Below, one piece after another: positions 1-64,000 of a DNA stretch of 64,000 nt; position 1 is the stretch's first letter, and each line of letters begins with the position of its first letter. This stretch comes from Gemmatimonadota bacterium. GTDB lineage: Bacteria; Gemmatimonadota; Gemmatimonadetes; Gemmatimonadales; GWC2-71-9. The stretch spans positions 194,345-258,344 of the forward strand of contig SHZU01000001.1 of assembly GCA_009692115.1 (NCBI GenBank). The letters are read 5' to 3'. The notes below the pieces were generated by a model. That model did no database searches and was not told where the DNA came from. It saw nothing but the letters and a program-made list of their open reading frames with translations. A program made the position numbers and the translations under genes.

Positions 1-1
1 G

Positions 2-997
2 GTGGCGGGTCCGCTGGCGGCCCAGGCCAATCTCAATGGAGCCGGCGCGACGTTTCCGAACCCGATCTATACGAAATGGTTCGACGCCTACGCCAAGAAG
101 ACCGGCATCAAGATCAACTATCAGTCGATCGGTTCGGGCGGCGGGATTCGTCAATTCACTCAAGGGACGGTCGACTTCGGCGCCTCCGACAGCCCAATGA
201 CCGACGAGCAAATCGCCTCGGTCAAGGGCAATGCGGCGCACATCCCGACCGTACTGGGCGCCGTAGTGCTGACCTACAACCTCCCGGCGGTCGGAGCCAC
301 GAAGCTCAAGCTCGACGCCCCAACGATTGCCGACATTTTCCTTGGGAAGATCACCAAGTGGAATGACCCCCGGATCGCGGCCCTCAATCCCGGCGCGAAG
401 CTCCCGGCGACCGACTTGTTGGTGGTCCACCGGTCCGACGGGTCGGGTACCACGTTCGTGTTCGTGGACTATCTCTCGAAGGTCTGGCCCGAATGGCGCA
501 CTAAGGTGGGCGCGGCCAACGCGGTGAATTGGCCCACCGGTTTGGGCGGCAAGGGCAACGAGGGCGTGACCCAGCAGGTCAAGCAACTCGAAGGCACCAT
601 CGGCTACGTCGAGCTGGTGTATGCCTTGGCCAACAAGCTTCAGTATGCGTCGGTGAAGAACCAAGCCGGCAAGATGGTCGACCCGACGCTCGAGACCGTC
701 ACCGCCGCGGCGGCCAGCGCCAAGCTCCCGAAGACCACGGATTTTCGGGTCTCGATCACCGACGCACCGGGCGACAAAGCGTATCCGATTGCGTCCTTCA
801 CCTGGCTCCTGGTCCAAGCCGACAACGCCGACGCCGTCAAGGGCAAGCAAATTCGGGACTTCCTCAACTGGATGGTCTCCGGCGACGCTCAGAAGATGGC
901 AACCGACTTGGGATATGCCCCGCTGCCCGGGGATGTCGCCGGGCTGGTCGAGGCACGGGTCAAGACCCTGATGGCGACGGGTAAGGCCATTTCCTGA
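2..997 (+). CDS. pstS: Phosphate ABC transporter substrate-binding protein PstS (5' partial)
   Basis: Periplasmic phosphate-binding protein of the high-affinity PstSCAB importer. The window opens inside the signal peptide: the first residues read AGPLAAQA, a typical cleavage end, followed by NLNGAGATFPNPIYTKW, which is how mature PstS proteins begin. Phosphate-pocket motifs are visible: SIGSGGGIRQF, DFGASDSPM and HRSDGSGTTFVF. The C-terminus looks complete. The GTG at base 2 is only a possible in-frame codon; the true start lies upstream of the window. The stop overlaps the pstC start (ATGA), so the genes are translationally coupled. Only the N-terminal leader is missing. Confidence 0.96.
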   Translation: MAGPLAAQANLNGAGATFPNPIYTKWFDAYAKKTGIKINYQSIGSGGGIRQFTQGTVDFGASDSPMTDEQIASVKGNAAHIPTVLGAVVLTYNLPAVGATKLKLDAPTIADIFLGKITKWNDPRIAALNPGAKLPATDLLVVHRSDGSGTTFVFVDYLSKVWPEWRTKVGAANAVNWPTGLGGKGNEGVTQQVKQLEGTIGYVELVYALANKLQYASVKNQAGKMVDPTLETVTAAAASAKLPKTTDFRVSITDAPGDKAYPIASFTWLLVQADNADAVKGKQIRDFLNWMVSGDAQKMATDLGYAPLPGDVAGLVEARVKTLMATGKAIS

Positions 998-1950
998 TGA
1001 AGGGGCCAGGGTCGGTCCTCGAAGGCCGGAACGTCGGCGACGCCGTATTTCGAGGCGTCCTGACCACCGCCGCTCTGGCGGTGCCGGCTCTCTTGGCCTT
1101 CCTGGTGTACGAACTGTGGGTGGGGTCCCGCCTCGCCATCGACCGGTATGGTCTTGGATTCGTCACCGGGTCGACGTGGGACCCGGTGACGGAGGAGTTC
1201 GGGGCGCTGCCGTTGATCTTCGGGACCGTCCTGTCAGCCGGCATCGCCCTGCTAATCGCCGTACCGCTTTCGTTAGGCGTGGCGATCTACCTGACCGAAT
1301 TCGCGCCGAAATGGCTCCGGCAGCCGGTGGCGTTTCTCATTGAACTCCTGGCCGCCATTCCGAGCGTCGTGTACGGCCTGTGGGGAATTTTTGTCCTGAT
1401 CCCGGTGCTCAAGTCCACCGTGTTTCCGTTTCTCCGCGACACCTTGGGTTTCTTGCCCTTCTTTCAGGGCCCGATTTACGGCAACTCGATGCTGGCCGCG
1501 GGGATCATCCTGGCCATCATGGTGATGCCGTACATCATGTCGGTGTCCCGGGAAGTCCTCAACGCGGTGCCCGCGAGCCAACGAGAGGCGGCCCTGGGAC
1601 TCGGGGCCACCCGGTGGGAAGCGGCGTGGACCGTCGTCGTCCCGTACGCCCGCTCGGGCATCCTTGGCGCCATCATCCTTGGACTGGGCCGCGCCCTGGG
1701 CGAGACGATGGCGGTGACGATGCTGATCGGCAATCGCAACGAAATCGCCGCCTCGCTCTTTGCACCTGGGTACACCATGGCGGCGGTCATCGCGAATGAA
1801 TTCAGCGAAGCCACCAGCGACATTCACTTCGCGGCCCTGACCTACGTGGCGCTGGTGTTGTTCGTCGTCACAGTGCTGATCAATGCCCTGGCCCGACTTC
1901 TGATCTGGCGGGTCTCGAAGGGCCAGCCTGGCGGGGGGCACGGGCTTTGA
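997..1950 (+). CDS. pstC: Phosphate ABC transporter permease PstC
   Basis: Inner-membrane permease of the Pst importer, 317 aa, the usual length. About six hydrophobic segments follow a short cytoplasmic N-terminus that begins MKGPGSVLEGRNVGDAVFRG. The binding-protein-dependent permease EAA-type loop is seen near residues 195-215 (SQREAALGLGATRWEA), where the PstB ATPase docks. It starts at the ATGA overlap with pstS and its TGA overlaps the TTG start of pstA. The alternative would be another ABC permease, but gene order and the PstC-like periplasmic loop make this call secure. Confidence 0.96.
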   Translation: MKGPGSVLEGRNVGDAVFRGVLTTAALAVPALLAFLVYELWVGSRLAIDRYGLGFVTGSTWDPVTEEFGALPLIFGTVLSAGIALLIAVPLSLGVAIYLTEFAPKWLRQPVAFLIELLAAIPSVVYGLWGIFVLIPVLKSTVFPFLRDTLGFLPFFQGPIYGNSMLAAGIILAIMVMPYIMSVSREVLNAVPASQREAALGLGATRWEAAWTVVVPYARSGILGAIILGLGRALGETMAVTMLIGNRNEIAASLFAPGYTMAAVIANEFSEATSDIHFAALTYVALVLFVVTVLINALARLLIWRVSKGQPGGGHGL

Positions 1951-2783
1951 ACCGGCTGGCTTGGCGGCGGTGGAAGAGCCGGATCATGGTCGGCCTGTTG
2001 ATGGCGGCCGTCTTGGTCGCGGTCACCCCGCTGGTGATGATTCTCGGCACCCTCATCATCAGAGGCGCCGGGAGCCTCAATCTCGACTTCTTTACCCAGA
2101 CACCGGCCCCGGCCGGTGAGACGGGCGGCGGAGTAGCCCATGCGATCGTCGGCACCCTGATGATGGTCGGGATGGCCGGCTTGATCGGCCTCCCGATCGG
2201 AATCGGCGCCGGGATCTACTCGGCCGAGTATCCGAAGACCAAGCTTGCCACGACGGCCCGGTTTGTGGCCGATGTGATGAACGGAACCCCGTCCATCGTC
2301 GTCGGAGTGTTCGTCTGGACCTTGATCGTCGCCCGAGTAAAGCACTTCTCGGGGTTTGCCGGGAGCGTCGCGATGGCCATCATCATGATCCCGATGGTGC
2401 TCCGAACCACTGAGGAGATGATCAAACTGGTCCCGCACTCCCTCCGGGAGGCGGCCCTGGCACTCGGCTATCCCCGGTGGCGGACCAGCCTGTCGATTGT
2501 GGTTCGGACCTGCCTCCCGGGGATCGTCACCGGAAGCCTGCTCGCGGTTGCCCGGGTGGCCGGCGAGACTGCCCCCCTGCTCTTCACGGCACTGGGCAGC
2601 CAGTTCATGAGCCGCGATTTGTCGCAACCAATCGCAGCGCTCCCGCTGACGGTGTTTACCTACGCCACCGGACCATATGACGATTGGCACCGGATTGCCT
2701 GGGCCACGGCATTGGTCCTGATCTTGGTGGTGCTGGTGCTCAGTATCCTGGCCCGGTTGGCGACGAGGCAGCGCCATGGATGA
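1947..2783 (+). CDS. pstA: Phosphate ABC transporter permease PstA
   Basis: Second inner-membrane permease of the Pst complex, 278 aa. The EAA loop reads [16 protein letters not shown], and the C-terminal part has the PstA-type [12 protein letters not shown] motif. I chose the TTG at 1947 because it forms a TTGA overlap with the pstC stop; the next in-frame ATG is at 1986 and would remove the basic N-terminus ([11 protein letters not shown]) before the first membrane segment. The 3' end overlaps the downstream pstB start by eight bases. Confidence 0.95.
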
Positions 2784-3582
2784 GAGCTCGGCACTTGGCA
2801 CTCGGCACTCGACGCTCGGCGGGGAGGCGCTGGTGCGGGTACGGACCGTGGGGCTGACGGCGTACTACGGGACGTTGGCGGCGGTGAAGGACGTCTCGAT
2901 CGGGTTTGAGACCAACCGGGTCCACGCCCTCATTGGGCCGTCGGGGTGTGGGAAGTCGACTTTCTTGCGCACGATCAACCGGCTCCACGAAGTGGCGGGA
3001 GGCCACGTGACGGGGCGGGTGTTGCTCGACGGGGATGATGTCTACAGCAAACAAGTCAGCCTGACCCAGTTGCGGCGGCGGGTCGGGATGGTGTTTCAAC
3101 GGCCGACGCCCTTTCCGACAATGTCGATCTACCAGAACGTGGCTGCGGGGCTGAAGGTCGGGGACCAACCGGCGCGGGCCCGCCTCGACGAGATCGTGGA
3201 GCGGGCGCTCCGACAGGCGGCACTCTGGGACGAAGTCAAAGACCGGCTCCAGGCCAGCGCCATGGCGCTCTCGGGGGGCCAGCAGCAGCGGCTTTGCATC
3301 GCGCGGACCATCGCACCCGAGCCGGAGGTCGTCCTCCTCGACGAGCCGACCGCCTCGCTCGACCCCCAAGGGACCCAACGGATCGAAGAACTGCTCTTCG
3401 GGCTCAAGGCGCATTTTACGATCATCCTCGTAACCCACAACATGCAGCAGGCGGCCCGGTCATCGGACACCACGACGTTCTTCTACCTGGGCGACATGAT
3501 CGAGACCGGAGCGACGAAGCAGATGTTTACCACGCCGACGAATCCGCGAACCGAGGCCTATGTCACGGGGCGGTTCGGATGA
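2776..3582 (+). CDS. pstB: Phosphate ABC transporter ATPase PstB, first copy
   Basis: ATPase of the Pst importer, 268 aa. Walker A is GPSGCGKST, the Q-loop follows as [10 protein letters not shown], the signature is [13 protein letters not shown], and Walker B is [13 protein letters not shown]. The D-loop region ([11 protein letters not shown]) departs from the PstB consensus PCSALDPI kept by the next gene, so this is the more diverged copy. Codons 5-15 are a five-unit heptanucleotide array encoding SALGTRHS-like sequence. The conserved fold begins only at [11 protein letters not shown], and a GTG at 2833 could serve as an internal start. Two tandem pstB genes in one operon are uncommon but known. 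Confidence 0.93.
2787..2821 (+). repeat. Five-unit heptanucleotide array at the 5' end of pstB copy 1
   Basis: Five consecutive 7-bp units: CTCGGCA, CTTGGCA, CTCGGCA, CTCGACG, CTCGGCG. They lie within codons 4-16 of pstB copy 1, before the conserved ATPase fold. Because 7 is not a multiple of 3, gain or loss of one unit would shift the frame. Arrays of the same size recur at 3587, 7415, 7463 and 12221. Confidence 0.95.
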
Positions 3583-4358
3583 CGACCTCGGCACTCGGCG
3601 CTCGGCACTCGGCACTCGAGGCGGTGGGGTTTTCGTTCTACTACGGAGCCAGTCAGGCGCTATTTGATATTTCGTTTGGGCTCGACCGGCGGGCGGTGAC
3701 GGCGATCATTGGGCCGTCGGGGTGCGGCAAATCGACCTTCTTGCGGTCGATCAATCGGATGAATGACCTCGTGCCGGGGGCGCGGTATGAGGGCCGGATC
3801 GAGATCGAAGGGGTCTCGATCTTCGACCGATCGACGGATCTCGTCAGCTTGCGGCGCCGGATCGGGATGGTGTTTCAACGGCCGAATCCGTTTCCGAAGA
3901 CGATCTTCGAGAACGTCGCCTATGGGCCCCGACTCAATGCGTTAGTCCCCAAAAGTGAACTTTCCGAGGTCGTGGAACAGTGCTTGCGGCAGGCCGCCCT
4001 GTGGGACGAGGTCAAGGACCGGCTCAACCAGCCGGCCACGGGGCTATCCGGGGGCCAGCAACAGCGACTCTGCATTGCCCGCGCCCTGGGTAACCGGCCC
4101 GACATCCTGCTCATGGATGAGCCCTGCTCGGCCCTCGATCCGATCGCCACGCAGCGGATCGAGGAATTGATTTTCGAGTTGAAGCAACAGTACACTATTG
4201 TCATCGTGACGCACAACATGCAGCAAGCGGCCCGAGTCTCGGCAATGACTGGATTCTTCGACGCCGGCCGATTGATCGAGTACGGCGCGACCAATCAGAT
4301 CTTCACCGCGCCGAAGCACGAGCGGACGGAAGCCTATATCACCGGGAGGTTTGGATGA
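3579..4358 (+). CDS. pstB: Phosphate ABC transporter ATPase PstB, second copy
   Basis: Second PstB, 259 aa from the ATG at 3579, which overlaps the stop of copy 1 (ATGA). It carries the canonical PstB motifs: GPSGCGKST (Walker A), VFQRPNPFP (Q-loop), [15 protein letters not shown] (signature) and [18 protein letters not shown] (Walker B and D-loop). It is the better match to the family and probably the principal ATPase. Its N-terminus ([13 protein letters not shown]) is also encoded by a five-unit heptamer array directly after the start, and the fold begins at [13 protein letters not shown]. An upstream in-frame extension inside copy 1 is spurious. Confidence 0.95.
3587..3621 (+). repeat. Five-unit heptanucleotide array at the 5' end of pstB copy 2
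   Basis: Units read CTCGGCA, CTCGGCG, CTCGGCA, CTCGGCA, CTCGAGG. The array starts eight bases after the A of the ATG, much as the array in copy 1 starts eleven bases after its ATG. It encodes residues 4-13 of the protein. Confidence 0.95.
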
Positions 4359-5038
4359 CCAGCGGAGGCCAGCGGCATTTTCACGACGAGTTGAGCCAAG
4401 TCAAGGTCCGGCTGCTCACGATGTCCAGCGAGGCGGAGGCGGCGGTCCAACTCGCCGTCGAGGCCCTGCTCGAACGGAGCGCCGAGAAGGCCGAGCGGGT
4501 CATCAAGGGCGACCGGGTCATCGACCTGATGGAGGTCGAGGTCGAGGAGCAATGCCTGAGCCTGCTGGCGCTCCAGCAACCGATGGCCAAGGACCTCCGG
4601 CTCCTCGTGGCCGGGATCAAAATCGCCAACGACCTCGAGCGGGTCGGCGATCACGCCGTCAACATCGCGCAATCGGCCGATCGCCTAGCCAAGCACCGGC
4701 CGATCACGCCCGAGCCGGAGATCCTCGAGATGGCCCGGTTGGCCCGCGAGATGTTGTCGGACGCACTTGAAGCCTTTGTCCGGGACGATGCGAATGCGGG
4801 CCGGGCAATTTGCCTCCGGGACGATAAGGTCGACGCCCTGAACCGGTCGATGTTCCGGATCCTCCTCACCCACATGATGGAGGATCCCCACTCGATCGGG
4901 TCCGGACTCGAGCTTCTCCTCGTGTCCCGGAACCTCGAGCGAATCGCGGACCTGGCGACGAACGTCGGGGAGGATGTAGTCTTCTTGGTGGAAGGCAAGT
5001 CGATCAAGCATCACGCCGAGGATTTCGGAGCCCAGTGA
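4355..5038 (+). CDS. phoU: Phosphate signalling regulator PhoU
   Basis: PhoU-type two-repeat helical protein, 227 aa, the usual length. It links PstSCAB activity to the PhoR/PhoB response and dampens phosphate uptake. Two PhoU repeats are seen: residues about 15-100, with a metal-binding-like run near [20 protein letters not shown], and about 115-210, with the repeated [17 protein letters not shown]. It starts at an ATGA overlap with pstB copy 2 and ends in a GTGA overlap with ppx. No phoR or phoB lies in the window. Confidence 0.95.
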
Positions 5039-6609
5039 CGGCCGCGAGCCACCCCCTTTCTCCCCCGGTTCCCGAGCGCATCGCCGCCATCGACGTCGGC
5101 TCGAACTCGATTCGGCTGTCAGTGGCGGAGTACGACCCCTCGAGCGGCCTTCGGATCATCGACGAAGTCAAAGACCAGCCGCGGCTCGCCATGGGGATTG
5201 CCGCCACCGGCAACCTCGACCAGCTCGCGATGGAGCGCGCGGTCGCCGTGATCAAGCGGATGAAGGAAGTCGCCGACCGTCGCCAGGTCAGCCGGATCCG
5301 GGCCGTGGCCACGTCGGCGGTGCGGGAAGCCGGCAACGGCCGCGAGTTCGTGAAACGGGTCAAGCGTGAGACCGGCATCACCCTCGAGGTCGTGACCGGT
5401 GATGTCGAGGCCAACCTGTCGTATCGGTCGGTGGCCCATCATTTCCAGCTCAACAACAAACGGGCCCTGATCGCCGACATCGGCGGGGGCAGCCTCGAGA
5501 TGGTCGGCGCCGTGAACGGGCTGGTCGAGATCACCTCCTCGCTGCCCCTTGGGGCCGTGCGACTGACGGAAATGTGGATCGTCGGCGACCGGTCAATCCA
5601 GAAGGAAGTCGGTGACCTCAGGCGCTGGGTCCGGAAGCGGCTCCGGAAGGCCCTGGCCCGGCGCGAGTGGATCAACGCCACCATGATCGGCTCGGGCGGG
5701 ACCTTCACCAACTTGGCCCGGATGGTGCGCGGGCGGCGCGGCTTCGACATCGGGGAGGCGGTGCATGGCGAGACCGTCACCACCGCCGAGGTCGAACAAA
5801 TGCTGGAGTGGCTGCAGACCAAGACATCCGAGGAGCGAGGCGCCGTGCCCGGCCTCAACCCTCAGCGCGCCGACATCATCCTGGCCGGCCTCGGCGTCAC
5901 TGCGGAGCTCCTCGACCTGATCGAGGCGCCGTCGCTCAGGGTCAGCGCCTACGGGCTCCGGGAAGGCCTCCTCCTCGAAATGGTTGGTGACGAACGAGCC
6001 TTGGCCGTCGATCCGCTCCGGGCCATGCGCGAGTTCGTGGACCGCTGCCAGGGCGACAAGCGCCATGTGGAGCAGGTCCGAGTCTTGGCCTTGGCTCTGT
6101 TCGACCGGCTCCATCATGTACTCCGGGCGCCACCCGCCGAGCGGGCCCTCCTCGAAGCGGCCACTCTGCTCCACGACGTGGGCCAGGTGGTCAGCTACCG
6201 AAGCCACCACAAGCACAGTTACCAATTGATCCTGCATGCCGACCGGCTCAGCCTCGGCTCGCGGGAGCGAACCCTGGTGGCCTTGATCAGCCGGTACCAC
6301 CGCAAGAAGGGACCGAGCCGGAAGCATGCCGAGTTCATCCGGCTCTCGGAGGCCGACCAGGAGACGGTCCGGCGGCTCTCGGGAATCCTTCGGGTGGCCG
6401 ACGGCCTCGACCGGGGCCATGCCGCGATGGTCGACCACATCTCCACCCGGCTCACCAAGGAGCAGCTTACGATCAGGGTCGGGCCCAAGAAGGCCGGCGC
6501 GGATCTCTCGCTCGAGGTGTGGGGCGCGTCCCGCAAGGCCGATGTGCTCGAAGGCGTCCTGGGCCGGAGTGTGGTGATTGCCCTCACCTCACCGGATCAG
6601 ACCCCGTAG
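5035..6609 (+). CDS. ppx: Exopolyphosphatase / pppGpp phosphohydrolase (Ppx/GppA) with HD domain
   Basis: Ppx/GppA hydrolase, 524 aa, which degrades polyphosphate or pppGpp. The N-terminal ASKHA fold (residues about 15-310) shows the phosphate loop IDVGSNSIRLSVAEYD and the second loop IADIGGGSLEMVG. The C-terminal HD-type domain (about 330-500) contains LLHDVGQ and SHHKHSYQLI. The GTG start at 5035 overlaps the phoU TGA. Its place at the end of the pst-phoU operon suggests phosphate storage is controlled together with uptake. The last 13 bases overlap the convergent aldehyde dehydrogenase gene. Confidence 0.93.
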   Translation: MTAASHPLSPPVPERIAAIDVGSNSIRLSVAEYDPSSGLRIIDEVKDQPRLAMGIAATGNLDQLAMERAVAVIKRMKEVADRRQVSRIRAVATSAVREAGNGREFVKRVKRETGITLEVVTGDVEANLSYRSVAHHFQLNNKRALIADIGGGSLEMVGAVNGLVEITSSLPLGAVRLTEMWIVGDRSIQKEVGDLRRWVRKRLRKALARREWINATMIGSGGTFTNLARMVRGRRGFDIGEAVHGETVTTAEVEQMLEWLQTKTSEERGAVPGLNPQRADIILAGLGVTAELLDLIEAPSLRVSAYGLREGLLLEMVGDERALAVDPLRAMREFVDRCQGDKRHVEQVRVLALALFDRLHHVLRAPPAERALLEAATLLHDVGQVVSYRSHHKHSYQLILHADRLSLGSRERTLVALISRYHRKKGPSRKHAEFIRLSEADQETVRRLSGILRVADGLDRGHAAMVDHISTRLTKEQLTIRVGPKKAGADLSLEVWGASRKADVLEGVLGRSVVIALTSPDQTP

Positions 6610-8951
6610 GGAACCCAGATGTTCTTGACTTGGGTGGCCTCGCGGAGAAACTCCTCACCGGCGCCCTCGGCGTCATCGAACCAATCGCGGGCCCGGCCGT
6701 AGTCGACCCAGGTCCGCTTCATGTTCCCGGCCGAGAGCCGCTCGACTTCCCCACTCATGGCCTCGGTGCCGAAATACCACATCCCGTCGACGTCGTCATG
6801 CCCAGCGAGCACCGGAGCCAGTTCCTGGACCCGGCCGGTCACGATGTTGATGACCCCGGCCGGCAGGTCCGAGGTGTCGAAGACCTGCGAGCACTCGAGG
6901 GCCGCCAGCGGGACGTCTTCCGACGGCACCACCACGACGGTATTCCCCATGGCCACAGCCGGCAGCACGGTGGACAGAAACCCGAGCAACGACGGCGACG
7001 GCGGCGCCACGATCCCAACGACGCCTAACGGCTCCGGCATGGCCAGCGTCACCGCCCGCATCGGCGTGGCGTGAACTCGTCCGTCGTACTTGTCGGCCCA
7101 CGCCGCGGCCCGACCCACCCGCCGCACCGCCGCCGCCACCTCGACGTGGGCCGCCGCCTCCGTCAGACCCGCGGTCCGGACCAGCCCGCCGGCGAATTCA
7201 TTCGCCCGGACCCCCAGATTCTCCCCGATGTAGTAGAGGATCTGAGCCCGCAGATGCGCCGTACTACGCCCCCACCCCCGGGCCGCCGCCTGCGCCGCCT
7301 CCACCGCGTTCCGGAGGTCCTTTCGATTCCCCAACCCAACCTCCCCCCCCGCCACCGCCATCATATACCCCGAGTCCGGCCGAACCTGTTTACCCCCGAT
7401 ATAGAGCTTGTAGGTTCGGCACTCGGCACTCGGCACTCGGCGCTCGGCGCCCAGCAACGCGGCCGAGTGCCGAGTGCCGAGTGCCGAGTGCCGAGTCACG
7501 TACTCAAAAAGGCCTTCGCGGCCGCCTTCCCGGCCGAAGCCGCTTTCCCGGTAGCCGCCGAAGCCGCTGGCGGCGTCGAAGACGTTGGTGCAGTTGATCC
7601 ATACTGTGCCGGCTTTGACTTGGGGGGCGATGTCGAGCGCGGTATTGACGTTTTCGGTCCAAATGCTCGCGGCCAGGCCGAACCGGGTGTTGTTGGCAAG
7701 TTCGACGGCTTCGGCGGGCGTCCGAAAAGTCATGGCTACGACCACCGGGCCAAAGATCTCCACTTGAGCCACGGTGGATGCCGGCGCCACCTCGGTCAAC
7801 ATCGAGGGAGGATAGTAGAGACCGTCCGACGGACACTCCCAACTCGGTTGCCAGAGCGTGGCGCCTTCGGCAACACCTTGGGCCACTAGGGAACGGATCC
7901 GTTCCAACTGGACCGGGGCGACGATCGCGCCGATGTCGACGGCCTTGTCGAGCGAATCACCGACCCGGAGCGTTTCCATCCGAGCCCGGAGCTTGGCATA
8001 GAGTAGGTCGGCCACCGGCTCCTGGACCAGAATCCGGGAACCGGCACAGCAGACCTGGCCCTGATTGAACCAGATCGCGTCGACCACGCCCTCGACGACA
8101 CTGTCGAGGTCGGCGTCGTCAAACACGATAAACGGCGATTTCCCTCCCAATTCGAGCGAGAGCTTCTTGCCGCTGCCCGCGGTGGCGATCCGGATGGTCC
8201 GGCCCACCTCGGTGGAGCCAGTGAAGGCAATCTTGTCGACGTCGGAGTGGTTGACGAGCGCCTCACCGGTGCGGCCATCGCCGGTGACAATATTAACGAC
8301 GCCCGGCGGGAGCCCGGCTCCGGCGCAAATCTCCCCGAACAGCAGCGCCGTCAGCGGCGTGTACTCGGCCGGTTTAAGGACGACCGTATTTCCCATGGCA
8401 AGCGCGGGCGCAATCTTCCAGGCCAGCATCAGGAGCGGGAAGTTCCACGGAATAATCTGCCCGACGACCCCGACCGGCCCATAGCCCGGGAGCTCAGTCT
8501 CCATCAGTTCGGCCCATCCGGCATGGTGATAGAAGTGCCGCGCCACAAGGGGAATATCGATATCCCGGGATTCCCGGATCGGCTTCCCGTTGTCGAGGCT
8601 CTCGAGTACGGCCAGGAGCCGGCTGTGTTTCTGGACCTGCCGGGCCATCGCATAGAGATGAGTAGCCCGCCGGTGGCCCCCAATCGCGACCCAACCGGGT
8701 GCCGCCGCCCGCGCCGCGGCCACGGCCAGGTCGACGTCGGCTGGGGTGCCCTGCGACACCTCCGCCAACCGGGCGCCGGTGGCCGGATTCACCGTGACCA
8801 AGGTGTCCGCACCGGGGGCGGTGAAGTTGCCCCCGATGAAATGACCGAACCGGCGGCCGAACCGGTCGAGCCAGGCATTCGCCAGGGCGGGAGACTCAGG
8901 GGCCGGGCCCCAAGCCATCGAATCGAAGGCATCGCGAACGGTTCTCGACAC
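6597..8951 (-). CDS. ALDH16-type two-domain aldehyde dehydrogenase
   Basis: 784-aa protein with a complete N-terminal aldehyde dehydrogenase domain (about 30-505) and a shorter second ALDH-like domain (about 530-784), the plan of the ALDH16 family. The first domain keeps the catalytic Glu267 (SLELGGKSP) and Cys301 (FNQGQVCCAGSR), so it should oxidise aldehydes to acids with NAD. The C-terminal domain has a Rossmann-like part (EPLGVVGIVAPP, MGNTVVVVPSE) but no GQxC catalytic segment, and ends in ATQVKNIWVPYGV. The interdomain linker is encoded by an inverted pair of heptamer arrays. deoC lies 17 bp upstream; acetaldehyde released by DeoC is a plausible substrate (inference). Confidence 0.9.
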   Translation of the reverse strand: MSRTVRDAFDSMAWGPAPESPALANAWLDRFGRRFGHFIGGNFTAPGADTLVTVNPATGARLAEVSQGTPADVDLAVAAARAAAPGWVAIGGHRRATHLYAMARQVQKHSRLLAVLESLDNGKPIRESRDIDIPLVARHFYHHAGWAELMETELPGYGPVGVVGQIIPWNFPLLMLAWKIAPALAMGNTVVLKPAEYTPLTALLFGEICAGAGLPPGVVNIVTGDGRTGEALVNHSDVDKIAFTGSTEVGRTIRIATAGSGKKLSLELGGKSPFIVFDDADLDSVVEGVVDAIWFNQGQVCCAGSRILVQEPVADLLYAKLRARMETLRVGDSLDKAVDIGAIVAPVQLERIRSLVAQGVAEGATLWQPSWECPSDGLYYPPSMLTEVAPASTVAQVEIFGPVVVAMTFRTPAEAVELANNTRFGLAASIWTENVNTALDIAPQVKAGTVWINCTNVFDAASGFGGYRESGFGREGGREGLFEYVTRHSALGTRHSAALLGAERRVPSAECRTYKLYIGGKQVRPDSGYMMAVAGGEVGLGNRKDLRNAVEAAQAAARGWGRSTAHLRAQILYYIGENLGVRANEFAGGLVRTAGLTEAAAHVEVAAAVRRVGRAAAWADKYDGRVHATPMRAVTLAMPEPLGVVGIVAPPSPSLLGFLSTVLPAVAMGNTVVVVPSEDVPLAALECSQVFDTSDLPAGVINIVTGRVQELAPVLAGHDDVDGMWYFGTEAMSGEVERLSAGNMKRTWVDYGRARDWFDDAEGAGEEFLREATQVKNIWVPYGV
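7415..7497. repeat. Inverted pair of five-unit heptamer arrays (35-bp arms, 13-base loop)
   Basis: Left arm 7415-7449: five CTCGGCA-type units (TTCGGCA, then CTCGGCA twice, then CTCGGCG twice). Right arm 7463-7497: five units of the reverse complement (CCGAGTG four times, then CCGAGTC). The 13-base spacer is CCCAGCAACGCGG. The arms could pair almost fully as a cruciform or RNA hairpin. On the coding (minus) strand the arms encode [12 protein letters not shown] and RRVPSAECR, exactly in the linker between the two ALDH domains. Confidence 0.95.
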
Positions 8952-8968
8952 AGGAGTCTCGGCGCTGG

Positions 8969-9940
8969 CTAGGGGAGCGGGTGACGGTGAGCGGCGGAGT
9001 ATCGCCCGGTCAGGTGGAATTCGAGTTGGCGTTCGATGTCGGTCAGGAGCCCGCTGGCGCCGAACCGGAACAAATCGGGCCGGAGATAGCGGTCGCCGAG
9101 CTCTTCTTTGATCAGCGCCAACCAGTCGAGGGATTCCTTGGCCTTCCGGATCCCTCCGGCGGGCTTGAATCCAACGGTGTGGCCGGTGCGTTCCTGGTAC
9201 GCTCGAATGGCCCGCGACATCACCAACCCGAACGACAAGGTGGCATTGGCGGTTTCTTTGCCAGTCGACGTCTTGATGAAATCGGCGCCGGCCATCATGC
9301 AGACCAGGCTGGCCCGGTAGACATCGCGCAGGGTGCCGAGTTCACCGGTGGCCAGAATCGTCTTGAGATGAGCGTCGCCGCAGGCGGCCCGGAAGGCCCG
9401 AACCTCGTCGTACAATGCCAGCCAGTTGCCGCCCAAGACGTGGGCCCGGGTGATGACGATGTCGATTTCCGCGGCGCCGGCCGCGACCGACGCCCGAATC
9501 TCGTCGACCCGCTGGGCAAACGGCGAGAGCCCGGCTGGAAATCCGGCGGAGACGGCCGCCACCGGAATCCCGCTCCCTTCGAGGGCCCGGACGGCGGCCT
9601 CGACGAAGACGTGATACACGCAGACGGCCGCCACCTGAATCGGGCGATCGGCGAAGCCCAGCGCTTCGAGCAGGTCATCCCGGACCGGTCGGCGGGCCTT
9701 GGCGCAGAGCCGCTCAACCCGCCGTACGGTGTCGTCACCCGAGAGGGTCGTCAGGTCCATGAGGGTGACCGCCCGGAGCAGCCACCCGAGTTGCCATTCT
9801 TTCTTGACCGTCCGGCGCTTGGTCAGGGTGTCGGCCCGCCGCTCGACGGCACTCCGGTTGATCCGGACCTCCCGGACCCAATCGAGATCGAGCGCCAGGC
9901 CGGGATTGCGGGGCAGCGGCATGCTCACGGTGGTTATCAC
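8969..9940 (-). CDS. deoC: Deoxyribose-phosphate aldolase
   Basis: Class I aldolase that splits 2-deoxyribose 5-phosphate into glyceraldehyde 3-phosphate and acetaldehyde during deoxynucleoside use. 323 aa, longer than the short E. coli-type enzyme because of an N-terminal extension of about 70 residues. The Schiff-base lysine lies in GADFIKTSTGKET, and the second active-site lysine in VGFKPAGGIRKAKE. The GTG start at 9940 overlaps the rhomboid stop (GTGA); an ATG six codons in (9922) is an alternative. The downstream ALDH16 gene would remove the acetaldehyde. Confidence 0.93.
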   Translation of the reverse strand: MITTVSMPLPRNPGLALDLDWVREVRINRSAVERRADTLTKRRTVKKEWQLGWLLRAVTLMDLTTLSGDDTVRRVERLCAKARRPVRDDLLEALGFADRPIQVAAVCVYHVFVEAAVRALEGSGIPVAAVSAGFPAGLSPFAQRVDEIRASVAAGAAEIDIVITRAHVLGGNWLALYDEVRAFRAACGDAHLKTILATGELGTLRDVYRASLVCMMAGADFIKTSTGKETANATLSFGLVMSRAIRAYQERTGHTVGFKPAGGIRKAKESLDWLALIKEELGDRYLRPDLFRFGASGLLTDIERQLEFHLTGRYSAAHRHPLP

Positions 9941-10671
9941 GGCATCCGATGGGCCACGCGGGCCGCAATCAGATCAGGGTTCCGGAACATCAGGACGAAC
10001 ACCATACCGGCCACGAACCCACCGGCGTGAGCCCAAAAGGCCACCCCTCCGGATTCCGCCTGGAGCGTTGGAATGCCGCCGACGAGTTGGAGCAAGAACC
10101 AGTAGCCGAGCATCGCGACAGCCGGGACCGCAATCCGGGTGATGAAGATCCCCAGGAACACCACCATATGGACCCGGACCTTGGGGTAGAGAATGATGTA
10201 GGCGCCCATGACCCCACTGATCGCGCCGGACGCCCCGACCATCGGAATCGCGCTGCTCGGGTTGACCGCCGATTGAGCGGCCGCCGCCGCGACCCCGGTG
10301 GCCACATAGAACAGCAGGAACCGGAGTTTGCCCATCGAGTCTTCGACGTTGTTTCCGAAGACCCAGAGAAACCACAGATTGCCGAGCAGGTGAAGCCAGC
10401 CGCCATGAAGGAACATCGAGGTGAGGACGGTGAGCCAATTGGCGGCCACCGTTTCGCAGCCAATCGCCCCGGCGCCCGGCACCGGGGTACCCGGGGCCAG
10501 GTTGCCGAGCACCGCGCCGGGAATCAGACCCAGTTCGCAGACCGACGCCGACAACTGCGGTTCGGTCCCGAGGCCCTGGAGAAACACCCAGGCCGCGATG
10601 TTGAGCCCGATCAGCAGGAAGGTGACGACCGGCGTGGCCAGGGTCGGATTGTCGTCCTTGTACGGGAACAT
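9937..10671 (-). CDS. Rhomboid family intramembrane serine protease
   Basis: Polytopic membrane protease, about 244 aa from the ATG at 10671 (MFPYKDDNP, the usual start of this subfamily); an in-frame ATG six codons upstream is possible. The first membrane segment follows at TPVVTFLLIGLNIAAWVF. Rhomboid features: HGGWLHLLGNLWFLWVFGN in the second helix region, nucleophile serine in GASGAISG, and catalytic histidine in AHAGGFVAGM. It cleaves membrane proteins within the bilayer; the substrate is unknown. It leads a minus-strand run with deoC and ALDH16. Confidence 0.93.
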   Translation of the reverse strand: MFPYKDDNPTLATPVVTFLLIGLNIAAWVFLQGLGTEPQLSASVCELGLIPGAVLGNLAPGTPVPGAGAIGCETVAANWLTVLTSMFLHGGWLHLLGNLWFLWVFGNNVEDSMGKLRFLLFYVATGVAAAAAQSAVNPSSAIPMVGASGAISGVMGAYIILYPKVRVHMVVFLGIFITRIAVPAVAMLGYWFLLQLVGGIPTLQAESGGVAFWAHAGGFVAGMVFVLMFRNPDLIAARVAHRMP

Positions 10672-10785
10672 CCTACAATATAAGGCCAAACCGGAACCCC
10701 ACCCGGCCCCTCCGTTCGTCCGAGGCGACCGACGCGGCGGCGGTTATATTCAGACCTGGAATCCACCTGCCGCGCAAGGTTCATC
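10672..10785. promoter_or_regulatory. Divergent intergenic region, rhomboid / proline dehydrogenase
   Basis: 114-bp spacer between divergent genes. A TATATT hexamer at 10745-10750 lies 36 bp before the proline dehydrogenase ATG and could be a -10 element on the + strand. An AATATA (TATATT on the minus strand) at 10677-10682 lies only five bases before the rhomboid ATG, so it would give a nearly leaderless message if used. No clear -35 boxes are seen. Confidence 0.3.
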
Positions 10786-11712
10786 ATGTCGATTGCCAGG
10801 TCCCTCATTCTTCGGGCCGCCGAGAGCCAGTGGCTGGCCGGTCAGATGTCGCGCCGCTCGTTCTCCCGGCGGGCCATTCGAAGGTTCATGCCCGGCGAGG
10901 AACTGGCGGACGCGATCGGCGCCGCCGCAACGCTCCAGGGCCAGGGGATGGGATCGTTGTTCACTCGGCTGGGGGAAGGATTGACGAAGCAGGCGGACGC
11001 CGACGCGGTGCGGGACCACTACCTCGACGTGTTCGACCAACTGGCGGCCCGCAAGCTCACGACTTGGATCTCGATCAAGCCAACCCAATTGGGACTCGAC
11101 TTGAGCGCCGACAAGTGCCTGAAATACTTGGATACGCTCGCAGCCAAAGCCGTCAGCACCGGGTCGTCACTCTGGATCGACATGGAGGACTCGACCTACG
11201 TCGACCGGACCCTGGGCCTCTACCGGGAACTGAAGGCCAAGTACGAGCCGGTCGGCCTGGCTATCCAGTCGTACTTGTTTCGGACCCCGAAGGACATCGA
11301 AGGTCTCCTGCCGCTCAAGCCGTGGATTCGGCTGGTCAAAGGGGCGTACGCCGAGCCGGCGGCAATCGCTTTCCCCGTCAAGCGCGATAACGATTGGGCC
11401 TTCTACGATCTTTCGCTCAAGATGCTGGAAGGCGTCAAGACGTATGGCGGGTTGGCCGTATTCGGTACCCATGACATCACCCTGTTGCAGCGAATCGTCG
11501 CGTCCGCCAAGGAACGGGGGGTCAAGCCAGGGCAGTACGAGATCCACATGCTGTACGGGATCCAGACCGCCGCGCAACGCGACTTCGTGGCCCAAGGCGA
11601 GGCGGTGAAAGTCCTGATCAGCTACGGCCACGCCTGGTTCAAATGGTATATGCGGCGCCTGGCGGAGCGGCCGGCCAACGTGATGTTCGTGCTGAAGAGT
11701 TTGGTCGGCTAG
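10786..11712 (+). CDS. Proline dehydrogenase (monofunctional)
   Basis: FAD-dependent oxidation of proline to pyrroline-5-carboxylate, 308 aa, the size of stand-alone PRODH enzymes. Barrel motifs: WISIKPTQLGLDLS, SLWIDMEDSTY, IQSYLFRTPKDIE, IRLVKGAYAEP, FGTHDITLLQ and YEIHMLYGIQ. The C-terminal signature helix contains YMRRLAERPAN, where the RRxxE arginines bind the proline carboxylate. No pyrroline-5-carboxylate dehydrogenase lies beside it; the nearby ALDH16 is not the usual P5C enzyme. A TATATT hexamer upstream may be its promoter. Confidence 0.93.
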   Translation: MSIARSLILRAAESQWLAGQMSRRSFSRRAIRRFMPGEELADAIGAAATLQGQGMGSLFTRLGEGLTKQADADAVRDHYLDVFDQLAARKLTTWISIKPTQLGLDLSADKCLKYLDTLAAKAVSTGSSLWIDMEDSTYVDRTLGLYRELKAKYEPVGLAIQSYLFRTPKDIEGLLPLKPWIRLVKGAYAEPAAIAFPVKRDNDWAFYDLSLKMLEGVKTYGGLAVFGTHDITLLQRIVASAKERGVKPGQYEIHMLYGIQTAAQRDFVAQGEAVKVLISYGHAWFKWYMRRLAERPANVMFVLKSLVG

Positions 11713-11755
11713 GGACGCCCCCTGACAAGGCGCCCCGGCGGCGGCATCTTACGGG

Positions 11756-13489
11756 ATGAAAACAGCCCTCGTCTTGGCATCCGCAGCGAGTCTGGCAAGC
11801 GCACTCCCCTTGCCCGCCCAGACCCCGCCCCGTTTTTCGGTCTCGTTCCCCGTTAGCCGGTCTGCCACGCCTCAGGACGGGCGGGTCCTCCTCCTTCTCT
11901 CGGCCGACTCGACCGCGGAACCCCGATTTCAGATCGCGGACGGTCTGACGACCCAACTGGTGTTCGGGATCGACGTCGACGGCATGAAGCCCGGGCAAAC
12001 CGTCACGGTCGACGCCAAGGCCTGGGGCTACCCGCTCCGGAGCCTCACCGACGTACCCCCGGGGCGCTACCGGGTCCAGGCGGTACTCAACCGGTACCAG
12101 ACCTATCGTCGGAGTGACGGACACACGGTCAAGCTCCCACCGGACCAAGGCGAGGGGCAGCAGTGGAACACCAAGCCGGGGAATCTTTTTAGTGTTCCGC
12201 GGTGGGTGGAGATTGGTGGGCTCGGCACTCGGGGCTCGGCGCTCGGCACTCGGCTGGAGCTGACTGAGGTGGTGCCGACGGCGGAGGCGCCGGTCACGTC
12301 GGAGTACATCCGGTACGAGAGGATTCAGAGCCGGCTCCTGACGGAGTTTTGGGGGACGCCGACGTTCTTGGCGGCGTGGGTGTTGCTTCCGGCTGGGTTC
12401 GATCGGCATCCGGAGGCGCGGTATCCCCTGGTGGTGAGCCATGGGCATTTTCCAGCTCAGTTCGGGGGGTTCCGCCCGGAGCCGCCTGACCCGAACCTCA
12501 AGCCGGACTATAGCGCCCGGTTCAGCTTGGCGGGCTATAACCGGATTCAGCAAACCCTGGCCCATCAGTTCTACCAGGATTGGACCGGGCCCAGCTTTCC
12601 CCGAGCCCTGCTGGTCGAGATCCAGCATCCGACGCCGTACTACGACGATTCGTACGCGGTCAACTCCGCCAACAACGGCCCCTACGGCGACGCGATCATG
12701 CGGGAGCTGATTCCGCACATCGAACGCAAGTACCGGGGCATCGGCCAGGGCTACGCCAGGATTACCTACGGCGGTTCGACCGGCGGCTGGGAAGCCATGG
12801 CGGTGCAGATGTTCTATCCGGACGAATTCAACGGGGCTTTTGTTGCCTGCCCCGACCCGATCGACTTTCGCCAGTTTACCAACATCGATCTCTATCGGGA
12901 GTCGAACGCTTACTGGCCCGACTCCAAGTGGAAGCGGACCCTCCGGCCCGGACACCGCAACTACCTCGGCCACGTCGACGCCACCGTCCAGGACGGGAAC
13001 TACCACGAATTGGCCATTGCCACCAAGGGCCGAAGCGGAGGGCAATGGGATGTCTGGCAGTCGGTGTTTTCCCCGGCCGGACCCGATGGGTACCCCAAGC
13101 CGATCTACGACAAGGTGACCGGCCGGATCGATCAGTCGGTTGCCGAGTATTGGAAGGAAAACTATGACCTCTCCCACATCCTGCGGCGGGATTGGAAGAC
13201 TCTCGGCCCCAAGCTCAAGGGCAAGCTCCACATCTATGTCGGGGACATGGACAACTACTATCTCAACAACGCCGTCTACCTGGTCGAAGACTTTCTCAAG
13301 ACGGCCACCCCCGCGGCCGACGCGGTCGTCGACTACGGCGATCGCGCCGAGCACTGCTGGAACGGTGACCAGGCCCGTTCCAACGCCTATTCGCGGCTCC
13401 GCTACCACCAAATGTTCATCCCCCGGATCATCGACCAGATCCGGAAAAACGGCCCACCACATGCAGACACGCTGAGCTGGCGCTACTAG
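11756..13489 (+). CDS. Secreted alpha/beta-hydrolase-fold esterase
   Basis: 577 aa with a cleavable signal peptide (residues 1 to about 22, ending in PLPAQ). An N-terminal beta-rich domain (about 25-150) is followed by an alpha/beta-hydrolase domain. The nucleophile elbow is ITYGGSTGGWEAMA, as in putative-esterase (esterase D-like) proteins, and YGDRAEHCWNGD near the C-terminus may carry the catalytic histidine. The substrate is unknown. Residues about 156-167 (LGTRGSALGTRL) come from a heptamer array between the two domains. The 77-aa gene follows, with its strong ribosome-binding site overlapping this stop codon. Confidence 0.8.
   Translation: MKTALVLASAASLASALPLPAQTPPRFSVSFPVSRSATPQDGRVLLLLSADSTAEPRFQIADGLTTQLVFGIDVDGMKPGQTVTVDAKAWGYPLRSLTDVPPGRYRVQAVLNRYQTYRRSDGHTVKLPPDQGEGQQWNTKPGNLFSVPRWVEIGGLGTRGSALGTRLELTEVVPTAEAPVTSEYIRYERIQSRLLTEFWGTPTFLAAWVLLPAGFDRHPEARYPLVVSHGHFPAQFGGFRPEPPDPNLKPDYSARFSLAGYNRIQQTLAHQFYQDWTGPSFPRALLVEIQHPTPYYDDSYAVNSANNGPYGDAIMRELIPHIERKYRGIGQGYARITYGGSTGGWEAMAVQMFYPDEFNGAFVACPDPIDFRQFTNIDLYRESNAYWPDSKWKRTLRPGHRNYLGHVDATVQDGNYHELAIATKGRSGGQWDVWQSVFSPAGPDGYPKPIYDKVTGRIDQSVAEYWKENYDLSHILRRDWKTLGPKLKGKLHIYVGDMDNYYLNNAVYLVEDFLKTATPAADAVVDYGDRAEHCWNGDQARSNAYSRLRYHQMFIPRIIDQIRKNGPPHADTLSWRY
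12221..12255 (+). repeat. Five-unit heptanucleotide array inside the esterase gene
   Basis: Units read CTCGGCA, CTCGGGG, CTCGGCG, CTCGGCA, CTCGGCT. As at the other loci there are exactly five. It lies in the segment joining the N-terminal beta domain to the catalytic domain and keeps the frame open. Confidence 0.92.
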
Positions 13490-13499
13490 GAGGTTTTCA

Positions 13500-13733
13500 A
13501 TGGCGTTTCGGAAATTCGTCGATCGGGACGGACACGAGTGGGAAGTGCGACCCCGGACCCGATCCGACTGGGACTTGGCCCCGTTCGGCGGGAATCCGCA
13601 CCGGTCACGAAACGCGCCCTCGCCGGGGTACGAGAAGGACCCATTCGAGTTGAGCCGGGAGGAGCTGCAGACGCTGCTCGACTCGGCCCCGATCCCGAAG
13701 CCGCGGGCCAAGAAATCTCCCTTTGGGGACTGA
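13500..13733 (+). CDS. Small charged protein of unknown function
   Basis: 77 aa with no signal peptide or membrane segment. It begins MAFRKFVDRDGHEWEVRP, like short proteins that start with a W-containing sheet, and the rest is polar and proline-rich (ELSREELQTLLDSAPIPKP). A consensus Shine-Dalgarno AGGAGG (13488-13493) overlaps the TAG of the esterase and sits six bases before the ATG, so this is very likely a translated gene coupled to the esterase. I do not recognise a family. Confidence 0.75.
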   Translation: MAFRKFVDRDGHEWEVRPRTRSDWDLAPFGGNPHRSRNAPSPGYEKDPFELSREELQTLLDSAPIPKPRAKKSPFGD

Positions 13734-13804
13734 GCGACTAGGCACGGGACTGGAGCAACCACGATCCGGGCGGTAGTTTAACCCAACCCCACCACCAAGG
13801 CTCA

Positions 13805-15181
13805 ATGGCTGACGCTACCCCGGCGCCTGTCGACCGGCTGACCCGATTTTCCCATATCATCGGCCGAATCATCCCGGACGCCATGTCCACCGCCGTCGCG
13901 ATGCTGGTCCTGCTTGCGCTGGCGGCGTTGGCCATCGGTAATTCGGGCGCCACTGTGATGGACGCGTTTTACCGCGGCCTCTGGATGATGGTGCCGTTTA
14001 CCATGCAGATGACGCTGATCCTGGTCTTAAGCTCGACGCTTGGGGCTGCCCCGATCTTCCGTCGGATCGTGGCCCGGTTGTCCCGAATCCCGACCACCCG
14101 GGGCGGCGTCGTCTCGCTGGCCTGTTTCGTGGTGGCCTGCCTGGCCTATCTCTACTGGGGCTTGGCCATGGCGCTCGGTCCCCTGGTGGCCATCTATTTT
14201 GCCCGTGAGGCCGAGCAGAAGGGGATCTCGATCGACTTCCCGTTCCTCTTGGCGACCACGACCGCCGCCGGCTCGATTTGGCAGTTCGGCCTCTCGTCGA
14301 CGCCTGCCCTTTTGATGAACACGCCAGGTCATTTTCTCGAAAAGCACACCGGGTTGATGCCGCTCTCGACGACGCTGTGGGCCCCGGCAACTTTAGTCTT
14401 CATCGCGGTGTTTTTCGTGGCCGTGATTGTTGCGGCCCGGTGGCTCAACCCGAGCCGGCCCGAGCCGCTGTCGCAATTCCCGGACGCCTACCAACTCGCC
14501 GACCCGATCGCCGTGGCCGCAGCGGAACCGATCGACATGAGGGCGGTTGCCCCGAGCCTCTCGGACCGAGTCGAGCGGAGCTCGGTCCCGCTATTGGTAC
14601 TCTGCGCGGCGCTCGCGGCCTGGGTCTATTACCATTTTGCGGTCAAAGGCCTGGGTCTCGATCTCAACTCGCTCAACACCGTCCTCTTGATACTGGCGTT
14701 GCTCGTCCATCGCACCGTCAAGAACTTCACCACCGCGCTCCAGACGGCCATTCTCTCGTGTTGGCCCATCGTAGTGATGTACCATCTCTACGGCGGGGTG
14801 GCGGGCCTGATTCAGTTTACCACCGTGGGCACCGAGTTTGCGGGGGCGTTTGCCGCGATTGCAACGCGATACACGTTCCCGTTTCTCACCACCCTCGCGT
14901 CCACCATCGTTGCGACCTTCGTGCCGTCGAGCGGAGGCCAATGGGCCATCCAAGGCTTCGTGACCGCCACCGCCGCGGACGCGGTCGGCGTCTCGGTCCA
15001 ACGCGGCCTCCTGGCCGTCGGGATCGGCGACCAAATGGGCAACCTGATCACTCCGTTCTGGGCCGCAATCGGGGCCGGAATGGCCCGGATCGACTTCCGT
15101 CGTTTCATCGGCTACCAGTTTGCCTATGCCGCGATTTGGTTCGTGCTTGGCGTCCTGATCTTCACGTTCCTCCCCGCCTGA
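13805..15181 (+). CDS. atoE: Short-chain fatty acid transporter, AtoE family
   Basis: 458-aa integral membrane protein with about ten to twelve hydrophobic segments. AtoE-type features include VDRLTRFSHIIGRIIPDA at the N-terminus, the conserved WGLAMALGPLVA segment, SSTPALLMNTPGH, and VPSSGGQWAIQGF near residue 380. It imports short-chain fatty acids such as acetoacetate or butyrate by family precedent. It is followed two bases later by the aldo/keto reductase-Rid gene. No CoA transferase (atoDA) is present here. Confidence 0.87.
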   Translation: MADATPAPVDRLTRFSHIIGRIIPDAMSTAVAMLVLLALAALAIGNSGATVMDAFYRGLWMMVPFTMQMTLILVLSSTLGAAPIFRRIVARLSRIPTTRGGVVSLACFVVACLAYLYWGLAMALGPLVAIYFAREAEQKGISIDFPFLLATTTAAGSIWQFGLSSTPALLMNTPGHFLEKHTGLMPLSTTLWAPATLVFIAVFFVAVIVAARWLNPSRPEPLSQFPDAYQLADPIAVAAAEPIDMRAVAPSLSDRVERSSVPLLVLCAALAAWVYYHFAVKGLGLDLNSLNTVLLILALLVHRTVKNFTTALQTAILSCWPIVVMYHLYGGVAGLIQFTTVGTEFAGAFAAIATRYTFPFLTTLASTIVATFVPSSGGQWAIQGFVTATAADAVGVSVQRGLLAVGIGDQMGNLITPFWAAIGAGMARIDFRRFIGYQFAYAAIWFVLGVLIFTFLPA

Positions 15182-15182
15182 C

Positions 15183-16667
15183 ATGACCGAGGTTGAACGG
15201 TGCCGGCTCGGGGTCGGCTTGGAAGCATCGCGAGTCGTCACCGGCCTCTGGCAGATTGCGGACATGGAGCGGGACGGCCGGGTCCTCGACCTCGAGGCCG
15301 TGGCGGAATCGATGGCGCCTTATGCCGAGGCCGGCCTGACCAGCTTCGACATGGCGGATCACTACGGGTCGGCTGAGATCGTGGCCGGGCGGTTCCGGAG
15401 TCGGACCACGCGCCCGGTCGAATTGTTCACCAAGTGGGTCCCGACCCCCGCCGCCGGCAGCCGCGCGGAGGTCCGGGAGGCCGTCGAGCGGGCGCTCGAG
15501 CGGATGGCGATGCCGGCCCTCGACCTGCTCCAGTTCCACGCCTGGAACTACGCTGACCCGAGCTGGCTCGATCGGCTGTTCTGGCTCGACGAACTCCGCC
15601 ACGCGGGCCTTATCCGGCACCTGGGCCTCACGAATTTCGACACGGCTCATCTACGGATGGTGGTGGCATCGGGAATTCCGGTGGTGTCGAATCAGGTCTG
15701 CTTTTCGTTGCTCGACCAGCGTCCGGCCCGGGCGATGACGGCCCTCTGCGCGGCGACCGGCGTCAAGCTGCTCTGCTACGGAACGGTGGCCGGCGGCTAT
15801 TTGACCGAACGCTGGCTCGGCAAACCGGCCCCAGCCACCGATCCTGGGGCCACGTGGTCGGAGATGAAGTACGGGCGGTTCGTCACGGAGGCCGGCGGGT
15901 GGGAGTCGCTCCAGCAGGTGCTGGCGGTGGTGCATCGGATTGCCGGTCGTCACCAGGTGTCTATGGCCAACGTGGCCACGCGCTTCATTCTCGATCACCC
16001 GGGCGTTGGGGCCGTCATCATCGGCGCTCGCCTCGGTCAGTCGAGTCACTTGGCTGACAACCTTCGCGTCTTTGACGTTCATTTCACCGAGGCCGATCGG
16101 GCCGAACTCCAGGCGAGCCTCGGCGAGTTGACCCCGATCCCCGGCGACTCAGGCGACGAGTACCGGAAACCGCCATATCTGACTGCCTCCGGCGATCTCA
16201 GTCATCATGTCAGCGCGTTCCCCTCACCCTACCCCGTGCGGCCGGGCACCGGCGGCAAGACGCTCGCTCAATCCGGCACCAGTTGGGAATCCTTGGCCGG
16301 TTACTCCCGAGCCATCCGGATCGGCAACCGAATCCTGGTGAGCGGTACCACCGCCACTCACGGCGACCGGCTCATCGGCGGCGACGACCCGGCCGCCCAA
16401 ACCCACGCGGTCGTCGACAAGATTGAAGGCGCCCTTCAGTCGCTCGGCGGTCGCCTGGACCAGGTAGTCCGGACCCGGATCTTCGTTCGCGACCTCGCTG
16501 ATTGGGAGCCGGTAGCCCGGGCCCACGGCGAGCGGTTTGCCGGAATCCTGCCCGCCAACACCCTGGTCCGAGCCGAATTGATCGGACCGGAGTACCGAGT
16601 CGAGATCGAAGCCGAGGCCGTCGTCGACGGCAGCTACATTGACCTGCCACCCCGCTCACATTCCTGA
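15183..16667 (+). CDS. Aldo/keto reductase fused to a RidA/YjgF domain
   Basis: 494 aa. Residues 1 to about 325 form an aldo/keto reductase barrel: SFDMADHYGSAE carries the catalytic Asp and Tyr, LFTKW the Lys, LLQFHAWNY the His position, and a late VIIGARL stretch the cofactor-binding end. Residues about 350-490 are a Rid domain (RAIRIGNRILVSGTTATHG, VVRTRIFVRDLADWEPV, YRVEIEAEAVV). At the position of the catalytic arginine of canonical RidA the sequence reads VRAEL, so imine deaminase activity is doubtful. The fusion suggests the Rid domain handles or senses a reactive product of the reductase (inference). Confidence 0.85.
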   Translation: MTEVERCRLGVGLEASRVVTGLWQIADMERDGRVLDLEAVAESMAPYAEAGLTSFDMADHYGSAEIVAGRFRSRTTRPVELFTKWVPTPAAGSRAEVREAVERALERMAMPALDLLQFHAWNYADPSWLDRLFWLDELRHAGLIRHLGLTNFDTAHLRMVVASGIPVVSNQVCFSLLDQRPARAMTALCAATGVKLLCYGTVAGGYLTERWLGKPAPATDPGATWSEMKYGRFVTEAGGWESLQQVLAVVHRIAGRHQVSMANVATRFILDHPGVGAVIIGARLGQSSHLADNLRVFDVHFTEADRAELQASLGELTPIPGDSGDEYRKPPYLTASGDLSHHVSAFPSPYPVRPGTGGKTLAQSGTSWESLAGYSRAIRIGNRILVSGTTATHGDRLIGGDDPAAQTHAVVDKIEGALQSLGGRLDQVVRTRIFVRDLADWEPVARAHGERFAGILPANTLVRAELIGPEYRVEIEAEAVVDGSYIDLPPRSHS

Positions 16668-16689
16668 CCCCGATCGGAGTTTCCAGCCC

Positions 16690-17568
16690 ATGCCCGTTCG
16701 TCTTCGTGCCGCCCTGCTCCTCCTGGCCCTTGCCGCAACCCCGGCGAGCGCCCAGCAGAAACTCAAGATCTACATCTCGGTCGATATGGAGGGCATTGCC
16801 GGGGTCGTATCCAATGCCCAGGCCGGCGGCACGGACTATGAGTGGGCCCGCCCGCTGATGCTGGCAGAAACCAACGCCGCCATCGCCGGGGCGTTCGAGG
16901 CCGGCGCCACCGAGGTCGTGGTCAACGACGGACACGGGAGCCACACCAATCTCCGGGCCGACCTGCTCGACCGCCGAGCCACCCTGATTTCGGGAAGTCC
17001 CAAACCGATGGGGATGGTCGAGGGGCTCGATGGAACCTTCGACGCGGTCATCCTGATCGGATACCACGGTCATGCCAACCAGGTCGATGCGGTGATGGGT
17101 CACACGTATAGTCACGCCCTGCGGCACGTCCTGATCAACGGCCGCGAAGTCGGTGAATACGGCACGGCCGGCATGGTGGCTGGCTACTACCGGGTGCCGG
17201 TGGCGTTCGTCTCCGGCGACAAGGTGTTCGCCGAGGAGGCCAGGAAGTTCTTTCCCGGCGTGGAGGCGCTCGCGGTGAAGGAGGGGATCGGGTTTACGGC
17301 AGCCAAGACCCTGCACCCCGCCGTTGCCCGGGAGCGGATCACCGCCGGGGTCAAGACGGCCCTGGCCCGGCGGGCGGAGATGAAGCCGGTGTCGTTTACG
17401 GCGCCGATTACCCTCGAGGTCGAGTTGGGCTTGGCGTCCGACGCCGATGCCGTGATGTTCGTGCCCGGCATGGAGCGGGTCAGCGGATCGACCGTGAGGT
17501 ATCGGGCCGCTGACGCCCTGGTCGCCTATAAGGTATCGCGCCTGATTCGGATGTTGGCGCGGAACTAG
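16690..17568 (+). CDS. dppA: Secreted D-aminopeptidase, DppA/M55 family
   Basis: 292 aa from the ATG at 16690, which gives a clear signal peptide (MPVRLRAALLLLALAATPA, cut after SAQ); an in-frame upstream extension is unlikely. M55 zinc-ligand motifs are all present: SVDMEGIAGV (Asp, Glu), NDGHGSHTNL (His), GYHGHANQ (His) and GEYGTAGM (Glu). DppA homologues release N-terminal D-amino acids from short peptides such as cell-wall fragments; most are cytoplasmic, so export is notable. It lies just after the reductase-Rid gene on the same strand. Confidence 0.9.
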   Translation: MPVRLRAALLLLALAATPASAQQKLKIYISVDMEGIAGVVSNAQAGGTDYEWARPLMLAETNAAIAGAFEAGATEVVVNDGHGSHTNLRADLLDRRATLISGSPKPMGMVEGLDGTFDAVILIGYHGHANQVDAVMGHTYSHALRHVLINGREVGEYGTAGMVAGYYRVPVAFVSGDKVFAEEARKFFPGVEALAVKEGIGFTAAKTLHPAVARERITAGVKTALARRAEMKPVSFTAPITLEVELGLASDADAVMFVPGMERVSGSTVRYRAADALVAYKVSRLIRMLARN

Positions 17569-17588
17569 CCCGCGGGCCGTGCTCAGGA

Positions 17589-18791
17589 TCAGCGATCAGG
17601 GCCAAGCGGGACGAAGCGTCCGTCATCGATTTGCCCCGCCCGGATCCGATAGACGACGAAGCCGGACGGAAACGAGAGATCCGCCCGGTGGCTTGGACCG
17701 ACCACCGCCGCCGTCTGATAGAACCGAGTCGGGACGCCTTCGTATTTGAGTTGCTCCCGGACATGCATGTGTCCGCCGAGGGCCAACGGAAACGGGTGAC
17801 CCTTGATCGAGGCGATGATCGCACCCGCATTCGAGACCGTGTGCCGGAACGCGACCTTACCCCGAACCGAGATCGCGGTTGGGGCGGGAGGCCCGTCCAT
17901 AAAGCCGTTGACCGTTTCGACCGCGGTGAAGAATGGAATGTGGTTAAATGTCACGACCGGGGTCGCGGCCGGAACCACGGCTAAGTCCCGCACCAGCCAT
18001 CCGGCTTGGACACTATCGACGTGGCCGTAATAGGACTGATCCTCGATATCGACGCTGTTGAGTCCGACGAAATGGATCCCGCCATAGTTGAACGAGTAAT
18101 AGTCGGGCCCCCGATAGTGCCGATACATGGCCCGGCCGTAGCGGGGGTGGTCGATGGTGGCGTGGGACTTGTCCCGCTCGATTCCGAAGATCTCGTGGTT
18201 GCCCGGCACCGTGTAGAGCGGGCCCGGAAACCTGGCCGCCTCGGCCTCGAACAACTCGTAGTAGCCCGTGGCCTCGGCCTCCGGTACCCGAAGGGCGTCC
18301 CGGACCAGGTCGCCCGTAATGACTGAAAACGCCGGCTTGATCGAGTCAACCAAAGCGCGAAGCCGGGCGGTCCGGGGTTGGCTTTCGGCGCTGACATGAG
18401 TGTCGGAGGCGTGGACGAAGAGGAATTCGCCCGGGACGGGCACCTTCCGGAGCGGAAAGTCGATCGGAGCCGCCCCGCCGGCGGGTACCCGCTTCCAGAA
18501 TGACCCGACGGCCTGGTACCCAGTGGGGGTGCTGACGAACACGAAACCGAATCCGTCGGTGCCCCCAATTCGAAACGACCCATCGGCGGCACTCACCACC
18601 ACGTCGGCCTGATCGGATACGGCCACCCCGGCGATCCCGGGTTCGCCTGGGCTCCGGCGGCCGTCACCGTTCCGATCGAGAAATACCACTCCGGAAACTC
18701 CGGCTGCCACCGGTACGACGACCGGCGCCCCAACGAGGGCGCCGGCAAGAAGTAGTTGGCTCACAAAGCGGTGACAAATCCCAAGCCCCAT
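17589..18791 (-). CDS. Secreted calcineurin-like phosphoesterase with N-terminal beta domain
   Basis: About 400 aa with a signal peptide (CHRFVSQLLLAGALVGAPVV). A short beta domain with a calcium-type loop (FLDRNGDGRRSPGEPGIAG, as in SdrD/B-like modules) leads to a metallophosphoesterase domain: HASDTHVS, VITGDLVRD, VPGNHEIFG, TFNHIPFF and GGHMHVRE carry the two-metal ligands. The ATG at 18791 overlaps the upstream cytochrome-porin gene by 31 bases; a GTG at 18764 that forms a GTGA overlap is the alternative start but gives a poorly charged signal. Substrate unknown. Confidence 0.83.
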   Translation of the reverse strand: MGLGICHRFVSQLLLAGALVGAPVVVPVAAGVSGVVFLDRNGDGRRSPGEPGIAGVAVSDQADVVVSAADGSFRIGGTDGFGFVFVSTPTGYQAVGSFWKRVPAGGAAPIDFPLRKVPVPGEFLFVHASDTHVSAESQPRTARLRALVDSIKPAFSVITGDLVRDALRVPEAEATGYYELFEAEAARFPGPLYTVPGNHEIFGIERDKSHATIDHPRYGRAMYRHYRGPDYYSFNYGGIHFVGLNSVDIEDQSYYGHVDSVQAGWLVRDLAVVPAATPVVTFNHIPFFTAVETVNGFMDGPPAPTAISVRGKVAFRHTVSNAGAIIASIKGHPFPLALGGHMHVREQLKYEGVPTRFYQTAAVVGPSHRADLSFPSGFVVYRIRAGQIDDGRFVPLGPDR

Positions 18792-19948
18792 CGGAGCGTC
18801 TCCTGTTTGACGTCGTAGGTGGCCTCGAGGGTCCACCGGAAGTTCCGCTGCTCGGCCCGGCCGAATCCGGCGGACATCGTTTCGTACCGGTTGACGCCGG
18901 TGGGGCCACCGAGACGGACGTTGAGCAGCGGCCGGTCGGCGGACACGAGATTGTAGAGCCCAAACCCATACCAGCGCGATTTCGGCGGCCGGACGATCAA
19001 CTCGGCGAACCCGCCGTCGAGGACGGCCTCCAGCTCGTTGGCCGTGAACGTCGGGCGCGTCTCGGAGCGATGAATGTACTGGCCATTCAGCTCGAAGGTC
19101 TTGCCACCGATCGTCGCATCGATGCCGAACATCCTGGTCCGGCTTCCGACGCCACCGCTTTCGGTCTTGCCGGTGTATCCGAAGGTACCCAGATGGAGAT
19201 TCTCGCCAAAATCACGACTGATATGGAAGAAGACGCTCTTGAAGGGATCCTGATCGAACCGCCGATTGCTCTCTGCCCCTCCCGCGCCGTTGCCGTTCAG
19301 GAGTTGCCCGGTCAACCCGAATCCAGCGACATCGGCAGTGGCCACGATGCCGCGATCGTACGTCAGGTCGACCGGCGAATCACCGAGCCGGGCCCGATAC
19401 ACCGCGTAGTCCTCGAACTCCAGCCGGAGCTCGCGTTTGAAGAGCGGGTCGGACACCTGAAACTGCCCGACCACGAGGTCGATCGGCTTCCCGCCGATGT
19501 CGTTGACCTGGAGAAAGGCGTCCTCCACCCCTCCGATCTCACCTCGTTCGGCCAAGAAGGTGTAGAAGTAGTAGGAGAGTTTCTTCGAGATGGTGCCCGA
19601 CGACAGGATCTTGAGGCCGTACGGGGTCTGGAAGTCCGTGGCCGCTCGGCCACCCGAGTACGACTGGGCGTAGGCCTCGAGCCGCATCGCGAGCGGAAAC
19701 TGATTGGCGAGCTGGAGCAGCGGGTCGCCGGTATTGATGGTGTCGCGGGGCGCTTCGTTCGAGGCAAACCGGAACCCGTTGGCGGCAAACTGCTCGCCAA
19801 ATGCCGTGAGCTTCGGAATCGGGTTGTGGCAGAGCGCGCAGCTGACTTTGTATTTCCTGGCAAAGACCGGGATCGCGGCGGCGGGCTCGGGACGCAGGAG
19901 CCCAACCGCCGTCACCAGGCTGAGGAGAGGAAGGACTTTCGATCGCAT
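18761..19948 (-). CDS. Cyc2-like fused monohaem cytochrome-porin
   Basis: 395 aa. Signal peptide 1 to about 25 (ending PEPAAA), then IPVFARKYKVSCALCH with one CXXCH haem site (Cys37, Cys40, His41), then NPIPKLTAFGEQFAANGF. The remaining 330 residues alternate hydrophobic and polar residues with aromatic girdles and end in a short aromatic C-terminus (LRWGLGFVTAL), as in outer-membrane barrels. This order matches Cyc2-type fused cytochrome-porins, in which extracellular iron(II) gives electrons to the haem in the pore. Broader CXXCH-barrel families share the N-terminal motif, so iron oxidation is inference. No other c-type cytochrome gene is nearby. Confidence 0.75.
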   Translation of the reverse strand: MRSKVLPLLSLVTAVGLLRPEPAAAIPVFARKYKVSCALCHNPIPKLTAFGEQFAANGFRFASNEAPRDTINTGDPLLQLANQFPLAMRLEAYAQSYSGGRAATDFQTPYGLKILSSGTISKKLSYYFYTFLAERGEIGGVEDAFLQVNDIGGKPIDLVVGQFQVSDPLFKRELRLEFEDYAVYRARLGDSPVDLTYDRGIVATADVAGFGLTGQLLNGNGAGGAESNRRFDQDPFKSVFFHISRDFGENLHLGTFGYTGKTESGGVGSRTRMFGIDATIGGKTFELNGQYIHRSETRPTFTANELEAVLDGGFAELIVRPPKSRWYGFGLYNLVSADRPLLNVRLGGPTGVNRYETMSAGFGRAEQRNFRWTLEATYDVKQETLRWGLGFVTAL

Positions 19949-20001
19949 CGCAATACCTATGGTCGTAGGGCGTGGACTTGATCCCCGAACTTAACGAGAA
20001 A

Positions 20002-20033
20002 CCGCTCCCGGGGCCGACAGGTACCGGGAGCGG
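20002..20033 (-). terminator. Rho-independent terminator-like hairpin
   Basis: Perfect 10-bp stem (CCGCTCCCGG with CCGGGAGCGG) around a 12-base loop. Read on the minus strand, the stem is followed by TTTCTCGTT, a weak U-run. It lies just after the Hsp20 relic in the minus direction and would have terminated that gene. Confidence 0.65.
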
Positions 20034-20058
20034 CGGCGAAGCTGCCCGAGTGGTGGGG

Positions 20059-20334
20059 TTACTTGATCGTGATCTTACTCTTCATGGCCGGCTCCATCTT
20101 CGGAAGCCGCAGCGTTCGGGCAAACCGTCCCTCGATCCTTTCCTCCCAGAGGAAGTCCTCACCCTTTTCCTCTTTGCGGAGCTCTCTCTTTCCGCCGACC
20201 GTCAGAAGGTTCCCATCCAGGTTCACCTCAAGATCGTCCCGGATCACGCCGGGGATCTCCATCCGCACCACGTACTCCTTCGGCGTCTCCGAGAAGTCGA
20301 GGGCGGGTTGAAGCTTATCGCTGGTTGCCTTGAA
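20059..20334 (-). pseudogene. Hsp20 / alpha-crystallin relic
   Basis: Homology to small heat-shock proteins runs from PALDFSETPKEYVVRMEIPG through DLEVNLDGNLLTVGGKR to GRFARTLRLPK. It lacks both ends: an in-frame TGA lies upstream with no proper start between, and after LRLPK it runs into a TAA instead of the usual KASYKNGVLTVTLPK-type strand with its IXI tail. The 5' end abuts and slightly overlaps the end of the hydrolase gene. An internal GTG could give a 70-residue peptide, but without the terminal strands it is unlikely to be a working chaperone. Confidence 0.75.
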
Positions 20335-21175
20335 TCATGACCAAGCTCAGCCGCCCCAGACGGGATTCAGCGTTGCCGAGGTCATACGGCAGGTCAAAGT
20401 GATGGCGTCCCGCTGCCTGAAAATTCGTGACCAGATGCCCCCCGGCTCGCTTTTGCTCGGCGAACTCGGCGGTCTGGCGATGGAACTCGCCGGTCTCGAC
20501 CTCACCGACCGCCACGACCAGGGGAACAGCGGCGATCATCGACCGGCCGCTGGGGCTCAGGCGCTCGGCGGCGGGTTCGTCGAGGCCGAGGGCGTCATTG
20601 ATGGAGGTCCCGACCAGGGGAACGAGATCGTAGACCCCGCTCAGCAAGACACCACCGGCCAGGCCGGTGACGTCGCCTAACACCATCGCTGCCAGGTGCC
20701 CGCCGGCCGACGAACCGGAGACCACGAGGCGGGCGGGGTCGAGGCTGAGGGAACCCGCTTCGGTGACCAAGTAGCGGCAGGCGTCGGCGCATTGGGCCAC
20801 GATCGTGGGCAGGCGAGCGGCCGGCGCGAGTTGGTAGTCCACCACCGCGACGGCCACGCCGTGCGCGAGGAGCGCCGGCACCATGAAGGCCGATTCGTTC
20901 TTCGAGAGCTCCTGCCAATAGCCGCCGTGGATATAGATCAGCGCCGGATGGGGCCCGGGCCCCGGGGGCCGGAACAGGTCGATGGTCCCGCTCGGATCCT
21001 CTCGGTATCGCACGGTCAGGGGAGGATACGCGGCCCGCGCGGCGGCGCTGTCCCGGACGTAGGCCTCGATCTCAGCTCCGATGTCCGGGACCGTGCTACT
21101 CGGAGAGTACTCGCGTTCGAGGTGCTCTTTGGTCCAGGTTCGCCAAGCCGGGCTCGCCTGAGATGGGTCGGTCAT
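20315..21175 (-). CDS. Arylformamidase-like alpha/beta hydrolase
   Basis: 286 aa from the ATG at 21175, cytoplasmic, with no signal peptide. Oxyanion motif YIHGGYWQ, nucleophile elbow VVSGSSAGGHLAAM, and a late histidine in GRHHFDLPYDLG make the triad. HGGxW with this spacing is typical of kynurenine formamidase-like and BD-FAE-type enzymes. Kynurenine pathway genes are not present in the window, so the substrate is open. The C-terminus (LSLVMIQGNQR) runs into the Hsp20 relic and may have been reshaped by that rearrangement. Confidence 0.78.
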   Translation of the reverse strand: MTDPSQASPAWRTWTKEHLEREYSPSSTVPDIGAEIEAYVRDSAAARAAYPPLTVRYREDPSGTIDLFRPPGPGPHPALIYIHGGYWQELSKNESAFMVPALLAHGVAVAVVDYQLAPAARLPTIVAQCADACRYLVTEAGSLSLDPARLVVSGSSAGGHLAAMVLGDVTGLAGGVLLSGVYDLVPLVGTSINDALGLDEPAAERLSPSGRSMIAAVPLVVAVGEVETGEFHRQTAEFAEQKRAGGHLVTNFQAAGRHHFDLPYDLGNAESRLGRLSLVMIQGNQR

Positions 21176-21343
21176 CCGACAACCTCCAACATGAGCAGCC
21201 GGGTCAGCCCGGCTGCACTCCAAGATGCGGGGGCCCCCTGCCTCCTCGCCAGCCGATGCCGCACTTCCGATGAACCAACTGTTGTCGGGTGCCGCCGGCC
21301 CAAGTACGATTCGCGAACCTGACCCATCCCCAACAAGGTTCCG

Positions 21344-22591
21344 ATGCGCCTCCTGACCGTCGTTCTGTTGCTCGGCCTGTGCCAACCGGCTCTGGCTCAA
21401 TCCGCCGACCGCAACCTCGCCCGCGCCAAAGCATTGCACCGGGCGATCCCGATGATCGACACCCACAACGATCTTCCGGAAATGCTCCGCGAGCGGGCCG
21501 ATAACGATCTGGCCAAGATGAACCCGGAGGACCGGCTCGAGAACATCGACACCGACCTCCCCCGGTTGAAACAGGGCCTGGTTGGGGGACAGTTCTGGGC
21601 CGCCTACGTGCCGGCCTCTTTCGCCGACCGCGGCGGCGCCGGGTACGCCCTCGAGCAGATCGACGTGATTCGGCGGATGACGGCCCAGTCGCCGTCGCTC
21701 GGCTGGGCCACCACGGCCACCGACATCGCGCGGGTTCACGCCGGCGGCCAGATCGCCTCGCTGATCGGGATCGAGGGCGGCTACGCGATCGAGAACTCGC
21801 TCGCCAACCTCCGGATGTTCTATGAACTCGGGGTTCGGTACCTGACCCTGACCCACGGGGGGAACACCGCCTGGGCGGATGCCGCGACCGAGGCGCCGCG
21901 GCATGGCGGTCTGACCAAGTTCGGCGAAGAAGTGGTTCGGGAAATGAACCGGGTCGGCATGATGGTCGACATTTCCCACGTCTCGGACGGCACCATGTCG
22001 GATGCGATCCGGGTGTCCGAAGCGCCGGTGATCTTCAGCCACTCATCCGCCCGGGCCCTTGCCAACCACGCCCGCAATGTGCCGGACAGCATTTTGGCAT
22101 TGATGCCGAAGAACCGAGGGATCGTGATGGTGAACATCTTCCCGGGCTTCGTCAATGCGATCGCGGCCGAGCAAGCGGCCGGCATCTTGGACCGGGAGCG
22201 CGACTTCAACGCCAGGTATCCGGACGACCCCAAACGGGCGTCGAGCGAATACCTGGCGTGGCTCACCAAGACGATGAACGAGATGGAGCCGGGAACGCTC
22301 GCGGAGGTGGCCGATCACGTCGACCACATCATCAAGGTGGCCGGGATCGATCATGTCGGGTACGGCGCCGACTTCGGGTCGTTGACCAATCATCCGAAGG
22401 GGCTCGAAGACGTCTCTCGTTACCCCTACCTGACGGCCGAACTGCTTCGCCGCGGCTACACCGACGAGCAGGTGAAGAAGATCATCGGGGGCAACTTTCT
22501 GCGGGTGATGCGAGAGGTAGAGCACGTCTCGGCCCGGATCAAGCGGCAGCGCCCGGCGAGCACCGCCTTGATCGGCGACCTCGATAGGTAG
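21344..22591 (+). CDS. Secreted membrane dipeptidase (renal dipeptidase family, M19)
   Basis: 415 aa with a signal peptide (MRLLTVVLLLGLCQPALAQ). Zinc-site motifs of M19 peptidases are in order: IDTHNDLP (HxD), GIEGGYAIE (bridging Glu), YLTLTHGGNTAWAD (His), VIFSHSSARAL (His) and HVGYGADFG (Asp). The family hydrolyses dipeptides, including those with a C-terminal D-residue. It fits the cluster of exported peptidases here (M55, P1, CocE). The 3' end is directly followed by the kinase relic on the other strand. Confidence 0.93.
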   Translation: MRLLTVVLLLGLCQPALAQSADRNLARAKALHRAIPMIDTHNDLPEMLRERADNDLAKMNPEDRLENIDTDLPRLKQGLVGGQFWAAYVPASFADRGGAGYALEQIDVIRRMTAQSPSLGWATTATDIARVHAGGQIASLIGIEGGYAIENSLANLRMFYELGVRYLTLTHGGNTAWADAATEAPRHGGLTKFGEEVVREMNRVGMMVDISHVSDGTMSDAIRVSEAPVIFSHSSARALANHARNVPDSILALMPKNRGIVMVNIFPGFVNAIAAEQAAGILDRERDFNARYPDDPKRASSEYLAWLTKTMNEMEPGTLAEVADHVDHIIKVAGIDHVGYGADFGSLTNHPKGLEDVSRYPYLTAELLRRGYTDEQVKKIIGGNFLRVMREVEHVSARIKRQRPASTALIGDLDR

Positions 22592-22611
22592 CCCCTCGAC
22601 CTCGGAACAAG

Positions 22612-23177
22612 GACCCCACGCCTTGGCGAAACCTGAATCGGCCGCGATCGCTTCCTCGAAGTAGCGAGTCGCCTGTTCGAACCCCGCCTGGTCGCGTTTG
22701 CTCCAGTGCCACCGGCCCTGCAGGAACGCCTCGTTGGCCCGCCGGTTGGTCGTCCCCGGGCCGGTTTCCGGGCGAGCGGCGAGGATCCCGACGACGCCGA
22801 CAAGTCCGATCAGGATTCCCGCGCCTCGCTTCGGCACAACTGGGATCAACTGGGATCACCAGGGCCTCGGGAATTTCCGGGCGGAGCACCCGAACGGGCA
22901 TCGGCGTTTCATGGAGGCGGCGGGCAATCTGGCTCTGGACAGTGGTACCCCCGAACGGGAGCTCGCCGGGGAGCAACTCGTACAAGACAACCCCGAGCGA
23001 GAAGATGCCCGACCGAGGCCCGACGTTGTCTTCGCCGGAGGCTTGCTCGGGGCTCAGATAGGACGGAGTCCCGATCTGACTGCCTTAGGCGGTGAGCGTT
23101 GCCCCGGTGGCTTCGGTCACGGCCTTGGCAATCCCGAAATCAGCGATGACCGCGAAGCTCAGGACTCTCAGGCTCAT
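22612..23177 (-). pseudogene. Serine/threonine protein kinase relic
   Basis: Reading the minus strand from 23177: VIADFGIAKAVTEATGATLTA (subdomain VII), then an in-frame TAA at 23085-23087, then GSQIGTPSYLSPEQAS (activation loop end), PRSGIFSLGVVLYELLPGE (the subdomain IX Asp is replaced by Gly) and GGTTVQSQIARRLHETP. The frame then shifts and part of the C-lobe is missing before a membrane helix (ILIGLVGVVGILAA) and a TPR-like WHWSKRDQAGFEQATRYFEE that stops abruptly. The whole N-lobe is absent. These are receptor-type Pkn kinases of the kinase-TM-TPR plan; this copy cannot work. Confidence 0.85.
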
Positions 23178-23205
23178 GCTCTCTCCCTTGGGGTGGGGGG
23201 TTCGG

Positions 23206-25068
23206 TCAGGGAATCGGCCGCGACGGCAACACATTCACCACGATCCGGGAACTCTCGGTCGGCGTCCGGTACACCCGCTGGCTCGCCTTTTGGAAATCCG
23301 ATTCCTGAGCCCGATAGATATCGACGAACGTTTGCGGGTTTCGGTCCACCAGCGGGAACCAACTCCCCTGCACTTGCACGAGGAGCCGGTGCCCGCGCCG
23401 AAAGGTGTGCATCACGTCGGGCATCACGAAGTCGAGCCGGGTGACCTGCCCTGGTGTCAGTGGTTCCGGGTGCTCGAAACTGTTCCGGAATTTGGCCCGG
23501 ACCACATCGCCCCGGACCAACTCCTGAAAGCCATTGGGATGAACGTCAATCAATTTAACAACCCAGTCGCCGTCGGTACCCGTGGTCGATACGAAGAGGG
23601 TCGGACTCACCGGGCCCGACACGGTCAGGTCTTCGGTAAGCAGGTTGCCGCGATAGCTTACCACGTCGGCCCGGCCGTCCCCGAAGCGCTGGTCTTCTGC
23701 CATGTAGTCGGGATCCATGTCGGTACTCAGGCCCGGGACGAAGGATACGGGTTTCGCGGGGTCGGTCACCCATTCCTCGAACGGGTTACCGGGCGTCGCC
23801 CGAGGCGCCTCGAACGACAGCGTCTTCCCGACTCCGAGGTAGATCGATCGGGCCGCGGCTTCCTTTGGGGGCCAAGTGTCGAAGGTCCGCCACCGGTTGG
23901 ACCCGGTCTCGAAGACATACGCCTTGGGGTGCTTAGCCTGGCCGGCGCCCAGGAGATGGGCCTCGAAAAACGGCCGGAGGATGTTGTTCTGATACTCCTC
24001 CGAGGTGTTGGAACCGAAGCCGAGTTTGCCAACGGCCGCCCCCGGATCGCGGGCCCATTGCCCGTGGTACCACGGTCCGATCACAATGGCATTGTCGGTG
24101 GCCGGGCTCTGGCGTTCGATCGTTTCGAACAGGTGCAAGGCACCATAGAAGTTGTTGGCATCGTACCACCCACCGACCGTCAGGACCGCGGGCGTGATGT
24201 TTTTGATGTGGGGCAGGATGTTCCGCGACTGCCAGAGCGAATCGTAGGTACCGTGCTCCATCATTTCGGTCCAGCCGGGAACCTCACCCTTGAAGTATTT
24301 GGCGTCGACGTTGGCGAGGGGGCCAAGGTTCAGGAAGAACTGGTAGCCGTCGGTGGTACCGAAATCGAAGGGCCGGCCGCAGGTCATCGAGGTGCCGGTG
24401 CCCCGCCGGCCACACGCCGCCATGAAGTTGAAGGTCGAGGTCAGGAAGAAGGCGCCGTTGTGGTGGGTATCGTCACCCAGGAACCAGTCGGTCTGGGGTG
24501 CCTGCGGCGAAACGGCCTTGAGCGCGGGATGGGCCGCGATCGACCCGGCCGCGGCAAAGAACCCGCCGTACGAAATGCCCCAGAGACCGACCCGGCCGTT
24601 GTTACCCGGCACGTTCTTGATCAACCAGTCAATCGTGTCGTACGTGTCGGTGCTCTCATCGACGTCGGCGGGACCCCGTTTGTCCGACCGGTGCGGCGTC
24701 ATATGCACGAAGTGGCCTTCGGAGCGGTAGCGGCCCCGCACGTCTTGGGTCACGAAAACCCAGCGGCCCGCTGCAAAGCCGGGACCCGGGCCGATGAACC
24801 GGGGATAGCTGGCCGGTCCGTACGGGGCGGCACTGTATGGTGTGCGGGTCAGCAGGATCGGCGCGGGCCGACCCGGGTCGCGGGGGCTATAGATCGCAGT
24901 AAACAACTTGACCCCGTCCCGCATCGAAATCATGGCTTCGCGCTTCTGATAGTGGGTGCGGAGGTAGCCGGTATCAGGTCCGGCGGCCAACTGCGCGTGA
25001 CCGGAGGTTGGGGCGGCCACCACCGCCAGGAGCAAGCTGGCGGAACGGAGCCAACGGTCAGGGTTCAT
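23206..25068 (-). CDS. Secreted CocE/NonD family hydrolase (X-Pro dipeptidyl-peptidase S15 type)
   Basis: 620 aa with a signal peptide (RSASLLLAVVAAPTSGHAQ). The S15-type alpha/beta-hydrolase domain shows VFVTQDVRGRYRSEG, the nucleophile elbow VGLWGISYGGFFAAA, and a late acid/His region (IGPWYHGQWARDPG). The C-terminal third is the jelly-roll domain of CocE/PepX proteins (RLDFVMPDVMHTFRRGHRL). Family members cleave ester, amide or X-Pro bonds. A paralogue lies at 61639. It is divergent from the MFS exporter. Confidence 0.9.
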   Translation of the reverse strand: MNPDRWLRSASLLLAVVAAPTSGHAQLAAGPDTGYLRTHYQKREAMISMRDGVKLFTAIYSPRDPGRPAPILLTRTPYSAAPYGPASYPRFIGPGPGFAAGRWVFVTQDVRGRYRSEGHFVHMTPHRSDKRGPADVDESTDTYDTIDWLIKNVPGNNGRVGLWGISYGGFFAAAGSIAAHPALKAVSPQAPQTDWFLGDDTHHNGAFFLTSTFNFMAACGRRGTGTSMTCGRPFDFGTTDGYQFFLNLGPLANVDAKYFKGEVPGWTEMMEHGTYDSLWQSRNILPHIKNITPAVLTVGGWYDANNFYGALHLFETIERQSPATDNAIVIGPWYHGQWARDPGAAVGKLGFGSNTSEEYQNNILRPFFEAHLLGAGQAKHPKAYVFETGSNRWRTFDTWPPKEAAARSIYLGVGKTLSFEAPRATPGNPFEEWVTDPAKPVSFVPGLSTDMDPDYMAEDQRFGDGRADVVSYRGNLLTEDLTVSGPVSPTLFVSTTGTDGDWVVKLIDVHPNGFQELVRGDVVRAKFRNSFEHPEPLTPGQVTRLDFVMPDVMHTFRRGHRLLVQVQGSWFPLVDRNPQTFVDIYRAQESDFQKASQRVYRTPTESSRIVVNVLPSRPIP

Positions 25069-25126
25069 GGTCGTCGAATCTACCGCCGTTCCTACTCGGT
25101 GGCGTAGCGTCCGGGCGGATTCCGTC

Positions 25127-25132
25127 TATTAT
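25127..25132 (+). promoter_or_regulatory. Possible -10 element for the MFS gene
   Basis: TATTAT, 38 bp before the ATG at 25171, in the 102-bp divergent spacer between the CocE hydrolase and the exporter. No convincing -35 is seen. A run of nine C (25146-25154 region) lies between it and the start codon. Confidence 0.3.
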
Positions 25133-25170
25133 TCGCGCTGGCCGCCCCCCCCCATTTGAGAGACTCTGCC

Positions 25171-26394
25171 ATGTCGTCCACGCGGACGCCAGCCCTTGGC
25201 TTCATTCTGATCACGTTATTGATCGACGTGACGGGGCTCGGGATCATCATCCCCGTCATGCCGAAACTGATCACCCACCTGACCGCCGGCACCCTGAGCG
25301 ACGCGGCCCGGTGGGGCGGCTGGATGACGTTCTCGTATGCGGCAATGCAGTTCCTCTTTGCCCCGATCATGGGCGGCTTGAGTGACCGGTTCGGCCGCCG
25401 GCCGGTGCTCCTCGCGTCGTTGTTCGGTTTCGGGCTCGACTACATCTTCATGGCCGTGGCCCCAACAATCTGGTGGCTCTTCCTGAGCCGGATCATTGCC
25501 GGCATCATGGGGGCGTCCTTCACCACGGCCTCCGCCTACATCGCCGACGTTTCGCCGCCCGAGAAGCGAGCCCAGAACTTCGGGATGATCGGCGCGGTGT
25601 TCGGCATGGGGTTCATCCTGGGCCCCTTGATCGGCGGACTGCTCGGACCCTATGGCGCCCGACTTCCCTTCATCGCCTCGGCCGTCCTGACGCTCGTAAA
25701 CTGGCTCTACGGCTATTTCGTCCTTCCCGAGTCGCTGGGGCAGGAACACCGCCGCCCGTTCGACTGGAAGCGGGCCAACTCGCTGGTGTCGCTGAAGAAC
25801 CTCCGGAAATACCCGGTCATCCTGGGCCTGGTCGGCTCGCTGGTCCTGCTCCAGATCGCCGCCCACGCGGTCCAAAGCAATTGGTCGTTCTACACGATCG
25901 AGAAGTTCCAGTGGAATGAACGCATGGTCGGGCTTTCGATTGCGATGGTGGGACTTGCGGTCGGGATCGTTCAAGGAGGGCTGATCCGGGTCATCATCCC
26001 GAAACTGGGCCAGGTCCGGAGCGTCTACTTGGGGCTCGGCGTGTACAGTCTCGGCTTCTTCCTCTACGCCGCCGCCACGGCGACCTGGATGATGTTCGCC
26101 TTCACCGTGGTGTACTGCCTCGGCGGGATTGCCGGGCCGGCCATCCAGGGGCTGATCTCCGGTCAAGTACCGCCGAACGAGCAGGGCGAGTTGCAGGGCG
26201 CGCTCACCAGCCTGATGAGTCTGACGTCGATTGTCGGACCGCCCCTCATGGCCAACACGTTTTCGTGGTTCACCGGACCCCGAGCCCCCTTCTATTTTCC
26301 CGGTGCCGCGCTCGTGCTGGGCGGGGTCCTGACCTTAGTCGGCGCCCTGATGGCGCGCAGCAGTCTCCACAAAACCGTTGGTCGTACCACCTGA
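25171..26394 (+). CDS. TetA-like MFS drug/proton antiporter
   Basis: 407 aa from the ATG at 25171 (a TTG five codons earlier is possible), with twelve hydrophobic segments. TetA-group features: [15 protein letters not shown] in helix 1, the loop 2-3 motif [14 protein letters not shown], and motif C-type [17 protein letters not shown] in helix 5. It probably exports small molecules by proton antiport; the substrate cannot be read from the sequence. No TetR-type repressor is adjacent. The next gene starts 15 bp after the stop. Confidence 0.88.
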
Positions 26395-26409
26395 CCCAGG
26401 AGCCCTGAC

Positions 26410-27687
26410 ATGACCCGCCCCGTCCTCCGGCTCGTCGCCGCCCTGTCTGCGATCGCAGCACTCGCCGCGCCTCTCACGATCCACGCGCAACCGAAATCCC
26501 GCGCCCGCGATCTCGGCATTCCGCTCGACGGGACGCCCGGTCCGCTCAATGCGATCACCGATGTGGCCGGGGTCGAGGTCGGCTTTGTCACCCTGATCAA
26601 GGGCAGCGGAAAACGCGTCATCGGCCAAGGGCCGGTTCGAACCGGGGTGACCGCGATTCTGCCCCGGGGCAAAGCCACCCTCGAACCGGTCTTCGCCGCC
26701 TTCTATGCCGGGAATGGCAACGGCGACATGACCGGTACTCATTGGATCGAGGAGGTCGGAGTGCTCGAAACCCCGATCATGATCACCAACACCTTGAGTG
26801 TCGGCACCGTCCGCGATGCGGTGGTCGACTGGATGGTCAAGCGAAACGCCCCGGGCCCGTTCTGGTATCCGGTCGTGGCGGAAACATCCGACGGCGGGTT
26901 GAACGACATGAAGGGCCTGCACGTGAAGGCCGAGCACGCGTTTCAGGCCCTCGAGAACGCGAAGGCCGGCCCGGTCACCGAGGGGAACGTCGGGGGCGGC
27001 ACCGGGATGAACTGCCACGGTTTCAAAGGCGGCACCGGAACGGCCTCCCGGAAGCTGGCGGCCACTGACGGCGGCTTCATGGTCGGGGTCCTGGTCCAGT
27101 GCAACTACGGGACCAGGACCCAACTCCGGATCGCGGGCATCCCGGTGGGGCGGGAGGTCACCGGCGTCGATCCCTGCGTGGCCCAACGGATCGATCCCCC
27201 GGTCATGGCCTTCGATGGCAAGGCGATCCCGGTCTGCGCCTCGAGCCCGGCGCCCTCGGATCAGCCGGCGGAAGAACCCGAGCAGGGGTCGATCATCATC
27301 GCGGTCGCGACCGATGCGCCGCTGTCGCCCGATCAGTTGAAGCGGGTGGTCCGGCGGGTGGCGTTAGGCATGGGGCGGATGGGATCCAACAACGGCAATG
27401 GCTCGGGCGACATCTTTATCGCTTTTTCGACGGCCAATCGGGGCATCGACTGGGGCAACAGCGGCCGCTCGACCTTGCCGGCGCCGACGATGCAGCGGAT
27501 CGGATCGGGCCTAATGGACCCGGTCTTCACCGCGACCGTCGAGGCCACCGAAGAGGCCATCCTGAACGCCCTGATGGCGGCTGAGACGATGGACGGGGCC
27601 GACTATCGGCGGTCGTGGGCCATTCCCCACGACCAGGTACGGGCCATCCTAGCCCGGTACAACCGGCTGACCGGCACTACTCGCTGA
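26410..27687 (+). CDS. Secreted P1 family peptidase (DmpA/S58 aminopeptidase)
   Basis: 425 aa with a signal peptide (to about residue 26, HAQ). The self-processing Ntn-type fold is recognised by TDVAGVEVG, GNVGGGTGMNCHGFKGG and, near residue 294, EQGSIIIAVATDAPL, where Gly-Ser is the site of autocleavage and Ser the new N-terminal nucleophile in DmpA. These enzymes release N-terminal L- or D-residues or beta-amino acids. It follows the exporter closely and may be co-transcribed. Confidence 0.88.
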   Translation: MTRPVLRLVAALSAIAALAAPLTIHAQPKSRARDLGIPLDGTPGPLNAITDVAGVEVGFVTLIKGSGKRVIGQGPVRTGVTAILPRGKATLEPVFAAFYAGNGNGDMTGTHWIEEVGVLETPIMITNTLSVGTVRDAVVDWMVKRNAPGPFWYPVVAETSDGGLNDMKGLHVKAEHAFQALENAKAGPVTEGNVGGGTGMNCHGFKGGTGTASRKLAATDGGFMVGVLVQCNYGTRTQLRIAGIPVGREVTGVDPCVAQRIDPPVMAFDGKAIPVCASSPAPSDQPAEEPEQGSIIIAVATDAPLSPDQLKRVVRRVALGMGRMGSNNGNGSGDIFIAFSTANRGIDWGNSGRSTLPAPTMQRIGSGLMDPVFTATVEATEEAILNALMAAETMDGADYRRSWAIPHDQVRAILARYNRLTGTTR

Positions 27688-27693
27688 TCAGGC

Positions 27694-28110
27694 GTGCCCC
27701 TACCCTCCGATCGCCCCGGATTTGGGCTCCGAGCCGTCGCCCTCCTTGAGGCCGCCAAGGGGCTTCTCGTGCTCGCGGCCGGGTCGGGCCTCTTGCTCCT
27801 GATCAACCGGGACGTCGAGGCACTCGCCGAGCGGTTGCTTGCGCATCTCCACCTCAATCCGGCCCATCACTACCCTCGGGTCTTTCTCCAGATCGCCGGG
27901 GACCCAACCCGGGCCTGGCTGGTGGCGGTCGGCTGCTCCGGAGTCAGGCGGGGTCGGCGGCCCGCGTCGTTACTGTGTTCGCGGCGGCGGGACTCATGGT
28001 GGCCGGGTATCAGGTCGGCCACAGCGGTGGTGAGCTCGTGTACCGGCATGGGGCGGCCTCGGCATACGTCGGCCAAGCGGGCACCGGCGGCGGCGACAGC
28101 CCAGCCGAGC
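27694..28110 (+). pseudogene. Patchwork relic: 5' half of a DUF2127 gene joined to the 3' end of a DUF2231-like gene
   Basis: From a GTG at 27694 the sequence reads FGLRAVALLEAAKGLLVLAA and LINRDVEALAERLLAHLHLN, the conserved start of DUF2127 membrane proteins, up to about 27930. The homology then stops. In another frame, from about 27960, FAAAGLMVAGYQVGHSGGEL followed by VYRHGAA resembles the last membrane helix and tail of DUF2231 proteins. Both pieces are incomplete and out of frame with each other, so this looks like a deletion join. Confidence 0.6.
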
Positions 28111-28218
28111 ATGGGTCGGGGGCCCGAACCCTCCCGGCTTGCTCATCCGGCCGCTCTGGACCACCCACTCGATCCGCCGGGCGGTTCGAGCCAGCCCCCT
28201 CGTCGCGGCCCCATCACA

Positions 28219-28428
28219 GTCATACCGTAGCGTCGGGCGACCCTGGACCGTGTCGAATGCCCAAGCCCCGATCGCGATGGGCGAATGCATGCCGACGAAG
28301 CCCGGGGTGACGAATCGGCCGCGGAGATCGACGACCCAGGTACCGCGAGGAATCGGGGTCGTGGCCCGGTCGCCGACGGCTTCGATCCATCCGTTCCAAA
28401 CCAGGATGACGGCGTCCGGCCGGCAGGG
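28219..28428 (-). pseudogene. N-terminal fragment of an amidohydrolase
   Basis: Directly after the TGA of the deacetylase the same frame continues DAVILVWNGWIEAVGDRA, then TTPIPRGTWVVDLRGRFVTP and GFVGMHSPIA. This is the N-terminal strand domain and entry to the barrel of metal-dependent amidohydrolases, but the HxH metal motif reads MHS and nothing recognisable follows. There is no start codon in front of it. It is a remnant, probably of a gene that once followed the deacetylase in the operon. Confidence 0.6.
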
Positions 28429-29403
28429 TCAGTGCGGCGCCTTCACCCACTCGGCGGCGGCCCGGTGAGTTCCAAACCAGACCCCAGTCCGCTTCTTGAC
28501 ATGGGCCACCAACAGCTCGAGCGCCACCATCCGCGATCCGTGCCCGCTGATATGGGGATGCATGGTGAGCAGGAACATCCCGCCCTCGTCATAGGCCCGG
28601 TCGAACTCATCGATCCAGACCTGGGCCACTTCACGCGGCGGGCTGTAGGCGTTGCCGCGGGGATCGTAGAGCGGGGCGTCGTCCTTGATCCACTCGACCG
28701 GCAACTCCACGACACCGGTCGGCTTCCCGTCCGCCACTAACTCGTACGGTACGTCGTCGGCCATCAGGGAACTTTCATAGAGAAAGCCGAGTTCCTGGAC
28801 GATCCGCATCGTGTTGGGGCTCATGTTCCACGACGGCGCTCGATAGCCCACGGGCCTGGTGCCGGTCAGCTTGGTAAGGGTATCGACGGCCCGCTGGACC
28901 AGTTCCTTCTCAATGTCACCCGGCAAGGTGGTGTTGAGTTCGTGGATCCACCCGTGGACCGCGAACTCATGGACCCCGGCCTGCTTGATCTGGCCCACCA
29001 TTTCCGGCGTGATCATCAGGCTCACGGCCGGAATGAAGAAGGTGGCCGGGATCGCGTTCCGGTCGAGCAGCCCGAGAATCCGCCCGAGGCCGACCCGGGC
29101 GCCGTACTGCGCCTGCGAGAGCGCGCCAACCGTGGGCTCGCCGAACCGGATCGGGATGGTTTCGTTGTCGACGTCGAACGACAGCAGCACCGCCACCTTG
29201 GCACCGTTCGGCCAGATCTTCGGCTTGAGACTCTTCCCGGCCCGAACGGCACCGACCACCTTCCGAACGCTATCGATCGACCACTGCCAGCCCGGCGTAA
29301 CCTTGGCCTTGGTGCCGGCATCGGCGGCGGGCATCGGCTTCTCCGCGCATCCGCCGACCCCGGCGAGCAGGCCCGCGAAGGCCAAGGCGCTGGCGCTCCT
29401 CAT
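28429..29403 (-). CDS. Polysaccharide deacetylase lipoprotein
   Basis: 324 aa from the ATG at 29403, which overlaps the upstream serine-hydrolase stop (ATGA). The lipobox LLAGVGGC marks lipid attachment at Cys19. NodB-type domain: AVLLSFDVDNETI (first Asp pair), PATFFIPAVS, HEFAVHGWIHEL (His metal ligands), GYRAPSWNMSP and MFLLTMHPHISGHGSRM. These enzymes remove N-acetyl or similar groups from glycans; some of this subgroup are peptidoglycan- or allantoin-type deacetylases/hydrolases. The cell-envelope location is inferred from the lipobox. Confidence 0.87.
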   Translation of the reverse strand: MRSASALAFAGLLAGVGGCAEKPMPAADAGTKAKVTPGWQWSIDSVRKVVGAVRAGKSLKPKIWPNGAKVAVLLSFDVDNETIPIRFGEPTVGALSQAQYGARVGLGRILGLLDRNAIPATFFIPAVSLMITPEMVGQIKQAGVHEFAVHGWIHELNTTLPGDIEKELVQRAVDTLTKLTGTRPVGYRAPSWNMSPNTMRIVQELGFLYESSLMADDVPYELVADGKPTGVVELPVEWIKDDAPLYDPRGNAYSPPREVAQVWIDEFDRAYDEGGMFLLTMHPHISGHGSRMVALELLVAHVKKRTGVWFGTHRAAAEWVKAPH

Positions 29404-30839
29404 CGGACCCGATCCACGTACGAATCGCCGGTAATCATCCGGACCACCCGGCCGCCCTCCTCGACGAACCGTACCACCTCGCCGACGGGCCCGCCCCCCA
29501 CCGGAGCGACATACCGGAAGAGCCCGTTGCCAAGGGGTTCGAGCCGAACCGGGTCGTCGACGTTCGCTCCATTGGGCGTGATGATGACCAACCGCTCGTT
29601 CAGGAGCACCACTTGGGAATCGCCCCCGCGCCCGCTGTAGAATCCTGCGAACCGGGCCCATGACGGATCCCACGCCACGACTTTGGGCTCGGTCGCCGTC
29701 GCCTTGGCCACGGCCTCGCCCACGGTGCTCATCAACTGCATCGCGATGTCGAACGGATTCGAGTCGTTCGTATTGGTGAGCACGATCACCCCGACTCGGC
29801 TGTCGAGTTGAATCAAGGTTTGGGTGGTATAGCCCGGGTACCCGCCACCGTGGCCAACATAGGTCTTGTCTCGAATCCGGTTCACCGCAAAGCCGATGGC
29901 ATTGCCCTGCGTCCAGTTGTTCTCGAGCATTCGGACCCGGTGCATTTCCCGAAGCGACCCGGTGCTCACGATTTGCCTGCCGCCCATCGGCCCGGTCCGA
30001 AATTGGGCCGACACGAACTTCGCCATGTCTTCGACCGTCGAGGTGATTCCGGTGGCTGAGGCCATCCCGCGGGCGTCGACGAACGGCATCACGACCCGGG
30101 ATCCGTCCGGCATCCGACGGCCGTACCCGACCGCCAAGCCGGGATCGGTCCGGTCGACACTCGACGCGGCCATGTCTAACGGCGCGTAGATGTGGTTCTG
30201 GACGTAGTCGGCCCAGGTCTCACCGCTCACGGTTTCGACGATCATCCCCGCCAGCGAGTAGGCGAGGTTCGAGTACTTCCAGCGGACTTCCGGCGAAAAC
30301 GCGGCCTGCCGCTCGGTGATCAGCTTCCGGAGCTCATCCTGGGTCGGGAACTCGTAGGTCGTCCAGTGCGGCCCCGCCTCGCGCGGGAGCCCGGAGCTAT
30401 GGGTCAGCAGCTCCTCGATCGTGATCGGCGCGTCGCCCGGATCGGCCGGTTTGGCATGAAACCACGGCAAATGTTTGGCGACCGGATCATGGAGCCCGAG
30501 CTTGCCCTGCTCGCGGAGCTGCATGATGGCGGTAGCGGTGAACAGCTTGCTGTGAGACGCCATCCGGAACTTGGTCCCGGCGGTCATCGGCCGCTTGGCC
30601 TGGGTGTCGGCGTACCCGAATCCGGCGGCCCAGACCAACTCCTGGTCGGCCACAACCCCGACCACGATCCCGGGGAGTCCGCGGTACGCGATCTGGCCTT
30701 CCATCCAGGCCGAGAACAGCCGCTCGGCGCCGAGGACATCGGGATTGGCGGCGGCGTTCGGCCGGGTCTGGGCGGAGAGTTGCACCGTGCAGAGGATGGC
30801 GATCGCTGCGGCGCGGTACGTCGCAAGACGGAGGAGCAT
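29400..30839 (-). CDS. Secreted serine hydrolase (class C beta-lactamase / PBP-like family)
   Basis: 479 aa with a signal peptide ending near QLSAQ. The beta-lactamase/transpeptidase-like fold has the SxxK nucleophile in FRMASHSKLFTA, the YxN motif in WKYSNLAYSLAG, and a third motif HGGGYPGYTT. A C-terminal lipocalin-like extension (about 370-479) is typical of EstB/LACTB-like hydrolases rather than true beta-lactamases. Probable D-peptidase or esterase. It is first in a two-gene unit with the deacetylase, which fits envelope remodelling. Confidence 0.87.
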   Translation of the reverse strand: MLLRLATYRAAAIAILCTVQLSAQTRPNAAANPDVLGAERLFSAWMEGQIAYRGLPGIVVGVVADQELVWAAGFGYADTQAKRPMTAGTKFRMASHSKLFTATAIMQLREQGKLGLHDPVAKHLPWFHAKPADPGDAPITIEELLTHSSGLPREAGPHWTTYEFPTQDELRKLITERQAAFSPEVRWKYSNLAYSLAGMIVETVSGETWADYVQNHIYAPLDMAASSVDRTDPGLAVGYGRRMPDGSRVVMPFVDARGMASATGITSTVEDMAKFVSAQFRTGPMGGRQIVSTGSLREMHRVRMLENNWTQGNAIGFAVNRIRDKTYVGHGGGYPGYTTQTLIQLDSRVGVIVLTNTNDSNPFDIAMQLMSTVGEAVAKATATEPKVVAWDPSWARFAGFYSGRGGDSQVVLLNERLVIITPNGANVDDPVRLEPLGNGLFRYVAPVGGGPVGEVVRFVEEGGRVVRMITGDSYVDRVR

Positions 30840-30895
30840 CAGGACCTCGTTGGGATCTGGATGTGGATCGAAGCTGGTCCGTCGAGCCTCGATGA

Positions 30896-31987
30896 TTAGA
30901 GACGGTAACTCGTGTTCTTACTCCCGCCAGGGTTCCGTCGCAGAAGGGCGCGCTCAACCAAGTCGTTGAGATCACGCTGCGCCGTCGGCACCGAGCACTT
31001 GCCGATCACCGACCACTTCTTGGCCGTTAGGCTGCCCTCGAACCCATCCAGAAACCGGTTCAAGACCAGTTTCTGACGCGGCGTGAACGGCTCGCGGGCC
31101 GAGCGCTCCCAGAAATCCGCCTTGGTGAGCACCGTGGCCGATACCACTCCGGCACCATCGATGGCGCGGGCCAGGCATTCAAGAAACCAACTCAGCCACT
31201 CGGTGATGTCGAGACCGCTCCGCTGGGTCCGCTCCAACAGGTCGTAGTACTGGGTCCGCTCCTTCCGGATCTGGCTCGACATGCTGTAGAACCGCTGCGA
31301 CGAGCCTTCCGATTGCGCCAACGCCTGATCGGCAATGGCGCGCGCCATCCGACCATTCCCATCGTCGAACGGATGAAGCGTCACAAACCACAAATGGGCC
31401 AGGCCGGCCCGAAGCAATCCCTCCGGTTCGGTCCGGCGATTGAACCACTCGAGGAAACGAGCCATTTCGGCGGCCACCTTCGGCGCCGGCGGAGCTTGGT
31501 AGTGAACGCGCTTCCGTCCAAGCGGACCCGAGACCACCTGCATCGGACCATCGGCGTCGTTCCGCCAGGCCCCGACCCGGACTGGGCGAGCCCCCGCATA
31601 GCCGGTGGGAAACAGCGCCGCATGCCACCCGAACAACCGCTTCATGGTCAGCGGCGCGTCGTACCGCTCGGTGGCGTCGAGCATCATCTCGACCACCCCT
31701 TCGGTCCGCCGGTCGGCCGGGGTCACGCTCGCCTCGGCGACACCCAACCGCCGGGCAATCGACGATCGAACCGCCGCCCCTTCGAGAACCTCGCCCTCGA
31801 TCTCCGAACTCTTGATGACGTTCTCGGTCAGCGTCGCGAGCTGAGCCTCCCGTTTGAGGTCGAAGCCCAGCCGGATCATGGTGCCCAGAAGCCGGCCCTG
31901 CTTCAGGCGGGTGGATGCCAACGACCCCAGCAGGGTGTCGACGTTCCAGCGGAATCTTGGCCAGCCCCGGCACTCCCAGACGTACAT
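30896..31987 (-). CDS. Fic family protein (class II, with N-terminal inhibitory helix and C-terminal winged helix)
   Basis: 363 aa. An N-terminal domain (MYVWECRGWPRFRWN) contains the inhibitory motif SSEIEGE (Ser60xxxGlu64-Gly65), which blocks ATP binding until relieved. The Fic core carries the intact active site HPFDDGNGRMAR (His205), so it should transfer AMP to Ser, Thr or Tyr of a target. The C-terminal 60 residues (TPRQKLVLNRFLDGFEG to the end) look like a winged helix. The SD GAGGAG precedes the ATG directly. A palindrome covers the SD and start codon, suggesting autoregulation by the winged helix (inference). Confidence 0.92.
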   Translation of the reverse strand: MYVWECRGWPRFRWNVDTLLGSLASTRLKQGRLLGTMIRLGFDLKREAQLATLTENVIKSSEIEGEVLEGAAVRSSIARRLGVAEASVTPADRRTEGVVEMMLDATERYDAPLTMKRLFGWHAALFPTGYAGARPVRVGAWRNDADGPMQVVSGPLGRKRVHYQAPPAPKVAAEMARFLEWFNRRTEPEGLLRAGLAHLWFVTLHPFDDGNGRMARAIADQALAQSEGSSQRFYSMSSQIRKERTQYYDLLERTQRSGLDITEWLSWFLECLARAIDGAGVVSATVLTKADFWERSAREPFTPRQKLVLNRFLDGFEGSLTAKKWSVIGKCSVPTAQRDLNDLVERALLRRNPGGSKNTSYRL

Positions 31988-32014
31988 ATTCTCCTCACTT
32001 TACGAGGACAATAT
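31986..32014. promoter_or_regulatory. Palindromic operator-like site at the fic start
   Basis: Arms ATATTCTCCTC and GAGGACAATAT (10 of 11 positions pair) around a 7-base spacer ACTTTAC. The site covers the fic SD and start codon, so a bound protein would block both promoter escape and translation. This spacer is clearly AT-richer than the surrounding genes. Confidence 0.6.
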
Positions 32015-32041
32015 GCACCCCCTTAAAGAGAAACGCAAGTC

Positions 32042-32066
32042 ATTCACCCCATCTTATGAGGAGAAT
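32042..32066. promoter_or_regulatory. Second operator-like palindrome upstream of fic
   Basis: Arms ATTCACCCC and GAGGAGAAT (7 of 9 pair) with a 7-base spacer ATCTTAT, the same design as the site at 31986. The centres are 54 bp apart, close to five helical turns. A 19-codon open frame (32013-32072, + strand, MHPLKEKRKS) with a GAGGA in front lies across both sites; whether it is made is unknown. Confidence 0.5.
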
Positions 32067-32068
32067 AA

Positions 32069-33280
32069 CTAATGGGCCGGTTCCGTCTTCCAGAACGCGA
32101 TCCCGCTGGCCTGCTGGCCAACGTCCACGGTCCCGACCTTCGCGAGTGCGGTCAGATCGTACACATCGACCTTGCCTGGGGCCGCCCCCACCCCTTCGCT
32201 GCTCACGAACGCGTACCGCGAATCCGAGCTGAGCGCCACCCCGTGGCTCACCGTGGTCGAACTCTTGAATTGGGCGACACTGGTGCCGGTGCCAAGGTCA
32301 AATACCTGGACCCCGCTGCCCTGCTTCAGCGTCGCCACGAGGAGCTTGCCATTCGGTGTGACGGCGAGATTGTACACCCCTCGACCGGTCGGAAACCGGC
32401 GGGACACGGCCCACCCGTCGCGGTCGATTTCGAGAATCTCATCGCTCTTGTTGCAGGCGACGTAGACCTTCTTGCCGTCCGCCGACGGTTGGGCCCAGGT
32501 CGGCGAGCAAGAATTCGGCTTCATCTGGTGGCGCATGCCCTGGTAGCCGACGTCAGCGGGGTCAACGGCAGGTTTGCCGGACACGGCGGCGGTTTGAAGA
32601 TGGCCCCCCATTTCGCCCCGGTCCGCCTTGTCGAGCGGCTGCTCGGCACCCTTGGCCAACGAGAACCGGCGCGACACGGTAAAGGTCCGAGTATCGATCT
32701 CGACCAACTGGTCGTCCATCATGCAGCCGGAGTAGTGAAGCCGCCCGCTCGGATCGATCCGGCTCCCGTGCGGCATGGTGCAGGTCACCACCCGCGCCAC
32801 TTCGGTCTGGGTCGGGGTGTAGATCACCGACTGGGACGACGGCACCATGTCACCATGGAGGTTGAAATTCGCGGCAATGGCGTAGAGCCCGTCGGGCGAG
32901 ATCTCGATCGAGGCCGGGAAGTTGCCGAGCAGGGTACCCGGCCCCATCAGGGTGTCGGGTCCGAGGACATACCGCCAGTATTTGCCGTCCGGAAACCCGT
33001 GGCCGGTCGTCATGTGGAGATACTTGCCGTCATGGGAGATCACCAGCCCGTGGGGGCCTTCCATCTCGGCGGCCAACTCGCCGATCGCAATGGTTTTTTC
33101 GACCGCCGTGCCGCCGGGTCCGAACCGAATCCGGTAGATCGCGTCGGCCGATTCGGCGCCCACGTAGACCCAATAGTTGGCGGTGGGGGCGGCCGGCGCC
33201 GGCGCCTGCGCCGCCAACGAACCAGGGCCGGAGACCGCCGCGACCAGGGTCGCCTTGCGCATGAAGCTATTCATCAGCAT
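32069..33280 (-). CDS. Secreted YVTN/lactonase-type beta-propeller protein
   Basis: 403 aa with a signal peptide (MRKATLVAAVSGPGSLAAQ; starts at 33280 or the inner ATG at 33262 are both possible). Repeated blade signatures are seen: YWVYVGAESADAIYRI, GPHGLVISHDGKYLHM, ASIEISPDGLYAIAAN, PSADGKKVYVACNKSDEILE, NLAVTPNGKLLVATL and GVALSSDSRYAFVSSEG. This fits a seven-bladed propeller; no enzymatic residues can be assigned. It ends just upstream of fic on the same strand, but the operator region between them argues for separate control. Confidence 0.83.
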   Translation of the reverse strand: MLMNSFMRKATLVAAVSGPGSLAAQAPAPAAPTANYWVYVGAESADAIYRIRFGPGGTAVEKTIAIGELAAEMEGPHGLVISHDGKYLHMTTGHGFPDGKYWRYVLGPDTLMGPGTLLGNFPASIEISPDGLYAIAANFNLHGDMVPSSQSVIYTPTQTEVARVVTCTMPHGSRIDPSGRLHYSGCMMDDQLVEIDTRTFTVSRRFSLAKGAEQPLDKADRGEMGGHLQTAAVSGKPAVDPADVGYQGMRHQMKPNSCSPTWAQPSADGKKVYVACNKSDEILEIDRDGWAVSRRFPTGRGVYNLAVTPNGKLLVATLKQGSGVQVFDLGTGTSVAQFKSSTTVSHGVALSSDSRYAFVSSEGVGAAPGKVDVYDLTALAKVGTVDVGQQASGIAFWKTEPAH

Positions 33281-33337
33281 CGTTCCATATTCCAGTAACC
33301 GCTTGAACTTCGATTTCTCGCCCGGGGACCTACTCCT

Positions 33338-35371
33338 ATGAAGCTAATCCGTTCGTTCAGCCGCGCCATTCTGGCGACCCTGCTTGTCGTCCCGTCACTC
33401 GCGGCCCAGACCGGTCCGGTGGCCAAGTTGGTGGCCGAGCCCGCGGCCCTGACCATGCGGGCCGGCGACTCGGCGCGGGTGGTGGTCAAAGCGCTCGACG
33501 CCCAAGGCCGCGAAGTCCGCGACGCCACGATCCGGGTGTTTGCCGGCCGGCGGGCGGTGGCGTATAGCGACGGAATGGTTCACGCCTTCCAAGCTGGGAA
33601 GCACACGCTGGTGGCCGTGGCCGAACGACCCGGCGCTTGCGGCGGCGCCGAGTGCGCGCCCCTGCAACTCGAAATCGGGGTCACGGTCACCTGGCCGGCC
33701 CTCGCCAAGCTCCAAATGCTGACGGCGGCCACCCGGCTCTACACCGGCTCGACGGTGACCCACTCGGCCAAAGGCACTCATCCCGATGGCAGCGAGCGGC
33801 CGAGCCTTACCCCAACCTGGCGCACCTCGAACGCCGGGGTGGCGACGGTCGATCGGTTCGGTAACGTTCGGACAGTAGCCGCCGGCTCGGTCACGATTAC
33901 CGCCGATGCCGAAGGGCAGTCCGCCAGCGTCACCCACACCGTGGCGTCCAATCCGGTCACCACGATTGCCATCGGGATTCGGGACACGACGATCCGGACC
34001 GGTGACGTGGTCGAACTCACCGCCACGGCCCGCCGCGCTGACGGGCGGCCGGCGCCGGAAGCCCCGATTACGTGGTCCTACAGCTATGTGCCCGCCGACA
34101 CCGTGGGCCCCTCGGGGATGCCGGGCGGAGCGGGCATTGTCCAGTTCGGGCTCTTCACCGGCAACTACCCCGGCCGCTACACCCTGATCGCCCGGTCGGG
34201 GAACAATTTTGCCGAGCGAACCATCGAAGTGAAACCGCGGGAAGCCCGCCGGCCGATCCTGGTCACCAGCCGAGGGGAAATCAACAACACCCACACGTCC
34301 GACCTGTGGCCGTGGACCGGCAAGGATGGGCGCGACTATGCCCTCGTAGGCACCTGGGGCGGCGACGGCTGGGGACTCGTCTATGATATCACCGACCTCA
34401 ACAACGTCGTCAAGACCGATTCGGTGAAGATCGATGCCCGGACGATCAACGACGTCACGGTGTCGCCCGATGGCCGTTACGGCGTCCTGTCGCGGGAGGG
34501 CGCCTCGAACCGGGTCAACGGCGTCGTGATTCTCGACTTGGCCAACCCGGCCCATCCGACAATCGCCTCGACGTTCAACCAGGAACTCACTGGCGGCGTC
34601 CACAATATGTTCGCCACCAACGACTACTTGTTCGCGGTCTCGGGCGGGGCCAAGTACATCATCATCGACGTCCGGGACATCAAGAATCCGAAGTACGTCA
34701 GCGAATACCGGCATCCGAACGCCCGGGTCCACGACCTTTGGGTCCACGACGGCATTGCCTACTCGGCGCAGGGCGGCGCCGGCACCGTGGTGGTGGACGT
34801 CGGCAACGGGAAGTACGGCGGCACGATCGAGAATCCGAAGCTGATCACGGTCTACGACGTCAACAGCGGCCACGAGATCTTCCCGTACGTCCAGGCGTCG
34901 ACCGGCAAGACCTATCTCTTCATCGGCGACGAAGAGATGAACCGTTCGAACCGGGTCTGGGCCGGCACCAATTACCGCAACGAGATGACGACGCCGGGCG
35001 GCGTCCCCCAGACCTCGGCGGGATTGGTCCACATCGTCGACTTTGCCGACCCGATGAAGCCGAAAGCAGTCGGCCGGTACGAGATTGAGGACTTCGGATC
35101 CCACGACATCATCGTCCAAGACGACATCCTCTATCAGGCCTTCTACGAGGGTGGCGTCCGGTTGGTCGACGTGTCGGGCCAGTTGTTGGGCAACTTGGCC
35201 CAGCAAGGACGGGAAATCGCGGTGTTCAAGCCGTACGATCCGAAAGGGTACACGCCGAACGCCTCGTTCGTGATGAACGCGATGCCTTGGAAGGGCCACG
35301 TCCTCTTCACCGACTTCAACACTGGTCTGTGGGCGGCCCGGTTGGCGCCGAAGCAGGCGTTGACGCCTTGA
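33338..35371 (+). CDS. Secreted Ig-like and LVIVD-propeller protein
   Basis: 677 aa with a signal peptide (to about residue 23, SLAAQ). Residues about 25-300 hold two or three Ig-like (BIG2-type) domains, for example VATVDRFGNVRTVAAGSVTI. From about 305 the sequence has LVIVD-repeat propeller blades (YALVGTWGGDGWGLVYDITD, YLFAVSGGAKYIIIDVRD, GLVHIVDFADPMKPKAVG, DILYQAFYEGGVRLVDVSG). The role is probably surface binding or scaffolding; no catalytic motif is seen. Its TGA overlaps the TTG of the dehalogenase-like fragment. Confidence 0.82.
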   Translation: MKLIRSFSRAILATLLVVPSLAAQTGPVAKLVAEPAALTMRAGDSARVVVKALDAQGREVRDATIRVFAGRRAVAYSDGMVHAFQAGKHTLVAVAERPGACGGAECAPLQLEIGVTVTWPALAKLQMLTAATRLYTGSTVTHSAKGTHPDGSERPSLTPTWRTSNAGVATVDRFGNVRTVAAGSVTITADAEGQSASVTHTVASNPVTTIAIGIRDTTIRTGDVVELTATARRADGRPAPEAPITWSYSYVPADTVGPSGMPGGAGIVQFGLFTGNYPGRYTLIARSGNNFAERTIEVKPREARRPILVTSRGEINNTHTSDLWPWTGKDGRDYALVGTWGGDGWGLVYDITDLNNVVKTDSVKIDARTINDVTVSPDGRYGVLSREGASNRVNGVVILDLANPAHPTIASTFNQELTGGVHNMFATNDYLFAVSGGAKYIIIDVRDIKNPKYVSEYRHPNARVHDLWVHDGIAYSAQGGAGTVVVDVGNGKYGGTIENPKLITVYDVNSGHEIFPYVQASTGKTYLFIGDEEMNRSNRVWAGTNYRNEMTTPGGVPQTSAGLVHIVDFADPMKPKAVGRYEIEDFGSHDIIVQDDILYQAFYEGGVRLVDVSGQLLGNLAQQGREIAVFKPYDPKGYTPNASFVMNAMPWKGHVLFTDFNTGLWAARLAPKQALTP

Positions 35372-35844
35372 ACGATCCGGCCACCATTGCCATTCCCGAA
35401 GTCGGGCTCGGTGACGGGATCGTCATCGGGCCCGACTTCGTTCGCTTCAACCAACGCGACGACATCTTCAATCGGTCGGATTGGGACGTCGAGGTTTCAG
35501 GGCCCAAGGCCCGGGCATTTTACGAGGGCTATTTCATGTCCGGGGCCAAGGCCCGCGCCGTCGAGGGCTTCACGGTGTGGGACTACGCCTATCGGAACGC
35601 GTCCTGGCACATCGCCGATGTCTTCGCCGACCTGAAGCGTGACGACGGCCGCCACGAGGGCTTCACCGACCTGTTCACGGCCCATCGGCCGGGCAGCGAC
35701 CAACCGCTCCCGGTCGCCAACCCCGCCGCGATGACCATGGAGGTGAAGCGGATCGCGAAGTCGTTCGGCGCTGGCCTGGTGGGCGTCGCCCGGTTCGACG
35801 AGCGACGGAAGTCGACTACAATATCCGGCCCACCAACGAGATGA
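35368..35844 (+). pseudogene. N-terminal fragment of a reductive-dehalogenase-like protein
   Basis: 158 codons starting at a TTG that overlaps the previous stop. The text VRFNQRDDIFNRSDWD, EGFTVWDYAYRNASWHIADV and TMEVKRIAKSFGAGLVGVAR matches the region before the corrinoid domain in RdhA-like and QueG-like proteins. At about 35810, just before the expected corrinoid and Fe-S domains, it runs out of frame and stops. A short tail in another frame (YNIRPTNEMILAALSRLADG, stop at 35881) is an unidentified C-terminal piece. No CX2CX2CX3C cluster motif is present. Confidence 0.6.
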
Positions 35845-35898
35845 TTCTCGCCGCGCTCAGCCGGTTGGCCGACGGGCGTTAGGGGTCATCACCAGAGC

Positions 35899-36147
35899 AT
35901 GGCCGCCCCGAAGGACCACCCCAACAATCCGTTGCACGGAATCACGCTCCACCGAATGCTCGACGAACTCGTCGAGCAGGTCGGCTGGGAGCGAATGGGC
36001 CGGGAGGTCACGGTCGCCTGTTTCACCACCAACCCGAGTGTGGCGTCAAGCCTGGCGTTCCTTCGACGCACCCCGTGGGCCCGCGCCAAGGTCGAAACGA
36101 TGTACTTGACCATGATCCGAACACCCACGAGGCCACCGAGAAACTAA
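35899..36147 (+). CDS. VF530 family small DNA-binding protein (DUF2132)
   Basis: 82 aa. The family core is almost complete: NPLHGITLHRMLDELVEQVG, then WERMGREVTVACFTTNPSVA, then SSLAFLRRTPWARAKVETMY. VF530-type proteins are small helical proteins reported to bind double-stranded DNA; their cellular role is unclear. It stands alone between the dehalogenase fragment and the convergent amidohydrolase gene, and is intact with a normal start. Confidence 0.85.
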   Translation: MAAPKDHPNNPLHGITLHRMLDELVEQVGWERMGREVTVACFTTNPSVASSLAFLRRTPWARAKVETMYLTMIRTPTRPPRN

Positions 36148-36163
36148 GCGACCACCCGGCGCG

Positions 36164-39100
36164 CTATTCCCGCCGCCACCACGGCGCGGGCAACCGAACC
36201 CAAGCCGGCCAGATTTGGTCGAGCGTCTCGCCTTCGTAGAGGACGCCGTTCTTCATAACGAAACGGATCGACGTGGTGTTGCGGATGTTCACCAGCGGAT
36301 CGCGATCGAGCACCACCAGATCGGCCAGCTTGCCGACCTCCAGGCTCCCGAGGTCCCGACCGAGACCTAACGCCTCGGCGCCGTTGATGGTTGCCGACCG
36401 GAGGATGTCGTGGGGCGCCATCCCACCCTCGGCGAGCAGGCCCATCTCCCAGTGGACCTGCAACCCCGGCATTTCGCCGTGCCCGCCGACGGCGACGTTG
36501 CCCCCGGCTTTCTGGATCGCGTTCGCGCCGGCCGAGGCCTCCCGATAATTGTAGTCCTCGTCGGGATGGCCGAGCATGGTGCCGGCCGAGCGGCGATAGA
36601 GTTCGTCCGCGGGTACGAAGCGCTGGAGTTTGACGTTGCGGTAAGCCTTTTCCCGCGGCTGGACCCGGTAGATCGGGAGGGCCCCGCCGAAGGTGACGAG
36701 CAGCGTGGGGGTGTAGGTCATGCCGCTTTGGCCAAGGAACTCGGCCACGTCCCGGAAAATCGGCGTCGTCGGCACCGAGTGTTCGTTGCCGCTGAACCCG
36801 TCGATCGCGTGGGTCAGGTCCATTTTAGTATCGGCGCCGCCCTCGGTGGTCGGCATCAGTCCCAACTCGCGACAGGCCTGGACCATCCATTGGCGTTGTT
36901 GGCGGTTGCCGACGATGTAGGACTTGATCAGGTGGGTGCCGTAGTCATCGCGATACCGGGTCAGCAACCAACGGGCGTCCTCGAGCGACCCGAAATTCCG
37001 CTCGGCGAAGATGCCGGGGCCGGTCGAGAACACCCGGGGGGCCAGCACCTCACCGATCTCGGTCAGGTCGGCGTAGGCGAAGACGTCCGGTCCGGTCTGC
37101 GGATCCCGAATCGTCGTCATCCCGAACGCGAGGTTCGCGTACGACAACCCACCCTCCGGCTCCAGTAACTCGTGCCGCTGGCCCAGGTGGGCGTGGACAT
37201 CGACGAAGCCCGGGACGATCACCTTGCCAGACACGTTGATCACCCGGGCACCCGTTGGGAACGGGACCGTACCCTGGAGGCCGAGCGCCACGATCCGGTT
37301 GTTCGTGATCACGAGGTCGGCGGGCGTGATGATTTGGCCCGAGCGCATGGTGAGGAGTTTGGCACCCCGGAGCACGACACTCCCGGACGGCCTGGCTCGC
37401 GGCACTTCGACGACGAGGCGGTGCTCCTGAACGCCGAGGCGGGCGGCGACCGCTGTCCGGCTGAGCCGAGCCCCGTTGACCCAGGCGAGCGTGGCGCCAT
37501 CCAACGACCAGGTGAAGCCGGCGGGCGCCCCTTCCCCGACCAGTACAGCGCCGGAGGACGGGTTTGCCACCTCGACGACCGGCGGCTGGGCCGGATTCTC
37601 GGCCGGCAACGGAAGGTGGTACAACCGTTCGTCGAACATCGCCGCAAGCCGGGTCCCATCCGGGCTCAGGCGGAGTTCCCCCGGGCCGGCAAAGAAGCCC
37701 GGAGCCGGCGGCAGCACGGCAACCGTCCGGCGGCCTCCCCCATCGAGTTCGATCGCCACGAGCGCATTCCCGGCCGCGGCCAAGACCCGGCGGCGATCAC
37801 CACCGAAGTGGGGGCGCCTGGCACCTCCGGCGGCGGCAACGCGGCGTCCCTTTCCTCCCTCAGCCGACAGGATCATCAGATCGGCATCGGGCGGCACGCC
37901 GGTGACGGCATGACTCGAACTGGCGGCCCCGCGAAGCACGACGATACTGTCGCCGGCCGGCGTCCACACCGGGTCGGCCCACAATGCCGGAACCTCGGAG
38001 AGACGCACCGGCTCTCCCGTCCCGTCACTCCGCGCCTTCCACAGGTACCCGCCTTCAGCGCCCCAGGTGACGAACGCGAGCCACCGGCCATCCGGCGACC
38101 ACGCCGGCATGAACTCACGGGGATGTTCCGTGGCGGTTAGGCGCTCAGTCACCGTGCCTTCACGAGTGGCTAAGTAGATCCGGGCCAGAACCGAGAACGC
38201 CACCCGGCCATCCGAGAAGAGGGCCGGCTGCTGGATGATCCGGCCTCGCACCGGCGCGTCGGTCAACCGCGTGGAGAACCGAAGCGGCTCCTCGAGGTCC
38301 GCGATGACCGTGGCCTGGAACGGAACCGCCGCGTCCGGCCCTCCAGCGACCGCGAGTTCGTGGATCTGGCCCCCGTACCCGGCGATCACCGCCCTCGAAT
38401 CAGGCGTGAAGGCATAGTTCGGCAGCAGATCGCGGGAGGCCCGCGACTCGAGTTCGTTCCGCTGCAACGGGAATTTGAGCCACCGTTCTCCGCCGGTCAC
38501 GAGATCCAGGGTCCGGAGCCCGGTCTGGCCCCGGCTTTGGGCTCCGTACACCAGCCACCGTCCATCAGGCGAGATGACCGGTTTGATTGCGACGCTCTTC
38601 TCGAGGACCAGCGAGCGGTCGGTGCGAGTGGCAAGATCGTGCTGCACCACCACGCTCTGGGCCCGCACGGTGCTCCGCGCGACGCTGGGCGTCACGCTCG
38701 CATAGTAGAGGGACCGGCCGTCGGGGCTCGGATACGGGCCGTACCCGCCCGGCGCGGGGGTGGACACGAGTTGCGAGGGCGGACCGTTTCGGTTCGGGAT
38801 CAGCTTTTCGCCGGCTCCGGTCGAGACGTCGAATCGCCAAATCTCCGCGGCGTTGCGACCTTCGACCACCGTGGCGTACACCACCCGCCCGTCAGGAGAC
38901 CACGCGGGCGAGATAACCAGCGACCGAGGAATCCTGGTCAGTTGCCGCGGATTGGTCCCATCGGCCGCCGCAATCCACACATTATCGGACCCGCTCCCGT
39001 CACTCACGAACACCAGCGACCCGCCGTCTGGCGAGAATCGCGGTTGCGATTGGAAGGCCGTCCCGGTCAGTATCGGCGTCGCCTTCCCGCCCTTCCGAGG

Positions 39101-39289
39101 CAGCCGATAGAGATCGCCGAGTAGCTCGAAGACGATGGTCTGCCCGTCGGGCGCGACGTCCAGCGACACCCAGGTCCCCTCGGTCGTCGTGAACGTCACG
39201 GATCGCGTTTGGGAGACACCGCGAGCTGACACGGCAGCGAGCAACGCAACAACGAATACCCCACGCGTCACGGGCGACGGGACGATCAT
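36164..39289 (-). CDS. Secreted TolB-type propeller fused to an amidohydrolase
   Basis: 1041 aa with a signal peptide (to about residue 26, GVSQ). Residues about 30-640 hold PD40/TolB propeller blades (PRFSPDGGSLVFVSDGSGSD, SPAWSPDGRVVYAT, PVISPDGRWLVYGAQS, MPAWSPDGRWLAFVTWGAEG). The C-terminal 400 residues are a metal-dependent amidohydrolase: KVIVPGFVDVHAHLG (HxH), a late VAVGGHGEMPGLQVH region, and the closing LEVGKLADLVVLDRDPL. Close homologues act on imidazolone-like or peptide substrates; none can be assigned here. It is a single gene with no partner. Confidence 0.88.
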   Translation of the reverse strand: MIVPSPVTRGVFVVALLAAVSARGVSQTRSVTFTTTEGTWVSLDVAPDGQTIVFELLGDLYRLPRKGGKATPILTGTAFQSQPRFSPDGGSLVFVSDGSGSDNVWIAAADGTNPRQLTRIPRSLVISPAWSPDGRVVYATVVEGRNAAEIWRFDVSTGAGEKLIPNRNGPPSQLVSTPAPGGYGPYPSPDGRSLYYASVTPSVARSTVRAQSVVVQHDLATRTDRSLVLEKSVAIKPVISPDGRWLVYGAQSRGQTGLRTLDLVTGGERWLKFPLQRNELESRASRDLLPNYAFTPDSRAVIAGYGGQIHELAVAGGPDAAVPFQATVIADLEEPLRFSTRLTDAPVRGRIIQQPALFSDGRVAFSVLARIYLATREGTVTERLTATEHPREFMPAWSPDGRWLAFVTWGAEGGYLWKARSDGTGEPVRLSEVPALWADPVWTPAGDSIVVLRGAASSSHAVTGVPPDADLMILSAEGGKGRRVAAAGGARRPHFGGDRRRVLAAAGNALVAIELDGGGRRTVAVLPPAPGFFAGPGELRLSPDGTRLAAMFDERLYHLPLPAENPAQPPVVEVANPSSGAVLVGEGAPAGFTWSLDGATLAWVNGARLSRTAVAARLGVQEHRLVVEVPRARPSGSVVLRGAKLLTMRSGQIITPADLVITNNRIVALGLQGTVPFPTGARVINVSGKVIVPGFVDVHAHLGQRHELLEPEGGLSYANLAFGMTTIRDPQTGPDVFAYADLTEIGEVLAPRVFSTGPGIFAERNFGSLEDARWLLTRYRDDYGTHLIKSYIVGNRQQRQWMVQACRELGLMPTTEGGADTKMDLTHAIDGFSGNEHSVPTTPIFRDVAEFLGQSGMTYTPTLLVTFGGALPIYRVQPREKAYRNVKLQRFVPADELYRRSAGTMLGHPDEDYNYREASAGANAIQKAGGNVAVGGHGEMPGLQVHWEMGLLAEGGMAPHDILRSATINGAEALGLGRDLGSLEVGKLADLVVLDRDPLVNIRNTTSIRFVMKNGVLYEGETLDQIWPAWVRLPAPWWRRE

Positions 39290-39313
39290 GGCAACTCCAG
39301 CGGTTGACTGGGG

Positions 39314-41047
39314 CTAGTAAAAGGGGAAGAACACCGGGATGGCAAGCAGCGCGACGATCAAGAACACGATCGCGATCGGGAGGCCGCCGCGGACGAAATC
39401 AGATAGGGTGTACCGTCCGGGCGACATCACCATCAAGTTCGTCTGATACCCGTACGGCGTGATGAAACTGCAACTCGCCCCATAGAGCACCGCCATGACG
39501 AACGGCATCGGGTCGAGTCCGAGTTTCTGGGCCACGCCGACAGCCACCGGGAAGGCCAGGGCCGCCGCGGCGTTATTGCTCATCACCTCGGTCAAGACCC
39601 AGGTGACCAGCAGGATGATTCCGAGCGCCCAGTAGGGGCCGACATTTTCCGCCCCGGTCAGGAGGCCGCCGGCCAGGAGTTCCGCGGTACCGGTGTTGAT
39701 CATCACCTGGGAAATCACCAGGGCCGATGCCAGGATGATGATCAGGCTATACGGCATGTTCCGCCGCAAGTCGCTCGACTTGACGAGGCCCGCGGCCAGA
39801 AAGAGCGTCAGTAGAATGAGCAGGCCCTTCAGAAAGTCGAACACCCCGGCTGCCGAGAGGATCACCACGGCCAGGAACCCGGCTAGCCCGAGGAGCCCCT
39901 TTCGCTGATCCACGAACTTCTGCACCTCGCGGCGGGAGACGACGACGAAGTTTCGGGCCAGGTTGTTGCGTTTCTCGAAGTCCTGACCGACCACCAGGAC
40001 GAGCGTGTCGCCCACCTCGAGCGGCACGTTGGCGATGGCGCCAGCCAGTCGTTCGCTGCCCCGTCGCACCGCGATCACCGCCGCGTCGAACTGGGAACGA
40101 AAATCGGCTTCCTTGATCGTCCGCCGGGCCAGGGTGGAGTGGACGGCCACGACCACCTCGACCAAGTTATCGGTTGGCAAGTCGTAGTGGTCCCCGTGGG
40201 TCTTGAGCCCGTCGAACTGGGCCAGCACATCGAGCCGGGTGATGTCGCCGGTGAAGACCAGGACGTCGTTGGCCTGAATCGCCTCGTCCGGCTCGACGGG
40301 CACGATGACCCGGCCGCCTCGGACGATTTCGGTGAGAAACAAATGAGCCAGATTCCGGAGCCCATTGGCCCGCACCGAGCGGCCCGCCAAGCGAGAGGTC
40401 GGGCTCACCGTGGCCTCGAGGAAGTAGTCCGACGCCACATCGTCCACCGGCGGCTGTTCCTTGAGAATCGAGGGATACAGGAGCACCATCGTGATTCCGC
40501 AAGCCACCACGATCAGAATCCCGACCGGGAACAAATCGAACATGTGGAGCGCCGGCATCTGGCGGCCGACCAGGAGGCTGTTCACCAACAAATTGGTGGA
40601 GGTACCCACCAGGGTCAGGATCCCGCCGAGCGAGGCGGCGAAGCACATCGGGAGCAAGAGACGCGATGGTGAGTGCTGCCGCGATTGGCGGAGCGGGCCA
40701 AGCAGTGACGCCACCACGGCCGTGTTGTTCAGAAATGCCGAATAGGCGGCCGTCGCGACGTAGAGCTTGGTCAAGGCCAGCCGATAGGGGCCCCGGACCA
40801 CCCGATCGGCCGCGGCCTCGAGCAATTGGGCCTTGTCAAGCACCACCGACAGCAACAGCAGCACCACGACCGTGACCAAGCCGGTATTCGTCAGTTGCCG
40901 GAGGCTGGTGTCGATATCGACGTAGTCGATCAGCACAAACGCCAGCGCCACTCCGCCGAACACGGTGGCGGGCGACCGCTTGTCGCGCACCAACTCGACC
41001 ACGAGGACGACCAGGGCCAGGGTCACCACCGCTTGTTGCAGGGTCAT
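39314..41047 (-). CDS. SLC13/DASS family permease with RCK_C domains, probable sulfate transporter
   Basis: 577-aa membrane protein with hydrophobic halves flanking two cytosolic TrkA-C (RCK_C) modules (about 205-390: [50 protein letters not shown]). DASS signatures appear as [16 protein letters not shown] (SNT-like) and [20 protein letters not shown]. It overlaps the end of cysNC (ATGA) and is last in cysD-cysNC-permease, so sulfate uptake is the best guess. Other oxyanions or dicarboxylates remain possible. Confidence 0.87.
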
Positions 41048-42951
41048 GGATCGATCAACCCCAGCACCCGGAGGCGCTCGAGGACCTGATCCGCCGCCTG
41101 CTCGGCCGTCGTCCCCACGGTATTGACTCGCAGGTCGGGTGTCTCCGGCGGTTCATAGGGTGAGTCGATACCGGTGAAGTTGGTGAGTTCTCCCCGGCGA
41201 GCCTTCTGGTAGAGACCCTTGACGTCCCGCGACTCCGCCACCTCGAGCGGGGTGTCGACGTGGATTTCAACGAACTCATTCTCGCCGAGGAGACTCCGGG
41301 CCAAGGCCCGCTCGGAGCGGAACGGTGAAATGAATGCGGTCAGCACGACCAGCCCGGCGTCAACCATCAACTTGGCCACCTCAGCCACCCGACGAATGTT
41401 CTCGACCCGGTCGGCGTCCGTGAAGCCAAGATCCTTGTTCAGACCGTGGCGCACGTTGTCGCCGTCGAGGAGGTAGGAATGCCGCCCCATGGCGTGAAGC
41501 CGCTTTTCGACCAGGTTGGCGATCGTGGACTTGCCGGCCCCCGAGAGGCCGGTGAACCACAGCACCACCGGGCGCTGGCCCTTGAGGCGGGCCCGGGCGC
41601 TCTTGTCGATGTCGAGGTGCTGCAGATGGATGTTATGGGAACGCCGGAGCGCAAAATGCAGCAACCCGGCGCCGATCGTGTTGTTGGTCATCCGGTCGAT
41701 CAGGATGAAACCGCCGCTATCCCGGTTGGTGCTGTAGGGGTCGAACGCCACCACGCGGTCGAGGGCAATGTTGCAGACGCCAATCTCGTTCAAGTCGAGT
41801 TTCTTGGCGGCCAGGTGCTCCATCGTATTGACGTTGACCTTGTATTTCGGCTCGGTGATCGTGGCGCTGACCGTTCGAGCGCCGATCTTGAGCAGGTAGG
41901 GCCGGCCGGGCAACATCGGCTCATCGGCCATCCACACAATGGTGCATTCGAATTGGTCGGCGACTTCGGCCGGCGACTCGGCGGCGGAGATGAGATCCCC
42001 ACGCGAAATATCGATCTCGTCTTCCAGCGTCAGGGTCACGGACTGGCCGGCCACCGCTTCGGGCAGGTCGCCGTCGACGGCCACGATCCGAGCCACCCGG
42101 CTTTCCCGGCCGGACGGCTGGGCCCGAATCCGGTCGCCGGGCTTGACGGACCCGCCGGTGATCACGCCGCAGAAGCCCCGGAAGTCGAGGTTCGGCCGGT
42201 TGACCCACTGGACCGGCAGGCGGAGCGGACCGGCTTGAAGAGGTTCCTCGTCGATCTCGGTGGTCTCGAGAAACTCCATCAACGTCGGCCCGTGGTACCA
42301 TGGCGTTCGCGGGCTCGGGTCGACCATGTTGTCGCCCTTGAGGCCCGAGAGCGGGATCGAGGTGATGTCGGCGAGACCAATCTGCTCCGCAAACGACCGG
42401 TACTGCTGGTCGATCTGGCGGAAGGCCGGCTCCGAGAAATCGACCAGGTCCATCTTGTTGATCGCGAGGACGACTTTCCGAATCCCGATCAGACTCACCA
42501 GGTAACTATGGCGGCGGGTCTGGGTCAGAACCCCTTTCCTGGCGTCGATCAGGATGACCGCGACGTCGGCGGTGGAGGCGCCGGTAATCATGTTCCGGGT
42601 GTACTGCTCGTGCCCCGGGGTGTCGGCCACGATGAACTTCCGCCGGTCGGTACTGAAGAACCGGTAGGCCACGTCGATTGTGATCCCCTGCTCCCGCTCG
42701 GCGGCCAGACCGTCGACCAGCAGCGCGAAATCGATCTCGCCGCCCTGGGTGCCCCATTTCTTCGAGTCGGATTCGATGGCGGCGACTTGGTCGTCGAACA
42801 ACATCTTTGACTCGTAGAGCAGGCGACCGATGACCGTACTCTTGCCGTCGTCGACCGACCCACAGGCAATGAACCGGAGCAGGCTCTTTCGTTCGTGTTG
42901 GTGCAGATAGGCTTCGATGTCGCTCGCGATCAAATCGGAAACATGGGCCAT
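41044..42951 (-). CDS. cysNC: Bifunctional sulfate adenylyltransferase large subunit / APS kinase (CysNC)
   Basis: 635 aa. Residues about 20-440 are the CysN GTPase (P-loop [36 protein letters not shown]), which drives ATP sulfurylase in complex with CysD. Residues about 455-630 are APS kinase (P-loop [17 protein letters not shown], then [15 protein letters not shown] and [12 protein letters not shown]), which phosphorylates APS to PAPS. Fusion of N and C is common. It follows cysD with a one-base gap, so the whole sulfate-activation route is in one operon. Confidence 0.96.
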
Positions 42952-42952
42952 A

Positions 42953-43852
42953 TCAGAAGTACCCTTCCTGCTTCTTCTTCTCCATCGACGCGGCGGTGTC
43001 GTGATCGATCATCCGACCCTGCCGCTCGGACGTCCGGGTCAGGAGCATTTCTTGGATGATCCCGACCAACGTGTCGGCCTCTGACTCGATCGCGCCGGAC
43101 AACGGATAGCAGCCGAGGGTCCGAAACCGGACCTTCTTCATCATCGGCGTCTCACCAGGCAGGAGCCGCATCCGATCGTCGTCCACCATGATCAGGGTGC
43201 CGTCCCGCTCGACCACCGGACGCAGGGCGGCGAAGTACAGGGGCACGATCGGAATGTTCTCCAAGTGGATGTACTGCCAGACGTCCAGCTCGGTCCAGTT
43301 CGAGATCGGAAACACCCGGATCGACTCGCCCTTGTGCTTCCGGCCGTTGTACAAGCGCCAGAGCTCCGGACGCTGGAGCTTGGGGTCCCACCGGTGTTGG
43401 TCGCTCCGGAATGAGAAGATCCGTTCCTTGGCCCGCGACTTTTCTTCATCGCGCCTGGCGCCGCCAAAGGCCGCGTCGAACCCGTGGAGATCGAGCGCCT
43501 GTTTGAGGCCCTGGGTCTTCCACATGTCCGTGTGGATCTGCGAGCCATGGTCGAACGGATTGATGCCCAACGCCTTGGCTTCCGGGTTCTGATACACGAG
43601 CAACTGCATGCCCAACTCGCGGGCCATCCGCTCCCGGAGCTGGTACATCGCCTGGAATTTCCAGGTGGTGTCCACGTGGAGGAGCGGAAACGGGGGCGGA
43701 GACGGATAGAACGCTTTCTTCGCCAGGTGCAGCATCACGGCGCTGTCCTTGCCGATCGAATACAACATGACGGGGTTATCGCTCTCGGCGACGACCTCCC
43801 GCATGATGTGGATGCTTTCGGCTTCCAGGCGCTGCAAGTGGGTGAGTTTCAT
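42953..43852 (-). CDS. cysD: Sulfate adenylyltransferase small subunit CysD
   Basis: 299 aa from the ATG at 43852 ([20 protein letters not shown], the normal start). PP-loop motif [14 protein letters not shown]; further CysD signatures are [28 protein letters not shown] and [15 protein letters not shown]. It makes APS from ATP and sulfate with CysN. It is the first gene of cysD-cysNC-SLC13 and is divergent from cysQ across an 84-bp spacer. Confidence 0.96.
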
Positions 43853-43936
43853 GGACCAATTCGGTAATGCGTTCTGATCGGTGTCCCGGCGCTGTGTGTA
43901 TATTGGCTGCAGTACCCCAGAAAAGGCAGGTCCGTC

Positions 43937-44713
43937 GTGGACGAACCGGTGATCGCGGGGGCCAGTTGGCAAGCCGAGGTCATCGCCATCACCCGGGCCG
44001 CCGGCGCCGCGATCATGGAGGTCTACGCCACCGACTTTGCCGTGCCGGGCAAGAAGGACCGGTCGCCGGTGACCCAGGCCGACGACCGGGCCGAGGCCAT
44101 TATTACCCCGGCCTTGGAGCGCCTGGCCCCAGGAATACCAGTGGTGGCTGAGGCAGCCGTGGCGGCGGGTCATACCCCTGGAGTCGGCGACTGGTTTTGA
44201 CTGGTCGACCCCCTCGACGGCACCAAGGAATTCATTAGCCGGAACGGCGAGTTCACCGTGAACATCGCCCTCGTGCATCGGCACCGCCCGGTGTTCGGCG
44301 TGGTGTTGGCCCCCGCGCTCAACCGGCTGTTTGCCGGCGCGGTTGGCCACGGGGCCTATGTCGAAGATGACGGCGGCCGGCGGCCGATCCGGTGCCGAAC
44401 CGTACCTGAATCCGGATTGGTGGTAGTGGCCAGCCGCTTCCACAGCGATACCGCGACGCTCGACGCATTCCTTCTGGGGCGCCGAGTGGCCTCGACCACC
44501 AATGCCGGCTCGTCCCTCAAGCTGTGCTTGGTGGCCGGCGGGGAAGCCGATCTCTATCCCCGCCTCGGACGCACGATGGAGTGGGATATCGCGGCCGGTC
44601 ATGCAGTCCTGGCTGCGGCCGGCGGGCAAGTCCGGACCACCGGCGGCGAGCCCCTGCGGTACGGCAAGCCAGGGTTCGACAACCCTCATTTCGTGGCCGA
44701 AGGTCTGACCTAA
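43937..44713 (+). pseudogene. cysQ: 3'(2'),5'-bisphosphate nucleotidase CysQ interrupted by an in-frame TGA
   Basis: CysQ removes the 3'-phosphate of PAP left after PAPS use. From the GTG at 43937 the first 87 codons include [18 protein letters not shown]; then TGA (44198-44200) follows GDWF, and the same frame continues [21 protein letters not shown] and late [15 protein letters not shown] to a TAA at 44713. Most CysQ proteins have Trp at the TGA position (YWLVDPLDG). All metal ligands after the stop are intact, so a single TGG-to-TGA change explains it: nonsense mutation, sequence error or readthrough. It is divergent from cysD. Confidence 0.85.
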
Positions 44714-46737
44714 CGAGCCATCGTCCAGTCCCACTGGGCCCCGGCCCGCGCCACCGCCCGTTCGACGTCATCTTGAAGGAGCATCCGCCGCGTGACCAGA
44801 CCCTCGGCCGCCCGGCGGGCCGCGGCCAGATAGGCCGTCCGATTCGGATAACGGCTCGCGATGCTTGGCCGGGGGTCGTTCGCGGCGGTCCGCTCCGCTT
44901 CGGTCCGCGGGAGCGGCAGATAGGTCCCGAGAATCCGCGTCATCTCGGCGGTATCGCCGGGCTGGCCCCACCGGAGGTTCCAGGGCAGATAGCTCGCCAG
45001 CGGGGCCTCGATTTCCACGCTTCGAACCCCGCCCACTTCATTGGCCAACGAGTCCACTTGCGGCACCAGCACCGGAAACGGCGCCCCGACTCCCGGCGGC
45101 TCTTGGTCGGCGATGCCCTGGCTCCATCGAGGCCCAAAATCGAGCCGGTCAGGCTGGTGCACGACGGTCGGGCGGCCCAGGTCCGCAATGACCGGTAACC
45201 GGAAGCGGTCGAGCGGCACGAGCTGGCCCCGGTCGATCCGGGGATAAACCGACGGCGGCGGTTCGGTTCCGTGCCGCACCCACTCGATCAGACTGACCAG
45301 CAGCGCCCGAAGCGGCAGCCGGTAGTCGAGCGGCTCGCTCCGGTAGGCTCGGGACCCGGGATGGCGGGAGGTCTCGACCGGCGGAAACGGACCCGGCACG
45401 TGCTGCCCGCCGGCCAGATGATAGACTCGCTCGTTAGGCGGCACCAGGAGGTCGCGGGCCCCGTCCGGCGTGGTGTGAATCAGCGACGCGGCGCGGCCCC
45501 AGTACTCGTAGCCGGTGTTGGTCTGGAACACCCGCGGGAGATGGGCGGGGTTGAATTGGTGAGCATAGAGACCATCGCGGAGCCCAGTGACCGGATCGGC
45601 GGCCGCAGTACCGGCAAACGGAAACAGATCGGTTGGATAGAAGAACGCATCGAACCGGTGCCCGTCTCGCGACGGTTGGGCAAACCGGTGATTGAAGCTG
45701 CCCCGCCCCGCGCCGGCCACGTGGACCAGCAGACCGTCGAACACTTTCCGGCCCTGTTCGTCGGTATTGAATCCCTGGTAGAGAAAGTGGCGGAGGAGGC
45801 GGCCGGTCTGCGACACCCCAATGCCGACGACGTACTTGGCGGGAAACGGGCTGTCCGGAGAATGCTTCGCAGCGCTCATCGCGTCGCGAATGACCGCGAG
45901 ACCGAGGCCAGCCACCTTGGGGTTACGACTCCGGTACACCAACTCATAGATCTGGCCCGGTTCGAAACCCCCGGCCATGTAGACGGACGCCGGATCGTCG
46001 ACTGGAGCATCCCCAACTTCCCGCGCAAACCGCCACTCCGTCCGGGGCACGATCTGCCGGGCGGCATATCGCCCGGACCGAACGGTGAGGACGTTCTCGG
46101 GCGACCCGGGATCGGCCACCGGGTACCCGGTGTGATTTCCGTGGGCGAGGGCGAGCACCCGGACCGGCCGGGGAATGACCCAGTCGGCCCGGACCAGCCC
46201 CGTGAGCGGAGCCCCGCCCGGACTGATCGCCACCGGCGCCGAGAGGCCAAGCCGATCGGGATCGGCCTCCGGCACGTCGAACTGCCAGCCGACCCACACC
46301 AAGGTGAGACCGAGTCGGAGCAAGAGGCCATCACCGAGATCCTCGAGGGTCTCCGGATGGGCGGTCATGGTACCGAAATCGAGGAGATTCGCGAGGTACT
46401 TGAGCCCCCGATTCGACACTTCAAACAGTGCGGTGCCGTCCCCCCGGCCGTTCTTGGGACGGAGCGCGGCAAAATCCGCCCATGCCTCCACCCGGCCGGC
46501 TCCATTGCGGGGCGCCAGACCAAGGTCGACAATCCGCTCGTTGTAGCGGTTGGCTGGGTCGACCGCGAACAGGATCCGCCCTTCGATCAACTCATACGGG
46601 CCGGCCGCACCGAACGAGCGGCCACCGGCAATATCCCGCCGATGAGTGATCTCATAGCGGACCACCTCGGCGTGGGCCAACTGAACGGTGGCCGCTCGGG
46701 CGGCCGTGACGACGAGGGTAGCGAGCGCGAAACGCAT
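44710..46737 (-). CDS. Secreted alpha/beta hydrolase domain protein (Abhydrolase_10 type)
   Basis: 675 aa with a signal peptide (to about residue 23, LAHA). It begins with a beta domain ([35 protein letters not shown]) and contains the nucleophile elbow [17 protein letters not shown], followed by [20 protein letters not shown] and [15 protein letters not shown]. This matches the large alpha/beta-hydrolase-domain family found in many environmental bacteria, whose substrates are unknown. Its stop overlaps the cysQ stop by four bases (convergent). Confidence 0.83.
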
Positions 46738-46776
46738 GGCGGCTCCGGCAACAGGATGACTTTCGGGTTACCCAAA

Positions 46777-46797
46777 GGTTGGCCTCGCCGGCCAACC
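46777..46797. other. Inverted repeat in the 164-bp divergent spacer
   Basis: GGTTGGCC and GGCCAACC pair perfectly around TCGCC. It lies between the divergent hydrolase and DUF5916 genes, 105 bp before the GTG start of the latter. It may be a regulator site or the hairpin of a leader; no U-run follows. Nothing else stands out in this spacer. Confidence 0.35.
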
Positions 46798-46901
46798 CGA
46801 TCAAGGCCCTGGGGGAGTTAGGTTTGTTCCGGATCTGGCCCAGCGCCGAAACCCAGACCGCGGTTCCGCCGTCTGAACTACCAAAACCAAGGACATCGCA
46901 G

Positions 46902-49547
46902 GTGATCGTTCGAATTCCAAGAGCCACGATCCTGTTGTTCGGATTGTCGACGTTGCTCGTGGCAGAGTCCGCCCACAGCCAGCCCGCACAGAAGACGGCC
47001 CGGGCGGTCCGGATCGCCGGCCCGGTTCCTCGCATTGATGGATTGATGGATGACGCCGGCTGGACGGCGGCGGTCCCGATTGCAGACTTCGTGGAGAAGT
47101 TGCCGGTCGAAGGTGCCGACCCGAGCTTCAAGACCGAGGTCCGGATTCTCTACGACCACGACGCGGTGTACGTCGGCGCCCGGCTCCACCGGCCCGACCC
47201 TCTGAACATCCCGACCGCAGTGACCCGGCGCGACGGCACCAGCAACGCCGAGTTACTGGTGGTGTCCTTTGATACGTATCACGACCGGCGGACCGCCTAC
47301 AGCTTCGGGATTTCCTCCGGAGGAGTCCGCAGCGACTACTATCACGGACAGGACTCCCAAACGGATCGCCAGTACGAATACGAGCCGATCTGGACCGCGG
47401 CGGTCCGGGTCGACAGCGCCGGCTGGACCGCCGAGATGCGGATTCCGTTTTCGCAGCTCCGGTTCGGGGCCCGCGACCAGGCCTGGGGCCTCAACATTCA
47501 GCGCGCCATTCCCGACCGGAATGCCGATCACTATTGGGTCATGATTCCCCGGGCTAGCGATCAGTCCGGCTGGTCGTCGTTCTTCGGCACACTCGAGGGC
47601 ATCGCCAACATCAGCTCCGCACGGGGCATCGAATTGGTCCCCTACGTCGCCGCCGACCTGACGATCCGCGGGAACCAGAATCCGAAGAATCCCTTCGATC
47701 AGAAATTCGTCGGCCGGGCGGGGGCGGATCTCAAGGCCGGGCTCGGGACATACCTGACGCTCGATGCCACGGTCAACCCGGACTTCGGCCAAGTCGAGGC
47801 CGACCCGGCCGAGGTCAATCTCACCGCCTTTGAGACCGTCTTCGACGAGCGGCGTCCGTTCTTCGTCGAGGGCAACGAAATCCTGACGGGGCGGGCCCAG
47901 AGTTTTCTCGGGCGGCCCACCTATTTCTATACCCGCCGGATCGGGGCGAGCCCCCGAGGCGGCGCCTCGGGTGACTTCGTCAATGAACCCCGCAACACCA
48001 CCATCCTGGGCGCGGCCAAGGTCACGGGCCGGCTCCCGTCCCGGCTCTCGGTCGGGCTGCTCGCCTCGGTCACGGGCCGGGAATTCGGCGAGGGGTACGA
48101 CTCGACCACCGGACTTATCACCCGTTCCGCGGTCGAGGCACCGGCCGGATTCGGGGTGCTCCGGCTCCAGCAGGAGGTGGGCCGGGACCAATCGACGTTA
48201 GGCATGGTCCTGACCGGGGTGCGCCGGGGGGTGAGTAACGCCGGCGGCCTCGACGCCCTGTTGGCTCGGGATGCCGTCACCGGCGGCGTCGATTGGCGGC
48301 TCCGCTTCCAGGAGGGCAAATACGAACTGACCGGCTGGGCCGGGTTCAGCCGGGTGGCCGGTGAAGGCGCGGCCATCGACCGGGTCCAACGGTCGAGCGC
48401 CCGGTACTTCCAGCGCCCCGACGCGGACTATCTCACCTATGACGCGCTCCGGACCTCCTTGTCCGGCTACACCGCCTCAGTCCGGGCCGACAAGAACGCC
48501 GGCCGCCTGACGCTTTGGGGTATCCAGGTCGGGGTCGAGTCTCCCGGGTTCGAGATCAACGACATCGGCCAGATGGCGCGGGCCGACGCCATCGACTTCA
48601 ACGCCGACCTGCAACTCCAGGACACCAAGCCAAACCGCGTGTTTCGGTATCTCCGAGTGGGCCACTCGGTCGTCGGGCAGTGGGATTTCGGGCTCGACCG
48701 GCAATTCCTTCGTTTGAACCAGAGTTCGACTTTCGTGTTCCGGAACTTTTGGAACCTCGGGCTGGGCGTCGGCTATGCCCCCCGTGCCATGAGCAATACC
48801 CTGACCCGGGGCGGACCCTACATGCAGACCCCGGATGGCTGGAACGTGCAGGCCAGACTGTCGGGCAATCAGCAGTCCCGCACCACGTGGAACTTGGGCG
48901 CCAGTTATCGCCGCGATGAGTTGGACGGATCGGCGACGAGCCTGAGCGCCGGGATCACCACCCGGCCCGGCCCGCAGTGGGAGGCATCGGTCACGCCGCG
49001 CTACACCCGCTCGGTCAACGCCCAACAGTATGTCGCCACGTTAGGCGGCGGTTCAGCGGCTACGTTCGGGCGGCGCTACGTCTTCGGGTTCGTCCAACAA
49101 AGCACGATTGCGACCCAATTCCGCCTCAACTACGCCTTTTCGCCGAACCTGACCGTGCAAGGCTATGCCGAACCCTTCGCGGCGAGCGGCCGGTTCTACG
49201 ACTTCGGCGAGTTGGCCCGGGCGCGGAGCTTCGCGCTTCGAACTTACGGCGTGACCGGCGGAACCACGATCGCCCGGCAGCCCGGCGGCCGATTTGCCGT
49301 GACCGACGGACCGGCGAGTTTCGGGTTTGCAAACCCGGATTTCAACCTCCTGTCGTTTCGCTCCAACTTGGTGGTCCGGTGGGAGTGGTCCGCTGGGAGC
49401 ACCCTGTTCCTGATTTGGCAGCAGAACCGAAGCGACCTGCTCCCAACCGGCACTCTCGTAAGTACGGGCTCGCTCTGGGATGCCACCTCGGCCCCGGGCG
49501 ACAACTTCTTTGCCCTGAAGCTGAGCTACTGGCTCAAGGCCAAGTAG
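46902..49547 (+). CDS. DUF5916 outer-membrane protein with CBM9-like domain
   Basis: 881 aa from the GTG at 46902, which places a normal signal peptide first (VIVRIPRATILLFGLSTLL, cut after AHSQ); a longer upstream frame is spurious. Residues about 30-220 resemble the carbohydrate-binding CBM9-like domain (VPRIDGLMDDAGWTAA, VRILYDHDAVYVGARL). Next comes the DUF5916 core (LDATVNPDFGQVEADPAEVN, FFVEGNEIL), then a long C-terminal beta-barrel ending NFFALKLSYWLKAK. Probably a surface glycan-binding or porin-like protein; function not established. Confidence 0.86.
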   Translation: MIVRIPRATILLFGLSTLLVAESAHSQPAQKTARAVRIAGPVPRIDGLMDDAGWTAAVPIADFVEKLPVEGADPSFKTEVRILYDHDAVYVGARLHRPDPLNIPTAVTRRDGTSNAELLVVSFDTYHDRRTAYSFGISSGGVRSDYYHGQDSQTDRQYEYEPIWTAAVRVDSAGWTAEMRIPFSQLRFGARDQAWGLNIQRAIPDRNADHYWVMIPRASDQSGWSSFFGTLEGIANISSARGIELVPYVAADLTIRGNQNPKNPFDQKFVGRAGADLKAGLGTYLTLDATVNPDFGQVEADPAEVNLTAFETVFDERRPFFVEGNEILTGRAQSFLGRPTYFYTRRIGASPRGGASGDFVNEPRNTTILGAAKVTGRLPSRLSVGLLASVTGREFGEGYDSTTGLITRSAVEAPAGFGVLRLQQEVGRDQSTLGMVLTGVRRGVSNAGGLDALLARDAVTGGVDWRLRFQEGKYELTGWAGFSRVAGEGAAIDRVQRSSARYFQRPDADYLTYDALRTSLSGYTASVRADKNAGRLTLWGIQVGVESPGFEINDIGQMARADAIDFNADLQLQDTKPNRVFRYLRVGHSVVGQWDFGLDRQFLRLNQSSTFVFRNFWNLGLGVGYAPRAMSNTLTRGGPYMQTPDGWNVQARLSGNQQSRTTWNLGASYRRDELDGSATSLSAGITTRPGPQWEASVTPRYTRSVNAQQYVATLGGGSAATFGRRYVFGFVQQSTIATQFRLNYAFSPNLTVQGYAEPFAASGRFYDFGELARARSFALRTYGVTGGTTIARQPGGRFAVTDGPASFGFANPDFNLLSFRSNLVVRWEWSAGSTLFLIWQQNRSDLLPTGTLVSTGSLWDATSAPGDNFFALKLSYWLKAK

Positions 49548-49609
49548 TGGCTTGCCAGCGGGGGCTTTGATCGGCAACTTGGGACCGGACCCCACCCTGA
49601 GGCGACCCG

Positions 49610-50158
49610 ATGACCGCCAACATTGTCATTACCGTACTGATCCTGGCGCTGGTGGTCTTCGCGGCCACGCGCCCGGGCGCCTACCGGGTCGAGCGCTCGG
49701 CCACTATCCCGGCGCCCGCCGGCCTGGTCTTCCCTCTGCTCAACGATTTTCACCGATGGGCCGCTTGGTCGCCGTGGGAGGGCCTCGACCCCGCCATGAA
49801 ACGGACCCACAGCGGCGCGGCGAGCGGGGTCGGCGCGGTGTATGCGTGGGACGGCAGCAAGAAGGCCGGCATGGGGCGGATGGAGATCACTGAATCGGTG
49901 CCCCCTGCAACGATCACGATCCAACTCGATTTCCTGAGGCCGTTCGAGTCTCACAACACCACGAGGTTTCATTTGGCCGCCGAAAGACACGCCACCCGCC
50001 TGACCTGGACCATGGAGGGCCCGAGCAGTTTCATGACCAAGCCGATGGGCATCTTCGTTAGCATGGACACGATGATCGGGAAGGACTTCGAGACGGGGTT
50101 GGCGAAACTCCAGCGCGTCGGGGAGCAACCAGGGGCCGCCGGCCTGGAGAGAACCTGA
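49610..50158 (+). CDS. SRPBCC (START/polyketide cyclase-like) protein with N-terminal membrane helix
   Basis: 182 aa. An N-terminal hydrophobic helix (NIVITVLILALVVFAATRP) anchors a cytosolic or periplasmic SRPBCC domain: YRVERSATIPAPAGLVFPLL, FHRWAAWSPWEGLDPAMKRT, YAWDGSKKAGMGRMEITES and a C-terminal helix MIGKDFETGLAKLQ. The fold binds hydrophobic ligands; ligand unknown. Its TGA shares a base with the ATG of the following aminotransferase (TGATG), so the two are co-translated. Confidence 0.87.
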   Translation: MTANIVITVLILALVVFAATRPGAYRVERSATIPAPAGLVFPLLNDFHRWAAWSPWEGLDPAMKRTHSGAASGVGAVYAWDGSKKAGMGRMEITESVPPATITIQLDFLRPFESHNTTRFHLAAERHATRLTWTMEGPSSFMTKPMGIFVSMDTMIGKDFETGLAKLQRVGEQPGAAGLERT

Positions 50159-51285
50159 TGCAGATCGAAGAATTCGCGATCGAACGATGGATGGACCGCT
50201 ATGAAAATCACTGTCGCTACAACTTGGCCGAAAGCTGTGTCGAGTCCCTGACGGTGCAGGAATTGCTCGCCCTGGCCGGCAAACAGAGCACGATCCTCGA
50301 CGAACTCCTGCCCCTCAAACTGACCTACGGCGCCATTGAGGGGTCCGCCCGGCTGCGCGGCCTGGTGGCGTCGCTCTATGCCTCCCAGCAGGTGGCCAAC
50401 GTCGTGATCACCCATGGGGCGATCGGGGGGAACGCGCTCGTTTACCAGACCCTGGTCGAACCGGGCGACGAGGTGGTGACCCTGGTGCCGATCTACCAGC
50501 AGCACTACTCGATTCCCGAAAGCCTGGGCGCCACGGTCAAGCGCCTCCGGCTCACGGAGTCGAACCGCTTCCTGCCCGATCTCGATGAACTCGCCGGGCT
50601 CGTCACCCCTCGCACCAAAATCATCGCGCTCAGTAACCCAAACAACCCGACGGGGTCGCTGATGGACCGCACGACGCTCGAGGCGATCGTTCGAATCGCC
50701 GGGGCGTCCGGTGCCTACGTGCTGTCCGACGAGGTCTATCGCGGCATCGATCAGGAGGGCAGCGGCACCACCGACTCGGTGGCTGATCTGTACGAGCGGG
50801 GCATCAGCACCGGCAGCATGTCGAAGGCGTTTTCCCTGGCGGGCTTGCGGCTGGGCTGGATTACCGGGCCACACCCGGTGATCCGCGCCGTGGCACGGCA
50901 CCGCGACTACAACACGATCAGCGTCGGCATGCTCGATGAGCATTTCGCGGCGATTGCTCTCGAACACCGGACCAAGATTCTGGCCCGGAGCCGCAACATC
51001 GTCCGCACCAACTTGGCCGTGCTCGATCAGTGGATCGGCGCCGAACCTTCGATATCGTACATCAAACCCCGATCCGGCACGACGGCGCTGCTCAAGTACT
51101 CCGAACCCGAGTCGTCCGAGAGCTTCTGCGTCCGGCTGGTCGAAACCCGGGGTGTGATGTTTACCCCGGGCAGCGCCCTCGACATGGAGGGCTACGTCCG
51201 AATCGGGTACGCTAACAACCGAACCGTCTTGGAGCAGGGCCTGGCGGAGGTCTCGGCGTTCCTGGGTGCTGGCGCCTTGGTATAG
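50158..51285 (+). CDS. PLP-dependent aminotransferase, class I/II
   Basis: 375 aa, fold type I. Pyridoxal-phosphate features: ITHGAIGGNALVYQTL, NPNNPTGSLMD, VLSDEVYRG and the Schiff-base lysine in GSMSKAFSLAGLRLGW. The N-terminus (IEEFAIERWMDRYENHCRY) is typical of a subgroup near aspartate aminotransferase and capreomycidine synthase-like enzymes rather than standard AspC. The substrate cannot be named. Coupled to the SRPBCC gene. Confidence 0.87.
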   Translation: MQIEEFAIERWMDRYENHCRYNLAESCVESLTVQELLALAGKQSTILDELLPLKLTYGAIEGSARLRGLVASLYASQQVANVVITHGAIGGNALVYQTLVEPGDEVVTLVPIYQQHYSIPESLGATVKRLRLTESNRFLPDLDELAGLVTPRTKIIALSNPNNPTGSLMDRTTLEAIVRIAGASGAYVLSDEVYRGIDQEGSGTTDSVADLYERGISTGSMSKAFSLAGLRLGWITGPHPVIRAVARHRDYNTISVGMLDEHFAAIALEHRTKILARSRNIVRTNLAVLDQWIGAEPSISYIKPRSGTTALLKYSEPESSESFCVRLVETRGVMFTPGSALDMEGYVRIGYANNRTVLEQGLAEVSAFLGAGALV

Positions 51286-51327
51286 CACCAACAGATTCCC
51301 CACTTCCAATTCCAACCCCGAGGCCCA

Positions 51328-52149
51328 ATGCGCGCTCGATGGATCTTCGCCCCCCTTCTGGCGGTCCCCTGGGCACTCGCTCAGAGCCAGTCCGTTCAGT
51401 ACCGCTCCCCCGCCGGTGTCGAGTACCGGTCGCAACCCGACACCGGCGCGGTAGCCCGAGCGGAGCTGGCCCTCAAGGCCGATCCCAAGAACGTCACCAA
51501 GATCATCGCCCTCGGCGTGGCCCAATCGGGAGTGCGCCAGTTTCGGGAAGCGATCACCACGTTCACCAGGGGATTGGCCATCGAGCCCACCAACGCCCTG
51601 CTCCTCCGGTGGCGGGGTCACCGGTATCTGTCGATCCGGGAATTCGACAAGGCCCGGGCCGATCTCGAGGCCGGCACCAAACTCGACCCCTCGATCTACG
51701 GACTCTGGTATCACCTGGGCGTGGTTCGCTTCGCCAAGGCGGACTTTCCCGGGGCAGCCGCCGCGTTCGCCAAAGCCCAGCCGATCGCGCCGGACCCCGG
51801 CGAACTGGCCGGGTCCACCGACTGGCTTTGGATGTCGCTCGCCCGAGCAGGCCGGGCCGCTGAGGCCAAGGCGATGCTCGACCGGCGGCCCGATTCCCTC
51901 CCGACGACGGTCTGGTACGCCCGGCGGCTCAAGCTCTACCGCGGCTTGATCGGGCCCGACCAAGTGGTGACCCCGGCCGACACCGGCGACGTTACCCTCG
52001 CCACGTTGAGCTACGGCCTTGGCAACTGGTATCTGGTCCGGGGCGACACGGCCAAGGCCCGGCAGTGGTTCCGTCGGGTGATCGATTCAAGGGGCTGGCC
52101 GGGCTTCGGGTTCATCGTGGCGGAGGCGGAGCTTCGCCAGCTCAAGTGA
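51328..52149 (+). CDS. Secreted tetratricopeptide repeat protein
   Basis: 273 aa with a signal peptide (MRARWIFAPLLAVPWALAQ). Three to four TPR units follow: VTKIIALGVAQSGVRQFREA, NALLLRWRGHRYLSIREFDK, GLWYHLGVVRFAKADFPGAA and a C-terminal NWYLVRGDTAKARQWFRR. It serves as a protein-binding scaffold in the periplasm; partner unknown. The stop overlaps the start of the next small gene (GTGA), and the run continues into hpaE. Confidence 0.85.
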   Translation: MRARWIFAPLLAVPWALAQSQSVQYRSPAGVEYRSQPDTGAVARAELALKADPKNVTKIIALGVAQSGVRQFREAITTFTRGLAIEPTNALLLRWRGHRYLSIREFDKARADLEAGTKLDPSIYGLWYHLGVVRFAKADFPGAAAAFAKAQPIAPDPGELAGSTDWLWMSLARAGRAAEAKAMLDRRPDSLPTTVWYARRLKLYRGLIGPDQVVTPADTGDVTLATLSYGLGNWYLVRGDTAKARQWFRRVIDSRGWPGFGFIVAEAELRQLK

Positions 52150-52499
52150 GTTATCGACTTGCGATTGTCCTGCTCCTGGCTGCGATGAGCATTCCCGCCG
52201 GCGCCCAAAACCGGACCCCGCCCCCGCCGAACGTGCTGCGGGCGCTTTGGGACGAGGTCTATCGGGAGGCCACCGGCGGCGGCCCGGCTCCCTATGACCC
52301 CGAGATCTACACGGCGGTGTTCCGCCGGTGGCTTTGGGCCAGACATGTCGAAGTGATTCCGATCGGCCAGGCGCTCGACGGCTCGACGTCGGCGTACGCG
52401 TTCGGAATCCCGACGAAGGAACTGATCGCCACGCCGACGGAAGTGGCGGCCACCATGACGACGATCGACCGACTGTTCAGCACCACCGAGGAGAGTTGA
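52146..52499 (+). CDS. Small exported protein of unknown function
   Basis: 117 aa from the GTG at 52146, which overlaps the TPR stop; a longer frame starting inside the TPR gene is not credible. The signal peptide (SYRLAIVLLLAAMSIPAGA) is cut after GAQ. The mature part (RALWDEVYREATGGGPAPYD, EVIPIGQALDGSTSAYAFG) has no motif I recognise. Two bases separate its stop from hpaE, so it is probably made with the aromatic operon, or simply paired with the TPR protein. Confidence 0.7.
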   Translation: MSYRLAIVLLLAAMSIPAGAQNRTPPPPNVLRALWDEVYREATGGGPAPYDPEIYTAVFRRWLWARHVEVIPIGQALDGSTSAYAFGIPTKELIATPTEVAATMTTIDRLFSTTEES

Positions 52500-52500
52500 G

Positions 52501-54027
52501 ATGGCTTTGGGCCAGAGCGGGACGGCCATTGCGCCGGAGTTCATCACGAAAGTCCGCGAGAAGCTCGGCGGGTCCGTCATTCCCCATTTCATCGGCGGCG
52601 AGTTCGTGCCGGGGCATCGGGGCGAAACGTTCGAGACCCTCGATCCCTCCACGAACCAGTTGCTGGCCCGGGTGGCGCGGGGGCACGCCGAAGACATCGA
52701 CCGGGCGGCCGACGCGGCCCATCAAGCCTTCCAGTCGTGGCGAAAGCTCGCGCCCAAGGCCCGCCGGACGCACCTGATCCGGATCGCCGCGGTCCTCGAC
52801 AAACACGGCGACGAACTCGCCACCATCGAGTGCCTCGACGCGGGCCAAGTGATCAAGGTGGTCCGGGCCCAGATTGCCCGGGCGGCCGAGAATTTCAGCT
52901 TTTACGCCGAGTATGCCGACAAGGCGATGGACGGGCGGACTTACCCGGTGGGCCATGAGTGGCTCAACTACACGCTCCGGGTGCCGGTCGGGGCCTGCGG
53001 GATCATCACCCCGTGGAATTCGCCCCTGATGCTGGCCACGTGGCGGATCGCCCCGGCGCTCGCCACCGGCAACACCGTCATCCTGAAACCGGCCGAGTGG
53101 TCGCCGCTGACGGCCTGGAAGCTCGCCCGGATCATCCAGGAAGCCGACTTGCCGCCGGGGGTCTTCAATGTGGTGCAGGGGTTCGGCGAAGAGGCCGGGG
53201 CCCCGTTGGTGGCGCACCCCAAGGTGCCGCTGATCACCTTCACCGGCGAAACCACCACCGGCACCATCGTTACCAAGAACGCCGCCGATCAGCTCAAGCG
53301 GGTCTCGCTCGAACTCGGCGGCAAATCGCCGTCGGTCGTCTTTGCCGACGCCGACCTCGACCGCGCGCTCGACGGCACCGTGTTCCAGATCTTCAGCCTC
53401 AACGGGGAACGCTGCACCGCCAACTCCCGGGTCCTGATCCAGGCCTCGATCTTCGATGACTTCGTGGCGCAGCTCGAAGCCCGGACCAAAGCGGTCACGG
53501 TGGGCCATCCGCTCGACCCCAATACCGAAGTGGGCCCCCTGATCCACCCCGAACATTGCGACCGGGTGCTTGGCTATCTCGACATCGGGAAGCGTGAAGG
53601 CGCCCGGCTCGTGGCCGGCGGACACCGGGTCGGCACCGAGGGCAACTATGTCGCCCCGACCCTGTTCACCGGCGACAACCGGATGCGGATTGCCCAAGAA
53701 GAGATCTTCGGCCCGGTCTTAGTCGCGATCCCCTTCACGGACGAGGCCGATGCCTTAGCCAAGGCCAACGACGTGAAGTACGGCCTCGCGGCGTATATCT
53801 GGACCTCCGATGTGGCCCGGGCCCACCGAATGGCGCTCGGCATCGAGGCCGGGATGACCTGGATCAACAGCCACAACGTCCGCCACCTGCCGACGCCGTT
53901 CGGCGGGGTCAAGTTCAGCGGCACCCACCGCGAAGGGGGCGAGCATGCCTTCGAGTTCTACACCGAGATCAAGAACGTGGCCGTGCCGCTCGGCACCCAC
54001 CCGATCCCGCAGTTCGGCAAGCGTTAG
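52501..54027 (+). CDS. hpaE: 5-carboxymethyl-2-hydroxymuconate semialdehyde dehydrogenase
   Basis: 508 aa aldehyde dehydrogenase with GAGGAG-type SD nine bases upstream. Motifs: ITPWNSPLMLATWRIAP, ITFTGETTTG, catalytic Glu in SLELGGKSPSVVF and Cys in FSLNGERCTANSRVLIQ (the NGERC form is typical of HpaE). It oxidises the ring-cleavage semialdehyde CHMS to CHM in homoprotocatechuate degradation. The five following genes are the other steps of that route, which fixes the assignment. Confidence 0.93.
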   Translation: MALGQSGTAIAPEFITKVREKLGGSVIPHFIGGEFVPGHRGETFETLDPSTNQLLARVARGHAEDIDRAADAAHQAFQSWRKLAPKARRTHLIRIAAVLDKHGDELATIECLDAGQVIKVVRAQIARAAENFSFYAEYADKAMDGRTYPVGHEWLNYTLRVPVGACGIITPWNSPLMLATWRIAPALATGNTVILKPAEWSPLTAWKLARIIQEADLPPGVFNVVQGFGEEAGAPLVAHPKVPLITFTGETTTGTIVTKNAADQLKRVSLELGGKSPSVVFADADLDRALDGTVFQIFSLNGERCTANSRVLIQASIFDDFVAQLEARTKAVTVGHPLDPNTEVGPLIHPEHCDRVLGYLDIGKREGARLVAGGHRVGTEGNYVAPTLFTGDNRMRIAQEEIFGPVLVAIPFTDEADALAKANDVKYGLAAYIWTSDVARAHRMALGIEAGMTWINSHNVRHLPTPFGGVKFSGTHREGGEHAFEFYTEIKNVAVPLGTHPIPQFGKR

Positions 54028-54036
54028 GCGCGTCAC

Positions 54037-55005
54037 ATGACGACCCCAGAGATCATCCGGATCGGCCACGTGGTCCTATCGGTGGCCGATCTCGCCGCTT
54101 CGAAACGGTTCTACGTCGATCTCCTGGGATTGAACCTGCTCCACGAAACGCCGGGCGCCCTCTACCTCCGCGGGGTCGAGGATCGCGAGTGGAGCCTCAA
54201 GCTCGAGACCGGCCCCGCCCCGCGGGTCCGGCAGTTTGGCTTCAAGGTCGGGTCCGAGGCCGCTCTCGACCAATTGGAGGCGCTAGCCCGTGCCGAAGGT
54301 CTGGCCACTCGGCGAGAGTCCGAACTCGACCGGCCCTCGTTGCTTCGGATCCAGGACCCGTTCGGCTTCCCGATGACCTATTACTACCAATCGGTTCGCC
54401 ATCCGTGGCTGCTCCAGCGCTACGACCTGCACCGAGGCCCCGGGATTACTCGGATCGACCATGTGAACGTCTTCTCCCCGACGGTGGGCGACATGGCGGC
54501 ATGGTACCAGCGGACCCAGGGATTCCGGCTGAGCGAGTACACCGAGGACCAAGACGGGGTGACCTGGGCCGCGTGGATGCACCGGAAGGGCAACGTCCAC
54601 GATCTCGCCATCACTAACGGCGCCGGCCCCCGGATGCACCACTTTGCGTACTACCTCCCCGACGGGAGCCGGGTCACCCAGCTCTGCGATATCCTGGCCG
54701 GCGCGCGGATGGAGGCCCACATCGAACGCGGTCCCGGGCGCCATGGGATCTCGAACGCCTTCTACCTCTACCTTCGCGACCCCGACGGCCACCGGATCGA
54801 GTTGTACAGCTCGGACTATCTCACCGTGGATCCCGACTTCGAGCCGATCCGGTGGGACCGGGACGACATCCGGCGCCAGCAACTGTGGGGCGGCCCCGCA
54901 CCGAAGCGGTGGTTTACCGAGGGATCAGTGGTCGAGTCATTCGACGGGGCCGGGTCGCCGGTCCGGGAATCGGCGTTGTCGGGCATCCCGACCTACATCT
55001 CATGA
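54037..55005 (+). CDS. hpaD: 3,4-dihydroxyphenylacetate 2,3-dioxygenase
   Basis: 322-aa extradiol (meta) ring-cleavage enzyme of the type I vicinal-oxygen-chelate family with two repeated modules. Iron ligands in the C-terminal module: His142 (ITRIDHVNVFS), His201 or 202 (PRMHHFAYYL) and Glu255 (DGHRIELYSSDY). The C-terminal WDRDDIRRQQLWG with APKRWFTEG matches homoprotocatechuate 2,3-dioxygenases. It opens the ring of homoprotocatechuate to CHMS. hpaG1 begins at an ATGA overlap. Confidence 0.94.
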   Translation: MTTPEIIRIGHVVLSVADLAASKRFYVDLLGLNLLHETPGALYLRGVEDREWSLKLETGPAPRVRQFGFKVGSEAALDQLEALARAEGLATRRESELDRPSLLRIQDPFGFPMTYYYQSVRHPWLLQRYDLHRGPGITRIDHVNVFSPTVGDMAAWYQRTQGFRLSEYTEDQDGVTWAAWMHRKGNVHDLAITNGAGPRMHHFAYYLPDGSRVTQLCDILAGARMEAHIERGPGRHGISNAFYLYLRDPDGHRIELYSSDYLTVDPDFEPIRWDRDDIRRQQLWGGPAPKRWFTEGSVVESFDGAGSPVRESALSGIPTYIS

Positions 55006-55634
55006 GCCGGACGGTCTATGCGGCGGCGCTCAACCGGCTGGAGACGTGGCGGGCGTTGGGCGATGCGCTCAACCGGGACCCCTATAAGGCCCCGCCCAAG
55101 GCCCCGGTGTTGCACTTGAAGCCGGCCAACACCTGGATCGGCCCCGGCGATCCGATCCCCTGCCCGGCCGGGGTGCCCGCCCTCCGGATGGGAGGCACCG
55201 TGGGCCTGGTCATCGGGCGCACCATGTCCGGCGTCGGGCCGGACGAGGCCCTGGCCCACTTGGCCGGCTTGGTGGTGGCCAACGACGTGAGCATCCCTTA
55301 CCAGTCGCACTACCGGCCTGCCATCAAAGAGCGCTGCCCCGATGGCTTCTGTCCCATCGGGCCGGTGGTGGCCCCCGGCGGCGCGCTCGACCCAGACGGT
55401 CTCGAGGTGGTCATTGAAGTGAACGGCCGAATCGTGCGCCGAGCGGATGGCCGGGGATTGGTGCGCGGCGCCGCCCACCTGTTGGCGGACGTCTCCCAAT
55501 TCATCACCTTCGAACCCGGCGATATCCTGCTCCTCGGAGAGCCCCACGAACCGCCACTCGCCACCCCCGGTGACCGGGTCCGGCTTGTGATCGCGGGGGT
55601 CGGGGTTCTCGAGAATCCGGTGGAGCGGGAATGA
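55002..55634 (+). CDS. hpaG1: HpaG1: fumarylacetoacetate-hydrolase-fold subunit (OPET decarboxylase half)
   Basis: 210 aa from the ATG at 55002, which overlaps the hpaD stop. FAH-fold metal-site features: LKPANTWIGPGDPI at the start, GLVIGRTMSGVGP, VVANDVSIPYQSHYRP and FEPGDILLLGEP. In E. coli HpaG one 429-aa chain holds two FAH repeats; here the repeats are separate genes overlapping by four bases. It takes part in decarboxylation of 5-oxo-pent-3-ene-1,2,5-tricarboxylate and isomerisation of the product. Confidence 0.88.
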   Translation: MSRTVYAAALNRLETWRALGDALNRDPYKAPPKAPVLHLKPANTWIGPGDPIPCPAGVPALRMGGTVGLVIGRTMSGVGPDEALAHLAGLVVANDVSIPYQSHYRPAIKERCPDGFCPIGPVVAPGGALDPDGLEVVIEVNGRIVRRADGRGLVRGAAHLLADVSQFITFEPGDILLLGEPHEPPLATPGDRVRLVIAGVGVLENPVERE

Positions 55635-56371
55635 AGCGGGCCCGGGTGATGTTCCAGGGAACCGAATGGGCGGCCACCGAGTCCGATGGGATGGTCCGCC
55701 TTTCCGACGGCCGGATGCTGGCCGAAGCGGACGTGGGGTGGCTCCCGCCGGTGGTGCCGCGAACCATCTTTGCCGTTGGCCTCAACTACGCCGACCACGC
55801 CAAGGAACTCGCCTTTACGCCACCGACCGTGCCGTTGGTCTTCCTCAAAGGCGCGAATACGATCTGTGGGCACTTCTCCCGGGTCAGCCGCCCGGCCGAC
55901 GTGACCTTCATGCACTACGAGTGTGAATTGGCCGTGATCATCGGCCGAACCGCCCGCCGGGTCCGCCAGGCCGACGCGCTCGACTATGTGGCCGGCTACA
56001 CGGTGGCGAACGACTACGCGTTCCGCGACTACCTCGAGAATTACTACCGGCCGAATCTTCGGGTCAAAAGTCGTGACCATGCCACCCCGCTTGGCCCGTG
56101 GCTGGTTGACCAAGCCGACGTGCCCGACCCCGCCAACCTCCGGCTTCGCACCACCGTCAACGGCAGCGAGACCCTGGCCGGCTCGACCAGCGCCATGATT
56201 TTCTCGGTGGCGTGGCTGATCGAGTATCTGAGCGGCTTCCTGACTCTCTCGCCGGGCGATCTCATCCTGACCGGCACGCCCGACGGACTGGCCAACGTCC
56301 AGGCCGGCGATATCGTGACCACCGAAGTCGAAGGGGTGGGCCGGTTGACCAGCACCATCGTGGGAGACTAA
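55631..56371 (+). CDS. hpaG2: HpaG2: FAH-fold decarboxylase/isomerase half
   Basis: 246 aa, starting at an ATGA overlap with hpaG1. FAH-fold motifs are stronger here: [44 protein letters not shown] (the metal-binding Glu-x-Glu), [20 protein letters not shown] and [15 protein letters not shown]. Together with HpaG1 it forms the bifunctional 5-oxopent-3-ene-1,2,5-tricarboxylate decarboxylase / 2-hydroxyhepta-2,4-diene-1,7-dioate isomerase. Confidence 0.9.
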
Positions 56372-56377
56372 GCACTG

Positions 56378-56767
56378 ATGCCCCATCTCATCGTCGAGTA
56401 CACCGACAATCTGGGCGACGGGGCCCGGATCCCCGAGTTGCTCGCGAAGGCCAACCGAATCCTGATGGATCAGGGCGGCGTTTTTCCAACCGGCGGGATC
56501 CGGTCCCGGGCCCACCGGCTGACCGAATACGCCGTGGCCGACCAGGCCGCCGACTACGGATTCGTCCACGCCCGGCTCACGATCGGCGCCGGCCGCCCCG
56601 AGGCCGTCACACGCGCCACCGGCGACCAACTCTTCGCGATGTTCAAGGAACACTTTGCCGAGCTGTTTCAGGCCCGGCCCCTGGCGATCTCGTTCGAGCT
56701 CTACGAAACCAGCGAGGCCTGGAGCTGGAAACACAACAACCTGCACGCGCGCTTCAAGCAACCCTAA
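56378..56767 (+). CDS. hpaF: 5-carboxymethyl-2-hydroxymuconate delta-isomerase
   Basis: 129 aa, the usual length of CHM isomerase, a tautomerase-superfamily trimer. It begins with the catalytic N-terminal proline ([13 protein letters not shown]) and has the [12 protein letters not shown] and [15 protein letters not shown] segments of the family. It converts 5-carboxymethyl-2-hydroxymuconate to OPET, between HpaE and HpaG. Six bases separate it from hpaG2. Confidence 0.93.
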
Positions 56768-56781
56768 CGCCGGAGACCCCC

Positions 56782-57579
56782 GTGGACCCCGCACTCTTTG
56801 CCGAGTTGGCGCGACGGCTCGATGAATCGGAACGGAGCCGGAAGCAGATCCGGCAGTTTTCCCTCGAGTTTCCGGACCTGACCATCGCCGACGGCTATGC
56901 GATTCAGGGCCACTGGGTCGCGATGAAGCTGGCGCGGGGCCGGAACGTGAGGGGTCACAAGATCGGCCTCACCTCCAAGGCCATGCAGTATGCCTCGAAC
57001 ATTTCGGAGCCGGACTACGGCGTGCTCCTCGACGACATGTTCTTCGAGAACGGGGCCACGATTCCGCCCGATCGCTTCATCGTGCCCCGGGTCGAGGTGG
57101 AGCTGGCCTTCGTGCTCGGCCGCCGGCTCGCGGGTCCTGACTGCACCCTGGCGGACGTGCTCGCGGCCGCCGATTCGGTGGTCCCGGCGGTCGAAATCAT
57201 CGACGCAAGGATTCAGCAGATCGACCCGGAGACCAAGGTGACGCGGAAGGTGACCGATACGATTTCCGATAACGCCGCCAATGCCGGCATCCTGCTCGGC
57301 GGTCGCCCCTTCAAGCCCACCGAGGGCGACATGCGTTGGGTTTCGGCGCTCTGCTACCGGAACGGGGAGATTGAGGTCTCGGGGGTGGCGGCGGCGGTGC
57401 TCAACCATCCGGCCAACGGGGTGGCCTGGCTGGCCAACAAGTTGGCGCCCTACGGCGTGGCGCTCGAACCCGGCGAAGTGGTGTTAGGCGGTTCGTTCGT
57501 GAGCCCGGTCGCGGCGCGCCCTGGTGATGAATTCCACATCGACTTCGGAGCCTACGGGACGATCGACTGCCGGTTTTAG
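56782..57579 (+). CDS. hpaH: 2-oxo-hept-4-ene-1,7-dioate hydratase
   Basis: 265 aa from the GTG at 56782 ([20 protein letters not shown]); the long upstream frame through hpaF is spurious. HpaH/MhpD-type hydratase: [36 protein letters not shown] (metal-binding Glu pair), [28 protein letters not shown] and [12 protein letters not shown]. It hydrates OHED to the substrate of the HpaI aldolase, which is not in the window. Its stop overlaps the convergent cystathionine synthase stop. Confidence 0.93.
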
Positions 57580-58943
57580 ATTACCTGGAGGACGTCGTAT
57601 CCCGTCAGCACGTAGGTCTTGGCCGCCGGAAAATCACGGACCAACACCGCCGGGCTCTCCGGCGTGATCATCGGCGCCAACAGCTCCACCGGTGTTTCGA
57701 TATCGACGAACGGAAATGCGGGCTGCATGATCGACCGGACCAGCGCGTGCCGGACCGCATGATCTTTGACGATGCAGGCATAGGCGTGCGCCTCCCGTAA
57801 CGAGCCGACCACCCGCTCCTCTTTGGTAACCGGGATCTGCGAAAAATCATTGGCCACCATGCGGGCCAGCGCCTGCTCTACCGTGGCCGTCTCCTCGACA
57901 CCCACGAGGTCCGCACCGGTCTTGGTCTTGACCAGGCTTCGGGCGGTCGGCCCTTCGAGATTCTCATAGCCCATCCGCCGCATCCAGTCCGGATTGAACA
58001 TTTTGCCGATGTACCGGGTGCCATGGTCGTGGAAGATCACCACCACGATCTCACCCGCCTTGAACCGGTCTTTGAGCTGCAACAGCCCCGCCAGCGCCGA
58101 ACCGGCCGAGTTTCCGACCCAGATCCCTTCGCTCCGGACCAGCTCGCGAGTGTAGATCGCGGCATCCCGGTCCGTCACCTTCTCGAAGTGATCGACAATG
58201 CTGAAATCGACGTTGGCGGGGAGGAAATCCTCGCCGATTCCTTCGGTGACGTAGGGGTAGATCTCGTGCTTGTCGAAAATCCCAGTCTCCTTGTACTTCT
58301 TGAAGACCGACCCATAGGTATCGATGCCCCAAACTTTGATCGCCGGATTTTTTTCCTTCAAGTACCGGCCGGTGCCGCAAATCGTCCCGCCGGTCCCGAC
58401 CCCCACCACCAAGTGGGCCACCCGGCCCTCGGTCTGCTCCCAGATTTCCGGCCCGGTCGATTCGTAGTGGGCCGCCGAGTTGCTGAGATTGTCGTACTGG
58501 TTGGGTTTCCAACTGTTGGGCGTTTCGGCCACCAGCCGGGACGACACCGAGTAATAGGAACGCGGGTCCTCGGGATCGACGTCCGTCGGGCAGACCACCA
58601 CCTCGGCCCCGAACGCCCGGAGCGCGTCGACCTTCTCGCGCGACTGTTTATCGGTGGTGGTGAAGATGCAGCGATAGCCCTTGACGATCGCCGCGAGTGC
58701 GAGGCCCATGCCGGTGTTGCCGCTGGTACCTTCGATGATCGTGCCGCCCGGTTTGAGCAGGCCGCTCCGCTCGGCGTCCTCGACCATCCGGAGCGCCATC
58801 CGGTCCTTGATGCTGTGGCCGGGATTGAAGGTCTCGACTTTGGCGTAGACGGTGGCCGAGACCTCGCGGACGATGGCGTTGAGACGGATCAGCGGGGTGT
58901 GGCCGATCGCGCCGAGGATGTTGTCATGGACGTTGAGTGGCAT
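57576..58943 (-). CDS. cbs: Cystathionine beta-synthase with C-terminal CBS-domain pair
   Basis: 455 aa from the ATG at 58943. The PLP domain (1-330) has IGHTPLIRL, the Schiff-base lysine in [15 protein letters not shown], the phosphate loop [35 protein letters not shown] and [20 protein letters not shown]. The C-terminal part (about 345-455) forms a Bateman pair ([20 protein letters not shown]). It condenses serine and homocysteine to cystathionine. No N-terminal haem domain is present. Read with cysD/cysNC it adds to sulfur metabolism here but is not in that operon. Confidence 0.92.
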
Positions 58944-58963
58944 GAGTGAATTATAGTTTACCC

Positions 58964-59342
58964 ATGACAAGATCAGCCATGCTCGCCCTCGCCATCCTCT
59001 CGTCGGCCGGATCCGTCTCGGCCCAGACGCCGACCCCGGAGCAAGCCACCGCCCGCGCCATCTTCAAACAGCCGGTCGAGATCAATACCACCCACTCGAC
59101 CGGCAGCACCACTGTAGCCGCGGAAGCCCTCCGCCAGCGATTCCTGGCCGCCGGCTTCCCCCCCCCCCGCCGACGCCGAGGTGGTCGGACCGGCCGACTC
59201 GAAGAACCACAACCTGATCGTCCGGCTCCGCGGCACCGGGGCCCGGAAGCCGGTGATCCTCCTGGCCCATCTCGACGTAGTCGAAGCCCGACGGGAAGAC
59301 TGGACCTACGACCCCCAGGCCTTCACCGAGAAGGACGGTTGA
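58964..59342 (+). pseudogene. Truncated, frameshifted M20 peptidase relic
   Basis: Starts MTRSAMLALAILSSAGSVSA (signal peptide) and continues INTTHSTGSTTVAAEALRQR to AAGFP. A run of eleven C (59158-59168) then puts it out of frame; in the next frame the family text resumes: ADAEVVGPADSKNHNLIVRL, PVILLAHLDVVEARREDW, DPQAFTEKDG, then TGA. Only the first quarter of an M20 zinc peptidase remains, ending before the second metal ligands. A TATAGT (58953-58958 region) may be its old promoter. Confidence 0.85.
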
Positions 59343-59372
59343 TTCGGGCCATTAGCTGGGGAACCCCCTGAC

Positions 59373-60380
59373 ATGGAACTGCTCAAGGATGTTCGAGATG
59401 TGTCTCAGATCGGCTACGGATTCATGGCCTCCAAGGCCCTGTTTGCCGCCCTCGATCTCGATCTGTTTTCCGTCTTGGCGCGGGGGCCCGCGACGCCCGA
59501 CGAGCTGGCCGTGACCGCCGGCATCCCGGCCAAGCGGCTCCAGACGCTGCTCACCGCCCTCCGGGCCCTCGGCCTCGTCGGGACCGATCCCGACGGCCGC
59601 TTCATCAATTCGCCGGCGGCGGCGAACTTCCTCGCGAAGTCGTCTCCCAATTACTACGGGGACTACTTCCGTTTTCAAATCGACCGGCAGGTCTATCCGC
59701 ATATGAACGACCTGCTGCCGGCCATCCACGGCCGGGCCGCTCGTCCTTTCTACGAACTCACCGTCGATCCCGATGAAGCCCGGCACTTCAGCGTCGCCCA
59801 GCATGTCGGCTCGCTCGGGCCGGCCCACCTGCTGTCCCGCCGGCTCGGAGCGGTCACGTGGCGGCGGTTGCTCGACGTGGCGGGCGGCACCGGGGCGTTC
59901 TCGATCACGCTCTGTCATCGGAACCCTGCGTTGTCCGCCACCATCCTCGACTTCCCAAAGATCTGTGACGTCGCGGCGAGTTACGTGGCCGAGGCGGGTC
60001 TTACGGATCGGATTGCGCTCCTCCGCGGTGATGCGCGAACCACCGATTGGCCGGGCAATCAGGGCGCGGTGATCATGTCGTATCTCTTGAGTGCCGTGGC
60101 GGCCACCGACCTCGCGCCGCTCCTGAGCCGGGCCTATGCCTCGCTGGCGCCGGGCGGGACACTGATCCTCCACGACTTCATGGTGACCGACGACCTGGCC
60201 GGACCGGCGTCGGCCGCCCTCTGGTTGCTGTTCAATGTCGTGTCGGACCCGGACGCACCCCAACTCACGCCAGGAATGCTGATTGGGGCCGCACGGGCCG
60301 CGGGTTTCGTCGACGCGGAGGAGTTCGAGTTGCTGCCGGGAATCACCCGAGCGGTCGTTGCCCGCCGAGCGCCCGCTTGA
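59373..60380 (+). CDS. SAM-dependent O-methyltransferase with dimerisation domain
   Basis: 335 aa. The N-terminal winged-helix dimerisation domain (about 10-100: SQIGYGFMASKALFAALDLD, LQTLLTALRALGLV) is followed by a class I methyltransferase domain with the SAM loop RRLLDVAGGTGAFSITLCHR, the acidic ILDFPKICDVA, and SYLLSAVAATDLAPLLSRAY. This is the acetylserotonin/hydroxyneurosporene-type O-methyltransferase family. Substrate unknown. It is followed by a hairpin that may end transcription. Confidence 0.88.
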   Translation: MELLKDVRDVSQIGYGFMASKALFAALDLDLFSVLARGPATPDELAVTAGIPAKRLQTLLTALRALGLVGTDPDGRFINSPAAANFLAKSSPNYYGDYFRFQIDRQVYPHMNDLLPAIHGRAARPFYELTVDPDEARHFSVAQHVGSLGPAHLLSRRLGAVTWRRLLDVAGGTGAFSITLCHRNPALSATILDFPKICDVAASYVAEAGLTDRIALLRGDARTTDWPGNQGAVIMSYLLSAVAATDLAPLLSRAYASLAPGGTLILHDFMVTDDLAGPASAALWLLFNVVSDPDAPQLTPGMLIGAARAAGFVDAEEFELLPGITRAVVARRAPA

Positions 60381-60389
60381 ACGACGATC

Positions 60390-60416
60390 GTGTCACGACT
60401 CTCTGGATCGTGACAC
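60390..60416. terminator. Perfect 9-bp inverted repeat after the methyltransferase
   Basis: GTGTCACGA and TCGTGACAC pair around CTCTCTGGA, ten bases after the methyltransferase stop and 30 bases before the end of the convergent small lipoprotein gene. There is no T-run on the + strand, so it could be a bidirectional weak terminator or a protein-binding site. Confidence 0.45.
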
Positions 60417-60446
60417 AATCGATTGTAGTCGAATAACTGAGACGCC

Positions 60447-60596
60447 CTATGAGTTGGTCGGCGCCACTGACTCCGCGGGGGGGGCTGGCTGGTAGGATTC
60501 AGCGACGTACTTCTTCTTGCAGCCGGTGACAGCCGCTGCGATCAACCCAGCGAACAAAAGCGACAACATGCTGCGGGTGCGGAGATTCCAGCGCAT
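60447..60596 (-). CDS. Small lipoprotein (49 aa)
   Basis: Reading the minus strand from the ATG at 60596: a basic start (MRWNLRTRSMLSLLFAG), a hydrophobic core, and a lipobox AAAVTGC with Cys26, followed by KKKYVAESYQPAPPAESVAP and a TAG at 60447. An AAGGA lies about nine bases before the ATG. It overlaps the junk tail of the M28 relic in another frame. Short, with a proline-rich mature part; role unknown. Confidence rests on the lipoprotein signal and ribosome-binding site, not on family recognition. Confidence 0.6.
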   Translation of the reverse strand: MRWNLRTRSMLSLLFAGLIAAAVTGCKKKYVAESYQPAPPAESVAPTNS

Positions 60597-60991
60597 GAGC
60601 CGTCCTTGGGTACGGGTTGGGAAGAACCGGCATCAAGAAGATGCGACGGAACGATCACCCCCGTCAGGTACATCCACCGTGCCATCCGGGTGAGCTTGGC
60701 GTAGTCGATCCGCTCGGGGATATCGCCCGCGGTGTGGTAATCCTCGTGCAGGTTGGTGGAGTACATCAGCCCCGGAACCCCGAGCCGCGCGTACGGCAGG
60801 TGGTCGCTCCGGAAATACCAGTCCTCGAAGTGGGTCGGCCGGTCCCACAGGGTATCGATCACGAACCGCCCCGTCCGTTCGTTGGCCCGAAGCGCCGTCC
60901 AGGTGTCGGTCGTTGCCGCGGGCCCCGGAGGCGGGGCCTTGTCGGTGCAGGCCGCGAGGGCGACGATTAGCAGCACCGTGAACGGACACAT
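60542..60991 (-). pseudogene. Relic of an M28 zinc peptidase: lipoprotein signal joined to the C-terminus
   Basis: 149 codons from the ATG at 60991. A lipoprotein signal (MCPFTVLLIVALAACTDK) is followed after about 20 residues by text matching only the last part of M28 peptidases: DRPTHFEDWYFRSDHLPYAR, GVPGLMYSTNLHEDYHTAGD (the last zinc His) and AKLTRMARWMYLTG. The roughly 300-residue catalytic core between is absent, so an in-frame deletion is the simplest origin. The tail after LTGVIV is not homologous. A peptide could still be made and exported. Confidence 0.75.
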
Positions 60992-61104
60992 GGGAACTCC
61001 GATATTCGGGGGAAGCCGCAGGCTAGTATAGCGCCGGGAAAATGTCTTTGCCATGATCGATACCTGCCGCACTGTTCGAACCCACCTCTACCAGGAGCCC
61101 TGAC
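60992..61104. promoter_or_regulatory. Divergent spacer, M28 relic / NTF2-like gene
   Basis: 113 bp. AGTATA at 61025-61030 (TATACT on the minus strand) is a good -10-like hexamer for the relic lipoprotein gene, 34 bases before its ATG. For the + strand gene only the SD-like AGGAG about nine bases before the ATG stands out. Confidence 0.3.
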
Positions 61105-61599
61105 ATGTTCACCCGACCCGGACTCGCCCTCGCGGCCGCCGTCACCTTGAGCGGCACCTGGCTCGTCACGCCGAAGGGTCCCGCCCTCTCGGCCCCAGAC
61201 CTGCTTGAGATCCAGTCGCTCTACACCCAGTACAACTGGTCGCTCGACACCGGCGATGCCGAAGCCTGGGCCGCCACCTTTACGCCAGAGGGCGTGTTCA
61301 CCATCGTAGACCAGGGCGCGGCCGGGATCAACGCCGGTCACGAGGCACTCCGCAAGTTCGCGACCGGATTCCACGCCACTCTCGGCGCCCACGTCAAGCA
61401 CTGGAACACCAACTTGATGATCACCCCGTCGGCCACCGGCGCCACCGGCCGGGTATACCTGGTGCTGGTCGACTTCGCCACCAGGCCGGCCTCGCTCTTG
61501 GCGTCGTCGACCTACTCGGATGAGCTCGTCAAAACCAAGGTGGGCTGGCGGTTCACCAATCGCACTGTCAAGGGCGACGTCGCGCCCACCAAGCCCTGA
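61105..61599 (+). CDS. Exported NTF2/SnoaL-like protein
   Basis: 164 aa with an N-terminal hydrophobic signal (RPGLALAAAVTLSGTWLV). The SnoaL-like cone fold is recognised by LLEIQSLYTQYNWSLDTGDA, WAATFTPEGVFTI and the closing VGWRFTNRTVKGDV. These domains bind small ligands or act as ring cyclases or dehydratases; no catalytic residues can be assigned. It is followed 39 bp later by the CocE hydrolase on the same strand. Confidence 0.82.
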   Translation: MFTRPGLALAAAVTLSGTWLVTPKGPALSAPDLLEIQSLYTQYNWSLDTGDAEAWAATFTPEGVFTIVDQGAAGINAGHEALRKFATGFHATLGAHVKHWNTNLMITPSATGATGRVYLVLVDFATRPASLLASSTYSDELVKTKVGWRFTNRTVKGDVAPTKP

Positions 61600-61638
61600 T
61601 CTCTTGCGGCGACGGGGACCGAGAGTCACCTTTGGCCG

Positions 61639-63552
61639 ATGCGAAACCATCAGAGCCTCTCCCTCGCCCTCCTGCTCGCCACCACGTCGGCGTGCGGGCC
61701 CCGACCCGACGCGGCCCCGGCGGCCGCGGCAACCCGGGTCTCCACCTTCGGTGAATACCGCGGATACTCGGACTCGCTCTACTCGGAGTGGGTCCGCGAG
61801 TCCCATTACGTGACGATGCGAGACGGCGTCAAACTCGCGGTCGATATCATCCGGCCGGCGGTGAACGGCGTGGCCGTTGCCCAGAAGATGCCGGTGGTCT
61901 GGACCCACTCCCGCTACCACCGCGGGGCAGCGCCGGCGGGGGCATTCCAAGCGAGCCTCGACCCGACAGCCAAACCGGTTCCCGCTTGGCGGACCGACTC
62001 GATCCCTCCCAAAGTCAATTCACAGGTGGACGGGAACTCCGGGCTCCAGCGCCTCGTCAAGTACGGCTACGTGGTGGTCTCGGCCCAGGTCCGCGGCGGT
62101 GGAGCGTCCTACGGCCGCTACCAGGGTCTGTTCTCCCCCGCCGAAACCCAAGACGCCTTCGACCTGATGGACTGGATGGTCAAGCAGGCCTGGTGCGACG
62201 GAAATCTCGGCATGTTCGGTGGTTCCTATCTCGGTATCACCCAGTACATGGCGGCGAGCACCAAGCACCCGGCCCTCAAGGCGATCTTCCCGAACGTCGC
62301 CGCGTTCGACATGTATGATGTGCTCTACGACGGCGGGATCTACCGCCAGAACATGATCGAGCACTGGGGCCGGCTGACCCACGCCCTCGACGTCGGGTTC
62401 CCCGAGCCCCCCGTGGACGAGGATTCGACCGGCGCCATGTGGCGCGAGGCACTCGGCCAGCACGCCAAGAACTGGAACGTGATCACCGAGTGGCGCGGGG
62501 CCAAATTCCGGGATCACAAGACGGCCAACTTCGACTTGATGCAGTTTCAGCCGTCCACTTTCCTGATGGCCATGAACCAGTCCGGTGTGGCCGCCTATCA
62601 CTGGGGCGGCTGGTTCGACATCTTCGCCCGCGACGAAATGCTCTGGTTCCGGAATTGGAGCGGCATCGACCGGGTCACTATGGGGCCGTGGTCCCACGCC
62701 CGGCCGGACAGCGCCATGGGCGTCGAGCAGGGCCGGATCATGGCAGCCGAACAGCACCGGTGGTTCGACCGCTGGCTCAAGGGCATCCCGAACGGGATCG
62801 ACAAGGATGCGCCGGTCAACTACGCGCTGATGGTCGATCCCGGCAGGTGGACCTGGGAGCACGCCGACGCCTGGCCGCTGCCGGCGGTCCGGAACGTCGA
62901 CTACTTCTTCGGGGCCGGGCCCTCAGGCAACGTCAAGTCGCCTAACGACGGTCTGTTGGCGGCGGGCACCGCCGGCGCCGCGGGCCAAGACCTCTGGAAG
63001 GTCGATCTCACCACCACGACCGGCACCGCCTCGCGGTGGGATAACGCCGTCGGCCAGGGCGCGATGAAGTACCCCGACATGACGCCGAACGACGCCAAGG
63101 CGCTCACCTATACCACCGCCCCCCTCGCGGCCGACGTCACGGTGATCGGCCATCCGGTGGTCACCCTGTACGTCTCCTCCGATCAAACCGACGGCGATTT
63201 CTACGCGTACCTCGAAGAGGTCGACTCGACCGGGTTCTCACGCTACGTGAGCGAGGGAATGCTCCGGGCCTCGCACCGGACCCCGGCCAAACCCCCGTGG
63301 GACAACCTCGACCTGCCGTGGAATATGAATCAGAAGGGCGACGTCACCCCGCTCGTACCTGGGACGATGGTGGAGTTGAAGTTCGACCTCCAACCGACCG
63401 CCACGGTGTTCAATGCCGGCCACCGGATTCGGGTGACGATCGCGGGCGCCGATGTCGACAACACCGAAAAGCCCCCGGTCCGGGGGCGCCCTACCGTGAC
63501 TCTCCATCGCGGCGGGGAGATGGCCTCGCGGATTGCGCTCCCGATCCGATGA
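61639..63552 (+). CDS. CocE/NonD hydrolase lipoprotein (X-Pro dipeptidyl-peptidase S15 type)
   Basis: 637 aa. Lipobox TTSAC near residue 19 suggests envelope attachment. The alpha/beta-hydrolase domain has VVVSAQVRGGGASYGRYQG, the nucleophile elbow LGMFGGSYLGITQYMA, and a late GPWSHARPDSAMG acid/His region. The C-terminal jelly-roll domain contains DVTVIGHPVVTLYVSSDQTD and HRIRVTIAGADVDN. It is a paralogue of the gene at 23206, but lipidated. The class IV aminotransferase starts at an ATGA overlap. Confidence 0.9.
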   Translation: MRNHQSLSLALLLATTSACGPRPDAAPAAAATRVSTFGEYRGYSDSLYSEWVRESHYVTMRDGVKLAVDIIRPAVNGVAVAQKMPVVWTHSRYHRGAAPAGAFQASLDPTAKPVPAWRTDSIPPKVNSQVDGNSGLQRLVKYGYVVVSAQVRGGGASYGRYQGLFSPAETQDAFDLMDWMVKQAWCDGNLGMFGGSYLGITQYMAASTKHPALKAIFPNVAAFDMYDVLYDGGIYRQNMIEHWGRLTHALDVGFPEPPVDEDSTGAMWREALGQHAKNWNVITEWRGAKFRDHKTANFDLMQFQPSTFLMAMNQSGVAAYHWGGWFDIFARDEMLWFRNWSGIDRVTMGPWSHARPDSAMGVEQGRIMAAEQHRWFDRWLKGIPNGIDKDAPVNYALMVDPGRWTWEHADAWPLPAVRNVDYFFGAGPSGNVKSPNDGLLAAGTAGAAGQDLWKVDLTTTTGTASRWDNAVGQGAMKYPDMTPNDAKALTYTTAPLAADVTVIGHPVVTLYVSSDQTDGDFYAYLEEVDSTGFSRYVSEGMLRASHRTPAKPPWDNLDLPWNMNQKGDVTPLVPGTMVELKFDLQPTATVFNAGHRIRVTIAGADVDNTEKPPVRGRPTVTLHRGGEMASRIALPIR

Positions 63553-64000
63553 CCCCGGCCTCGATTTGCTACTACAACGGCGCCTGGCACGAAGGACCGA
63601 CTCCACTCATGGATTCGGATTCCAACGCCGGCTGGATGGCCAACACGGTTTTCGACGGCGCTCGAGCGTTCGGGGGTTTCGCGCCCGACCTCGACCTGCA
63701 CTGCGAGCGCATCATCCGGTCGGCCCGGACGCTCGAAATGCGGCCCCCGGTCACCGCCCCTCAAATCGAAGCCCTGGCGCGTGAGGGCATCAAACGGTTT
63801 CCGGTCGGGGCTGAACTCTATGTCCGGCCCATGATGTGGATTCAGGAAGGGACCACGATCATCAATCCGGATTCCACCCGATTCGCCTTGGTCATCACGC
63901 CGGCTCCCCTGCCCCCGCCCACCGGTTTCTCGGCCACCCTGGTGCCGTTCCGGCGGGCGGCGCCGGACCAAGCGCCCACGGAGGCCAAAGCCAGTTGCCT
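63549..64000 (+). CDS. Class IV aminotransferase (branched-chain type), 3' partial
   Basis: The first 150 codons are in the window. Fold-type IV PLP features: YYNGAWHEGPTPLMDSDSNA, WMANTVFDGARAFGGFAPDL, HCERIIRSARTLEM and AELYVRPMMWIQEG. The family includes branched-chain aminotransferase, D-amino acid transaminase and aminodeoxychorismate lyase; the catalytic lysine would lie beyond the window edge. It starts at an ATGA overlap with the CocE gene. Confidence 0.87.
   Translation, partial: MTPASICYYNGAWHEGPTPLMDSDSNAGWMANTVFDGARAFGGFAPDLDLHCERIIRSARTLEMRPPVTAPQIEALAREGIKRFPVGAELYVRPMMWIQEGTTIINPDSTRFALVITPAPLPPPTGFSATLVPFRRAAPDQAPTEAKASC

Follow-up and report, generated by a model that had tools for sequence, protein, structure and literature searches.

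An in-frame TGA at a tryptophan position of cysQ in a Gemmatimonadota bacterium: probably a nascent pseudogene

The cysQ frame of this Gemmatimonadota bacterium raises the question of whether a gene with a single in-frame TGA is being lost, is still translated through the stop, or is interrupted only in the assembled sequence. Recent loss, readthrough and assembly error were the explanations offered in the first-pass annotation, and these proved to be the right alternatives. The window, which is the whole stretch of 64,000 nucleotides that was analysed, contains the following features of the gene.

43937-44713, forward strand: frame of cysQ, 3'(2'),5'-bisphosphate nucleotidase (TIGR01331, PF00459), with a GTG start, 258 codons and one internal stop.
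44153-44155, forward strand: codon 73, GCA (Ala) where the second Glu of the SEE metal-site motif is expected; GAA and GAG in the relatives G266 and G267.
44198-44200, forward strand: codon 88, an in-frame TGA; 88 of the 106 other homologues (the best 80 of 581 plus 26) have Trp here, and G266 and G267 have TGG.
44207-44233, forward strand: intact DPLDGTKEF motif, residues 91-99, downstream of the TGA.
44438-44440, forward strand: codon 168, TTC (Phe) where Ser is expected; TCC in G266 and G267.
44582-44599, forward strand: intact WDIAAG motif, residues 216-221.

When TGA is translated as Trp, the product scores 272.3 bits against the CysQ equivalog model TIGR01331 (cut-off 228.8), which means that the cysQ reading is not a chance match. 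PF00459 also matches this product, and among solved structures its nearest sequence match is 3b8b, which bears the name CysQ. The open reading frames show that the TGA is the sole stop among the 258 codons and that reading continues uninterrupted on either side of it, as the first-pass annotation had stated. The genome-wide family search likewise returned one TGA inside the cysQ match, at the same place, and it is at codon 88 that the gene departs from the uninterrupted frame expected of CysQ. The start codon is GTG in the window (43937) and ATG in G266 and G267 (L208 and L209), so the window gene possibly has a slightly weaker start.

The first set of homologues comprises the best 80 of 581 confirmed candidates from named genomes. 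They were found with peptide patterns taken from the window protein, and the set therefore leans towards conserved sequences. Nine sequences from relatives (weaker relative matches being dropped at E 1e-40) bring the number of others to 89, and 17 from the same order bring it to 106. Of the 89, 71 have Trp in the column of codon 88, 12 have Phe, 4 Ala, 1 Val and 1 Ile; among the 106, Trp rises to 88 and the other residues keep their counts. The residue replaced by the stop had been called a conserved Trp, and it is indeed the majority residue but not an invariant one. The closest relatives of the window cysQ, G266 and G267 (73 and 75% identity), both have TGG at codon 88. No internal stop was seen in the 26 other matches listed from the same order, and the stop at query position 3 in one of the 89 homologues (L052) probably precedes that gene's own start.

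Motif 3 (DPLDGT) and motif 6 (WD) of CysQ are both present, in agreement with the earlier statement that the metal-binding motifs after the TGA are perfect. The description of the gene as otherwise intact holds for this downstream part but fails before the TGA, where motif 2, with its two strictly conserved Glu residues, reads AEA instead of SEE: Glu72 is kept and Glu73 is replaced by Ala. The homologues have SEE or AEE as a rule, and because the residue before the Glu pair is Ser or Ala in many of them, only the second Glu counts. This column is Glu in all 106 other homologues (the best 80 of 581 plus 26). According to PMC5516325, both Glu residues of the motif are strictly conserved in IMPase-type HisN proteins, the first being a likely metal ligand, and in the CysQ orthologues treated there a Ser stands before the pair. 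PMC2080633 lists one Glu of the same site as a ligand in SuhB of M. tuberculosis. The other unusual residue is Phe168, where 98 of the same 106 homologues have Ser.

Taken by their identity, the changes at Glu73 and Ser168 would be moderate evidence for loss. As a sign of relaxed constraint they were dropped, because the total number of deviations is ordinary: in a leave-one-out count over columns conserved to at least 90%, the window has 2 deviations, and 34 of 90 sequences, window included (the best 80 of 581, 9 relatives and the window), have at least 2. A deviation at one otherwise invariant column occurs in 12 of these 90, the window among them. For this reason Glu73 alone, through its identity, is taken as evidence, and of moderate weight. 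Aside from the TGA and the Glu73 change, the protein appears to be under constraint.

The cysQ frame is accompanied by the following genes on the opposite strand.

42953-43852, reverse strand: cysD, intact, divergent from cysQ, with TGA as its own stop (TIGR02039, 494.8 bits).
41044-42951, reverse strand: cysNC fusion, intact, with TGA as its own stop (NF004035, 1057.7 bits).
39314-41047, reverse strand: transporter-like protein of 577 amino acids adjoining cysNC, 70 and 72% identical to genes beside cysC in Ideonella (L035) and Rubrivivax (L045) loci.

That an intact cysNC lies beside cysQ had been recognised from the start. Since both cysNC and cysD terminate with TGA, this codon acts as a stop here. 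The transporter-like protein is presumably of SLC13 type, and no match to it was found within about 1 kb (G266) and about 3 kb (G267) beyond cysC.

The window cysQ is 68-70% identical to the best of the Pseudomonas, Ideonella and Rubrivivax copies (among the best 80 of 581) and 42-53% identical to same-order copies other than those of G266 and G267, which, among the matches listed, are thus less alike than the proteobacterial ones. In the protein tree the window cysQ and those of G266 and G267 form a group (support 0.954) nested among proteobacterial sequences (0.905 and 0.835). A divergent cysDNC adjoins cysQ in nine loci among L034-L049 (L034-L038, L041, L044, L045 and L049), and at least one cysD, cysN or cysC match lies near cysQ in 21 of the best 80 of 581 loci, within the stretches examined. 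The best cysNC match among 100 relatives, a set that does not include G266 and G267, is only 49% identical (G082), with partial matches up to 52%. By these comparisons the cysDNC-cysQ cluster is proteobacterial in type, and its horizontal acquisition, perhaps on more than one occasion, is probable as the simplest account. Identity of G266 and G267 to the window is 92% for cysD, 82-83% for cysN and 87-91% for cysC; the window cysN resembles that of Ideonella (84%) slightly more than those of these relatives, which counts against a single shared acquisition. One TGA recorded inside the cysN match of the relative G001 (query 23-451) was rejected, since the alignment of query 24-431 has no stop and the TGA would lie beyond the conserved part.

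Tolerance of a cysQ loss depends on how much PAP the cell makes. The PAPS reductase family PF01507 matches only cysD in this genome and the sulfite reductase family PF01077 has no match, so the main PAP-producing route appears to be absent; the genome is estimated to be 97% complete, and such gene absences are therefore not absolute. Phosphopantetheinyl transfer also yields PAP. The region 39314-43852 (transporter-like gene, cysNC and cysD) is a PAPS-making cluster in a genome where no sulfite reductase was found, and its PAPS may serve sulfation. There is one sulfotransferase locus in the genome when two families, PF00685 and PF13469, are searched: a sulfotransferase-domain protein (G000:C11:103785-104522, L147; PF00685, 118.8 bits), a candidate PAPS user. 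PF00685 was matched in 2 of 14 control genomes.

A search for a second cysQ or an nrnA, suggested as a check in the first-pass annotation, gave an intact NrnA-like DHH-DHHA1 protein (L115:976-2070, reverse strand), at 116 bits against the curated NrnA cut-off of 350, and no second intact CysQ in the genome: the other two of three PF00459 places score 71.7 and 96.4 bits against the CysQ cut-off. Their best models are SuhB and HisN, and they fall below those cut-offs too. As reported in PMC9757072, NrnA of B. subtilis complements an E. coli cysQ mutant, although NrnA proteins are poor pAp hydrolases in vitro. The warning that PAP would be toxic if no other nucleotidase exists is therefore weakened by the NrnA-like gene and the lack of detected PAPS-reduction genes, but it keeps some force in view of this poor activity.

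The change at codon 88 appears to be young. There is no frameshift in 43937-44713, and GC3 is 0.80 both before and after the TGA. The rate of the window cysQ was compared with those of G266 and G267 by means of five outgroups; the ten relative-rate tests had p values of 0.14-0.86, so accelerated evolution of the gene is unsupported. The absence of frameshift and of acceleration implies that any loss of cysQ is recent. One nonsense and one missense change at 25 invariant columns (the best 80 of 581 plus 26) put the neutral time at about 0.027 substitutions per site (0.003-0.098), a rough figure in that both changes are assumed to follow the loss of constraint and the substitution model is simple. 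The fourfold-site distances from the window cysQ to G266 and G267 are 0.97 and 1.13, near saturation. With a neutral time of about 0.03 against a fourfold distance of about 1, the proposal of a very recent loss is supported. The cysQ gene is more diverged than cysD also between G266 and G267 (77 against 98% identity). Tests of cysN gave p < 0.05 in 4 of 15 cases, two with a shorter window branch, one with a longer one and one a control between G266 and G267; these mixed results indicate that the history of cysN is not simple.

We consider it probable that the window holds a genuine cysQ that acquired a nonsense mutation very recently and is probably turning into a pseudogene. One substitution would have converted the Trp88 codon to TGA, and translation would normally end in a fragment of 87 residues that lacks DPLDGT and WD and, judging from what is known of the family, would be inactive. 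The loss is probably tolerable because, with no PAPS-reduction pathway seen, little PAP would be made, and the NrnA-like protein and the two other IMPase-family proteins could clear some of it. The stop at a Trp column together with the changes at Glu73 and Ser168 speaks for this explanation at the level of sequence. The ordinary count of conserved-site deviations and the otherwise constrained look of the protein would speak against it, as would the leakiness of UGA, with Trp as the residue reported to be inserted (PMC7918605). The role of NrnA would also weigh against it, NrnA being reported in PMC9757072 as a poor pAp phosphatase and the protein found here falling below the cut-off.

A functional but leaky cysQ is possible, though unlikely. 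Here ordinary tRNA-Trp(CCA) would read UGA as Trp at a low rate, and the stop would only lower expression, leaving a little full-length CysQ that is enough for a cell making little PAP. The UGA sits exactly on a Trp place and is followed by C, which together with UGA forms a weak stop context. The sequence still looks constrained; constraint that acted before a recent stop would look identical, however. In-frame stops in bacterial genes are described as widespread in PMC7918605, with dN/dS below 1 and with TGA leaky through insertion of Trp. The closest relatives argue against the leaky gene in that both have TGG, so conservation of the stop is not seen in G266 and G267, and the read-through product would itself lack the conserved Glu73.

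The tRNAs do not help a leaky gene either. Anticodons were read for all 44 tRNAs in the genome, to which ARAGORN adds one tRNA-Leu, and the one tRNA-Trp has the anticodon CCA. Its fold, read by eye, has A9, G24, a paired C27-G43 and a 5-bp anticodon stem, whereas the features connected with UGA readthrough by tRNA-Trp(CCA) are, in PMC13092985, a 4-bp stem, A9C or G24A. Neither a tRNA-Trp(UCA) nor a tRNA-Trp(CCA) with such features was thus found in the genome. Because the tRNA-Trp is of the ordinary CCA type, dedicated recoding of UGA in cysQ is unlikely.

A rather doubtful explanation is that TGG is the true codon and that the TGA comes from a mistake in sequencing or consensus calling, or from a minority variant among strains, in an assembly that is fragmented. 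The assembly consists of 23 contigs with an estimated contamination of 1.5%, and one base of the assembled sequence decides the fate of the frame. A single error does not explain the unusual residues 73 and 168. A crude scan for internal stops in the window picked out two stops elsewhere, each the normal end of a gene, but it is weak evidence as it missed the focal TGA, whose upstream score of 0.13 lies below the threshold of 0.25; its training set probably included antisense open reading frames because the sequence is GC-rich. The two flagged stops, at 54025 and 56369 (window 53400-56700), were rejected as internal stops since they are gene ends, with the following gene lying in the same frame. 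By eye, the genes of this region are apparent aromatic-degradation genes.

It is quite improbable that the UGA is kept as a leaky stop after the need for high CysQ activity has gone, with a trickle of full-length protein supplied by Trp readthrough. A horizontally acquired gene would then have become a low-expression allele whose output tracks translational fidelity.

Selenocysteine had to be considered because the genome has selenocysteine machinery: a tRNA-Sec with a TCA anticodon (G000:C3:258565-258658, L174; 67.3 bits, gathering threshold 47) and a match to SelB that is free of internal stops (G000:C2:372570-374399, L183; 303.5 bits, cut-off 242.25). Decoding of codon 88 as selenocysteine is nevertheless very improbable, given that Cys occurs at this column in none of the 106 other homologues (the best 80 of 581 plus 26) and that general folding of four stretches around the UGA gave no stability beyond that of shuffled sequences (z 1.38, 0.14, 1.01 and 0.24). 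Reassignment of UGA to Trp in the lineage has next to no probability: nothing besides the codon itself favours it, the TGA ends of cysD and cysNC contradict it, and no UCA anticodon other than that of tRNA-Sec occurs among the 44 tRNAs and the added tRNA-Leu. A +1 frameshift of RF2 type at TTT TGA C was rejected because both halves of the gene are in the same frame.

Compared with known systems, the window gene shares with CysQ (TIGR01331; IMPase superfamily, PF00459) a score above the cut-off, DPLDGT and WD, and a cysDNC neighbour as in several proteobacterial loci, but it differs in the TGA at codon 88 and in Ala for the second Glu of SEE. It resembles the recent bacterial pseudogenes and one-stop genes treated in PMC7918605 in having a single nonsense change in an open, constrained frame with no frameshift. 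It is one more example of a kind already known, since in-frame stops are reported there to be widespread, and here both closest relatives carry TGG at the stop site. The UGA at an expected Trp is also a likeness to readthrough by tRNA-Trp(CCA) as presented in PMC13092985, from which the 5-bp stem, A9 and G24 set this genome apart.

The cysQ gene at 43937-44713 is thus to be annotated as interrupted, with a read-through product that also lacks a Glu of the metal motif. The significance beyond annotation is little. If readthrough were true, in a host with PAPS-making genes and no PAPS-reduction genes found, the locus would show cleanly, in a natural setting, how a UGA at a Trp site can set the level of expression.
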